Origin: Spartobacteria bacterium
GTDB taxonomy: Bacteria; Verrucomicrobiota; Verrucomicrobiia; Chthoniobacterales; UBA10450
DNA length: 43,025 nucleotides
Reading direction: 5' to 3'
NCBI GenBank assembly: GCA_003169975.1
Contig: PNAA01000030.1
Coordinates: forward strand, 1-43,025
In this document: positions 1 through 43,025 of the stretch, piece by piece
How positions within the stretch are numbered: the stretch's first letter is position 1
Layout of the letters: every line of letters begins with the position of its first letter
Notes under the pieces: generated by a model
Told to the model about the DNA's origin: nothing
Seen by the model: only the letters and a program-made list of their open reading frames with translations
Databases searched by the model: none
Translations under genes and position numbers: made by a program

Positions 1-207
1 CCGCATCGCAAAAACCGTCGTGCTGAGACTAAGACCCAGGATGGACGTGCCGTGCGCCGCTATCGCCATCGCTGGATCGTGGAGAGGACTATCGCCTGGC
101 TCGGAAATCATCGTCGTCTGCTGGTTCGATGGGAAAAGAAGCGATCTGTCTTCATGGGCTTTATTCTCCTTGGCTGCCTCATGATCGCCATGCGCCACCT
201 ACCTTAA
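1..207 (+). CDS. IS5-family transposase, C-terminal fragment
   Basis: The window opens inside a reading frame of 68 codons that ends with TAA at 205-207. Its C-terminal residues (RYRHRWIVERTIAWL, then HRRLLVRWEK, then GFILLGCLMIAMRHL) match the end of IS5/IS427-type DDE transposases, in which the catalytic Glu lies in the WxVERTxAWL context. The 5' part and the left terminal repeat lie outside the window, so it cannot be judged whether the element is intact. The next 140 bases hold no gene; the right terminal repeat would be expected there, but I could not define it without the left end. Family assignment is from recognised motifs; activity is unknown. Confidence 0.75.
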   Translation, partial: PHRKNRRAETKTQDGRAVRRYRHRWIVERTIAWLGNHRRLLVRWEKKRSVFMGFILLGCLMIAMRHLP

Positions 208-347
208 CTCGATCTATCATTTCCCGCCGAAAGCTACTTTTCGGACAGCCTCTAGGAGTTTCGGCGCCAAAGCTAATCTGCGCCGCTACTCATAATGTCT
301 GTTTGTGGTCCCTGGGATGGCCAAACAACCGCCACAATCACGCCGCG

Positions 348-2492
348 CTACTTCGCCGGCTTCATCCCGAGCTGCGCGAAGAGGAAGCTGTAGATGTCGG
401 CCTGCTGTTTGATTCGCTCGCTGAGCGCCGTGCCGATGCCGTGGCCGGCGCTGGTTGAAGTGCGCAACAGGATCGGATAATCCGACTTGTTCGCCGCCTG
501 CAGGCGGGCCGTCATCTTGCGCGAATGATAGGGCGCGACGCGGCCGTCGTTCGCACCCGTCATCATCAGGATCGCGGGATACTTCGTGCCGTCCGTGACG
601 TGGTGATAGGGCGAGTAGGCGTAGAGCGCCTTGAACTGATCCTCGTTCTTGACCGTGCCGAACTCGGTAACATTAAAGGCGCCATTCGGCGCCAACTCCA
701 CCCGCAACATGTCGTAGATTCCGACCGCCGACACGACCGAACGCATCAAGTCCGGGTGCTGAGTGATGAGGGCGCCCATGAGCAAACCGCCGTTGCTTCC
801 GCCCATCAGGGCCAGTTTGCTGGAGTTGGTATATTTTTTCTCGATGAGATATTGCGCCGCGGCCGCGAAATCATCGAAGACGTTTTGTTTTTTCGTGAGG
901 TTGCCGGCCTTATGCCACTCCTCGCCGAACTCGCCGCCGCCGCGAATGTTGGCCACGACATAGACGCCGCCACGGTCGAACCAGAGCCGCCGGGTAAAGT
1001 CGAAGCCCGGCGACATACTGATGCCGTATCCGCCGTAGCCGTAGAGCAGCGTCGGATTGTTACCGTCGAGCTGGGTGCCCTTCCGGCGCAGGATGTTGAG
1101 CGGCACCTTCGTCCCGTCCTTCGAAGGGGCAAACTCACGCGTCACTTCGATATCGGATAAGGAAACCGGTGACGTGCTGACAAGGGCCGTCTTCTCCGGC
1201 GCGAGCTGACCGGGCTTGACTTCAAACCAGGCCGCCGGCTCGGTGTAACTCACATCCCGAAAAAGGAGCGAGCCATCTTCCGGCGCGACAATCTCCTGCA
1301 CGTCGGAAACCGGAGGTACTGGAATGGTCTTCCCTTCCTTCCCGTCCAGGCCGAACCGCCGCACCTGGGATGGTCCGCCTAACAAATCAACGACATAGAG
1401 CGCATTGGCCGACGGCTCGAATTGTTCGACGACCGCCTCACTCGCGGGCACAATCTCAACCGCCTTGCTCAGCTCGGGATTATCCAGCAGCAATCGCAGG
1501 ACCTTGCCCCGCGGCGCGTCCGCGCGCGACAGGAGGTAGAGCGCGTTGTCCCGGCCGAGCCGCGCGAGTTTCACTTGATCGCTGAACTTCGTGATCTGTT
1601 TCCAGGCGCCATCCGGGCCGAGCAAGTAATGGGCAAAATCTCCGCCGTCGCCGTTCGCGACCGAGGCGAGGATATGTCTGCCGTCCTGCGAAGCTTCGAG
1701 CTTGATCTCGGCGATGCGCGGGAAGTCTTTGCCGATCGCATAAGTGTCGGCGCTGTCCGGCGTGCCGAGTTTGTGGAAATAAACCTGCTGATAAAAATTC
1801 AGGTCTTCATCGGGCCGATCGCCCTTGCGCGGGAAGCGCGTGTAATAGATGCCGGTCCCGGTCGCGTTCCAGGCGGCGCTCCCGCCGGCAGTGGGATATT
1901 GGACGTGCGCGATGGTGTCGCCGAGCTCCTTGCCCGTGACAACGTCGTAAAAGTGCAGGGTGCCATCTTCGCTTCCACCCTTGGAGAGGGAGACCGCGAC
2001 CTTGGTGCCGTTGAGCGACGGCTCAAACCAATCGATCGCCGTCGTTCCTTTGCTGTCGATCTGGTTGGGATCGACCAGCACTTTTTCCGATTTCAAATCG
2101 TTCGCTGAGGTCAGCTTGACCAACATGGGTTGTTGCTTCGGCGGCTGGAATTTCATGGCGAACAACATCCCCGGTCGCGCCACGATGGAGGAATAACTCG
2201 GCGAGGTCTTCGCGTACCAGTCTTTGAGCTGCTGCTCGATGGTCGCGTGCGACGACAGATTATCGAGATAGGCGCGCGTCTCTTTGTTCTCCGCGTCCGA
2301 CCATGCCTTGACCGCCGGGTCGGTATCATTCTCCAGCCATTGATAGTCGTCCTCCACTTTGGTCCCGTGATATTCGTTGAAAACCGGCTTCTTTTCCGCC
2401 ACCGGCACCGGTTTCGGTTCCGCGGCGGGAAGATTGATGATGGGCAATCCGAGGAGACTGAAGACGACGATCGAGCAACGAGTCAATTTCAT
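348..2492 (-). CDS. Prolyl oligopeptidase family serine peptidase (S9A), secreted
   Basis: A 714-residue protein if started at ATG 2490-2492; a TTG 48 bases further upstream is in frame, but the ATG is followed directly by a signal peptide (MKLTRCSIVVFSLLGL, cleavage probably after LPAA). The mature part starts with the S9A propeller signature (EDDYQWLEND). The C-terminal alpha/beta hydrolase domain carries the nucleophile in GGSNGG (codons near nt 797), the Asp in GANDGR (near nt 550) and the His in SAGHG (near nt 445). Length and order match prolyl oligopeptidases, which cleave short proline-containing peptides after Pro. Periplasmic location is inferred from the signal peptide. It stands alone, opposite to the IS fragment, and carries one GCCTAAC core at 1377. 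Confidence 0.9.
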   Translation of the reverse strand: MKLTRCSIVVFSLLGLPIINLPAAEPKPVPVAEKKPVFNEYHGTKVEDDYQWLENDTDPAVKAWSDAENKETRAYLDNLSSHATIEQQLKDWYAKTSPSYSSIVARPGMLFAMKFQPPKQQPMLVKLTSANDLKSEKVLVDPNQIDSKGTTAIDWFEPSLNGTKVAVSLSKGGSEDGTLHFYDVVTGKELGDTIAHVQYPTAGGSAAWNATGTGIYYTRFPRKGDRPDEDLNFYQQVYFHKLGTPDSADTYAIGKDFPRIAEIKLEASQDGRHILASVANGDGGDFAHYLLGPDGAWKQITKFSDQVKLARLGRDNALYLLSRADAPRGKVLRLLLDNPELSKAVEIVPASEAVVEQFEPSANALYVVDLLGGPSQVRRFGLDGKEGKTIPVPPVSDVQEIVAPEDGSLLFRDVSYTEPAAWFEVKPGQLAPEKTALVSTSPVSLSDIEVTREFAPSKDGTKVPLNILRRKGTQLDGNNPTLLYGYGGYGISMSPGFDFTRRLWFDRGGVYVVANIRGGGEFGEEWHKAGNLTKKQNVFDDFAAAAQYLIEKKYTNSSKLALMGGSNGGLLMGALITQHPDLMRSVVSAVGIYDMLRVELAPNGAFNVTEFGTVKNEDQFKALYAYSPYHHVTDGTKYPAILMMTGANDGRVAPYHSRKMTARLQAANKSDYPILLRTSTSAGHGIGTALSERIKQQADIYSFLFAQLGMKPAK

Positions 2493-2649
2493 AGTGACCG
2501 AGAACAACGTGCCAATCGGCCGTTCGCGCAACCCAATCAAGGACTAGCCCCAGCGGGTGTCCAGCGAGCGCGATTGCCTAACGAGATTTTGCGTTCTTGA
2601 TCACGGCGTGAAATCTCCACCGCCCAGCCGCCGGCATCTTCCGGCGGCC

Positions 2650-2702
2650 GTGATACCATCGGGGAGACGCAGCACCGGCACGACCGTCGCCGCGACCTGC
2701 AG
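2650..2702 (-). pseudogene. Fragment of a TolB-like/TPR gene (second membrane segment)
   Basis: The minus-strand translation reads LQVAATVVPVLRLPDGIT, nearly the same as MQVSATVVPALHLPDAIT at the N-terminus of the intact gene at 4170-5957. Only about 18 codons survive, with no start and no continuation. It abuts a plus-strand kinase remnant, so the region is a junction of two broken genes. The stretch 2493-2649 between it and the peptidase holds no gene; it does hold a GCCTAACGA nonamer at 2576-2584. Confidence 0.6.
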
Positions 2703-2710
2703 CCGATCGG

Positions 2711-3112
2711 GCGGCGAAGCTCTGGAAGATCGCTGTTCCCATCCTGCTCGTTGTCGCCCTCGCCGCACTCGGCTTTTATTACCGCTCACAACACAGCAAG
2801 CCACTGACCGAGAAGGACACCGTGCTTCTCGCTGATTTCTCGAATTCTACCGGCGATCCTGTCTTCGACGCCACGCTACGGCAAGGCTTGGCCGTGCAGC
2901 TCGAGCAGTCTCCTTTCCTGAAACTTGTATCCGACGCGCAAATCAGCCAGACCCTTCGTCTGATGGGCCAGCCGCCCGAGGCCAAGCTCACGCCGGAGAT
3001 CGCCCGGGATCTCGGCCAGCGCGTCGGGAGCAAGGCCTACATTGCCGGTTCGATTGCGAATCTCGGGAGCGACTACGTCATTGGTCTGCGCGCGGTCTAC
3101 TGCGGCAGGTAG
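2711..3112 (+). pseudogene. Remnant of a Ser/Thr kinase-TPR protein (membrane segment and TolB-like part)
   Basis: The plus-strand frame from 2711 gives a membrane segment (KIAVPILLVVALAALGFYY), then TVLLADFSNSTGDPVF, LRQGLAVQLEQSPFL and GSKAYIAGSIANLGSDYVI. This is the juxtamembrane and TolB-like region that follows the kinase domain in eukaryote-like kinases with TPR tails, known from Acidobacteria and Verrucomicrobia. Neither the kinase domain nor the TPR tail is present: the frame starts abruptly near 2711 and runs into foreign sequence after LRAVYC, near 3104. At that point the sequence switches to the 3' end of a minus-strand pseudogene. I read this as the scar of a deletion or recombination between two members of related families. 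Confidence 0.6.
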
Positions 3113-4173
3113 TGTGCGCTTCGGCAAGGGTATCGTCGATCTCCAGGGCCTTCTTCGCAGCGGCCTCGGCTAGCGGAAAGATTCCCGCGGCGTCGCGGCG
3201 CTGAAACCCGAGAGCAATAAATAGGAGTCACCAAGCCCCGCGGAGGCGAGCGCAAAGTTCGGATCCTTGTCGATGGCCTGCTGGAAATAACCGATCGCTT
3301 TTCGAAGATCGGGACCGGTGCGTTTGTTCCAAAAATATCTGCCTTTGAGATAAAATTCGTGGGCCTCGGTATTCTCCGTCGGTTGGACCGCGATGGCACG
3401 TTGCTCGGAACCTGTCAGCTTGGCGTGAAGCGTGTCGGCAACGATTTTCGCGATCTCGCTTTCGACGGCAAAGATGTCGGTCAGCTTGCGATCGTAGGTA
3501 TCGGCCCAGAGATTGGAATCATTGGCCGCCTGAATCAGCTGCACGTTCACGCGCACCGCCTCGCCCGACCGCTGCACACTTCCCTCCAGAATGTTTGCCA
3601 CCTCGAGTTGCTGCGCAATTTGCCGGAGATTTTCCGGAGAGTTTTGTAACGCTGCGTCGAGGTGCGTGAAATGACCTTGAGGTCCGCGATCTTTGACAAC
3701 CGGGTAAGAATTTCCTCCTGAATTCCATCGGCGAAATACGCGGCATCGGGATCGCGGCTCAGGTTTTCAAAAGGTAGCACCGCGATCGATTTCGCCGGCC
3801 ACTCGGAACCAGCAGTCTGCTTCCGAGCGGTGTAACGCCCCAGAAAAAACAAAGCGATCGACATTGCGCCCGCCACCACAATGACAAGAATCCAGGTACG
3901 ATTTGCAGATCGCCGCTGCGCTATGGCGTCCGCAACTTCGGTCCGTTTCAAACCTTCTGGCGTGAGTTCAAACGCCCAGCCGATCACGCAGGCTATGGGG
4001 AACCCGACGACAATCATGAGCACGATGAGCCGGACCGCCCAATTTGGAATTTCGAACACCGAAAAAACTTGTGTCGCGATCTGGATGAGCAACCACGCCA
4101 CGACGGCGTAGGCGACCGCGACCTTGTAAACATTGCGCCGCTTCAACTCGGCGAAAAAATTCTTTGGATTCAC
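3113..4173 (-). pseudogene. TolB-like domain/TPR membrane protein, frameshifted and truncated
   Basis: GTG start at 4171-4173, overlapping the TGA of the upstream gene (GTGA). Translation: FFAELKRRNVYKV membrane module, then AKSIAVLPFENLSRDPD and LKVISRTSTQRYK of the TolB-like domain. There the frame breaks: the A4 run (T4 at 3642-3645 on the plus strand) needs one more base to restore QRYKNSPENLRQIAQQL. The next frame runs through VANILEGSVQ, HEFYLKGRYFWNKRTG and ATPRESF. It breaks again near 3172, where one missing C gives TAG instead of the expected continuation LAEAAAKKALEIDD. Homology stops near 3113 at the junction with the kinase remnant. Two single-base deletions plus loss of most TPRs make this a pseudogene. 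Its closest relative is the intact neighbour at 4170-5957. Confidence 0.8.
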
Positions 4174-5957
4174 CGCGATGGCTCCGGCGATTCCGTCGTC
4201 CCTGGCGGGAAGATTTTTGCAACAAGCGCCTTGAAACGCGGGTCGCTGCGCAGTGGGTCGAGCAACGGCTCAACGCTAATGAATCTCAAGGCATCACCGG
4301 CGTGATCTTCGTAAGCCTTTTCGAGCCAGCGGAGCGCCTCCTCTTTGTCGCCGAGCCCGAGATAGACGAGAGCAAAGCTGTAGGCCGAGACATATCGCTG
4401 TTTGGATAGCGCCTCCAGCTGGTCCCGTATTTTCATTGCCTCGGTCTTGTTACCTGAGACGGCATAGGCGTGGGCGAGCAGTCCCAGCATCGAAGGATCG
4501 TCGTTCAACGCTCGTGCCTTCTGATACTCTTCAATCGCTGGGCCAAGAGCGCCCTTGGCCGCGAGCGCCGAACCAAGGTTCCAATGCGCGTAATAGAAAC
4601 CAGGGTCCATTTCCAGGGTCTTGCGCATCTGGTCGATCGCTTCTTCGTAACGCCGCGCCCGGTAGTAAGTGCTACCCAGGTCCGTGTTGATCACGAGCGA
4701 AAGGGGATCAAGCTCGATCCCGCGTTTCACCTCAGCGATCGCCTCATCGAACCGGCCCAGTGCGGCCAACCCGGAGCTGCCGTACCATTGGTGCGCGGTC
4801 GCATAGTTCGGATTCAGCTCAATCGCGCGCTGAAATTCCGTGATCGCTCGCGGGTAATCGAGATCATAGTAACAAAATACCTGCGCCAGTGAGGTATGCG
4901 CCTCGGCCGATGTATCGTCCAGTTCGAGAGCTTTCTTCGCGGCCGCCTTGGCCTTCGGATAACACTCTTGCGGGGTGCCCGCGCCATAGAGCGGCATTAA
5001 GACATAGGCGTCTGCCAGTCCTACGTAGGCAAGCGCGTATTTCGGGTCCGCGGCGATGGCTTGATTGAAGTAATCGGCTGCTTTGTTGAGGTTTTGGCCG
5101 GTCCGTTTGTTCCAGAAAAAGCGTCCTTTCAGATAAAGCTGGTACGCTTCTGTGTTCTCCGTCGGTCGCGCCGCAATTGCATGCTGTTCGGAGCCAGTCA
5201 GCTTGGCCTGAAGTGTTTCGGCGATCGTTCTGGCAATTTCGCTCTCGACCGCGAAGATATCAGTCAGCTCGCGGTCGAAAGTATCCGCCCAAAGATGAGT
5301 GTCGGTTGCGCCTTTAATTAGCTGCACGTTTACCCGCACCTTGTCGGCGGTACGTTGGACGCTTCCTTCCAAAACGTTCGCCACCCCAAGCTGCCCGGCA
5401 ATGGCCGGGACATCGTCAGGCGAACTCTTGAAACGCTGGGTGGAAGTACAGGAGATCACCTTCAAGTCGGCGATCTTTGCCAGTCGCGTAATGATCTCAT
5501 CCTGAATGCCGGCCGCGAAATAGGCATTGTCAGGATCGTGGCTGAGGTTCGCGAACGGAAGCACCGCGATCGATTTGGCGGAAGCCACGGTCGACTCCGC
5601 TCCTTTTGGACGCGCGAACTGATAGACTAACAGTGCTACCGCGAGGAGCGCAACGCCGGCGATGAATGCGGCAAACTTGCGCCGGCTCCACTGAGGGATA
5701 AACTCGTTAGGCGAAACGTCCTCCGTCCGCTTCATCCCGGTCGGCGTCATTTCAAAGGCCCAGGCGATGACGAGCGCGATCGGAAAACCGAGCAGCGTGA
5801 GCACCACAACCGTGGTCGTGATTGCATCGGGAAGATGAAGCGCCGGAACCACCGTGGCCGAGACCTGCATGACCAGCCAGCCGATGACCGCGTAGGCGAC
5901 CGCGACCTTGTAAACATTGCGCCGTTTCAGCTCGGCGAAGAAGTTGCGCGAGTTCAT
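4170..5957 (-). CDS. Membrane-anchored TolB-like (COG5616) domain protein with TPR repeats
   Basis: 595 residues, ATG start. Residues 1-70: FFAELKRRN module with two membrane segments; a third segment lies near 95-115. Residues about 128-270: TolB-like/FlgO-type domain (AKSIAVLPFANLSHDPD, GIQDEIITRL, GVANVLEGSVQ, HLWADTFDREL, FAVESEIARTI). The rest is a run of TPRs such as AYVGLADAYVLMPLYGAG and NLGSALAAKGALGPAIEEY. No catalytic motif is visible; TPRs suggest a protein-interaction or scaffold role at the inner membrane, but the biological function of this family is not known to me. It overlaps the downstream pseudogene by GTGA, so the two were translationally coupled. A TCGTTAGGC nonamer at 5704 encodes Pro-Asn-Glu just after the membrane module. 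Confidence 0.8.
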   Translation of the reverse strand: MNSRNFFAELKRRNVYKVAVAYAVIGWLVMQVSATVVPALHLPDAITTTVVVLTLLGFPIALVIAWAFEMTPTGMKRTEDVSPNEFIPQWSRRKFAAFIAGVALLAVALLVYQFARPKGAESTVASAKSIAVLPFANLSHDPDNAYFAAGIQDEIITRLAKIADLKVISCTSTQRFKSSPDDVPAIAGQLGVANVLEGSVQRTADKVRVNVQLIKGATDTHLWADTFDRELTDIFAVESEIARTIAETLQAKLTGSEQHAIAARPTENTEAYQLYLKGRFFWNKRTGQNLNKAADYFNQAIAADPKYALAYVGLADAYVLMPLYGAGTPQECYPKAKAAAKKALELDDTSAEAHTSLAQVFCYYDLDYPRAITEFQRAIELNPNYATAHQWYGSSGLAALGRFDEAIAEVKRGIELDPLSLVINTDLGSTYYRARRYEEAIDQMRKTLEMDPGFYYAHWNLGSALAAKGALGPAIEEYQKARALNDDPSMLGLLAHAYAVSGNKTEAMKIRDQLEALSKQRYVSAYSFALVYLGLGDKEEALRWLEKAYEDHAGDALRFISVEPLLDPLRSDPRFKALVAKIFPPGTTESPEPSR

Positions 5958-5982
5958 GAGGACGCACAGCTAGCACCGTGCA

Positions 5983-6390
5983 TCAGGCGATCGCCAGGGC
6001 TTCGGCGAGTGACTGAGTCAACGCGGGCGCGGCGGCGCGCAGCCGGGCGTCCTCGGTCACCAGTCGGCTGCCGAGATGATCTGCCAGAGCCAGGAAGCGC
6101 GCATCATAAGCGTTGACTCGGTATCGGTCACTCAGTGCCAATACCGTAGGATGAGGAATGCGCGCCAGTTTGCCATCCAGCAAGGCGACTGCTTTCGTCA
6201 GAAAATCCTGCGCCAATGAAAACGTCATTCGCTTCGTCGCAAGGTAAGCAGCGAGAACATTCGTGAACTCAACGAGGAGGAAAGCTTCGCTGCGCCAATC
6301 AGGATCCCTCCCATGCAAATCCTGCGCGGCCTCGGTATAGTCGCCCTCAATCAGAAGATAGGCGACGATGTTCGTGTCGATGAGGAGCAT
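5983..6390 (-). CDS. vapC: VapC-family PIN-domain toxin (ribonuclease)
   Basis: 135 residues from ATG 6388-6390; an upstream TTG would add six residues, but the ATG gives the canonical start MLLIDTNIVAYLL. PIN-domain acidic residues are visible: Asp in LLIDTN, Glu in LLVEFTN, Asp in YDARFLALADHLG, and Asp in LVTEDARL near the C-terminus. VapC toxins are Mg-dependent RNases, typically cutting tRNA or rRNA, neutralised by VapB. The vapB stop is two bases upstream, the usual coupled arrangement. The pair lies between TolB-like/cyclase paralogues, on the same strand. Confidence 0.85.
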   Translation of the reverse strand: MLLIDTNIVAYLLIEGDYTEAAQDLHGRDPDWRSEAFLLVEFTNVLAAYLATKRMTFSLAQDFLTKAVALLDGKLARIPHPTVLALSDRYRVNAYDARFLALADHLGSRLVTEDARLRAAAPALTQSLAEALAIA

Positions 6391-6392
6391 CG

Positions 6393-6737
6393 CTAGTCCC
6401 GGCCCCAATTAATCGCCGCCTCGATGTCTTCGGTGCTGGGAACGAACCCGCCGCGCAGTTTCACTGGCTTGGGAGTTTTCGGGCGGCGCGTTTTGCCCGC
6501 GGCGATGCCTTTCCGAAGCAGCTCGGCGATGGTGTCTTTGAGTTTCTTATGTTCGTGCACGGCGCGAATCTTCACTTCACGCATCAGTTCATCGGGCAAA
6601 TCAAGCGTCGTTTTCGTTTCGCCATATTCCCAGAAAGCTGGTTTTCTGTCAACCGGACTCGCCGCGACGCATTCCTCCGGAGGGACGCGCCCCGTCGCCC
6701 GTCGGCCGCCTAACGAGTTGCTCGTTCGTCGCCTCAC
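6393..6737 (-). CDS. vapB: VapB-family antitoxin, start uncertain
   Basis: The recognisable antitoxin starts at ETKTTLDLPDELM and runs through KDTIAELLRKGIAA to a C-terminal arm that should wrap VapC. This is an Arc/MetJ-type ribbon-helix-helix protein of about 80 residues. No in-frame start codon lies just before this part: the nearest ATG (in atggcgaaacg, about 6631) is one base out of frame. In-frame translation is possible only from far upstream, such as GTG 6735-6737, which adds about 50 residues read from a cyclase-gene remnant in another frame. Either a single base was lost in the A-run, or the antitoxin is made as an extended protein. Homology is clear; the start and functionality are not. 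Confidence 0.65.
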   Translation of the reverse strand: MRRRTSNSLGGRRATGRVPPEECVAASPVDRKPAFWEYGETKTTLDLPDELMREVKIRAVHEHKKLKDTIAELLRKGIAAGKTRRPKTPKPVKLRGGFVPSTEDIEAAINWGRD

Positions 6738-6885
6738 GCACCCGTGCCGTCGCCAGCACGATGTCGGTGAGCTGGCGCAGCCGCTCCTTCTGTTCTTCGA
6801 TCAAGAGCTTGGAATAACCGACGATGTCGATGAAGAGAACGTGCCCAATCTCGAGCCGAAGATTGTTCTCAGGTTCAGGCGCCAT
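6649..6885 (-). pseudogene. N-terminal fragment of a class III adenylate cyclase gene
   Basis: 78 codons starting at ATG 6883-6885 after a good ribosome-binding site (GGAGGATG). They nearly repeat the start of the intact cyclase at 9269: NNLRLEIGHVLFID, VGYSKLLIEEQKERL, then NEQLVRRPTGDG. Homology ends right after TGDG and the frame stops at 6649. Only the first half of the catalytic domain remains, so no cyclase activity is expected. The duplicated unit includes the ribosome-binding site, so this is probably the leftover of a tandem duplication in which the vapBC region replaced the rest. A GCCTAACGA nonamer (6708) lies in it, where the intact paralogue has a different sequence. Confidence 0.7.
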
Positions 6886-6899
6886 TCATCCTCCTGCCC

Positions 6900-9269
6900 T
6901 CATGGCTGCTTCTCTTCACAAAGTTTCTGGAAGCGCGGATCATTGCGGAGCGGATCGAACATCGGATCGAGCCGAAGCAGCGCGGGAGTGAGCGGCGATG
7001 GCGAAGCCAATGCGCTGAAATACGGTCTCGAGAGCAGTTGCTGTAAAGCGGCGATCGCGCGGTCGGGCTCGCCCATGCCCGCTGCTACTCGCGCGAGGAT
7101 CTCGAGCAGATTGAGACCCAGCTGGGCGTCCTTCTCGATGGGATTCGCAGCAACGGCGCGTTCGACCAGAGTCAAGGCGGCGGCTTTGTCGCCGAGGCCC
7201 ATATCGGTCAGCGCGAGATCTCCCATGAGCCTGTAATTGTCCGGCTGTTCTTTGAGAAAAGATTCCTGTTCGCCGCGTGCTTGTCGCCAAGTTTCCTGGG
7301 CGGCCGAATGGTCGCCGGCGACTTCTTGCGCCCAGCCCAGCCAAAAGTGCTGTTCGGGATTGATGTAACCTAGCGTTGGATCAGGCTTGGCCCATACTTC
7401 CTTTAGTCGAGGGATGATTTGTGCAGGGCGGCGCTCCAAGATCGCTTGGTAAGTTTTTATTCTCAAGGTAAGGCGGTCAGTGGCAGTCGGCTGAAGCGGA
7501 GCGAGGAGCGCCGAAGCACGCGGAAGGTCGCCCTCGGCTTGTGCAATACTTGCCTTGTTCGCAAGAGTATCGAAGTCGTCCGGTATAATATCGAGAACCT
7601 GATCAAGCTTTCGCAGCGCTTCGGGGAAACGGCGGCGCGCGCTGTAGTTAACCGCACTCTGTGTGAGAAGAGAAACGCTGCGTGGATCGAGGCGCTCGGC
7701 TTCGGTCAAGTAAGATTGGCTTCGGTCCCACTGGCCCCGCCTTCGCGCGACATAGGCCAGCGATTCAGGAATCCGGCTGCTATTCGGCAGAAGCTGACGC
7801 GCTTGCTCAAAGTAACGCACCGCCGTGTCGTAATCCTTCAAGCATGCGTAATGGTAATTTCCCTTAGCTAGCAGCGCTTCGCCGAGATTGGGCTCAAGAG
7901 TGAGCGCGGTTTCGGCGGCCTGCCGCGCCTCTTCACGCAGGGCAGCCGTTGGTTGAAGATTCGCTGAAATGTAGCCACGCGAATCCACGATTGAAAGCAG
8001 CGCCCAACTTAGGGCGAATTTCGGATCCAACCGCACCGCTTCTTTGAGATATTTCTGTGCGGCGAGGGAGTTGGCCGCGCCAAAACCTGAGACTTTCAGT
8101 GTATAAGCCAGACCACGCAGATAGGCATCGTAAGCTTCAGGATTCTCGGTCGGTTTGGCAGCGATGACTTGCTCTTCCTGACCGGTCAGTTTCGCTTGTA
8201 ACTGATCGGCGATGGCTCTGGCCACCTCACTCTCGACCGAGAAGATGTCGGTTAGTTTGCGATCAAAAGTATCGGCCCAAAGATGCGAATCATTGACTGC
8301 TTTAATCAGCTGTACATTCACGCGCACGGCGTCGCCGCTCTTCTGCACGCTGCCTTCCACGATGTTTGCCACCCCAAGCTGCGTTGCGATCTCGCGCAGG
8401 TTTTCCGGCGCGCTCTTGTAATGCTGGGTCGAAGTGCGCGAGATCACCTTCAGATCGGCGATCTTCGATAAGCGCGTCAGGATTTCGTCCTGAATCCCGT
8501 CTGCGAAGTAGGCGTTCTCTTTATCGCTGCTCAGATTCTCGAAGGGCAAGACGGCAATCGATTTCTCCGACGCAGTGGATGTCGAAGGCGCCGGTTTTCG
8601 CAGGACGAAGACGAACGCGGCCAGGATTGCAGCCAGAAGCAGGAGGGCCGCGGCGACGCCGGACCAACGAATTCGGGTGCGGTGCTGCTTGAGCGCCCGA
8701 AACTTTTTTGGCAGCTGCGAATTCCCCACGCCGTCCCCGTAGAGATTGACCACGCCCAGACGCACGCCGTGTTTCACCTCGCATTCGCCCAGGTCGTGGA
8801 GCTGCTCCTTCCAATGTCCGTACTGCTCCAAATCTCCCGCCACGCGCTTGGAGAGCAAAATGTGCCCGCCATCGCCACAATCCATCACCCGTTGCGCCAT
8901 GTTAATGCCGGCTCCGGCGACATTGGTCCGCCCGCTAACATCCGTCACTTCGCTCACCGGCCCGCTGTGAATTCCCATTCGCACCGGGAGTTCCGGATGC
9001 GCCTTGAGCGCTTGCGCAATCTCCAGCGCGCATTGTACCGGCTCCTCCGAGCTGTCGCGAAAGACGAGTGCCATGCCATCGCCGGTTGGAAGTCTTACCA
9101 GCTGTTCGTTGGTTGACTCGCGAACCTGCGTCGTCGCCAAGACGATGTCGGTGAGCTGGCGCAACCTCTCCTTCTGCTCTTCGATCAAGAGCTTGGAATA
9201 ACCGACAACGTCGATGAACAAGACATGCCCGATCTCGAGCCGAAGATTGTTCTCAGATTCCAGCGCCAT
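6900..9269 (-). CDS. Class III adenylate/guanylate cyclase fused to TolB-like domain and TPRs
   Basis: 789 residues, ATG start preceded by GGAGGATG. Residues 10-180: class III nucleotide cyclase domain with both metal-binding Asp residues (D20 in FIDVVGYS, D64 in TGDGMALVF) and a transition-state region NVAGAGINMAQRV. A membrane segment follows near 205-225 (VAAALLLLAAILAAFVFVL). A TolB-like domain (EKSIAVLPFENLSSDKE, IVEGSVQ) comes next, then about ten TPR-like helices to the end. Predicted product is cAMP (or cGMP) made on the cytoplasmic side; the TPR half faces the other side if there is one membrane pass. Substrate cannot be told from sequence. A cyclic-nucleotide-binding protein is encoded at 39111 in this window, but no link is shown. 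Confidence 0.85.
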   Translation of the reverse strand: MALESENNLRLEIGHVLFIDVVGYSKLLIEEQKERLRQLTDIVLATTQVRESTNEQLVRLPTGDGMALVFRDSSEEPVQCALEIAQALKAHPELPVRMGIHSGPVSEVTDVSGRTNVAGAGINMAQRVMDCGDGGHILLSKRVAGDLEQYGHWKEQLHDLGECEVKHGVRLGVVNLYGDGVGNSQLPKKFRALKQHRTRIRWSGVAAALLLLAAILAAFVFVLRKPAPSTSTASEKSIAVLPFENLSSDKENAYFADGIQDEILTRLSKIADLKVISRTSTQHYKSAPENLREIATQLGVANIVEGSVQKSGDAVRVNVQLIKAVNDSHLWADTFDRKLTDIFSVESEVARAIADQLQAKLTGQEEQVIAAKPTENPEAYDAYLRGLAYTLKVSGFGAANSLAAQKYLKEAVRLDPKFALSWALLSIVDSRGYISANLQPTAALREEARQAAETALTLEPNLGEALLAKGNYHYACLKDYDTAVRYFEQARQLLPNSSRIPESLAYVARRRGQWDRSQSYLTEAERLDPRSVSLLTQSAVNYSARRRFPEALRKLDQVLDIIPDDFDTLANKASIAQAEGDLPRASALLAPLQPTATDRLTLRIKTYQAILERRPAQIIPRLKEVWAKPDPTLGYINPEQHFWLGWAQEVAGDHSAAQETWRQARGEQESFLKEQPDNYRLMGDLALTDMGLGDKAAALTLVERAVAANPIEKDAQLGLNLLEILARVAAGMGEPDRAIAALQQLLSRPYFSALASPSPLTPALLRLDPMFDPLRNDPRFQKLCEEKQP

Positions 9270-9348
9270 TCATCCTCCTGCCGGCCACCGCATAAACGAC
9301 CGCGGCCTTGTCGACGTTGCGGCGTTTTAGTTCGGCAAAAAAATTCAT
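9253..9348 (-). pseudogene. 31-codon remnant of a FFAELKRRN-type gene, overlapping both neighbours
   Basis: ATG at 9346-9348 overlaps the TGA of the gene at 9345-11180 (ATGA). The frame reads MNFFAELKRRNVDKAAVVYAV, the signature N-terminus of the TolB-like/TPR paralogues. It then runs through the ribosome-binding site of the cyclase gene and stops at TGA 9253-9255, sixteen bases inside that gene. It is clearly the stump of another paralogue. It may still be translated and could couple translation of the two neighbouring genes. Confidence 0.65.
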
Positions 9349-11180
9349 CGGCAGGTGAACGCGTCGGGGCCTTTTTCAGGTGCCGGAGAACAGAGGTCTG
9401 GCCAGCGATTTTTCTTCCAGTAGTCGACTAAGCCGATGCGTTTGGCGAAGCCCTGGAAGGCCGGGCTCTGGCGGGCCTTGCGCGACCAGCTATCGGGATA
9501 CCAAAGGAAGTTGAGATAGGCGTCGGAAAGGCCGGTCGAACTGTGCTCAAAATTGTCGAAGGAGCGCGCGGGTTCACCCAGCCTGAGCAGGATGCTCGAG
9601 ACGTATTGATCCTCCGGTCGCGCCGCGATCACCTGCAAGGCCGCGGCGTGTTGCGCCTCGCCCAGGTAGGCGCCGCGGTAGATTATTTCCCACTGCGCGG
9701 CGGTAAATGTCGTGCCGATGGCTACCATCGCTCGCGCCAGTTGTTCGGCACCGCGATCGTCGTCACCCTGCTTCGCGGAGATATGTGAAAGCGTTAGGCC
9801 GCCGAGGGGAAGGCCCAAGGCTTCGGCGCGCTTGGCCGCGCCTGTCGCCGTCGCGCTGTCGCCGGCCAGGAAGCGCAACATGGACTTGTAATACAGAGCC
9901 AGGGTATTGGCTGGGTCGCGGCCCAAGACCTGATCGATAATCACTTCCGCTTCGGTGGAACGCCCGGTCGCCGCCAGTTCGTTAACCGTCCAATAATTGG
10001 CGGTGAAATCCTCCGGTTCCAACGCCACTGCGCGGGCGGCGGGCGCAACCATCTCGACATAGCGACGACGCGAGAAAGCGATGTAGCTGAGCGCGGCGTA
10101 GGCCTCGGAGTCGTCAGGGTCGAGCGCGATGGCGCGCTGAGCGGCGGACTCGGATAGGTTTAAGTTTGTCGGCCAATCACATCCGCGCACGTACTGCGGC
10201 AGAACGGCGTGAGCGATCGCCAGCTTAGCCCAGGCACGCGCGAACTTGGGATCGAGCGTAGTGACCTTCTCCAGCTTGGCGATGGCGCGGGGAAGGTTAT
10301 CGCCCACCCGGGCGTTGACCATGGTCTGCGCTTCGACAAACAACGCATAAGCCTCGGCGTTATCGGTCGTCTTCTCGACCAGTCGTTGCTGTCCGTTTTC
10401 GCCGAGGACGACGTCTAGCTGTGTCGCGATATCGTGCGCGCAGGATTCCTGCAGATTAAAGACATCCGCGAGTTTGCCGTCGTAGGTGTTTGACCATTCC
10501 TGCACGCCGTCGGAGGTCTGCAACAGGGTCGTGGTGATGCGAAGCTGGTCGCCCTGGTTGCGCACCGAGCCTTCGAGAATGTGCGCGACGCCGAGGTCGC
10601 CGCCAATTTTTTTCAGGCTGATGTCTTTTCCTTTGTAGTAAAACGACGAAGCGCGCCCGACCACTTTCAGGTTCTTGATCCGGGCAAGCGCGTTCAGAAT
10701 TTCCTCCGCCATGCCGTCGGAGAAGGACTCCTGGTCGCGCTTGGGCGAAAGGTCAGTGAAAGGGAGCACGGCGATTGATTTACTCGGGATCGGTGTGGCC
10801 ACGGATTGACCATCGGCCGGTTTGCTGTCGTCACGATGGATGACGAGCTGATTGGCCAGCAATAAGACAACCGCCATGGCCAGGATCGCGATCATCCAGC
10901 GATCGAGTTTCCGGCCGGTCTGACGGGTGATAGACTCGTTAGGCTGGATCTCACTCTCACGCTGCAGACCTTGCGGCGTCCATTCGTAGAACCAGGAGAA
11001 GAGCATCGCGAAGGGAAACCCGATGATCGCCGCGACCACGATCCAGCGCACCACCCACTCGGCAATATGAAAGAAGGGAAAGACCTGGGTCGCCACCTGC
11101 ACCAGCAGCCACGCGCTCGCGGCATAGAAGGCGGCGGCACGCAGGACGTTGCGGCGTTTCAGTTCGGCGAAAAAGCTCAC
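9345..11180 (-). CDS. Membrane-anchored TolB-like domain protein with TPR repeats
   Basis: 611 residues, ATG start. N-terminal FFAELKRRNVLRAAAFY module with two membrane segments (about 17-37 and 43-63), then a third (about 95-112, MIAILAMAVVLLLANQLV). The TolB-like domain has SKSIAVLPFTDLSPKRD, GMAEEILNALARI, GVAHILEGSVRN and EWSNTYDGKLADVF. TPR-like helices from about residue 265 include LAIAHAVLPQYV and AYAALSYIAFSRRRYVEM. Function unknown beyond the family; a sensor or scaffold at the inner membrane is a guess. Start lies 4 bases after the stop of the gene at 11185, so they are probably one operon. TCGTTAGGC at 10936 encodes Pro-Asn-Glu between the second and third membrane segments. Confidence 0.8.
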   Translation of the reverse strand: MSFFAELKRRNVLRAAAFYAASAWLLVQVATQVFPFFHIAEWVVRWIVVAAIIGFPFAMLFSWFYEWTPQGLQRESEIQPNESITRQTGRKLDRWMIAILAMAVVLLLANQLVIHRDDSKPADGQSVATPIPSKSIAVLPFTDLSPKRDQESFSDGMAEEILNALARIKNLKVVGRASSFYYKGKDISLKKIGGDLGVAHILEGSVRNQGDQLRITTTLLQTSDGVQEWSNTYDGKLADVFNLQESCAHDIATQLDVVLGENGQQRLVEKTTDNAEAYALFVEAQTMVNARVGDNLPRAIAKLEKVTTLDPKFARAWAKLAIAHAVLPQYVRGCDWPTNLNLSESAAQRAIALDPDDSEAYAALSYIAFSRRRYVEMVAPAARAVALEPEDFTANYWTVNELAATGRSTEAEVIIDQVLGRDPANTLALYYKSMLRFLAGDSATATGAAKRAEALGLPLGGLTLSHISAKQGDDDRGAEQLARAMVAIGTTFTAAQWEIIYRGAYLGEAQHAAALQVIAARPEDQYVSSILLRLGEPARSFDNFEHSSTGLSDAYLNFLWYPDSWSRKARQSPAFQGFAKRIGLVDYWKKNRWPDLCSPAPEKGPDAFTCR

Positions 11181-11184
11181 GTTC

Positions 11185-12936
11185 TTAATCCGAGAACCGC
11201 ATCTTCTTCACCAGCGCCGCGAAACGCGGATCATCGTGCAGGCTGGCGAGCGTCGGGTCGGAGCGCAGGCGCGGCATGCCGGAATCGTGCTGGTCGTAGG
11301 CGCGATCGAGCCATTCGAAGGCGTGGTCCTTCTCACCACGCCAGGCGTAGACCGCGGCGATCTGAAAGGCCGACCCGGCCGTGTATTTCGTCTTGAGCGC
11401 TTCCAGCGCTTGGTCCGATTCCAGCGCGTGGCCCAGGGTGTATTCGACCATCGCAGTCCCGGTCAATCGGAAGGCCTCGTCCGTGGCGCGGAAATGGGTG
11501 AGCGCGCTTTCGATCTTGCCCTCCTTCAAGTCGAGATAGCCTTCAAGGTAGTTGGGCCATCTCGCTCCGGCATTGATGTCGAGGGCATGCTGCCAGGCCA
11601 AACGCGCCTCGGAGTTCTGGCCGGAGGCAAAAAGTAGCAGGCCGAGGTTTTGCCAGATATCTACGGACAACGGATCAATCACCGTCGCCTTGCGCGCCAT
11701 GGCGATCGCTTCAGTCTGACGTCCGTTGAAGAACAAACTCTGGGAGTAGGAAGACAACAACTCGGCATTGTTAGGATCCAGTTCCAGGGCTCGTTTGAAA
11801 TCAGCGTCGGCACCCTGCCAGTCCCAGGCGCGAGTCGAGCGAAGGTATCCGCGACGGCTGTAGGCCCAGGCCAGGTCGGGGGCGAGCGTGATGGCCTGTT
11901 CGATCGTGGCAAACGCCTGCTTGATTTCTTCGGCGCGCTGCGCCTGGCTGCTGGCGACTTCAGCACCCCGGGCTTGGGCGATCGCGAGCGCTACGTAGGC
12001 ATTGGCGTAGTTTGGATCGAGCGCGAGCGCTTTCTGGAATTCCGCCGCCGCGAGTTGGCTCGTCTGCAGGCGGTCTTGCCGGAAGATATCCACCCCGAGC
12101 AGGTAGTGTTCGTAGGCTTCAGGGTTGCTGGTCCGCTGCGTTTTCAGCAACTCCTGGGTGGGCAACAGCTTCACCTTGAGCGCGGCCACGACGTCACCCG
12201 CGATCTCGTCCTGCACCTTGAAGACGTCTGTCATCTGGCGGTCATAGGTTTGCGACCAGAGATGCGAGCTATCGGAAGCGCGGACCAGCTGCGCGGTGAT
12301 GCGCAAGGTATTGGCGGATTTGCGCACGCTGCCTTCGAGCACATTGGCCACGTTCAGCGCCTTGGCGATCGTCGCGACATCGACCTCCTTGCCCTTGAAC
12401 GAAAACGACGAGGTGCGTGCGATCACGCGCAACTGCGGAATCTGCGCCAACTGGTTGAGCAGTTCTTCAGACAGGCCATCGGAGAAGTAATCCTGCTCCT
12501 TGTCCGAACTCATGTTCACGAACGGCAGGACCGCGATAGAGTCGGCGCTGGCCGCGGATGACGATTCGTTAGGCGCGACGGCTCGGCGACGCGCGAGCGC
12601 GAACTTGTCGACTGCAAAATATCCCAGCGCGAGCACGAGCACGGCGATGATCGTGCGATTCATGCGCCGCGCGGTTTGCGGCGCGATCGATTCCTCGGGC
12701 TTCACATCCTCGTCGCGCTTCAAGCCTTGGGGCGTCAGCTCGAAGACCCAACTGAAAATCAGCGCCGGGATGAACCCTATGGCGAGCAGGATGACGATGC
12801 TGCGCGGCAGCCACTCGGGCGCGCCGAACATCGGCAGCACCGTCCCCGCCACTTGCACGAGCAGCCACGCGCCGACGAGATACAGACCAGCCATGCGGAC
12901 GACATTGCGCCGTTTCAGTTCAGCGAAGAAACTCAT
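11185..12936 (-). CDS. Membrane-anchored TolB-like domain protein with TPR repeats
   Basis: 583 residues, ATG start. FFAELKRRNVVRMAGLYLVGAW module with two membrane segments, a third near 95-112, then ADSIAVLPFVNMSSDKEQD, GLSEELLNQLAQI, NVANVLEGSVRK, HLWSQTYDRQMTDVF and VQDEIAGDV of the TolB-like domain. TPRs follow (AYVALAIAQARGAEV, NLGLLLFASGQNSEARL). The first 90 residues are very close to those of the gene at 12962-14815, including the segment TPQGLKRDED, so these two arose by a fairly recent duplication. No enzymatic motif is seen. Confidence 0.8.
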   Translation of the reverse strand: MSFFAELKRRNVVRMAGLYLVGAWLLVQVAGTVLPMFGAPEWLPRSIVILLAIGFIPALIFSWVFELTPQGLKRDEDVKPEESIAPQTARRMNRTIIAVLVLALGYFAVDKFALARRRAVAPNESSSAASADSIAVLPFVNMSSDKEQDYFSDGLSEELLNQLAQIPQLRVIARTSSFSFKGKEVDVATIAKALNVANVLEGSVRKSANTLRITAQLVRASDSSHLWSQTYDRQMTDVFKVQDEIAGDVVAALKVKLLPTQELLKTQRTSNPEAYEHYLLGVDIFRQDRLQTSQLAAAEFQKALALDPNYANAYVALAIAQARGAEVASSQAQRAEEIKQAFATIEQAITLAPDLAWAYSRRGYLRSTRAWDWQGADADFKRALELDPNNAELLSSYSQSLFFNGRQTEAIAMARKATVIDPLSVDIWQNLGLLLFASGQNSEARLAWQHALDINAGARWPNYLEGYLDLKEGKIESALTHFRATDEAFRLTGTAMVEYTLGHALESDQALEALKTKYTAGSAFQIAAVYAWRGEKDHAFEWLDRAYDQHDSGMPRLRSDPTLASLHDDPRFAALVKKMRFSD

Positions 12937-12961
12937 GCGTTGGCCTTGCCGTCCGGAGTAG

Positions 12962-14815
12962 TCATTTCAATTGGTCGTCGGCCAGGCCCATCGTGCGCAC
13001 AAACGGATCCCAGCGCGGGTCCCCTCGGAGGTTCGCGAGAAGCGGATCGATCAGCAAGGAGTCCAGGCCCGGATCGCGCTGCCGGCGCGCGCGCTCCAGC
13101 CACTCGAACGCCCGGTCCTTCTCCCCACGATACGCGTGGATTTCCGCGATCTGGTAGGCGGCTGTACCGGCGGAGCGTTCGACTAAGCGGGCGAGCGCGG
13201 CATCTGCTTCGGGGATCCGTTTCTGACTCCAACGAGCCATGGCCACGACAGTGAGCCGCCCCCACTCGGCCGCCTCGTCGTGCGCCGCGACCACGGCTTC
13301 CTCAAATTTGCCCTGGAGGAGAAAAGAGACACCGAGACCTGCATGCGCCCAGGGCGCCGCGGGATTCAATTCCACGAGGTGGGGATACTCCGCTTGCGCT
13401 TCGGCAAACTGTCCCGTCAAGGCGAGGTTAAAGGCCAGGAACGAGCGGGCCAGTGAGTTGATCGGATCCAACGCGACCGCCTCGCGATAGAGCGCGATCC
13501 CCCGCGCCGTGTCCCCCTTCGCCAGGGCAAGGGTTCCCGCGTCGGTCAGGAGCGCCGGGTCCGCGGGAGCGAGAGCGAGCGCGTTCCGCAGCGTCTCGTC
13601 TGCTCCCTTCCAGTCAAAATCGAAATTGAGCTGGAGGTCCGCGCGGACGCGCAAAGCCTCCGGCAGGTTCGGCTCGAGGGCGAGGGCTCGCGCCGTTGCC
13701 TCCCGCGCGCTGGCCAGGTGGGCATCGAAGCCCGCCCGTCCCGCCTCCGTCGAAAAATTGCAGAACCACAGATGCGCCTGAGCCAGGCCAGCCCAGGCGA
13801 GTGCGAATGAGGGATCGATCTCCACCGCGCGTTGATACTCTGCCAGAGCCTCGCCCGCGCTTTCTTCCGAGTGCCGATTGGCATAGAAACGGCCCTGCAG
13901 ATAACGCTGGTGGGCCTCCACATTTTTCGTCCCGCCTTTCTCCGCCGCCTGCACCTGCGCTTCGATCGCCGCCTTGGCCGCTGGATCCACGGCGCCACCT
14001 GTGAGCTGACCGCGCAATTGCCCTACTATGGTCTGGGCGAGCTCGGTTTGGACGGCGAACACGTCCTTCAAATTACGCGTGTAATTTTCCGACCAAATTT
14101 CCTCCCCCGTGTCGGCCTGGGTGAGTCGGGCGGCGATGCGCACCATGTCGCCGGCCTTGCGCACACTTCCCTCGACGAGGCGCGACACCCCGAGTTTCTG
14201 CCCGATCTCCTGCGCGGTCGCATTCTTGCCTTTGAAGGAAAACGCCGAGGTCCGCGCTGCAACATGCAATCCGGGAATTTTCTGCAACACAGTCAGCAGC
14301 TCCTCACTGATGCCGTCGGAAAAATACTCGCTTCCCTTGTCGTCGCTGAGATTGGCGAACGGCAGCACGGCGACCGACTTGGCGCTGACCGCAGGCTTGG
14401 ATTCTATTGCTGGCCGTGCCGCGACCGATTTTTCCGTTGCCGCGACGAGCGCCACCTCACGCCGCGGCGTCAGGACAAATTTGTCGAAACAAAAGTAAGC
14501 CAGCGAGAGCACCAGCACGACAATGATCATGCGATCCATGCGGCGCGCGGTCTGCGGCGCGATCGATTCCTCCGGCCTAACGTCCTCGTCGCGCTTCAAG
14601 CCTTGCGGCGTCAGCTCGAAGACCCAACTGAAGATCAGGGCAGGAAGAAATCCGATTGCGAGCAAAACGACGATGCTGCGCGGCAGCCAATCGGGCGCGC
14701 CGAACATCGGCAGCAGCGTCCCCGCCACCTGCACCAGCAGCCACGCGCCGACCAGGTAGAGCCCGGCCATGCGGATGACATTGCGGCGTTTGAGTTCGGT
14801 GAGAAATCCGTTCAC
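12962..14815 (-). CDS. Membrane-anchored TolB-like domain protein with TPR repeats
   Basis: 617 residues from GTG 14813-14815, which overlaps the TGA of the EamA gene (GTGA) and yields VNGFLTELKRRNVIRMAG, matching the paralogue starts. The open frame continues much further upstream, but that part is antisense to EamA and has no family similarity, so I rejected it. Domains: two membrane segments, a third near 95-112, TolB-like domain (AKSVAVLPFANLSDDKG, GISEELLTVLQKI, GVSRLVEGSVRK, EEIWSENYTRNLKDVF), then TPRs. The TPR segment is richer in Ala than in the paralogues. GCCTAACGT at 14575 encodes Val-Arg. Coupled to the EamA gene by the overlap; the functional meaning is unclear. Confidence 0.8.
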   Translation of the reverse strand: MNGFLTELKRRNVIRMAGLYLVGAWLLVQVAGTLLPMFGAPDWLPRSIVVLLAIGFLPALIFSWVFELTPQGLKRDEDVRPEESIAPQTARRMDRMIIVVLVLSLAYFCFDKFVLTPRREVALVAATEKSVAARPAIESKPAVSAKSVAVLPFANLSDDKGSEYFSDGISEELLTVLQKIPGLHVAARTSAFSFKGKNATAQEIGQKLGVSRLVEGSVRKAGDMVRIAARLTQADTGEEIWSENYTRNLKDVFAVQTELAQTIVGQLRGQLTGGAVDPAAKAAIEAQVQAAEKGGTKNVEAHQRYLQGRFYANRHSEESAGEALAEYQRAVEIDPSFALAWAGLAQAHLWFCNFSTEAGRAGFDAHLASAREATARALALEPNLPEALRVRADLQLNFDFDWKGADETLRNALALAPADPALLTDAGTLALAKGDTARGIALYREAVALDPINSLARSFLAFNLALTGQFAEAQAEYPHLVELNPAAPWAHAGLGVSFLLQGKFEEAVVAAHDEAAEWGRLTVVAMARWSQKRIPEADAALARLVERSAGTAAYQIAEIHAYRGEKDRAFEWLERARRQRDPGLDSLLIDPLLANLRGDPRWDPFVRTMGLADDQLK

Positions 14816-15816
14816 GATTTTGGCGAGCCCAACGTTCCACGGGAAACGGACCCGGGCGCGTCCAATTCGCCCTGCACGCGCTGCACCATCGCCACCGCTC
14901 CCATCAAGACGAGCGCCGCGATGACTTGATGCGGACGCAGCGCCCCATGGAAGAATCCCCACGTGATGCAGACCGCGGCGAGGGTTTGCATCATTTCGAA
15001 GTATCCTGCGGTCGAGGCTTTCGTTAGGCGAAGTCCCTCGAAGTAGATCAGGAGCGGGATGCCACCCGAGATGCTCGCGAGCAGAATGAGCGCGCCGATC
15101 GCCTTCGTGGGATGCGCCTGCGCCGCCGCCGGCCAGAGCGCCACGCCATGCAGTTTCCCGGCGACGAGCAGAATCAAAGTCATGCAAACCAATCCGACCA
15201 CGATGCGCAGACTCGAAGCCAGCCGGAGCGACATCCCCGTCATCACGCCGCGGCCCGCGACGGTGGAGAGTCCCCAGAAAAGCGCGCAGATGAGCGCGAA
15301 GCCGACGCCGCGATTCAGACCCGCCTGCTCAAACGACACGCCACTCAATTCTAAATAATCGACGAAAAGCGGATGATCGAAGGAAAGAAAGCCACCCGCG
15401 ACGACGGCGATGCCGGCGAAAAGATAGAAGCGCGGCGTGAGTCGATCGCCAAAGAGCAGGTAAGCGCCAATGGTCGAGATGACCGGCTGAACGTTGAGAA
15501 TCACGTTCACCACCGAGGGGTTCTCGTTTTTCAGCGCGAGGGTGAAGAAAATTGTGCCCACCGCCGAACCCGCGAACCCGGAAAAAATCAGGTAGCCCCA
15601 GGTGCGCGGATTGATCTTCGGGATTTCGGCCAGCCTAACGATGAGGAGAGGAAGGAACATGAGCAGAATGAGGACGTGCTCCCAAAAAACGATGACCTCG
15701 GCGTCGAACAGATCGTTCAACGGGATGCGCCATGCGCTCTCGGTCCCCCAAAGCGCCGCACCCAGCGCCACCAGCCATGGGCCATACCGCACTTCGCTCG
15801 CTTTCCGCGTCGTCAT
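14812..15816 (-). CDS. EamA/DMT-family transporter
   Basis: 334 residues from ATG 15814-15816 (MTTRKASEVRYGPWL); an upstream in-frame start would add 30 residues without family character. Ten hydrophobic segments are readable, in two EamA halves: YGPWLVALGAALWGTESAW at the start of the first, VGFALICALFWGLSTVAGRG at the start of the second. Such proteins are drug/metabolite-superfamily carriers of the inner membrane, often exporting amino acids or small metabolites; the substrate cannot be told. Divergent from the methyltransferase-like gene, with about 70 bases between starts. Two nonamers lie inside it (15021 as Leu-Thr, 15633 as Val-Arg), showing different reading frames of the same DNA word within one gene. 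Confidence 0.85.
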   Translation of the reverse strand: MTTRKASEVRYGPWLVALGAALWGTESAWRIPLNDLFDAEVIVFWEHVLILLMFLPLLIVRLAEIPKINPRTWGYLIFSGFAGSAVGTIFFTLALKNENPSVVNVILNVQPVISTIGAYLLFGDRLTPRFYLFAGIAVVAGGFLSFDHPLFVDYLELSGVSFEQAGLNRGVGFALICALFWGLSTVAGRGVMTGMSLRLASSLRIVVGLVCMTLILLVAGKLHGVALWPAAAQAHPTKAIGALILLASISGGIPLLIYFEGLRLTKASTAGYFEMMQTLAAVCITWGFFHGALRPHQVIAALVLMGAVAMVQRVQGELDAPGSVSRGTLGSPKS

Positions 15817-15887
15817 GACGAAGGGTGTATCGTTCGCCCGGCAGCACGTCAACGATGGCGCGGCGCCCGCAAATCCCGAACCACCAA

Positions 15888-16679
15888 ATGAATGCGCGCA
15901 CCGCAAGATTGGCCAGTCTGCTCAGCCAGGCGGAGATCTGCTTGCCAATCTACCTGGAGAGAACGCAGGGATTGTCGCACGAGCCTAAGGGCATCCGGCG
16001 CAGCGAGATGTTTTTCTTCTATGCGTCAGTCGCGGATCTGAAGCCGGCCCGGATCCTCGAATCGGGCCGGGCCCGCGCCCAAAGCACACTCGTCCTGGCC
16101 AGGCTTTTCCCGCAAGCTTCAATCGTTAGTCTCGAGTCCGACGCCTCCTCCCCGGATGTCGCGATCGCGACCGAAAGATTGCGCGGTTGCCCAAATGTCG
16201 AGTGCCGCTTCGGCGATTCGCTCCTCCTCCTGCCGGAATTGGTCGCGGCGGGCGACGTCGTTTTGATTGATGGTCCGAAAGACTTCCGGGCGTTGAAACT
16301 CGCGTTTCGACTCCTCCGCGATGGCAAGCCCGCCGCCGTCTTTGTCCACGACCTGTGGCTCGGATCGCCCGCCCGCGGTTTTGTCGATCGTTCCGTCCCG
16401 TCCGCGGTCTTGAGCGATGATCCGGAATGGGTGCAACGCTACGCCTCGCTCGATTCCAGTCGCCGCGTTGCGCCCGCGGCGCCTAACGATCTCCACCGGG
16501 CCTACGGCGCGACCATGGGCTGCTTCCGTGGAGGTGATGAAAACTACGCGCGGCGATTGCTCCAGTGCAGCGCGGCGCAACTCATCGATCGCGCCCGCGA
16601 AACCGTCCGCCGAATTCGCCACCGGCCGGCGATTGTTAGGCCAAAAGACTTCGAGTCGGTGCCGCCGGACGAGTTGTAG
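15888..16679 (+). CDS. Class I SAM methyltransferase-like protein
   Basis: 263 residues from ATG 15888; two in-frame ATGs further upstream (15855 and 15825) are less likely because they overlap the divergent promoter region. The central part resembles a Rossmann fold of the Methyltransf_24 type: ARILESGRARAQSTLVLARL, then SIVSLESDASSPD, VECRFGDSLLLLPEL and DVVLIDGPKDF. The usual glycine-rich SAM loop is changed to ESGRARA, so binding is uncertain. No partner or substrate can be named. The last codons and the TAG stop lie inside an inverted repeat (16673-16754). GCCTAACGA at 16481 encodes Pro-Asn-Asp. Confidence 0.5.
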   Translation: MNARTARLASLLSQAEICLPIYLERTQGLSHEPKGIRRSEMFFFYASVADLKPARILESGRARAQSTLVLARLFPQASIVSLESDASSPDVAIATERLRGCPNVECRFGDSLLLLPELVAAGDVVLIDGPKDFRALKLAFRLLRDGKPAAVFVHDLWLGSPARGFVDRSVPSAVLSDDPEWVQRYASLDSSRRVAPAAPNDLHRAYGATMGCFRGGDENYARRLLQCSAAQLIDRARETVRRIRHRPAIVRPKDFESVPPDEL

Positions 16680-16754
16680 CCGGGGCCGTTGACCCCGGCG
16701 GGAAGGTGGAGCGGCGCAGTTCGGACCGACCAGGGCCAACGCCCCGGCTACAAC
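16673..16754. repeat. REP-like inverted repeat between convergent genes, possible bidirectional terminator
   Basis: The arm gttgtagccggggccgtt at 16673-16690 is nearly repeated in inverted form at 16737-16754 (reads aacgccccggctacaac on the plus strand). A further GC-rich palindrome (gccggggcc, accccggc) lies in the left arm. It sits between a plus-strand gene whose TAG stop is in the left arm and a minus-strand gene whose stop is at 16786. A dispersed REP-type element that also ends transcription from both sides fits the position. Confidence 0.55.
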
Positions 16755-16785
16755 GGCCGAATCCGCGCCACTTATCACGCGATCA

Positions 16786-18297
16786 TCAGCGAGCTTCTGG
16801 ACTGCGCTGCCCTAGGAACAGGTAGTATCGGCCCACCATTCTGTCGCCGTCGATCGCCTCGACGGGCCCGAGCGGCTTCAGGCTGGCAAAGCTTTGGCGC
16901 AGCGCTCTCGCAAGGTCTGGACGCTTGGCCACGATCAATGCGTTACCGGCGGGAAATCTCTGGTCGTAGTTGGACCAAAGTTCCAGTTGGTTCAGCGGGC
17001 GGGCGGCGAATGGGACGAATGTTTCCGGTTGCCCCGGGAGATAGAAAGAAAGGAGGGCCGCCGTCATGTAGTTATCGGCGAGGACAAATTGTGCGCCGGT
17101 GGACTGTTGCCAATGAGCGACCGCGAGGGCCAGGCTCCGAGAACCGCGGGCGCGGTCGAGCGGATCCATCCGGTGGGGCAGACCAAGCCATCTGGTTTCC
17201 AGAAGGACGGCAGTTTCGAGCAGCGCAAGAGCCAACGCGACGAGAGCGGCCCAGCGCGCCCAGCGATGCCGTTGGCTTAGGTCGGACCATTTCGCCGCGA
17301 GCAGTACGATGCCTCCGACATAGGCGGCCGCGGTCCAATTCGGCGGGCCGAGATAGCGAAAGCTTAGTAAAAAGTAGAGTCCAAAGAGTGGCAGGAAAAG
17401 AGTGACCGCATAACTCGTGGCGGGCTGCGGCGCGCGGAGGAGGGACGGCCGGACAAAGAGCGCCATCAGCCCAAGAAAGATGAGCGGAGAGATGACGCCC
17501 GCTTGTTCGCCGAGAAATGCGAGGACGAAGGAGGGATGAAAGGACGCGCCTTTATCCAAACCGCCGCGCTGCAGCAGCCAGTCACTCGTCGGCCAGTGGT
17601 GTCGATCGTTCCAAACCACCGCTGGAATGAGAAAAAGGAGCGCGGTCGCGAGCATCACCCAGAAGGTCGCGCGCCGTAGATGGACGCGGCTGGCCCGGTC
17701 CCAAAAACAGAAGGCGGCAAAGGAGACCAGCTCCAGAGCGGCGGTGTATTTGGAAAGCAGCCCGAAACCAACGAGCGCGCCGGTCACGATCCAGGGACCG
17801 ATGCTTCGGTGATCTTTGGCCCACCAAAAGGCGAGGGCCGCCCAACTCCAAAAGAAAACGTAAACGGTGTCGATCGTCATGAGCGAAGCGCCGACCGAAA
17901 AGAGCGGAATCACCGAGGCGACCACGACCGCCCAGAAAGCGGCGCGATCGGAAAAGAGCCGGCGGCCGAGCAAGAGGATCGCGACCCCGGTGCCGCTGGC
18001 GAGGAGCACGGCAAAAAACCGAATGCCAAAAACCGTCTGGCCGAAAAGCGCGGTGCCCGCCCGGATCAGCCACGCAATCATCGGCCCCTTGTCGAGGTAA
18101 CAGATATCGGGATGGCGCGACCAGAGCCAGTAGTAGGCCTCGTCGCCGACGAGTTCCAAGTGCGTGCTGTAAAGGAGGTGCAAGGCCGTTCCGAGGACGA
18201 TCAGAACCAGCGCGGCGCGGAAGTGAAAGGGGCTGGCTGCGTCGCTCCGCCTGACTGCCATAGACTCGTTAGGCGAACGCGCCGGCACTTTTTCCAC
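16786..18297 (-). CDS. GT39-type (ArnT/PMT-like) membrane glycosyltransferase
   Basis: About 503 residues from GTG 18295-18297; ATG 18261 is an alternative that removes 12 residues. The first loop after membrane segment 1 carries HLELVGDEAYYWLWSRHP, the acidic active-site loop typical of dolichol/undecaprenyl-phosphate-sugar mannosyl- and arabinosyltransferases, followed by YLDKGPMIAWLI. About ten further hydrophobic segments and a soluble C-terminal tail follow. Such enzymes move a sugar from a polyprenyl-phosphate carrier to lipid A or protein on the periplasmic side. The GT2 gene 62 bases downstream could make the polyprenyl-phosphate sugar, a classical pairing; this link is inferred. TCGTTAGGC at 18266 encodes Pro-Asn-Glu near the N-terminus. 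Confidence 0.8.
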   Translation of the reverse strand: MEKVPARSPNESMAVRRSDAASPFHFRAALVLIVLGTALHLLYSTHLELVGDEAYYWLWSRHPDICYLDKGPMIAWLIRAGTALFGQTVFGIRFFAVLLASGTGVAILLLGRRLFSDRAAFWAVVVASVIPLFSVGASLMTIDTVYVFFWSWAALAFWWAKDHRSIGPWIVTGALVGFGLLSKYTAALELVSFAAFCFWDRASRVHLRRATFWVMLATALLFLIPAVVWNDRHHWPTSDWLLQRGGLDKGASFHPSFVLAFLGEQAGVISPLIFLGLMALFVRPSLLRAPQPATSYAVTLFLPLFGLYFLLSFRYLGPPNWTAAAYVGGIVLLAAKWSDLSQRHRWARWAALVALALALLETAVLLETRWLGLPHRMDPLDRARGSRSLALAVAHWQQSTGAQFVLADNYMTAALLSFYLPGQPETFVPFAARPLNQLELWSNYDQRFPAGNALIVAKRPDLARALRQSFASLKPLGPVEAIDGDRMVGRYYLFLGQRSPEAR

Positions 18298-18359
18298 GAG
18301 CCCGACTCAATCGCCGAAACGGGCCGGCCCAGCCGGGTTGCAACCGTCGAGCGCCGAGG

Positions 18360-19490
18360 TCATCGCGGAAGATTGTTTTTCGGAAGGGGGCGATGCTCCT
18401 CCGCCGCTACTTCGCGCGCTTCCTCTTCGGCGGATTCGGTGCGGGCGAGGATCACGTGGCCGTCGCGCGCATCGATTTCGACCTCGTGCAAATCGGCTGC
18501 CGCCGGCGGTTGGACATCGATTATCCAGATGAGCCGATCTTCCTGCATACTCAGCTCGGCCGATCCGACCCGCCCTTTGGGAACATCATGCAGCGCGATT
18601 TGTTCGGCGCGGTGGAGGCCGATGGGGCGGCTCGTTCGTCCTTCCCGCGGCAACAGAATGATGCCAAAGCCGATCAGGCAAATCACCACGCCGAGAGTCG
18701 CCAACCTCATCCATCGCCGCAGGCCGCGCCGATAGAGTTCCTCGCCCAAGGTGACGATGGCTGCATGCGCGGCACGGGGCTGCAATGAAGGAACCTGGCA
18801 GCGGCGTGAGCGAAACCAGCGCAGGCCGATGAAATCAAGGATCGGCAAAAGGAGAAAACTGTGGACCGTATATTTCGAAGTTCCGTTCCGGCGTGGACGA
18901 TGATTGACCGGTGTCTCGATAACCCGGAAACCAGCGCCCACGGCCAGCGCCGGCATGAAGGAGTAAAGGGTGCGAATGGGAATGAAGGCACCCACGACCG
19001 CCCGGCGAAAAACCTTCAGCCCGCAGCCCGCATCGGAAACACCATCGCCCAGTGCTCGGGAACGAATGGAATTCGCGACCCTCGAAATTCGCCGGCGCAT
19101 CCACGAATCCTGCCGCTCGACGCGCACTCCCACCACCATGTCGGCGTCCTCCAGCAAGGGCAGCAGCCTGACGATATCGCGTGGATCATTCTGCCCGTCG
19201 CCGTCCATCGTGACAATGACGGGAGCGATCGACCTGCCGAACCCGAAAAGCAGCGCGGCCGACTGACCCTGATTTTCGCCCAGATGAAAAACGCGGCAGG
19301 CCGGCCAACGCACGGCGACCTCGTCGAGATTCGCACCGGTCCGGTCGCTGCTGCCATCATCGATCAGGATGACTTCGCTTGCCGACAGTTCGCGATCGAG
19401 CACAGCGCGGAGTTCGCGGCACACTTCCCAGACGTTGCGCTCTTCATTGAAGAACGGCACCACCACAGCCAACGATGGAGCGCTATTCAT
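18360..19490 (-). CDS. GT2 glycosyltransferase (DPM1-like) fused to a C-terminal PepSY domain
   Basis: 376 residues from ATG 19488-19490 (MNSAPSLAVVVPFFNEERNV); the open frame upstream of it lacks family features. Residues 6-220: GT-A fold with VILIDDGSSDRT, ENQGQSAALLFGFGRS and the DXD-type VTMDGDGQNDP, as in polyprenyl-phosphate mannose/glucose synthases. GDGVSDAGCGLKVFRR and HRPRRNGTSKY are also typical. Instead of the usual paired C-terminal membrane helices there is one segment (ATLGVVICLIGFGIILL), then a PepSY-like unit: HRAEQIALHDVPKGRVGS, LIWIIDVQPP, VEIDARDGHVIL. The PepSY part would lie on the other side of the membrane. This domain combination is unusual. It is divergent from a stand-alone PepSY protein at 19636, which has the same motif. 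Confidence 0.75.
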   Translation of the reverse strand: MNSAPSLAVVVPFFNEERNVWEVCRELRAVLDRELSASEVILIDDGSSDRTGANLDEVAVRWPACRVFHLGENQGQSAALLFGFGRSIAPVIVTMDGDGQNDPRDIVRLLPLLEDADMVVGVRVERQDSWMRRRISRVANSIRSRALGDGVSDAGCGLKVFRRAVVGAFIPIRTLYSFMPALAVGAGFRVIETPVNHRPRRNGTSKYTVHSFLLLPILDFIGLRWFRSRRCQVPSLQPRAAHAAIVTLGEELYRRGLRRWMRLATLGVVICLIGFGIILLPREGRTSRPIGLHRAEQIALHDVPKGRVGSAELSMQEDRLIWIIDVQPPAAADLHEVEIDARDGHVILARTESAEEEAREVAAEEHRPLPKNNLPR

Positions 19491-19635
19491 GCCGTGGAGT
19501 TCGCGTGAACTCAGAGAGCAACTGCGCCACACTTCCCTCGAAGTCAATGGCAATCGGCGCGGCCGGCCCTCACTCCACCGACGCTCGGCGCTCCCGAAAC
19601 TGAACGAACCCGGCCGCCGTGCCGTCAGAGTCTTC

Positions 19636-19989
19636 ATGAAGAAAAAATACCATTTGGTTTGCGCCCTCGGCCTAACGACACTTTTCGCCACGCCTTCGAG
19701 CTTCGCCGCCCCCGGCGAAGCGGACCTCATGCGCCAGGCGAAAATCAGCAAGGCGCAGGCGGAGAAAATCGCCCTAACGAAGGTGCCGCAGGGAAAAGTC
19801 CGCGGCGCGGAGTTGGAGAACGAGCGTCACGCGCTCGTCTGGTCCTTCGACATTGGGAAATCGGGCAGCCGGAATATCACCGAGGTGCTGGTGAACGCGA
19901 AGACCGGCAAGATCATCTCGGTCAGCACGGAAACGCCCGTCGATCAGGCGAAAGAAACGGCCGCCGATCAAGCCACGAGCAAACACTAG
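19636..19989 (+). CDS. Secreted PepSY-domain protein
   Basis: 117 residues from ATG 19636-19638. Signal peptide MKKKYHLVCALGLTTLFATP with cleavage probably after SFAA. The mature part is one PepSY domain: AKISKAQAEKIALTKVPQGK, ELENERHALVWSFDIGK, VLVNAKTGKIISV. PepSY domains are known as inhibitory or regulatory modules in peptidases and other exported proteins; here no partner protease is nearby. The same pattern (AEQIALHDVPKGR, LIWIIDV, ARDGHVIL) ends the divergently transcribed GT2 protein 145 bases away. Two copies of the dispersed DNA word occur (19670 exact, 19772 with one change), both read as Leu-Thr. Confidence 0.85.
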   Translation: MKKKYHLVCALGLTTLFATPSSFAAPGEADLMRQAKISKAQAEKIALTKVPQGKVRGAELENERHALVWSFDIGKSGSRNITEVLVNAKTGKIISVSTETPVDQAKETAADQATSKH

Positions 19990-20040
19990 TGAGCCGTTCT
20001 AGCCAAATCCGCGCAGAGCGACGACTGGAATGTGTTATGA

Positions 20041-21093
20041 GTGCTGATGCGCTGGAAAATCCTGCTTGGAATGATGGCATGCGCCGGGGCTCTGCAAAAT
20101 GCCACCGCCGCGGACGAGGGCCCCTACCGCTTCCTGCGCGAGATTTCGATCGGCGGTGAAGGCGGCTGGGATATTCTCACCGTCGATTCGCCCGCGCAGC
20201 GGCTTTATCTCTCTCACTCGACCCGGATCGTTGTCGTCGATCTGGAAAAGAACGCGGTCGCCGGCGAGATCACCGACACGCCCGGCGTGCACGGTTTTGT
20301 CGCCGTGCCGGAATTTGGTCATGGCTTCTCGACCAACGGCAAAGAAAACAAAGCGAGCGTTGTCGATTTAAAAACGCTGAAGACAATCTCGAAGATTGAG
20401 ACCGGCGATAACCCCGACGCGTTGGTCTACGACCCGCAGCATCATGAAGTTTACGTTTTCAATCATTCGGGCAATTCCGCGACGGTGATCGACGTGAAAA
20501 CCGCCAGGGTCGTCAGCACCATTGCGCTCGGCGGCAGTCCCGAATTCGCCGCGGTGGATCCGGCGGCGAGTCGCGTCTATTGCAACATCGAGGACAAAAG
20601 CGAGGTCGTCGCGATCGACACCACGAAACATGAAGTGGTCGCACGCTGGCCCGTCGCTCCCGGCGAGGAGCCGAGTGGCATCGCCTTCGACGCGGTGCAT
20701 CATCGGCTTTTCTCGGGTTGTCACAACAAGATGATGACGATGCTCGATACCGAATCGGGCAAAGTCGTCGCGACCGTGCCCATCGGTGCCGGCGTTGACG
20801 GTTGTGCCTTCGACGACGCAACTCGGCTCGCCTTCGCTTCCTGTGGTGACGGCACGACCACGATCGCGAAAGAAGAATCTCCCGGAAAACTTACCGTCGT
20901 GCAGACGCTCAAGACGGAGCCCCGCGCCCGCACCATCACGATCGATCCGGGCACACATCGGATCTACCTGCCTTCCGCGCGATTCAACCCGCCCGCTCCG
21001 GCGTCGCCCGGAACGACTCCGGCACGACCCACGGTCATCCCGGGTTCGTTCAAGCTTCTGGTCTATGGTCCGGCCGCCGCGCCGCAGCCATAG
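20041..21093 (+). CDS. YncE/YVTN-type beta-propeller protein, secreted
   Basis: 350 residues from GTG 20041; ATG 20047 is two codons later and equally possible. Signal peptide RWKILLGMMACAGALQ with cleavage after ATA or TAA. The mature part has repeated blades typical of YVTN propellers: RLYLSHSTRIVVVDLEKN, HEVYVFNHSGNSATVIDVKT, RVYCNIEDKSEVVAIDTT, HHRLFSGCHNKMMTMLDTES. The tail is Pro-rich. Members bind ligands or DNA or are surface proteins; no specific role can be given. Convergent with the DUF347 gene, with 8 bases between stops. It contains no copy of the dispersed nonamer. Confidence 0.8.
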   Translation: MLMRWKILLGMMACAGALQNATAADEGPYRFLREISIGGEGGWDILTVDSPAQRLYLSHSTRIVVVDLEKNAVAGEITDTPGVHGFVAVPEFGHGFSTNGKENKASVVDLKTLKTISKIETGDNPDALVYDPQHHEVYVFNHSGNSATVIDVKTARVVSTIALGGSPEFAAVDPAASRVYCNIEDKSEVVAIDTTKHEVVARWPVAPGEEPSGIAFDAVHHRLFSGCHNKMMTMLDTESGKVVATVPIGAGVDGCAFDDATRLAFASCGDGTTTIAKEESPGKLTVVQTLKTEPRARTITIDPGTHRIYLPSARFNPPAPASPGTTPARPTVIPGSFKLLVYGPAAAPQP

Positions 21094-21101
21094 CCGCGCG
21101 T

Positions 21102-21923
21102 CTAGGTAGCTTCCTCCTCCGCACCGTGATGCTTCCCGGCCTCGCGAGAAGTGAAGAGAATCGCCACGAAAATGAAAGCCGCAATCAGAAGTGATGAGCT
21201 GATTCGACCAAGGTTCAGCCCGCCATGCGCGACCGGTTTGGTTACGATATCCCCGAGGGTCGCGCCGAGGGGCCGGGTGAGAATGAAGGCCGCCCAGAAG
21301 AGCGTCGTGTGTGAGATATTGGTCCAGAGATAAACGGCGAGCACCAGCGCCAGCGCGCCGGCAAAAACGAGCGCGCCACCTTCGTAGCCGAGCGGGGTGG
21401 TATCCGCGAGGCAATCACCGAGCGCGGTGCCGAGCGTATTGGAAGCAAGAATCGTTGTCCAATAAAAGCTCTCCGCCTTGCGGTTCGTGATTTTGTTCAC
21501 CGAGACCGTGCCCAGCGTAAACCGCCAGACGGCGAGCACCGCCATCACGATCGTGAAGAGGAGGACGGACGACCAAAAGTAACCGAGCCCCGCCGTGCGC
21601 GTGAGGTAATCCGACACCGTGGTGCCGACGGTGGTGGTCGCCACGATCACGGTCCAATAGCGGAACCGGTGAAAAGTGTGCGCGCCGACCTCGGCGATGA
21701 CCGCGACGAGAAGGATCGTGAAAAAAACCGCGGTGCTGAGCGCGTAGCCGAGCTTGAGCGTCATGGAGAGCGCGTCGCCGCCGGTCTCGCCCAGGGTCGT
21801 CGCGCAAATCTTGATCAGCCAGAAGGCAAAGGTCACCTGCGGGATCTTGCTCAACACGCCCGCGCGACCGGAATCTCGCTGATTGTGCATCTGTTCTCTT
21901 ACCGAATAATGCTCCAGTGTCAT
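21102..21923 (-). CDS. DUF347 (COG4705) integral membrane protein
   Basis: 273 residues from ATG 21921-21923; ATG 21890 is an alternative start. Four copies of the DUF347 repeat are visible, each a membrane segment with a TxGxxxxD core: TLGETGGDALSMTLKLGY, TVGTTVSDYLTRTAGLGY, TLGTALGDCLADTTPLGY and PLGATLGDIVTKPV. About eight membrane segments are predicted. The conserved Gly/Asp/Thr residues suggest a transport role, but no substrate is known to me. It stands alone. Confidence 0.8.
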   Translation of the reverse strand: MTLEHYSVREQMHNQRDSGRAGVLSKIPQVTFAFWLIKICATTLGETGGDALSMTLKLGYALSTAVFFTILLVAVIAEVGAHTFHRFRYWTVIVATTTVGTTVSDYLTRTAGLGYFWSSVLLFTIVMAVLAVWRFTLGTVSVNKITNRKAESFYWTTILASNTLGTALGDCLADTTPLGYEGGALVFAGALALVLAVYLWTNISHTTLFWAAFILTRPLGATLGDIVTKPVAHGGLNLGRISSSLLIAAFIFVAILFTSREAGKHHGAEEEAT

Positions 21924-22031
21924 TTCAAGGAGGCGATCGTCCTCTTAGGATCGCAACGCGCCGCTCCTCCGGTTGGTTCATAGACTGGATTGCGATTGCC
22001 AGCGCGTGTCCCGCGCGGATTTTCCCCACGC

Positions 22032-22262
22032 ATGTCTTCCTTCGCTCAAAACTCGCGTGTCTTCGGCTGGTTTCGCGCGCGCTACGGGCGCCCGACGCCG
22101 GCGTAGCGCGACGCCTGGCCGCGTCTTGCGCGAGGAGAAAACGTGCTCATCGCCTCGCCCACCGGCACGGGCAAGACGTTCGCCGCCTTTCTCTCCGTGC
22201 TCGATGCGCGCCGCGCGGTCTGGGTCGAGGAACAACAGGCGCTGCTCGTGGCCGATCTGCGT
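22032..22262 (+). pseudogene. 5' end of an Lhr-like DEAD/DEAH helicase gene, with a nonsense codon
   Basis: From ATG 22032 the frame reads VFGWFRARYGRPTPA, then TAG at 22104-22106, then RDAWPRLARGE, LIASPTGTGKTFAAFLSVLD. This is the Q-motif and Walker A start of Lhr-type helicases; the TAG replaces the conserved Gln of TPAQ, so CAG became TAG by one transition. Similarity ends near 22215 and the frame closes before the cassette boundary at 22405. The rest of the gene (normally more than 1400 codons) is missing. The stretch 22263-22404 holds no recognised gene. Confidence 0.6.
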
Positions 22263-22402
22263 AAAATGGTGCGCACCTGGTCGAGAAATTTTGGCTTGGC
22301 TCTTTCGCCTTTGTCGGGCAGGGTCGTTCTCATGCCTTCGGTTTATCCTGAACCCTCCCTCGTGAGCAACCGAAATAGGCGAATATCCGTTTCGTATACT
22401 AT

Positions 22403-22411
22403 CTGTTAGGC
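22403..22411 (+). other. Cassette boundary: attC/attI-type core site GTTAGGC
   Basis: GTTAGGC at 22405-22411 fits the integron core consensus GTTRRRY and lies 16 bases before the ATG of the small TPR gene. The same spacing (16 bases) separates the next core site from its gene at 22991. Short leaders of this kind are typical for gene cassettes. No matching left half (RYYYAAC) was found in the 150 bases upstream. A possible -10 box (tatact, 22396-22401 region) lies just before it. Confidence 0.5.
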
Positions 22412-22427
22412 CTACTCACGCGCACAC

Positions 22428-22850
22428 ATGGAGCCAGACATCAACCAGCAGATTCTTGCCGAGCTCAAAGGGCTCCGTCGGCTGACGCGTCGATCGTCGA
22501 TCACGGCTCTTATTCTCTTCGCCTTGTTCCTTGCAGCCAGCGTCTGGCAGATTCCTTCACACAACGACCCTTATGCGCGGGCTACCGCGGCTATGAAAGC
22601 GTCAGATTACCAAAAAGCGCTGAGCATCGTAGAGCCACTTGCCGTCCAGCATCCCGAAAACTATTACCACCACGAATACCTCGGCACAATTTACCTCGCG
22701 CTGGGCAACCCCGCGAAAGCCGAGGAAGAGTATTCGAAGGCGTATTCCCTCTATCCCTCCGAGAACTTGGCGAACATGTTGGTTACCGTTCGCAAGCGCC
22801 GCGCGTTGCAATCGCCGTCTCCCAATGCTACTCCTGTTGCGACCCCGTAG
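22428..22850 (+). CDS. Cassette-borne small membrane-anchored TPR protein
   Basis: 140 residues from ATG 22428. One N-terminal membrane segment (ITALILFALFLAASVWQI, about residues 25-42) after a short cytoplasmic head, then about two TPR helix pairs (AMKASDYQKALSIVEPLAV, YYHHEYLGTIYLALGNPAKAEEEYSKAYSL). The tail is Ser/Pro/Thr-rich. Stop TAG at 22848-22850 is followed directly by GTCTAAC, the left core of the attC-like site. It is bounded on both sides by integron core sites, so it behaves as a gene cassette of 564 bases. Function unknown; cassette-encoded proteins of this size are mostly uncharacterised. Confidence 0.75.
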   Translation: MEPDINQQILAELKGLRRLTRRSSITALILFALFLAASVWQIPSHNDPYARATAAMKASDYQKALSIVEPLAVQHPENYYHHEYLGTIYLALGNPAKAEEEYSKAYSLYPSENLANMLVTVRKRRALQSPSPNATPVATP

Positions 22851-22974
22851 GTCTAACCAGACGATGGAGCCGACGGCGAGCCGGTGTTATATCTAGTTTT
22901 CTCATGACTTCCTTTCCTCATCCTGCTGCGATGCGCGCCCTCGCTCGCAGCAGCTCATCTTGTTCTCGTTAGGC
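22851..22974 (+). other. attC-like recombination site of a gene cassette
   Basis: 124 bases from GTCTAAC (22851-22857, R-box type RYYYAAC) to GTTAGGC (22968-22974, GTTRRRY). The two ends can pair: the left arm reads GTCTAACCAGAC, then GATGGAGC, then GGCGAGC. The complement of the right arm reads GCCTAACGAGAAC, then GATGAGC, then TGCGAGC, so blocks match with single unpaired bases, as in folded bottom-strand attC sites. The centre is not conserved. Length is in the upper part of the known range (about 55-145). The opening ctaaccagacgatg is repeated at the end of the next cassette. Confidence 0.7.
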
Positions 22975-22990
22975 CGCAGTCCCGCACCAC

Positions 22991-23734
22991 ATGAAGATGC
23001 AACCTTGGCTACAGTGGCTAGGTCGACATTTCCAAGGGCATGTTTTTCTCTTTGAAGCAAAGCGTCCGCTGCCCGTATACGATTCTTCGGCTGGCCTTCG
23101 ATTGTTACTAATCTTCATCCTGCTTGAGGGTGTAATTGGTCCCAGGTTGCCTCTCTGCCGCGTTTTCGGACTGCCTCTCCCACCGACTTGGCTTCGCGTA
23201 CCGGTCCTTCTTGTCTTGGCGATGGTCTTGGTCCGGTTCTTCGCCGGGATGAGGCTAGCACAGATCGGCCTCTTTCGCTGGACAGATTGGAGTGTGACAG
23301 AGAAGTCTTACTTCGTTCAAGTGTTCCTGATCGCGAACGTCGTCTTCGGCATTCTCTTCGCGGAGCGTTTGCAGATGATCTTGGCTGACCTCGGCTTTTG
23401 GTGGCGCCCCGCGGCGGTTGTCATTTTCACCAACTTTCTGTGGGGGTTCCATCAGGAGTTGGTGTACCGCGGAATTCTTCAAACGGAACTGGTGCGGCGT
23501 TGGGGCTCTCTCGTGGGCATTCTGGTCAGCAACTTGTTCTTCACCTTCGGTCCTTTGCATTTCTACCACTTCTCGGGCGTGCCCGGACGGGTATTCCCAA
23601 TGTTTACGGGGATTTTTTTGATCGGGTTGTTTTTTGGAGTGTTGTTCAGGAGATCAGGCAATCTCGCTATCGTTAGTGTTCTTCATGGATTGGGCAATTG
23701 CTACATTGACGGTCTCAGCACACTTGGACTCTGA
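22991..23734 (+). CDS. Cassette-borne CPBP-family intramembrane protease
   Basis: 247 residues from ATG 22991, 16 bases after the core site. About seven membrane segments. The CPBP (Abi/Rce1-like) motifs are present in order: HQELVYRG (the EExxxR motif, with Gln in place of the first Glu), TFGPLHFYHF (FxxxH) and LHGLGNCY (HxxxN). CPBP proteases cleave membrane or CAAX-type substrates; in bacteria they often serve bacteriocin self-immunity or maturation. The Glu to Gln change is seen in some bacterial members, so activity is uncertain. Its GC content is lower than that of the core genes, in line with acquired DNA. A variant of the dispersed word (TCGTTAGTG) occurs at 23670. Confidence 0.75.
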   Translation: MKMQPWLQWLGRHFQGHVFLFEAKRPLPVYDSSAGLRLLLIFILLEGVIGPRLPLCRVFGLPLPPTWLRVPVLLVLAMVLVRFFAGMRLAQIGLFRWTDWSVTEKSYFVQVFLIANVVFGILFAERLQMILADLGFWWRPAAVVIFTNFLWGFHQELVYRGILQTELVRRWGSLVGILVSNLFFTFGPLHFYHFSGVPGRVFPMFTGIFLIGLFFGVLFRRSGNLAIVSVLHGLGNCYIDGLSTLGL

Positions 23735-23844
23735 GGTTGAACACGGAGCCTTCTACCGCCGCTAAACCACTCCTCAAGCATTCTTTGGTTTTAGCCACTC
23801 GCCCGTCCGAGTTACAGTTTGGCACTGGAACGAATACACGAACG

Positions 23845-23870
23845 GCCTAACCAGACGATGCAGACATGTG
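23845..23870 (+). other. Left half of a second attC-like site, truncated
   Basis: GCCTAACCAGACGATG at 23845-23860 repeats 14 bases (ctaaccagacgatg) of the attC-like site at 22851. It lies 110 bases after the stop of the CPBP gene. After about 25 bases the similarity ends and IS110-type sequence begins. The element probably inserted into the attC site or deleted its right half. The spacer 23735-23844 holds no gene. Confidence 0.6.
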
Positions 23871-23929
23871 GTTAAGTCAAGTTGTCATGGTTTGGTTTCT
23901 GTGTTCATAGGATGATTTAGCTGTTCCCC

Positions 23930-24944
23930 TTAGCGGAGGGGTTTGGGGAACCGTGGTTCCCCAATTGTCTCTTCTTTTTTCAAGGGTAACTCTGGAGGAG
24001 GGAGAGTTTTTGTTCCAGGAAGGCGATCTTGCTGGGATAGCCGAGGGCCTTGATCGCGGGCAGGCCGAGGTCGGTGGCGAGTTTGCCCAGCTTGGTCTGG
24101 AGGCGAGGGAGCGGTTCGAGGGCGCCAATGACATGGCCCTGGAGGACATGCCAGAGGGCGACGCAGAGTTTGCGCGCCGCCGCCTTCGTAGTTGCCGCTC
24201 TGGCAGACGCTCGGGTTCAAGCCCAGGTAAGCGACCAGCTTGTTGCTCTGGGCAAAACGCTGGATGTCGCCGATGGCGGACTGCAAGCCGTAGATGGTGA
24301 CCAGACTCAGGCCGCAGAGGCGGGCCAGGCGCAGCATCTCTGGGTCGTTCAGGATTTCTCCGGCCATGTGCCGGCGCAGCTCGCTCCGGCGCCCGTTGTC
24401 CCAGTAGCATCGTTTGCACCGGGCTCCAGGTCCGCACCTTGGCCTGACGATTCATCGCCGTGGGATGACAAAGGCGGAAGCCCTTGGGCAGTCGCACACA
24501 GTGTTCGCCCTAGCATGCTTTTAAGTTGTTGCTGGAGCCGGGTGCTTTCTTTCACCACCCCTTGATAGGCGCTAAAGACTTCCCGCCGTTCGGAAGTCTG
24601 CGCATCGGGTTGCCAGACCACGGCGGAGAGGCCGCTCAGATAGATCCGTGCGATTTTGACCGCGTCGACCCGGTCATTGGCGCAGTAGACTTTGCCGATC
24701 TTGCCCCGCTGTCGAGGATCGCGACTTGGCGACCGAGCGCCCGCAGCCGCCCCGCCACCGCGAAGGCGTTGCCGCTCGCTTCCAGCACGAGCGTATCGTC
24801 TTTGCTGGTGTGGCGCTCAGCCCAGCGCTCCAGTTCTTTGAGATCCACCCGCGTGGAAGTGCTCAAAACCCGCGCGCGCGCCGGCCCGGCCGTGGTGGCG
24901 CTACACCGCGAAGCGGAAAGCCAGGCTCGGCCCGAAGCCGTCAT
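23930..24944 (-). pseudogene. IS110-family transposase, multiply frameshifted
   Basis: Reading from 24944 down: TLVLEASGNAFAVAGRLRAL of the DEDD (RuvC-like) domain, a frameshift, then KVYCANDRVDAVKIARIYLS and VVKESTRLQQQLKSML. Another shift leads to HCVRLPKGFRLCHPTAMN and RTWSPVQTMLL, another to MAGEILNDPEMLRLARL and LVTIYGLQSAIGDIQRF with the C-terminal Transposase_20 signature (KLVAYLGLNPS, then SGNY). After GGGA the frame shifts again. At least four frame changes mean no functional transposase. IS110 elements lack inverted ends, so limits are only approximate; the element may start near 23870. Confidence 0.8.
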
Positions 24945-24958
24945 AGCGTTGGCAATTC

Positions 24959-25391
24959 GTGGCGAAATCCATGTCTGAACTCGACCTTCTGAATCTGGCG
25001 CGCTCCTGTGGACAGACCATCAGCAGCGACTTCGCGCAAGTCATCACGATCACCTTCGCCATGGTGGTCGCGATTTACTATTTCCTCCATCAGGCCGGCA
25101 TCCGGATGAAGATTTTCGCCTTCGCAATCTACACCTGCGGGGATGCTGGCCTATCTGGGGATGATGCTGTTGGAGTCGGGTGTCGCCCTCGGCGCGCAGA
25201 AGGCGCTTCGCGCGATTCCGCAGGCGGCGCAGGCGCTGCCGACGCAGTCTTATCTCGGCGTGCGAGCGGGCCCGGTCGGGACCATCTCGACGGTTTTGCT
25301 AAATCTCGTTTATTGGATTCTCTGGCTCGGCACAGGCTATCTGCTCTTCTTCTGGAGGAAGCCGGCCGAGATCGTGCGTCCGCACGATTGA
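24959..25391 (+). pseudogene. Small membrane protein gene split by one frameshift
   Basis: GTG 24959 or ATG 24971 opens a frame with SELDLLNLARSCGQTISSD and a membrane segment VITITFAMVVAIYYFLHQAG. Near 25135 (tgcgggg run) the frame shifts and continues as MLAYLGMMLLESGVALGAQK and a final membrane segment LLNLVYWILWLGTGYLLFFW, ending at TGA 25389-25391. Joined, this is a protein of about 143 residues with three or four membrane segments. I do not recognise the family. It follows the IS110 remnant directly and may be a former cassette gene, but no core site flanks it. Confidence 0.5.
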
Positions 25392-25934
25392 CGGGCGAGC
25401 AAGGGCGCGGGCATTTGCCGCGCTAGGAAAGTCGCGCTCGACCGCGTTACTCTCTGACGCCTCGCCTCAGCTCCCAAACTCGTATGGCAGCCAGAATCAG
25501 CCTCTTCGTTCGCGCAAGGGTGCCAACCGCCGGCTGAATTGGCTGCTCTGTCGGACGGCTCGTCGCGCCGGGAGGATACTTGCGCTTTCGCCGCGGCATT
25601 GGCTTGGGATAATGCCGAAACGCTGCTCTGCCCGCCTTGAAGACGCCTCCAGTCTCTTCCGGCGGAGATTCACTTTGCTCTGTTTCATCGGCGTCTCCCA
25701 AACCAGAGCGGGCCGCCTCCTCCACTGCGTCGGCGAAGGCGAGATCGGGGCTGCACGTATCTCCATTCTGACGGGACTTCGACTTCACCTCATGTTTGAC
25801 GTGAGCGGCTCTTCCGTATTCATCGGAAGATCGACTCCTCGGGTCGGGAACGCAGCAAGCCATGACTGGCGATCGGCTGAAGATCTCGGCGCGGAGGGAT
25901 GCGCGCAAGAGTCTTCTCGGCTTGATGCGTCAAA
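25392..25934. other. No gene recognised
   Basis: The only long frame here (25447-25908, minus) is Arg/Pro-rich with no domain, no good start and no conserved neighbour. A shorter version starting MPRRKRKYPPGATSR could be a small basic protein, but I cannot support it. No repeat, RNA gene or core site was seen. Confidence 0.4.
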
Positions 25935-26120
25935 TTGGCCGCTTATGTGCAGGGGCATCACCAGGATAGCGTCACCATCCTGCTCAGCTCCGGCTTCCAA
26001 GCCAGCCGGCGCCCGTCGCCGGTCGCGCTGCCAGTCGTGCCCGCCAACGCCCGCCTTACCGCAGGGTCGGTCAGCGGCAGCGTGGTGCTGCGCACTCAGA
26101 AGTCGGCCAACGCCGATAAC
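25935..26120 (+). pseudogene. Fragment of a secreted/repeat-type hypothetical protein (pre-FN3 region)
   Basis: The plus frame reads LAAYVQGHHQDSVTILLSSG, then FQASRRPSPVALPVVPANAR. This resembles the linker before a fibronectin-type domain in a family of short proteins common in Verrucomicrobia, where AYVQ, ILSSGF and a Pro-rich stretch precede the domain. Neither the start nor the following domain is present. The recognition is from memory of the family and is not strong. Confidence 0.35.
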
Positions 26121-26220
26121 TCTTCGCCGCGGTTTTTTTGCTTTTTCAGGCGGGGCGAAACCACCTGGGCCCGCCCTCTACAAACTCACCAACAACGATT
26201 GAGGGACTAGCTCGGAGGCA

Positions 26221-26229
26221 TGGTTAGGC
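26221..26229 (-). other. Cassette end: R-box GCCTAAC containing the stop codon
   Basis: On the minus strand the gene at 26829-26224 ends with gtg gcc taa, and these bases form GCCTAAC (RYYYAAC) followed by catgcctccgagc. The stop codon inside the core site is typical of gene cassettes. The other half of an attC site was not found downstream, between 26080 and 26220. Confidence 0.5.
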
Positions 26230-26829
26230 CACATGTCTATCAATAGTTGATGATATGTCTTCAATAATCTTCTTTTGCTTGTCAACAATTTGGCGGTCAA
26301 AGCTGGGCTCGGCCTGGCGAATTATTTCGAGAACGTCCAATTCTCGACGTGCGAGTGTCAATAGATCCTTACGCACTGCTGCCGCCTGACATCCCATGGC
26401 TTTGACGAGTCTTTCGCGTGTCTCTCCGCCTAGGCTCTGGATGTAAGCCACATTAAGCGCTTTCAAAGACTCTATTCCACTTAGAACGATCTGAATATGA
26501 GATGAGTAAGATATGTATATGTGGGCGTTGTAAGTATCGAGTTCCGCAAGTCGATTTGCAAATTCGACCAGACCCCCTGGAATGTCGAATGTCACTGTGA
26601 CAAGCTTGTTCGCGCTCGCCGCCGTCGCGATCCGGCCGATCGTGTCGACGGATCTAATGAAATTTCCCTGTGCATCGCTAATGCTGCGCCACAGAGACAT
26701 CCGTTTCGCATTGCGCTCAAGGCGATTCTCATAGGCGAGTTTTGCCCATATCAGCACTAGCGCGAACGCAAAAGGAACGCATAGTTTGAGCACATCGGCC
26801 CAAGTCAATAATGTGTTTGGCTGTGGCAT
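26224..26829 (-). CDS. Cassette-type hypothetical protein with one membrane segment
   Basis: 201 residues from ATG 26827-26829. N-terminal membrane segment VLKLCVPFAFALVLIWAKL (about residues 13-32), then a mostly helical, charged soluble part (RLERNAKRMSLWRSISDAQG, LDVLEIIRQAEPSF, DKQKKIIEDISSTIDRH) that may form coiled coils. I do not recognise the family. Its base composition is poorer in GC than the surrounding core genes. It is bounded by core sites GTTAGGC upstream (26876-26882, minus) and GCCTAAC at its stop, so it fits a gene cassette lying opposite to the two at 22.4-23.9 kb. Confidence 0.65.
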   Translation of the reverse strand: MPQPNTLLTWADVLKLCVPFAFALVLIWAKLAYENRLERNAKRMSLWRSISDAQGNFIRSVDTIGRIATAASANKLVTVTFDIPGGLVEFANRLAELDTYNAHIYISYSSHIQIVLSGIESLKALNVAYIQSLGGETRERLVKAMGCQAAAVRKDLLTLARRELDVLEIIRQAEPSFDRQIVDKQKKIIEDISSTIDRHVA

Positions 26830-26875
26830 CGTGTTTGGCTTGACGGATCAAGGGCAGAGAGACATGGATTTTGAG

Positions 26876-27050
26876 GCCTAACATGAAAAGGGCGGAAGAC
26901 TGGAACGCATAACGCGCAATGAGTCCGCCTAATTTGCAGCGCTGCGAGGCAGGCGAACGGGGAACCCGGAATGGAGCCCACGGGGGCGGTGCGACATAGG
27001 CGTGCGTAGCATAGGCGGAGCCCAAGACCTGGGTGGGTCGAGCCATTCAT
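26876..27050 (-). repeat. attC-like or dispersed repeat upstream of the minus-strand cassette
   Basis: On the minus strand the stretch ends in GTTAGGC (26882-26876), 47 bases before the ATG at 26829. Upstream lie tgcgcgttatgcgttcc and gctccgcctatgctacgc with a partly palindromic look (gccgcctaat/attaggcgg, cctatgctacgcacgcctatg). The layout is that of a long or composite recombination site, but a clear left R-box is missing. Its translations (for example THPGLGLRLCYARLCR) look familiar as spurious proteins in related genomes, which suggests a multi-copy sequence. The rest of 27051-27168 holds no gene. Confidence 0.35.
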
Positions 27051-27168
27051 CGGCGCCATTCTGTCGGGCGCCCGGGACGAGAGCAAGCCGGAAAAGGGGG
27101 GAGTTTCTCCTCGTGCGTTGAAGAGTTTGGGACGTGCGGAAGCAACGTCCCTCCGGTAAGGCTCGAGC

Positions 27169-28092
27169 TTACTTGCCGTCGAGCGCTCGACGCATCGCGG
27201 CGAGCGGGGCGGGGCGATCGAACCAAAGCTCGAAGGCGAGCGCGCCTTGGTGGAGCAACATCGTCAGGCCGTTCGCTCCCCGCGCCCCGGCCTCGGCCGC
27301 CGCCGCGAGCAGTCGCGTTGGCGTTTTCTTGTAGAGGAGGTCGTAGACCATCAGGTGCGGCGCGATGAGCCCATGCGCCAGGGGCGATGCATCGGATTGT
27401 TGCAGGCCGATCGTGGTCGCGTTGACGACCAGATCGGTGCGCCCGAGCTGCCGGCGGAGCGATGGATCGTTCCAGGGAATCGCTTCCAAGCGCGCTTCGG
27501 GGCCGAGGACGCGCGGCCCGCTGAAGTAACCCGCCAGTTCGCGCGCGAGGGCCTGCGCCTTGTCGAAGGTGCGGTTCACGAGCACGAGACGCTCGCAGTT
27601 TTCCAGGGCGCCTTGATAGGCAATCGCGCGGCCCGCTCCCCCACCCGCCCCGAGCAGGAGCACCCGCAGGTCGCTCAGGTCGACCGAAAATTCCTCCCGG
27701 ATGGCGCGCTCGAACCCGGGCCCATCGGTGTCGCGGCCTAACGATTTGCCGTCTTGGAAGACGATCGTGTTGATTGCGCCGATCCTGCGCGCGCGCTCGT
27801 CCGCTTCGTCGACGAAGGCGAGCGCCGCGATCTTGTGCGGCACGGTGAGGTTAAGGCCGACGAAGTCGAGCTCGCACATCAGACGGAGCGCTTCCGGCAA
27901 TTCGTCAGGCGTGATTTGGAAGGCGGCATACTGGAGGTCGAGGCCGCACTCCTGCAAGGCGGCGTTTTGCATTGGCGGCGAGAACGAATGCGCCACCGGA
28001 TCGCCCAACACGCCGAGGCGAATGGGCGGCGAGATGTCGCGCGTTTTTTTCTTCCCGTCGCGCAGATCGGCCAGGGTGTAGATGGTGTTCAT
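27169..28092 (-). CDS. aroE: Shikimate dehydrogenase
   Basis: 307 residues, ATG start. Catalyses NADPH-dependent reduction of 3-dehydroshikimate to shikimate in aromatic amino acid synthesis. Substrate-binding motifs: GDPVAHSFSPPMQNAAL near the N-terminus and NLTVPHK with the catalytic Lys; RDTDGPGF carries the conserved Asp. The nucleotide fold shows GAGGGAGRAI and NRTFDKA, and the C-terminus has NGLTMLLHQGALAFELW. The N-terminus is about 25 residues longer than in E. coli AroE. TCGTTAGGC at 27736 is read as Ser-Leu-Gly through a rare TTA codon. It is divergent from glnS, with a dispersed repeat in the spacer. Confidence 0.93.
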   Translation of the reverse strand: MNTIYTLADLRDGKKKTRDISPPIRLGVLGDPVAHSFSPPMQNAALQECGLDLQYAAFQITPDELPEALRLMCELDFVGLNLTVPHKIAALAFVDEADERARRIGAINTIVFQDGKSLGRDTDGPGFERAIREEFSVDLSDLRVLLLGAGGGAGRAIAYQGALENCERLVLVNRTFDKAQALARELAGYFSGPRVLGPEARLEAIPWNDPSLRRQLGRTDLVVNATTIGLQQSDASPLAHGLIAPHLMVYDLLYKKTPTRLLAAAAEAGARGANGLTMLLHQGALAFELWFDRPAPLAAMRRALDGK

Positions 28093-28127
28093 GCGTGGGT
28101 GGAATGGGAGGTTATTGGTAGCGCCGC

Positions 28128-28155
28128 GGGATCCCTCGGCTGCGCTCGGGATGAC
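28128..28155 (+). repeat. Dispersed REP-like repeat, single copy
   Basis: The 28-base sequence starting gggatccctcggctgcgc and ending tcgggatgac recurs exactly at 30033-30060. An inverted, slightly diverged copy lies at 29981-30008. It lies in the aroE-glnS divergent spacer, 36 bases before glnS. Three copies within 2 kb mark it as a dispersed element. Confidence 0.75.
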
Positions 28156-28190
28156 AAGCGGGCGCGCCGTGGTTAACGTCGCGCCACCGC

Positions 28191-29939
28191 ATGTCTGATC
28201 CAGCGAGCGAGAATTCCGCCCCTTCCGATTTCATCCGCGATATCGTCGCAGAAGATGTGCGCAGCGGAAAGTACACGAATGTCCACACCCGCTTCCCCCC
28301 CGAGCCTAACGGGTATCTCCATATCGGCCATACCAAGGCGATCTGTCTCAACTTCGGCATCGCGCACGAATTCGGCGGGATCTGTAACGTGCGGATGGAC
28401 GACACCAACCCGGAAAAGGAAGAAACGGAATACGTCGATTCCATCATGGCCGACATCCATTGGCTGATCGACGGCTGGGCGGAGGAAAATCTCGGACTTA
28501 AGCAGAAGTCAGAGGGCGGAGATCAGAGGTCGGAGGTCAGAGGTCAGAGGTCAGAGAATCAGGCTGGTCCTTTTTTCGCCTCCGATTATTTCGAGCCGAT
28601 CTACGCGTTTGCGGTTCGGCTGGTCGAAAAGGGCAACGCTTTCGTCTGCGACATGTCGGCGGAACAGACCGACGAATACCGGCGGATCGGGAAAGAGAGT
28701 CCGTTTCGCAATCGCACCGTGGCGGAGAATCTCGATCTGCTCGCGCGCATGAAAGCGGGTGAATTCCCGGATGGCGCGCGCACCCTGCGGGCGAAGATCG
28801 ACATGCAGGCGCCTAACATGTGGCTGCGCGATCCGGTGCTCTATCGCATCCGGCACGCGGCGCATCATCACACCGGCGACGCGTGGTGCATTTATCCGCT
28901 CTACGATTTCGCGCATTGCCTGAGCGATTACATCGAGGGAATCACGCATTCGGTTTGCACCCTCGAATTCGAAGTGCATCGACCGCTTTACGATTGGCTG
29001 CTCGAGTCGCTCGATCTGCCGCGGCCGTTGCCGCATCAGTATGAATTCGCGCGCCTGAACCTGACCTACACGGTGATGAGCAAGCGCAAACTCAAACAGT
29101 TGGTCGATGACGAACTGGTCAACGGCTGGGACGATCCGCGCCTGCCGACGATCTCCGGGATGCGGCGGCGCGGGGTGACAGCAAGCGTGCTGCGCGATTT
29201 TGCCTACCGAATCGGCATTACAAAGTATCCGTCGATGACGGAAGTGGACGCGCTCGAGTATGCGATGCGCGACGAGTTCAACAAGACGGCTTTGCGCCGG
29301 CTCGCAGTGCTGCATCCGGTCAAGGTGGTGATCACCAATTATCCCGAGGGAAAAACCGAGGAGCTGGAGGCGGTGAACAACCCGGAAGATCTCGGCGCCG
29401 GGACGCGCAAGGTGCCGTTCAGTCGCGAGCTTTACATCGAGGGCGCGGATTTCATGGAGACGCCGCCGCCCAAATATTTCCGGCTCAGGCCGGGCGGCGA
29501 AGTGCGTTTGAAATACGCCTACATCATCAGGTGCGAGGAGGTGATCAAGGATTCATCAGGCAAGGTGGCGGAATTGCGCTGCACGGCCGATCTCGAGAGC
29601 AAATCGGGCGGGGCGACTTCGAACCGCAAGATCAAGGGCACGATCCACTGGGTGAGCGCAGCGCACGCGATCGATGCGGAAGTGCGGCTTTACGATCGGC
29701 TCTTTACTGTGCCGGAGCCGGATTCGGACGGGGATTTCAAATCGTTCATCAATCCGCACTCGCTCGAGGTGGTGACGGCGAAGTGCGAGTTGTCGTTAGG
29801 CGAGGCGAAGCCGGAGTTGCGTTATCAATTTGAGCGGCTCGGCTATTTCGCGCTCGATCCGGATTCCCGGCCCGGCAGGCTCGTCTTCAATCGCACCATC
29901 ACACTGCGCGACACCTGGGCGAAGGAAGCGAAGAAGTAG
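28191..29939 (+). CDS. glnS: Glutaminyl-tRNA synthetase
   Basis: 582 residues from ATG 28191. Class I synthetase charging tRNA-Gln with glutamine. HIGH motif at residues 44-47 (GYLHIGHTKAICLNFG), KMSKR-type loop VMSKRKLKQLV, and the anticodon-binding beta-barrels at the end (VPFSRELYIEGADFME, GTIHWVSAAHA). E. coli GlnRS has 554 residues; the extra length is partly an insertion at about residues 105-124 made of a degenerate short tandem repeat (28507-28560), in the frame QKSEGGDQRSEVRGQRSEN. The dispersed word occurs as Pro-Asn in GCCTAACGG (28304) and GCCTAACAT (28811), and as Ser-Leu-Gly at 29793. It is convergent with gltX. Confidence 0.95.
   Translation: MSDPASENSAPSDFIRDIVAEDVRSGKYTNVHTRFPPEPNGYLHIGHTKAICLNFGIAHEFGGICNVRMDDTNPEKEETEYVDSIMADIHWLIDGWAEENLGLKQKSEGGDQRSEVRGQRSENQAGPFFASDYFEPIYAFAVRLVEKGNAFVCDMSAEQTDEYRRIGKESPFRNRTVAENLDLLARMKAGEFPDGARTLRAKIDMQAPNMWLRDPVLYRIRHAAHHHTGDAWCIYPLYDFAHCLSDYIEGITHSVCTLEFEVHRPLYDWLLESLDLPRPLPHQYEFARLNLTYTVMSKRKLKQLVDDELVNGWDDPRLPTISGMRRRGVTASVLRDFAYRIGITKYPSMTEVDALEYAMRDEFNKTALRRLAVLHPVKVVITNYPEGKTEELEAVNNPEDLGAGTRKVPFSRELYIEGADFMETPPPKYFRLRPGGEVRLKYAYIIRCEEVIKDSSGKVAELRCTADLESKSGGATSNRKIKGTIHWVSAAHAIDAEVRLYDRLFTVPEPDSDGDFKSFINPHSLEVVTAKCELSLGEAKPELRYQFERLGYFALDPDSRPGRLVFNRTITLRDTWAKEAKK
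28507..28560 (+). repeat. Short tandem repeat (unit about agaggtc) inside glnS
   Basis: From 28507 the sequence is built of repeats of the heptamer cagaggt and variants (gatcagaggt, cggaggtcagaggt, cagaggtcagag). The length change keeps the glnS frame and adds about 18 hydrophilic residues (SEGGDQRSEVRGQRSE). It lies between the HIGH half-domain start and the conserved ASDYFEPIYAFA block, where other GlnRS have a short loop. Confidence 0.8.
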
Positions 29940-29980
29940 TAGCCGCGCCAACGCTGGGGAGCGCGTGACGAAGCAGCGTC

Positions 29981-30060
29981 GTCCCGAGCGCAGTCGAGGG
30001 ATCCCGTGATGTGATCTTTCAGGTTTCGCCACGGGATCCCTCGGCTGCGCTCGGGATGAC
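29981..30060. repeat. REP-like inverted pair between glnS and gltX, probable bidirectional terminator
   Basis: Arm 1 (29981-30008, gtcccgagcgcagtcgaggg then atcccgtg) and arm 2 (30030-30060, cacgggatccctcggctgcg then ctcgggatgac) are inverted copies around a 21-base spacer. They would form a long stable hairpin. The pair sits between the glnS stop (29939) and the gltX stop (30019), and its right arm is translated as the last codons of gltX. Confidence 0.75.
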
Positions 30061-31377
30061 GGCGAATGCTCGATCCAGGCGGGCAAGGACTTTTGCTTTC
30101 CCTAGAATCTCGAGCAGATGATAGAGGCTCGGCCCGGCGTTGCTGCCGGTGATAGCGAGCCGCGTCGGGTGGACAAGCGCGCCCACCTTCACCTCGAGCT
30201 GCGCGGCCGTCGCCTTCAGCGCGGCCTCCACGGAAGTCGCGTCGAAGCTTTCGAGCGCGGCGAACGCTTCGCGCAATGCTTGCAGTCGCGGTTTGTTTTC
30301 CGGGATGAAATGTTTCGCCACGCCCTCGGGCTGGTAACTGATCTCGTCGGTGAAATAGAAGCCGCAATAAGCGGGCAGCTCGCTAAAGATCCTGAACTTC
30401 CCTTTGCAGGTCTCGAGCGCGGCCCGCACGTAATCCTCTGGGAATTTTGACGTATCGATGCCGGCCCTAACGAGCGCGACCCGCGCCAGGGCGTGAAAAC
30501 GGTCGTCCGGCAATTCGCGCGCGTACTCGCCGTTGAGCCAGGTGCATTTGGCGAGATCGAACGACGCGTTCTTGCGATGAATTTTCTCCAGCTCAAACAG
30601 CCTGACGACCTCCTCGAGCGCGATCTTTTCCCGGTTATCCTTCGGCGACCAGCCGAGGAGGCAAAGATAATTGCGGACCGCTTCGGGCAGAAAACCCTCC
30701 TCGATGTAGGTGTTGAGGCTCGCCCCGGCGTCGCGCTTGCTCATCTTCGAGCCGTCGTGGTTGAGGATGAGCGGAATGTGCGCGAAGCGCGGCGGCTCGG
30801 CGCCGAGCGCGCGGTAAAGTTCGATGTGCTTCGGGGTGTTGGAGAGATGATCCTCACCGCGAATGACGTGGCTGATTTCCATCTCGAGGTCGTCGACCAC
30901 GTTGACGAAATGAAAAATCCACGAGCCATCGGGCCGGCGGATCGTCATGTCGGGATGCGTCTCGGGATTCGTCAGGTCGAAATCGATCTTCCCGCAGACG
31001 ACATCGTCGACCACGACATGCTCGCGCGGGGAGCGGAAACGGATCGCGCCGTTTTCCTCGACGAGATGGCCGCCGGCTTCCAGTTTGCGAAGATGGCGCT
31101 CGTAGATGTCGTGGCGCTGACTTTGGAAATAAGGCCCGAAGTTTCCGCCGGCGTGCGGGCCTTCGTCCCACTCGAGCCCGAGCCAGCGAAGCCCGTCGTA
31201 GATCGCCTGCGCGGCTTCGGCGGTGTTGCGCGCCTCATCGGTATCCTCGATCCGCAGGACGAAGGTGCCGCCGGTGTGGTGCGCGAAGAGCCAGTTGAAG
31301 AGCGCGGTGCGCGCGCCGCCGATGTGGAGAAACCCGGTGGGTGATGGCGCAAAACGAACGCGGACGGCGGAGCTCAT
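30019..31377 (-). CDS. gltX: Glutamyl-tRNA synthetase
   Basis: 452 residues, ATG 31375-31377. Class I synthetase; both signature motifs are intact: FLHIGGARTALFNWLF (HIGH variant at 18-21) and SKMSKRDAGASL (KMSKS). VIRGEDHLSNTPKHIELYRA is the conserved middle block. Since glnS is also present, this enzyme is probably specific for tRNA-Glu. The C-terminus is unusual: the last residues AVIPSAAEGSRGET are encoded by a dispersed REP-like repeat, which also supplies the stop codon region. CCCTAACGA at 30465 is a one-base variant of the dispersed word. It follows the serine hydrolase gene by 49 bases. Confidence 0.95.
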   Translation of the reverse strand: MSSAVRVRFAPSPTGFLHIGGARTALFNWLFAHHTGGTFVLRIEDTDEARNTAEAAQAIYDGLRWLGLEWDEGPHAGGNFGPYFQSQRHDIYERHLRKLEAGGHLVEENGAIRFRSPREHVVVDDVVCGKIDFDLTNPETHPDMTIRRPDGSWIFHFVNVVDDLEMEISHVIRGEDHLSNTPKHIELYRALGAEPPRFAHIPLILNHDGSKMSKRDAGASLNTYIEEGFLPEAVRNYLCLLGWSPKDNREKIALEEVVRLFELEKIHRKNASFDLAKCTWLNGEYARELPDDRFHALARVALVRAGIDTSKFPEDYVRAALETCKGKFRIFSELPAYCGFYFTDEISYQPEGVAKHFIPENKPRLQALREAFAALESFDATSVEAALKATAAQLEVKVGALVHPTRLAITGSNAGPSLYHLLEILGKAKVLARLDRAFAVIPSAAEGSRGET

Positions 31378-31426
31378 ATCTTTCCCATCCTGCGCGAAAG
31401 CGCAGGGGGCCGCAAACGCGGCGGCC

Positions 31427-32575
31427 TCACTCGAACGGCTTGAGGCGGTCTTTCAAGGGGGTGCCGATGTCTTTGATGGCCTGGTTGGCGGCGGCGTTGC
31501 CCGCGTTCGTGACGACGAGGAAGATCATGTCGTGCTTGGGCATGATGCGGATGTCGGCGACCCAGAATCCGTTGCTCCCGGTGTGCGTGAGAAGCAGAGG
31601 CACACCATCGGGGCCGAGCTTCGCACCCCAGCCGAGCGCGTAGTTGCCCGTGACCGGCGTGTGCAGTTTGCGATAGGTCTCCGGTTTCAAGAGTTTGCCG
31701 TGGCCGTGCTCGCCGTCGAGCTGATCCTGGGCAAAGAGCAGCCAATCCTTGAGCGCGAAATTGATCGTGCCGGCCGGGCCAAGCGCCGGCGGATTGTCGG
31801 CTTCGGCGCTCGCGGGATCGAGCGCGACGAGTTTGCCCGCCTCTTCTTTATGACCCCAGGGTTGATCGAGTTTCCCCGGCGTGCCGGGCGGGCCGAAGCC
31901 GGCGTTCTTGATGCCGAGCGGCGCAAAGATCTGGTCGCGGATGAGGTCCTCCCATGTCTTGCCGGTGCACGCCTCGGCGATAGCGCCGGCGATGATGAAG
32001 CCGAGATTGGAATATGCGAAGTCGCCGGCTTTGGAGGCTGGCGGCATCGTCAAATATTTGCGCGCGATCGCCGCGCGCTGCGCCTTCACCCCGTTCGCCG
32101 ATTTAATCACGGCCATGAACGGAGGCAGGTCCTTGTCATCGGTCAGCGGCGGCAGGCCGGCGGTGTGACTCAAGAGTTGCGTCATGGTCACATTGCGATA
32201 GGCGGGATCCATGGCTTTCGCGAAAGCGGGGAAAGAGGCCGCGAGAGTGTCGTCGAAGCGCATGACGCCTTTTTCGACCAGGCGCGCGATGAGTGTGGCC
32301 GTGAAGGCCTTGGTGTCGGAACCGATGTGCCAGCGATCGTTAGTCGTCACCGGCTCGGGGTGGCCGAGGGCACGCACGCCGAGCGCCGCCTCGCCCGCAA
32401 GTTTGCCATGAATCTGAACCAGCGCGGCGACGGCGGGCAGGTGATCCTTCTCGCGGGTCGCGGCAAGCGTTCGATCGAGGAAGGGTTGAAGACCGTCCTC
32501 GGCCCGCGTGAAGGACGGCACGAAGAGGGAGATCGCCACCAGAACCGCGCGAAGAACAATGCCGATTTTCGTCAT
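31427..32575 (-). CDS. Serine hydrolase of the beta-lactamase class C / PBP4* type, secreted
   Basis: 382 residues, ATG start. Signal peptide GIVLRAVLVAISLFVP, cleavage after TRA. Catalytic motifs of the COG1680 family: S86-D-T-K89 in HIGSDTKAFTATL, Tyr-Ser-Asn in FAYSNLGFIIAG, and HTGS in TLLTHTGSNGF-type context near the C-terminus (replacing KTG). Members hydrolyse D-amino peptides, esters or beta-lactams; real beta-lactamase activity is not implied. Probably periplasmic. TCGTTAGTC at 32337 is a variant of the dispersed word. It lies between tilS and gltX on the same strand, with short gaps. Confidence 0.85.
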   Translation of the reverse strand: MTKIGIVLRAVLVAISLFVPSFTRAEDGLQPFLDRTLAATREKDHLPAVAALVQIHGKLAGEAALGVRALGHPEPVTTNDRWHIGSDTKAFTATLIARLVEKGVMRFDDTLAASFPAFAKAMDPAYRNVTMTQLLSHTAGLPPLTDDKDLPPFMAVIKSANGVKAQRAAIARKYLTMPPASKAGDFAYSNLGFIIAGAIAEACTGKTWEDLIRDQIFAPLGIKNAGFGPPGTPGKLDQPWGHKEEAGKLVALDPASAEADNPPALGPAGTINFALKDWLLFAQDQLDGEHGHGKLLKPETYRKLHTPVTGNYALGWGAKLGPDGVPLLLTHTGSNGFWVADIRIMPKHDMIFLVVTNAGNAAANQAIKDIGTPLKDRLKPFE

Positions 32576-32642
32576 CTACCTCGGTCACTCGCGCGCGGTG
32601 GTTTGCCAAGGGGCAAATTTCGCGATTTCGTCGCCTGCGCTT

Positions 32643-33593
32643 TCACTCGAGAAAAATTTTGCCCGCGCGACGTCTGGCATGTCCGCCGCGAGAGAGATTG
32701 ATCCTGGCCGGCGCACCACCTGTCAGCAATCCCCTCACCTCCTCGATGACGGCAAAGCCGAGATCGGGCACGCCGCGCTGCGTGAGCCATTGCCGGATGG
32801 CGCGGCGCTGCAACGCCCGCGGAAGCAAACGAAGTTGCGCCACGTTCAATTCTTTGCTTTTCGTTAGGCCGGCCGGCGTCAGCGTTTCCAGAAAATCCTC
32901 TTCTTCGGCCAGGACGATGGCGGCGCGCCAAATCGTCGCCCGAATATTTCGTCCGCACTGTTTTTCGAGCCACGGAATGATCTTGTGCCGCATGCGATTG
33001 CGCCGCGCGTCCGGCTTCTCGTTCGTCGCGTCCTCGCGATACTTCAGCCGGTGCTCCGTCACGTAGCGATCGATCTCGGAACGCCACACGCCCAGCAGCG
33101 GGCGCGCGATCCCAAGGGAACCAAGGTTCGATCTGGCGCGCATCGCACCAAGCCCCCGCCCGCCGGCGCCGCGGAAAAGGTTGAGCAAGAAGGTCTCGAC
33201 CTGATCGTCGGCGTGATGCCCGAGGAAGATCGTTCGGCAACGGCGGCGGCGCGCGACGCGCGCGAAGAAAGCGAGCCGTTGGTGACGCGCCGCCGTTTCG
33301 ATCGATTGCTTCGTTTCCCGCGCAATTTGGCGGATATCGGCCGCCGCGGTTGCGAGTGGCAGTCCGAGCTGGTGGGCGAGCCGTTCGACGAAACGTGCAT
33401 CCGCTTTGCCCGCCCGACCGCGCAGCCCGTGCTCGAAATGGCAGACGATCAACCTGCGATAGCCCCGCGCGCGCAGCCAATGGAGGAGGACGACCGAGTC
33501 GCGTCCGCCCGAGACGCCGATGAGGTAGCGGCGCTCGTTAGGCAAAGCGGCCAGGCATTCGCGTCCCCACTCGCCGAATCGGCCTTGTTTCAT
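32643..33593 (-). CDS. tilS: tRNA(Ile)-lysidine synthase
   Basis: 316 residues from ATG 33591-33593, which overlaps the TGA of the LOG-family gene (ATGA). The frame extends 12 codons further but without similarity. N-terminal PP-loop YLIGVSGGRDSVVLLHWL binds ATP; FLGHHADDQVETFLLNLFRG and RPLLGVWRSEIDRYV are the other signatures. It converts the wobble cytidine of the tRNA-Ile CAU anticodon to lysidine, so AUA is read correctly. The C-terminal part (DFLETLT, LPRALQRRAIRQWL) corresponds to the TilS substrate-binding domain. Two nonamers: 33535 as Pro-Asn-Glu and 32861 as Leu-Thr. Confidence 0.92.
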   Translation of the reverse strand: MKQGRFGEWGRECLAALPNERRYLIGVSGGRDSVVLLHWLRARGYRRLIVCHFEHGLRGRAGKADARFVERLAHQLGLPLATAAADIRQIARETKQSIETAARHQRLAFFARVARRRRCRTIFLGHHADDQVETFLLNLFRGAGGRGLGAMRARSNLGSLGIARPLLGVWRSEIDRYVTEHRLKYREDATNEKPDARRNRMRHKIIPWLEKQCGRNIRATIWRAAIVLAEEEDFLETLTPAGLTKSKELNVAQLRLLPRALQRRAIRQWLTQRGVPDLGFAVIEEVRGLLTGGAPARINLSRGGHARRRAGKIFLE

Positions 33594-34423
33594 GGCGTGA
33601 CCGTATTCAAACCGCGTTCGCCGAGCCACGGGAGATGTCGCCTAACGATGCGCTTGAGGCCGAACGGCTCGATCGTCTTGGCGCGGATGTGCTCGATCGC
33701 TTCCGCCACCGAATCGGTCACGAAGACGAGGCTCAGATCGGCCGGGCTGATCATGCCGAGCCGCGCCATTTTTTCCAGCAGGCTGGTCAGCTCGCGCCAG
33801 TAATCGGTGCCGAGCACGACGACCGGGAAGTTTTGGATCTTGCCCGTCTGGATGAGGGTGAGGGCCTCGAAAAGCTCATCGAGCGTGCCCGCGCCGCCGG
33901 GCAGGACGACGAAAGCGTAGGAATATTTAATGAGGAGCGTTTTGCGGACGAAGAAATAATAGAGCGTGACGGAACGATCGAGGTATTCGTTAGGCGCCTG
34001 CTCGTGCGGGAGCCGGATGTTGCAACCGACCGAGCGCCCGGCCGCCTCGCGCGCGCCGCGATTGGCCGCTTCCATGATGCCGGGGCCGCCGCCCGTCATG
34101 ACAGTGAAGCCGAGCCGCGCGATGCCCGCGCCCATCTCGCGCGCCAATTGGTAATACGGGCTGTCGGCCTTGACTCGGGCGGAGCCGAAAACCGTGACGC
34201 ACGGACCGACGAAATGCAGGACGCGGAAGCCGCGCAGAAAATCCGCCATCACGCGGAAGAGAGTGAAGAATTCATCGAGCCGCGAATGCGGACCCTCGAG
34301 CATGATCTCGTCGGCGCGTTCGGGTGGCGCGGTGGAAGCCGCCTGGGTCGGCGCGGGTGGCTCGAGGCTGGCCGAGGGCTCTTGCACAGGGAATCGATTA
34401 CCAAGCGGAACGCTTTTGCACAA
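33590..34423 (-). CDS. LOG-family (TIGR00730) Rossmann protein, probable nucleotide phosphoribohydrolase
   Basis: Up to 277 residues; TTG 34421 is the furthest start, but conservation begins near MLEGPHSRLDEFFTLF (ATG 34301-34303), so the first 40 Pro/Ala-rich residues are doubtful. The family motifs are clear: VTVFGSARVKADSPYY, TGGGPGIMEAANRGA and LPGGAGTLDELFEALTLIQ (PGGxGTxxE active site). Relatives (LOG, PpnN) cleave nucleoside 5'-monophosphates to base and ribose phosphate. Overlaps tilS by ATGA. Two nonamers: 33640 as Val-Arg and 33988 as Pro-Asn-Glu. Confidence 0.85.
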   Translation of the reverse strand: MCKSVPLGNRFPVQEPSASLEPPAPTQAASTAPPERADEIMLEGPHSRLDEFFTLFRVMADFLRGFRVLHFVGPCVTVFGSARVKADSPYYQLAREMGAGIARLGFTVMTGGGPGIMEAANRGAREAAGRSVGCNIRLPHEQAPNEYLDRSVTLYYFFVRKTLLIKYSYAFVVLPGGAGTLDELFEALTLIQTGKIQNFPVVVLGTDYWRELTSLLEKMARLGMISPADLSLVFVTDSVAEAIEHIRAKTIEPFGLKRIVRRHLPWLGERGLNTVTP

Positions 34424-34492
34424 CCGCGAGAATGTCTCGCAGCCATTCCGGCCGCCGCGGCGCGTGGCGAGGTCGAGCCGCCCTAACGAGCG

Positions 34493-34981
34493 TCAACGGG
34501 AGGAGAAACGCCGCAGCGGGGTGAAGCTGAGCACGATGATTTCCGCGTGGCGCGGCGTCCAGCGGCTGACGTCGACGCGGAAGCGGTCGACTTTTTCGCC
34601 GCGCGCATTGCGTTTCTGGTAGAGGAGCTGGAAAAGGTTCTCGGTTTCGCCGCGGGTGAAAAATGGGCTGTCAATCAACTCCGTCACCCAATTCATCTCG
34701 CGATCGTCGGTGATGTAATAGGTGACCTGGAGATCCTCGTCGGAGTTTTCGACGAGGATGACGCAATAGTTGTAGGTCTTCGCGTTCTTCCACTCGCCCT
34801 CGTAAAAAATGACGCAGCGCTTTTGCACTTCGGTCGGCCGGATGTGCAGGGTATCGGAGAAAAAGGAGGTGACGTTCTCGAAGGTGAGCGGACGCGGCGA
34901 GGGGCGCGGGGCCTTGGAGCCAGCCAGAGCGCCGGTGGTCAGCAAGAGCGTCGTTAGGGCGATGATCGTGCGACGGTTCAT
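34493..34981 (-). CDS. Small secreted hypothetical protein
   Basis: 162 residues from ATG 34979-34981, which overlaps the TGA of the UspA gene (ATGA). Signal peptide RTIIALTTLLLTTGALAGS. The mature part (VTSFFSDTLHIRPTEVQKRC, YNYCVILVENSDEDLQVTYY, MNWVTELIDSPFFTRGETEN) is soluble with two Cys residues that could form a disulphide. I do not recognise a family. Coupling with the upstream universal stress protein suggests joint expression. A one-base variant of the dispersed word (TCGTTAGGG, 34951) lies in the signal peptide region, read as Leu-Thr. Confidence 0.7.
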   Translation of the reverse strand: MNRRTIIALTTLLLTTGALAGSKAPRPSPRPLTFENVTSFFSDTLHIRPTEVQKRCVIFYEGEWKNAKTYNYCVILVENSDEDLQVTYYITDDREMNWVTELIDSPFFTRGETENLFQLLYQKRNARGEKVDRFRVDVSRWTPRHAEIIVLSFTPLRRFSSR

Positions 34982-35997
34982 GAGCGCCGCGCTCCCCGGG
35001 CCGCGAGCGGCGGGCGGTCGTGGCTGGGCACGACCAGCACCGGGCAGGGCGCATGGCGCACCACATATTCCGCCGTGCTCCCGAGCAAAACATGTTTCAG
35101 TCCGGTGTGCCCGTGGGTGGCAGTGACGATCAAATCCGCGCCCACCTCCTGTGCGCGCCGGCAAACCTGATCGCCCGCGTGACCGCTTTCCACTGAATTT
35201 TCCACCTTCACGCCCTTCCAATCGGTGTCGTAAACCAACTCGCGCATTTGCTCGCGCGCCGCTTTTTCTGTTGCGGCGAGGAGCGGCGGAAAATCGTAGA
35301 GCGAGTATTCGGGATTGGTATTGTAGGCATGGAGATCGACCGAATGAACGAGCACGAGCTTCGCGTCGAATTTTTTCGCGAGCGCCCTTGCGTAGGCTAG
35401 CCCCTTCGCGGAACAACGCGAGAAGTCGACCGGCACGACGATCTTTTTGAAAGTCGCGGACGGACGCTTCGCGCGGCCGCCTTTGGCGTGCACCACGAGC
35501 ACCGGACAGGGCGCATGGCGGACCACGCGCTCGGCCGTACTGCCCAGAGCAAGATGCTTTAATCCCGTCAGGCCGCGGGTCGCGGTGACGATCAAATCAG
35601 CTTGGATTTCGCGGGCGAGCCGGCAGATTTGCGCGAAGGGCTGGCCTTTGACCGCGTGGATGTTTTCCCGGCGCAAAGCGATCGCCTGCTGCAGGGCTAC
35701 GTCTTTCAGATGCGAGTGGACACGGCGACTGACCTCGATCTCGGGCACGATGAGAGGCATCGTCACGAGGCTGGCGAGCGGATAATCGGACGCAAAGACA
35801 TGCACCAGGTGCAGCTCCGCGCCGAATTTCTTGAGCAAGGGAAGAACAAAGGCGAGGACTTCGCTCGAGGCGGGCGAAAAATCTATCGGCACCAGCACGC
35901 GGCGAATGCTGAGCCCGGTGAGACTTTCGCTCTTCGATCGGGCGCGCGGCGCAGTTAATTTCGTGCTTCGCGAACTGATGGTTAATTCGTTAGGCAC
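34978..35997 (-). CDS. Universal stress protein with two UspA domains
   Basis: 339 residues if started at GTG 35995-35997, which has a strong ribosome-binding site (ggaggg, 8 bases upstream); a GTG at 36045 is in frame but has less support. Two UspA domains in tandem: RRVLVPIDFSPASSEVLAFV to GLTGLKHLALGSTAERVV, then KKIVVPVDFSRCSAKGLAYA to GHTGLKHVLLGSTAEYVV. Both carry the GxxG-9x-GS ATP-binding signature. Tandem UspA proteins act in stress, redox and starvation survival. Overlaps the receiver gene by 16 bases at its start and the small secreted protein at its end. TCGTTAGGC at 35987 lies in the overlap. Confidence 0.85.
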   Translation of the reverse strand: MPNELTISSRSTKLTAPRARSKSESLTGLSIRRVLVPIDFSPASSEVLAFVLPLLKKFGAELHLVHVFASDYPLASLVTMPLIVPEIEVSRRVHSHLKDVALQQAIALRRENIHAVKGQPFAQICRLAREIQADLIVTATRGLTGLKHLALGSTAERVVRHAPCPVLVVHAKGGRAKRPSATFKKIVVPVDFSRCSAKGLAYARALAKKFDAKLVLVHSVDLHAYNTNPEYSLYDFPPLLAATEKAAREQMRELVYDTDWKGVKVENSVESGHAGDQVCRRAQEVGADLIVTATHGHTGLKHVLLGSTAEYVVRHAPCPVLVVPSHDRPPLAARGARRS

Positions 35998-36449
35998 AAG
36001 CTTCGTCCCTCCACCCACACGTCGCACTGGCGGGGATGACCCCACGGGTCGCAGGTGACCTCCTCGCCGCTCTCGCCCCGGGAAATTTGTTCGATCGCCG
36101 TTGCCAGCTTATCGACCGAGACCGGCTTCCCGAGGCATTCGGCCGCACCGTGTCGCACCGCCACCGGTTTCAGGTGGCTTTCCTCCAGACCGGTGAGGAC
36201 AATGACCGGCGGCCGCTGCCGGCGCGCGTTGATCGCCGCGAGCAGCGCGAGACCCTCGGTCCCGGGATCGACATCGATCACGACATGATCGATGCGATCG
36301 AATTCGCGGTTCAGGAAACCAAATGCTTCGTCGCGCCCCCGGCTCAGGCGCACGCAATGCCCGGTGCGGGCGCCGGCTTCCAAGGCGAGTGCGGCACAAT
36401 CCGCGTCTGCGTCGACCAAGAGTATGACTTTCTCTTTCATCTTTTCCAT
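35982..36449 (-). CDS. Orphan receiver-domain (CheY-like) protein
   Basis: 155 residues from ATG 36447-36449. Single REC domain: acidic pair in ILLVDADADCAAL, phosphoacceptor Asp59 in HVVIDVDPGTEGL, Thr in PVIVLTGLEE, and Lys in ECLGKPVSVDKL. No output domain; the last 35 residues (EEVTCDPWGHPRQCDVWVEG) are not conserved and contain two Cys. It would act through protein contact. No histidine kinase is encoded nearby. The gene overlaps the UspA gene, so signal and stress protein are made together. A TCGTTAGGC nonamer at 36458-36466 lies just before the start codon. Confidence 0.8.
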   Translation of the reverse strand: MEKMKEKVILLVDADADCAALALEAGARTGHCVRLSRGRDEAFGFLNREFDRIDHVVIDVDPGTEGLALLAAINARRQRPPVIVLTGLEESHLKPVAVRHGAAECLGKPVSVDKLATAIEQISRGESGEEVTCDPWGHPRQCDVWVEGRSLCLTN

Positions 36450-36536
36450 TTCCCCTTTCGTTAGGCAAAAATAGGACGCGTCGCGACCCAGCGCACTGCG
36501 TTTGTTGCGAAAAGAGGGTCGTTTTTTGGCCGCGGG

Positions 36537-37475
36537 CTACTTCTTGCGCCGCGCCGAGCGAACCGGCGTCTTAGGATGAAGCCGCGCCCGGAACTGGCTC
36601 GGAGACTGGCCAAAGACGCGTTTGAAAGTGCGATTGAATTGGGTGAGCGACTGAAAGCCGACGTCGTAGGCCACCTCGCTGATGCGCGCATTGGGGTTGA
36701 GCAACTGCGTGCGCGCGTCTTCCGCGCGGACGCGCGCGACGTAGTCGGTGAAGGTGAGGCCGGCGCTCTTGTGGAAGACTTTGCTGAAGTGGAAAATGCT
36801 GGCCCCGGCGGCCGCCGCGACCCCGGCGAGCGAGATCTGCTCCTTCTTGTGCTGATCGATGTAGTGCCGCGCTTTGGCCACGAGGAGCGGTTCCTCGTTG
36901 TGCTGCTCGACGAGTAATTGATTGCTCAGCGCGGAAAGTTGCTCGGCGAAAAAGGTGAGCAACCTGACGATGGCGCTGTAGCGCTCCGGCGGGAGGAAAG
37001 GATTCCCCTCCCAGGCCCGCCGGATTTTCGGGCTAAAACGCACGCCGAGCCGAACCAGCGTCTGGCTGACCTTGACCGTATCGCTGCGGCTGGGGGAATG
37101 GCGCAACACCTGGCCGACGCGCAGATAACCGATCGTCTCGGTCCCGAGTCTCAACGGCACCGCGGTTTCGGTCAGTCCAAAGGGACAGGTGATGGTGCTC
37201 GGCTGATCACCGGTGTGCCGCACCATCTCCTCGTGCGCCTGCAGGCAAACGGCCAGGCTCTTCGGGTTCTCGGCGAGGAGCGCGCAGAAGGGATTTTCGT
37301 GGCGTTTTCCGCGATGCGAGAGCTGCCAGTATTCCAGCGGGCGCAAGGCGAGCGGGAGGCCGGTCGCTTCGCTAAAGACGCGCTCGTAGTCGCGGAATAA
37401 CTTCGAGCGGCGCAACGCGTCGACCAATTCGCGGTTCGCGTTTGTCTCCCCCTCGCTATTAGCTGCGCCCGTCAT
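36537..37475 (-). CDS. AraC-family regulator with PocR sensory domain
   Basis: 312 residues from ATG 37473-37475; a further upstream in-frame start adds 24 unconserved residues. Residues about 15-170: PocR domain (LFRDYERVFSEATGLPLAL, HENPFCALLAENPK, CLQAHEEMV, TITCPFGLTETAVPL, ETIGYLRVGQVL) with three Cys residues in the usual places, known to sense small hydrocarbon derivatives. Residues about 215-305: two HTH motifs of AraC (ISLAGVAAAAGASIFHFSKV, ISEVAYDVGFQSLTQFNRTF). The protein should bind DNA as a dimer; the target is unknown. The nearest genes it could control are pfkA and the receiver/UspA operon. Confidence 0.87.
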   Translation of the reverse strand: MTGAANSEGETNANRELVDALRRSKLFRDYERVFSEATGLPLALRPLEYWQLSHRGKRHENPFCALLAENPKSLAVCLQAHEEMVRHTGDQPSTITCPFGLTETAVPLRLGTETIGYLRVGQVLRHSPSRSDTVKVSQTLVRLGVRFSPKIRRAWEGNPFLPPERYSAIVRLLTFFAEQLSALSNQLLVEQHNEEPLLVAKARHYIDQHKKEQISLAGVAAAAGASIFHFSKVFHKSAGLTFTDYVARVRAEDARTQLLNPNARISEVAYDVGFQSLTQFNRTFKRVFGQSPSQFRARLHPKTPVRSARRKK

Positions 37476-37560
37476 GATTACACCGAAACAAAATTCCCCT
37501 CCCGCGCAAGAGCTGGCAAGGGATTTCGTTTGTTCATCGCCGCGCACCGGTTCTCCACCG

Positions 37561-38532
37561 TCACTGCGCGAGACTGTAGGCGAGCGGGAAGAGCTCGGGA
37601 TTGAGCGGCTTTTGCTGGCCGACGATTTCGCCTAACGACGTGGCGGTGATCTCCGAACGCTGCATGCCGATGAGCACGCTGTGCGAGCCGGCGAGCAGCT
37701 GATCGGCGGCCGCCGCGCCAAGACGGGTGGCCAGAACGCGATCGAAGGCGGTCGGCGCGCCGCCGCGCTGGACGTGCCCGAGCTTCGTCACCCGCAGCTC
37801 GAACTGCAGCCGCTCGCGGTGCTCGGCAAAATAGGCGGCCAGCCTTTCGGCGTTGTAGGCGGCCCCTTCCGCGACCACCACGAGCGCGTGCGATTTGCCG
37901 CGCACGTAGGCGCTGCGCAACTCGGCGGCGACCGATTCCGGGTCGCGCGGCACCTCGGGAATCACGATCGCATCCGCGCCGCCGGCCAGGCCCGCCATCA
38001 GACCGAGATAGCCGCAGTTGCGCCCCATCGTTTCCACCAGGAAACCGCGCTGATGCGACAACGCGGTCACCTTCAAACGGTCGATCGCTTCGAGCGCGAT
38101 ATTGAGCGCGGTATCGACGCCGATCGAGACGTCCGTCCCGCAAAGATCGTTGTCGATCGTGGAAGCCACGCCCACCACCGGAAAGCCCCTTTGCGCGAGG
38201 GCCTGCGCGCCAGCCTGCGAGCCGTTGCCGCCGATCACGACCAGGCCTTCGACGCCGTGTTTGCCTAACGACTCAACCGCCCGGGCGAGCCCCGCGTCGG
38301 TGCGGAATTCCGCGCAGCGCGAGCTCCCCAGCATCGTCCCGCCGAGCTGCAGGATGCGCCCGACATCGCGCGGTCCGAGCGGGACGAAGTCGCCCGCGAT
38401 CAGTCCGGCGTAGCCCCGCCGCACGCCCATGACCTGCGCGCCGTGATAAAGCGCGCGCCGGGTCACGGCGCGGATCGCGGCGTTCATCCCGGGTGCGTCG
38501 CCGCCGCTCGTGAGGAGCGCGATTCGTCTCAT
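37561..38532 (-). CDS. pfkA: 6-phosphofructokinase
   Basis: 323 residues, ATG start. Catalyses fructose 6-phosphate to fructose 1,6-bisphosphate. Motifs: LLTSGGDAPGMNAAIRAV, TIDND with catalytic Asp127, and MGRNCGYLGLMAGLAGGAD. At the phosphate-donor site the sequence is GGNGS (Asn103, Gly104 in E. coli numbering): Gly104 indicates ATP rather than pyrophosphate, but Asp103, which binds Mg-ATP, is Asn. Allosteric sites are partly conserved. Three uses of TTA for Leu are tied to the dispersed word (37630 and 38263, both Ser-Leu-Gly). It is divergent from a UspA gene. Confidence 0.92.
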   Translation of the reverse strand: MRRIALLTSGGDAPGMNAAIRAVTRRALYHGAQVMGVRRGYAGLIAGDFVPLGPRDVGRILQLGGTMLGSSRCAEFRTDAGLARAVESLGKHGVEGLVVIGGNGSQAGAQALAQRGFPVVGVASTIDNDLCGTDVSIGVDTALNIALEAIDRLKVTALSHQRGFLVETMGRNCGYLGLMAGLAGGADAIVIPEVPRDPESVAAELRSAYVRGKSHALVVVAEGAAYNAERLAAYFAEHRERLQFELRVTKLGHVQRGGAPTAFDRVLATRLGAAAADQLLAGSHSVLIGMQRSEITATSLGEIVGQQKPLNPELFPLAYSLAQ

Positions 38533-38610
38533 GCGCGCGGCAAAAAACGACCGGACTTTCGCAAAGCATGCGCAGCAGAGCGGTGGATCGACTTCATAGT
38601 CTGAGACGTC

Positions 38611-39102
38611 ATGGAACCAAGCACTTTACGCAGGCGAACACCGGCAGCGATTCAATTGAAAAGAATTCTGGTGCCGGTCGACTTCTCCGGTCCTTCGCAA
38701 CAGGCGCTGCATTGCGCGCGCCGCCTGGCGCAATTCTTCGGGGGCGAGATCACGCTGCTCCACGTGGTCCAGAAAACCCCGGTCGCGCCTTTCCCGGAGG
38801 CGCCGCCTTATCTCGATTACGTCGAAGAAGATTTCGAGGAGGCGGAAAAAAATCTACATGCGCTCGCCGCCGCGGAGGAAGCCGCCGCGTCCATCAAAAT
38901 CCCGACCGTGGTTCGAACCGGCCTCCCGGCGCACGAGATTGTCGAGGCCGCCCGGGAATTCGATTCCGACCTGATCGTGATCGCGACCCACGGTTATACC
39001 GGCTGGAAACACTTTTGCATCGGGAGCACAGCGGAGCGGGTGGTGCGGGCGGCACCCTGTCCGGTTTTTGTTGTGCGCGAGAAGGAGCACGACTTTATTT
39101 GA
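38611..39102 (+). CDS. Universal stress protein, single UspA domain
   Basis: 163 residues from ATG 38611. One UspA domain: KRILVPVDFSGPSQQALHCA at the start and VIATHGYTGWKHFCIGSTAE with the ATP-binding GxxG-9x-GS motif at the end. The middle (YLDYVEEDFEEAEKNLHALA) is acidic. It is followed after 8 bases by a cyclic-nucleotide-binding protein. In mycobacteria UspA-like proteins bind cAMP, which makes the pairing interesting but proves nothing here. Confidence 0.87.
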   Translation: MEPSTLRRRTPAAIQLKRILVPVDFSGPSQQALHCARRLAQFFGGEITLLHVVQKTPVAPFPEAPPYLDYVEEDFEEAEKNLHALAAAEEAAASIKIPTVVRTGLPAHEIVEAAREFDSDLIVIATHGYTGWKHFCIGSTAERVVRAAPCPVFVVREKEHDFI

Positions 39103-39110
39103 ACACGCTC

Positions 39111-39665
39111 ATGGATCAGCCCCTCCTCGAACCACTCGAGACCCGCGTCGGATTGCACCCATTTCTCGTCGGTCTGCGGCCACATCACATCAAGCTGCTG
39201 GCCGATTGCGCGATGGTGAAAAGCTTCGATCCCGGCGACTATCTTTTCCGGCAGGGTGAATTTGCCAACCGGTTCTATTTGATCGAACAAGGCATGGTCG
39301 TGCTCGAGGCGCTGGACAATGAGGGCAACTGCGTCGTCGTCGAAGAGGTGGGCGCGGGCAAACTGGTCGGCTGGTCATGGCTCTTCCCGCCCTACATCTG
39401 GCATTTCGACGCACGCGCAGCCGAGCCCACGACCGCCCTCTTTTTCTACGGCACGATCCTGCGCGAATATTGCGCGAAGGATCCGTCGTTAGGCTTCGAG
39501 CTTTTCAAGAGAATGAGCCAGGTGATGGTCGAGCGGTTGCAATCCGCCCGCACGCGGCTGCTCACGAACCGCTCCAGCCAGGCCGCGGCGAAGGACTCCG
39601 GCAACAATCGCCGCTCGTTGCCTGCGTCCAAGGGCAAAGCCAAACGGCCTAACGATCGCGCGTGA
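39111..39665 (+). CDS. Cyclic-nucleotide-binding domain protein without HTH
   Basis: 184 residues from ATG 39111. Residues about 10-140: cNMP-binding beta-roll (SFDPGDYLFRQGEFANRFYL, VVEEVGAGKLVGWSWLFPPY) in which the phosphate-binding cassette is only partly conserved (no clear RxA). The C-terminal part is basic and low in complexity (SSQAAAKDSGNNRRSLPASK) and lacks the DNA-binding helix-turn-helix of Crp. It therefore probably acts through another protein. Two nonamers: 39486 as Ser-Leu-Gly and 39647 as Pro-Asn-Asp eight bases before the stop. Overlaps the next gene by GTGA. Confidence 0.8.
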   Translation: MDQPLLEPLETRVGLHPFLVGLRPHHIKLLADCAMVKSFDPGDYLFRQGEFANRFYLIEQGMVVLEALDNEGNCVVVEEVGAGKLVGWSWLFPPYIWHFDARAAEPTTALFFYGTILREYCAKDPSLGFELFKRMSQVMVERLQSARTRLLTNRSSQAAAKDSGNNRRSLPASKGKAKRPNDRA

Positions 39666-39940
39666 AAATCCAGCCGCACAAGATCGGGCTGCTGCTCGGC
39701 GCGCTCACCGGCGGAATGCATTTCTGCTGGTCGCTTCTCGTCCTGCTCGGCTGGGCGCAACCACTCATCAACTTCATTTTCTGGGCGCACATGATTCAGC
39801 CCATCTATGTGATCAAGCGCTTCGACCCGGTGGCCGCGCTCACCTTGATCATCGTCACGACTGGCATCGGCTACCTCATTGGCGTGACCGGTGGAGCGCT
39901 CTGGAGCCGAATTCAGCGGCCGGGCGGACCGGCGCAATAA
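39662..39940 (+). CDS. Small integral membrane protein
   Basis: 92 residues from GTG 39662, overlapping the TGA of the preceding gene (GTGA). Three hydrophobic segments: IGLLLGALTGGMHFCWSLLV, LINFIFWAHMIQPIYVI and ALTLIIVTTGIGYLIGVTG. No family recognised. The overlap places it in the UspA/cNMP-binding operon, so it could be the membrane partner of the cNMP-binding protein; that is only an inference. Confidence 0.7.
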   Translation: MKIQPHKIGLLLGALTGGMHFCWSLLVLLGWAQPLINFIFWAHMIQPIYVIKRFDPVAALTLIIVTTGIGYLIGVTGGALWSRIQRPGGPAQ

Positions 39941-40027
39941 ACGCCCCGCAAATAACAAACCATGGAGAGCCGACCGGGCCCGCGCGGACCAGTGTGAGCG
40001 GAACAAAACTCAAGTCATCCAAAAATC

Positions 40028-40312
40028 ATGCTCGCAAAATATAAGATCGAATACGGCATCAGCTTCCAGGGCCACGAACAGGATCACCATTATCTCACCG
40101 ACGACCCGGTCGTGTGCGAGCAAGTGCTCTCCGGGTTGCTGGAGCGCGGGATGCGGATCAAACACATTTCGCACGACGGCGTGGAACTGCCCCGACCCGA
40201 AAGCGACCGCATGATCAAGACCGCCGTCGGCATGCTCGCGACCAGGCATCTCTGCGCGTCGCTTGAGATCGACACGGTCGAAGCCCATCATCGCTTCGGA
40301 TCACCCGCATGA
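40028..40312 (+). CDS. Small hypothetical protein
   Basis: 94 residues from ATG 40028. Acidic and His-rich, soluble (YKIEYGISFQGHEQDHHYL, VVCEQVLSGLLERGMRIKHI). No membrane segment and no family recognised. It follows the small membrane protein by 87 bases and overlaps the next short gene by ATGA. Confidence 0.6.
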   Translation: MLAKYKIEYGISFQGHEQDHHYLTDDPVVCEQVLSGLLERGMRIKHISHDGVELPRPESDRMIKTAVGMLATRHLCASLEIDTVEAHHRFGSPA

Positions 40313-40485
40313 AGAAAAACACGCCCAAGAAACGCGGTGCCACCGCTCGTCCGGAGACCGTCGCAGGCGAGAAGCTGACCCGGAAGGATCGCAAACTCGC
40401 AGCGCACCCCCCACCCGAGCGTCGGCAGACGAATCGCTTCCGCGAATCGCATGCCGACGAGGCCTCCGGTAGAGATGCGAGCTGA
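40309..40485 (+). CDS. Very short basic protein
   Basis: 58 codons plus TGA 40483-40485. ATG 40309 overlaps the stop of the preceding gene (ATGA). The product is strongly basic (MKKNTPKKRGATARPETV, LTRKDRKLAAHPPPERRQ) with no hydrophobic part. It overlaps the start of the ABC ATPase gene. The coupling to both neighbours argues for translation, but nothing else supports it. Confidence 0.5.
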   Translation: MKKNTPKKRGATARPETVAGEKLTRKDRKLAAHPPPERRQTNRFRESHADEASGRDAS

Positions 40486-41302
40486 GCCCGCGCCCGTCGC
40501 GACGCCGGCCGGCGCGCGGGCGACGGTCGCCGAGCTGCGCAACGTCTGGCTCTCCTTTAACGAAAAGCCGGTCCTGGAGGATGTTTCCCTCGTCGTTAGG
40601 CCAGAGGAACGCCTCGTCATCATCGGGCAGAGCGGCGCGGGTAAGACGACCATCCTGCGCCTGCTTCTCGGCATTCTGGCGCCGACCCGCGGGTCGATCT
40701 TCTTCCGGCAGCGCGACGTGGCGCACCTGAGCGCGGATGAGCTGCGGGAGATTCGCGCGCACATCGGGATGGTCTACCAGGACGCAGCCCTCCTCAGCTC
40801 GCGCAACGTGCGGGAGAACCTCGCTTTGCCCCTGGAGGAATTAACGCGCAAGACGCGCCCCGAAATCGACCGGATCGTGGATGAAAAACTGGAGCTGGTC
40901 GAGCTGCGGGGCGACGACAAGCTGATGCCGTTCGAATTGAGCGGCGGCATGCGCAAACGTGTCGGGCTGGCCCGCGCGCTGGTGATGGAGCCGGAGTTGA
41001 TCCTCTTCGACGAACCGACGGCCGGGCTCGATCCCGTGATCAGCGCGGTGATTGATGAATTGATCATCAACCTGACGACAAACTCCAAAGTGACTTCGAT
41101 CATCGTGACTCATCTGATGGAGAGCGCCTTTCGGGTCGCGACCCGGATGGCGATGCTGCACCGCGGCCGGATCATCCTGGAGGGATTGCCTAACGACTTC
41201 AAGGCTTCGTACGATCCGGTTGTCGTGCAGTTTCTGAGTGGGAGCACGGAGGGACCGATCCTGGAGCGGAGCAAATATCACATGCTTTCGCCGGGGGACT
41301 AA
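40451..41302 (+). CDS. MlaF-like ABC transporter ATP-binding protein
   Basis: 283 residues from ATG 40451, or 275 from ATG 40475. Complete ABC ATPase: Walker A GQSGAGKTT, Q-loop in MVYQDAALLSSRNVREN, signature LSGGMRKRVGLARAL, Walker B LILFDEPTAGLDP, His switch in IIVTHLMESAF. The SGGMRKR signature and ALLSSRNVREN are typical of MlaF/Ttg2A-type ATPases for phospholipid transport between the two membranes. The usual permease (MlaE) and MCE protein (MlaD) genes do not follow: an intergenic repeat and a transposase come next, so partners are encoded elsewhere or were displaced. Nonamers: 40593 as Val-Arg, 41188 as Pro-Asn-Asp. Confidence 0.85.
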   Translation: MPTRPPVEMRAEPAPVATPAGARATVAELRNVWLSFNEKPVLEDVSLVVRPEERLVIIGQSGAGKTTILRLLLGILAPTRGSIFFRQRDVAHLSADELREIRAHIGMVYQDAALLSSRNVRENLALPLEELTRKTRPEIDRIVDEKLELVELRGDDKLMPFELSGGMRKRVGLARALVMEPELILFDEPTAGLDPVISAVIDELIINLTTNSKVTSIIVTHLMESAFRVATRMAMLHRGRIILEGLPNDFKASYDPVVVQFLSGSTEGPILERSKYHMLSPGD

Positions 41303-41390
41303 GCGTACACTGATTCGTCATCAGGACAAAGGCGTGCAGGTGCCCAGTAACCGTCATCGAGAAAGATGGCCTCCCGCCGGCCGCCTCGAC

Positions 41391-41431
41391 TCAGGGGGGA
41401 GAGGCGGGGTCGTCAGGGGGGAGAGGCGGGG
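41391..41431 (+). repeat. Tandem duplication of about 21 bases beside the RAYT element
   Basis: The unit tcaggggggagaggcggggt (then cg) occurs twice in a row, at about 41391 and 41412; the second copy runs into the left inverted repeat of the transposase element. The remaining spacer 41303-41390 holds no gene. Confidence 0.7.
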
Positions 41432-42474
41432 TCGCATCTATACATTTGACATCTCACTAATCAATTTCGCCGCCGTTTTTCGACTCTCCGGCTTGAGCCG
41501 CCGCAGCCGTTGCGCCACCGCCGCGTAATTCATCCCGCCAAAGAGTTCCCCCACCTCCCGTTGACTCAACCCGCACTTCTCCCAGATCAGCCACAGCGCC
41601 ACATTGCGCGCTTCCAAGCCATGTCCTCCCCTTTCCTGCAATCGTTGGACCGGCAACCCATAGCGCTTCGCCACCGTCTGCAAGATCGCCTTCGGACTCA
41701 ATACGACAGTTCCGCGCCGCAGAGCCGTCACTTCCTGGCGCCCGTCCCGCAAGTCGCTCATCCGATCCTGGATCCGGCGCGCAAAGCTCTCGCTCCCCAG
41801 CACCGCCTGCCACTGCACCGCTTCCAGCGGACTGGCGATCTCCCGGAGCAGCCCTTCCTCCACAAAACGCCGATAGCGCACCGCCCTCCCGCGCCGCGGA
41901 CCACCCATCTCCGCCAGGACCATCTCCTCCTGCACAAAAGCAAGGGGCTGCGCCAACCCGGCGTAGCCGCGATAGCTGCTCCAAACGTATTCTCGCAACC
42001 GCTTCCGCCGCTCCCCCGGACTCCCTTCTCCGAGTCGCTTCCCCCGCACCGGATTGAGATGCAGGTAACGGCTCAATTCCAGCAGATACTCTCCCTCCTC
42101 CACCAGAAAGCTCTTGTAGCGGCCCTGAAAAAGGTGACCGCTCCGATCATAGCGCCAGTTAAACCAGGTCGTGTAAGAAACCAGCAACCAGTGCATCCAA
42201 CGGCTCAGGTTTCCCCGGTGCGTTTGCGCCACCAGATGGAAGTGATTGCCCATCAGGACGAAGACCAGGAGCGATACCTCGCAGCGCTCGCACGAGCGGG
42301 CGAGCAAGGTCAGAAACTGCTTGCGGTCGCGTTCGGCGCGAAAAACGAGCCGCCGCTCGTTCCCCCGCGCTGTCACATGATAGATCGCATCCTCAAACTC
42401 GATCCGCAACGGTCGCGCCATGCCGGCAGCCTCTCAGCCCTTCGTCCACATGTCAAATGTATAGATGCGACCCC
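41428..42474 (-). mobile_element. RAYT-type element with 25-bp inverted ends
   Basis: The left end 41428-41452 (ggggtcgcatctatacattt then gacat) and the right end 42450-42474 are perfect inverted copies. They enclose a single transposase gene. No target duplication is obvious. The element lies between an MlaF-like gene and half an attC-like site. Confidence 0.75.
41438..42421 (-). CDS. REP-associated tyrosine transposase (Y1/HUH family)
   Basis: 327 residues, ATG start. N-terminal MARPLRIEFEDAIYHVTARG is diagnostic of RAYT proteins. The HUH motif is His60-Phe-His62 in FVLMGNHFHLVAQ, and the catalytic Tyr lies in EYLLELSRYLHLNPVR. The long C-terminal part ends in a helix-turn-helix (LSQREVGELFGGMNYAAVAQ) like the DnaA-type domain of many larger RAYTs. 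Such enzymes nick single-stranded REP-type hairpins. The last residues (Met-Ser-Asn-Val) and the stop are encoded by the left inverted repeat. Two other REP-like families are seen in this window (16673, 28128/29981), but none shares the ends of this element. Sequence looks intact. Confidence 0.88.
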   Translation of the reverse strand: MARPLRIEFEDAIYHVTARGNERRLVFRAERDRKQFLTLLARSCERCEVSLLVFVLMGNHFHLVAQTHRGNLSRWMHWLLVSYTTWFNWRYDRSGHLFQGRYKSFLVEEGEYLLELSRYLHLNPVRGKRLGEGSPGERRKRLREYVWSSYRGYAGLAQPLAFVQEEMVLAEMGGPRRGRAVRYRRFVEEGLLREIASPLEAVQWQAVLGSESFARRIQDRMSDLRDGRQEVTALRRGTVVLSPKAILQTVAKRYGLPVQRLQERGGHGLEARNVALWLIWEKCGLSQREVGELFGGMNYAAVAQRLRRLKPESRKTAAKLISEMSNV

Positions 42475-42529
42475 GTCCTACCACCGCTGGCGGGAGCGAG
42501 CGTGGCAAACACCAAGATCTGTTTCATAA

Positions 42530-42583
42530 AATCAAATGTGGACCGCACAACGGCCAGCGGTTGGCTCCAGCGATTGGTTAGGT
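42530..42583 (-). other. Half attC-like site after the lipoprotein gene
   Basis: On the minus strand the lipoprotein gene ends with TGA, one G, then ACCTAAC (RYYYAAC, 42583-42577), then caatcgctggagccaaccgc and tggccgttgtgcgg. The position directly after the stop is that of an attC left end. No GTTRRRY partner was found before the RAYT element at 42474, which may have split or replaced it. The bases 42475-42529 hold no gene. Confidence 0.45.
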
Positions 42584-42584
42584 C

Positions 42585-42998
42585 TCATTGGGCGGTGTGT
42601 ATGGTGTCGGGCCGTTCGACGCGCACTGCACGTCCGCCAAACTCTTGAGCTAGACCAGCGGTCAAAAGCTGCTCGGCTCTGACGTACTCAGGCGGCGTCG
42701 GGCCGAAGCCGGCGGAAAGATCAACGAGGATGTCGCCACCCACCTCTCGTGCGCCAAGCTCGACGGCAAAATGCCTGACGTCTGGTTGCGTGTAAAACAC
42801 GACTGTGTTTGGAGCGTGCGAGCTCGAGGTGTGGTCTGCAAGAGGTATCTGAGTCGCGACGGAGCGGAGAACCTGCTTTACCTTGGCGCGTTCAACGCTG
42901 CTTGCTCCGGCGATGCGATACTGCCGGACGTTCACGGTGTCGCAGGAAGCGAGTAAAAGAACCGCCAACAGGAGTAGTAATCGAGTGATGTGCGTCAT
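42585..42998 (-). CDS. Small lipoprotein, possibly cassette-borne
   Basis: 137 residues from ATG 42996-42998. Lipoprotein signal peptide with lipobox (LLLLLAVLLLASC, Cys19), so lipid-anchored, probably in the outer membrane. The mature part is soluble (VERAKVKQVLRSVATQIPLA, VRHFAVELGAREVGGDILVD, FGPTPPEYVRAEQLLTAGLA). I do not recognise a family. The attC-like half-site after its stop suggests a gene cassette. Its upstream end lies at the window edge, so a core site there could not be checked. Confidence 0.7.
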   Translation of the reverse strand: MTHITRLLLLLAVLLLASCDTVNVRQYRIAGASSVERAKVKQVLRSVATQIPLADHTSSSHAPNTVVFYTQPDVRHFAVELGAREVGGDILVDLSAGFGPTPPEYVRAEQLLTAGLAQEFGGRAVRVERPDTIHTAQ

Positions 42999-43025
42999 GA
43001 GACCTAGACTTTATGGCTGTGCGCG

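Follow-up and report, generated by a model that had tools for sequence, protein, structure and literature searches.

A probable decayed chromosomal integron with two gene cassettes, and a candidate DNA uptake word, in Chthoniobacterales

The window analyzed in this study, meaning the whole 43,025-nucleotide stretch of contig PNAA01000030.1, contains a short series of plus-strand features that opens with a GTTAGGC core (22405-22411). Checking of the sequence placed the ATG of a gene for a 140-aa TPR protein (22428-22850, plus strand, with Pfam TPR matches) 16 bases beyond this core. The TAG stop of this gene directly abuts the GTCTAAC at 22851 that begins a complete attC site of 124 bases (attC1, 22851-22974, plus strand), which has GTTAGGC as its right end. 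Another 16 bases lead to the ATG at 22991 of a gene for a 247-aa homologue of CPBP-family membrane proteases (22991-23734, plus strand; PF02517, Rce1/CPBP, E 4.5e-13). This arrangement, from the core and its spacings to the CPBP gene, had been described in a first-pass annotation of the same DNA and was confirmed at all coordinates. In integrons, IntI recombines attI with the attC bottom strand and cuts after the G of GTT; therefore, cassette 1 extends from 22406 to 22968 (plus strand), bounded on the left by the core of attI and on the right by the R' core of attC1, and cassette 2 starts at 22969. The two cassettes lie in tandem and in one direction with an ORF ending at attC, as in integrons.

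Directly upstream of cassette 1, homology identifies positions 22259-22411 as the first 25 codons of intI together with the attI of a full-length integron on another contig of the same genome, C43. The minus-strand translation of 22259-22333 gives the first 25 IntI residues, MRTTLPDKGERAKPKFLDQVRTILR, and this 5' remnant of intI aligns with the heads on contigs C43, C30, C46 and C49. Beside intI, where an integron carries it, lies the attI region (22355-22411, plus strand, including the core at 22405-22411), which was aligned with the four other heads and is almost unchanged across the genome's five. On C43, the bases ahead of the first cassette, upstream of intI, read ACCGAAATAGGCGAATACCCGTTTCGTATACTATCTGTTAGGC; window positions 22369-22411 differ from them at one base, and the homology continues past the start codon into the 25 intI codons on the minus strand. 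It ends at about 22259, and past codon 25 the window sequence becomes a fragment of a DEAD-box-type helicase gene (22143-22258, plus strand; PF00270) that is fused to the cut intI; the ORF at 22143-22409 matches PF00270 with an E-value of 3.5e-5, slightly below the family cut-off. The integrase gene expected of an integron is accordingly represented in the 43 kb window by 25 codons only.

The first-pass annotation had recorded the GTTAGGC at 22405 as an integron-type core. The core itself stands, and judged by its sequence context it is an attI core rather than an attC core; ATCT precedes it, unlike the TC of a word that is repeated throughout the genome. Because intI is cut after codon 25 and attI is present, the window represents an integron with a truncated intI and not a set of cassettes without a platform. 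The earlier proposal of an attC cluster lacking an integrase, or of insertion at a secondary site, was therefore abandoned on account of these upstream remnants. No sigma-70 consensus promoter was found at attI in 22250-22500, and promoters of this phylum may differ from that consensus.

A profile search of the same genome with TIGR02249 (cut-off 265 bits) returned full-length IntI on C43 (441.5 bits) and on C33 (480.7 bits), the latter being an additional and different intI, as well as an interrupted intI on C30. Searching with the 83-aa window ORF retrieved the same IntI start on C43, C30, C46 and C49. Counting the window's own contig (C25), the genome contains at least five related heads, each with an intI start and attI, that align with one another; intI is full-length on C43 alone among these five, and most of the heads have a broken intI. 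On C43 and C49, attC sites of the window type sit directly after attI and cassettes. Contigs C43, C33 and C46 each break off at the identical sequence GTTCTCGTTGATATGGCT, immediately 3' of an attC, so that a repeated cassette or insertion interrupts the assembly there. Additionally, one attC on C43 (L019:18400-18560) is split by an insert with the ends GAGGCTGTGTGA and TCACACAGCCTC, which is probably a small transposable element.

Sites of the attC type are known to be laid out as R''/L''/L'/R' boxes with an unpaired G. In attC1 these boxes read GTCTAAC (R''), GATGGAGC (L''), GCTCATC (L') and GTTAGGC (R'), and L'' carries one unpaired (extrahelical) G. Related sites were collected from the same genome and from Chthoniobacterales contigs located via the IntI protein. 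Since the first alignment included the window's attC, a covariance model (R2) was built from seven other sites with that one left out, and this model matched attC1 at 107.3 bits (E 4.8e-25). A covariance search had been suggested in the first-pass annotation, with calls predicted at 22851-22974 and near 23845; the former was obtained at this score, and the latter gave only a stub. An Rfam search of the window returned zero matches. Within the alignment of the attC family, 91% of cells are paired, both sides have changed in 10 of 22 pairs, and the covariation score is 0.317 compared with at most 0.093 for controls in which the partners were slid by 1-3 columns, in support of the helices as drawn and of the conserved architecture of integron attC sites. 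The single-stranded DNA fold of attC1 is not more stable than that of shuffles (z -0.51), and fold energy was dropped as evidence because of this lack of difference; the case for attC1 is built on homology and covariation.

The covariance model yields 26 attC matches in the genome. This attC type was found in 25 of 25 searched genomes of the family (this one included), each with at least one site, and some sites lie in other families of the order, including families without the 9-base word TCGTTAGGC. The Chthoniobacterales class has the right end ...CTTGTTCTCGTTAGRY; for the right end TCGTTAGRY, TCGTTAGGC is the GC form. The window contains 35 copies of the GTTAGGC 7-mer, of which 25 belong to TCGTTAGGC, and bare GTTAGGC is worthless as evidence in this genome because TCGTTAGGC is repeated genome-wide. 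A match of a home-made attC scanner at 16481-16641, a pair of GTTAGGC words within genes, was discarded because the covariance model gives no match there.

The second site, attC2, is a left stub only (23845-23865, plus strand, GCCTAACCAGACGATGCAG; 10.2 bits, E 0.12) that breaks off after about 20 bases, followed by the adjoining remnant of an IS110-type transposase (23930-24367, minus strand; PF02371, E 7.6e-9). As claimed earlier, attC2 at 23845 has the 14-mer CTAACCAGACGATG in common with attC1. The genome search that was proposed together with this claim recovered intI and further attC sites; the anticipated additional copies of the 14-mer did not appear, as the 4.47 Mb genome holds two in total, both in the window. 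The first-pass annotation would have given up its cassette reading had the covariance model found no match and had the 14-mer stood only beside paralogues of one gene; a match was obtained, and the genes beside the two copies of the 14-mer are unrelated to each other. The 10-mer AGACATGTGG is present at the attC2 break (23861-23870, plus strand) and at the end of the ORF of a third candidate cassette (26240-26231, minus strand), and its opposite directions may mark an inversion.

The CPBP gene has a patchy distribution. A copy with 77% identity was found in just one other genome (G010, from a different genus), such that the gene is present in 2 of 39 genomes. DNA similarity between the window and G010 begins a few bases ahead of the CPBP ATG, within the cassette, and the G010 gene is preceded by an attC-like site, ATCTAACCATCC..., that is itself located 3' of a different ORF. 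The patchy distribution, the attC-like site ahead of the gene in G010 and the point at which similarity starts combine to give the expected look of a mobile cassette. The description of the locus as gene cassettes with attC sites was thus borne out by the leave-one-out model, the four boxes, the contact of stop and core, and the CPBP gene of G010.

One further cassette and a weaker candidate are indicated in the window. A candidate third cassette in reverse direction (26223-26882, minus strand) is proposed from sequence only; it has a GTTAGGC start and a 201-aa ORF (26224-26829) whose stop lies within GCCTAACCATGC. No attC arm was recognisable at this candidate (6.8 bits with the covariance model, not significant), and a search of 38 genomes for relatives of its protein came back empty. 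The contig's right end carries another cassette, at 42481-42998 (minus strand), which comprises a 137-aa ORF (42585-42998) and, directly after it, an attC at 42583-42481 that is without its right end and was matched by R2 at 51.7 bits (E 4.4e-11).

Based on the homology of intI and attI, the identity of attC, the order of the cassettes and the full-length intI genes elsewhere in the genome, the locus is very probably a decayed chromosomal integron of a soil-type bacterium in Chthoniobacterales (Verrucomicrobiota), consisting of attI, two cassettes, one complete attC and a truncated intI. A 43 kb window without a full intI, containing one complete attC plus stubs, could also be described as an attC cluster without integrase (CALIN) or as one isolated attC (SALIN), in either case lacking an integron platform here. 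However, cassette 1 is immediately preceded by attI and the first 25 codons of intI. A CALIN is defined by two or more complete attC sites in the absence of a platform, whereas this place has one complete attC and an attI/intI remnant; this description is considered very improbable and would require a chimeric contig join at 22411.

Lower still is the likelihood that an integrase acting in trans placed the cassettes at a secondary genomic site of the GTT-like attG type. Off-target integrase sites are known, attG being the name given to them (PMC12901181), and about 2,000 words of the GTTAGGC type are available in the genome, but cassette 1 is flanked on its left by the primary site, attI, with its core after ATCT and not TC. 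The non-attI left flank that would characterize attG was thus not found for cassettes 1 and 2; the candidate at 26223-26882 may be a secondary-site insertion. The slimmest chance is given to a fortuitous palindrome, with frequent GTTAGGC words happening to surround two unremarkable genes, which would agree with the 35 copies in the window and the ordinary fold energy, yet the independently built model returned an E-value of 4.8e-25 and the contact between stop and core is exact. Additionally, the assembly may be chimeric at about 22259 or about 23865, the contig being from a probable metagenome bin.

For the decayed integron, the following history is proposed. IntI would once have placed the promoterless cassettes, encoding the TPR protein and the CPBP-family protease homologue, at attI through attI x attC recombination. 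A later deletion or rearrangement may have fused intI after codon 25 to the helicase-like fragment, and the end of the array appears to have been severed inside the second attC, beside the IS110-type remnant. The surviving parts are attI, cassette 1 with its attC intact, and cassette 2, of whose attC a stub is left. Although no local enzyme can act, IntI from C43 or C33 could serve these sites in trans, and the cassettes may be transcribed from a promoter at attI.

The word TCGTTAGGC, which is identical to the attC right end in its GC form, was followed through genome searches and 0.42 Mb of sequence used for word statistics. Genome-wide it is present in 981 + 999 copies (1,980), compared with 31 + 30 (61) for the reversed word. 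In the 0.42 Mb it is the commonest 9-mer, with 172 copies against 1 to 22 for its single-base neighbours, and its copies are equal between strands. Examples among the 25 copies in the window are found at 5704, 10936, 18266, 29793, 33987 and 40593 (all plus strand). Counts range from 1,410 to 4,605 in other genomes of the genus, from 1 to 19 in the order's other families and from 0 to 29 in the phylum's other sampled genomes, apart from a single genus that reaches 61 to 133 copies in about 6 Mb; within the sampled phylum, the word is confined almost wholly to one Chthoniobacterales family. In eight genomes of sister genera, a different word, TGTCGATCTT, reaches 606 to 4,653 copies, compared with 19 to 29 per genome in the genus studied here. 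Both words are abundant in one of the sister genomes, G014 (1,802 and 4,653 copies, respectively), and G016 is another sister genome with TGTCGATCTT.

These counts describe extreme over-representation on both strands and a lineage-bound distribution with dialects, two marks of an uptake sequence, and suggest that TCGTTAGGC, with TGTCGATCTT in sister genera, is somewhat more probably than otherwise a DNA uptake word of this family. Copies inside ORFs amount to 138 of 172 (approximately 80%), slightly below the expectation from 88% coding sequence (p 0.003). A small sample of alignments with a congener showed 10 of 22 sites of the word to be conserved, compared with 10.5% for random 9-mers (p 3e-5). 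Only 2 copies fall within the 19 kb surrounding the C43 integron (p 0.009). The ComEC-type Competence domain (PF03772) is encoded in the genome and also in nearly all relatives without TCGTTAGGC.

Other roles for the word were considered and set aside. Its copies do not resemble attC remnants, as they have no partner arm, are mostly coding, in stop-avoiding frames, and are enriched in the AGGC form alone. A Chi- or KOPS-like role is unlikely because strand counts are balanced (53/52 on C58 and 22/20 on C42). A direct link between word density and the right ends of attC is weak, with the exact TCGTTAGGC at 17 of 55 right ends in word-rich and 10 of 64 in word-poor genomes (p 0.05). The match between TCGTTAGGC and the attC right end may be coincidental, and a functional link of the uptake word to attC is speculative. 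It is doubtful, though conceivable, that attC sites ending in the uptake word tag cassettes for uptake, so that the integron would draw on natural transformation. Geothrix fuzhouensis (G053) carries, on one strand, 35 copies of TCGTTAGGC; 34 of these fall in a 55 kb stretch surrounding its intI, probably a large attC array.

A literature search returned nothing relevant on TCGTTAGGC, or on uptake sequences in Verrucomicrobia or together with integrons. To our knowledge, DNA uptake sequences are established in Neisseriaceae and Pasteurellaceae only, and a candidate in Verrucomicrobiota would therefore be new, if confirmed. The word with its dialects is the more surprising result of this study and, again if confirmed, would outweigh the integron in importance. 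Compared with the uptake sequences of those two families (PMC3630211), the candidate is alike in being a word of 9-10 bases with thousands of copies on both strands, and in being tied to a family, having genus dialects and including one genome with two words. It differs in that the two words are without an obvious common core, in its phylum, and in being known from sequence alone.

Broken intI genes, several intI per genome and lineage-specific attC classes are already documented for integrons. Inactivation affects about one third of intI genes, and about one fifth of integron carriers have more than one integrase gene (PMC2426708). The locus resembles the 'pseudo-integrons' of that survey, which does not name Verrucomicrobiota, in its attI, attC, cassettes in one direction, inactivated intI and several intI per genome; here, however, at least five related heads are found in one genome, most with a broken intI, and the intI of the window has been truncated to 25 codons instead of carrying a frameshift. 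With CALIN and SALIN loci it shares the few attC sites and the lack of a functional intI nearby, but it additionally has attI and the intI remnant. Lineage-specific attC classes have been documented and modelled for each of 11 taxa, with Verrucomicrobia absent (PMC8352920). The window's class is like these in being a lineage-bound family with conserved R''/L''/L'/R' boxes and its own covariance model; it is distinguished by its ...CTTGTTCTCGTTAGRY end and belongs to a group without any of the 11 models. Overall, the results point to a lineage-wide integron system in Chthoniobacterales, an order unnamed in both integron surveys (PMC2426708, PMC8352920), with its own attC class, for which a covariance model has now been obtained, and with several decayed heads in a single genome.
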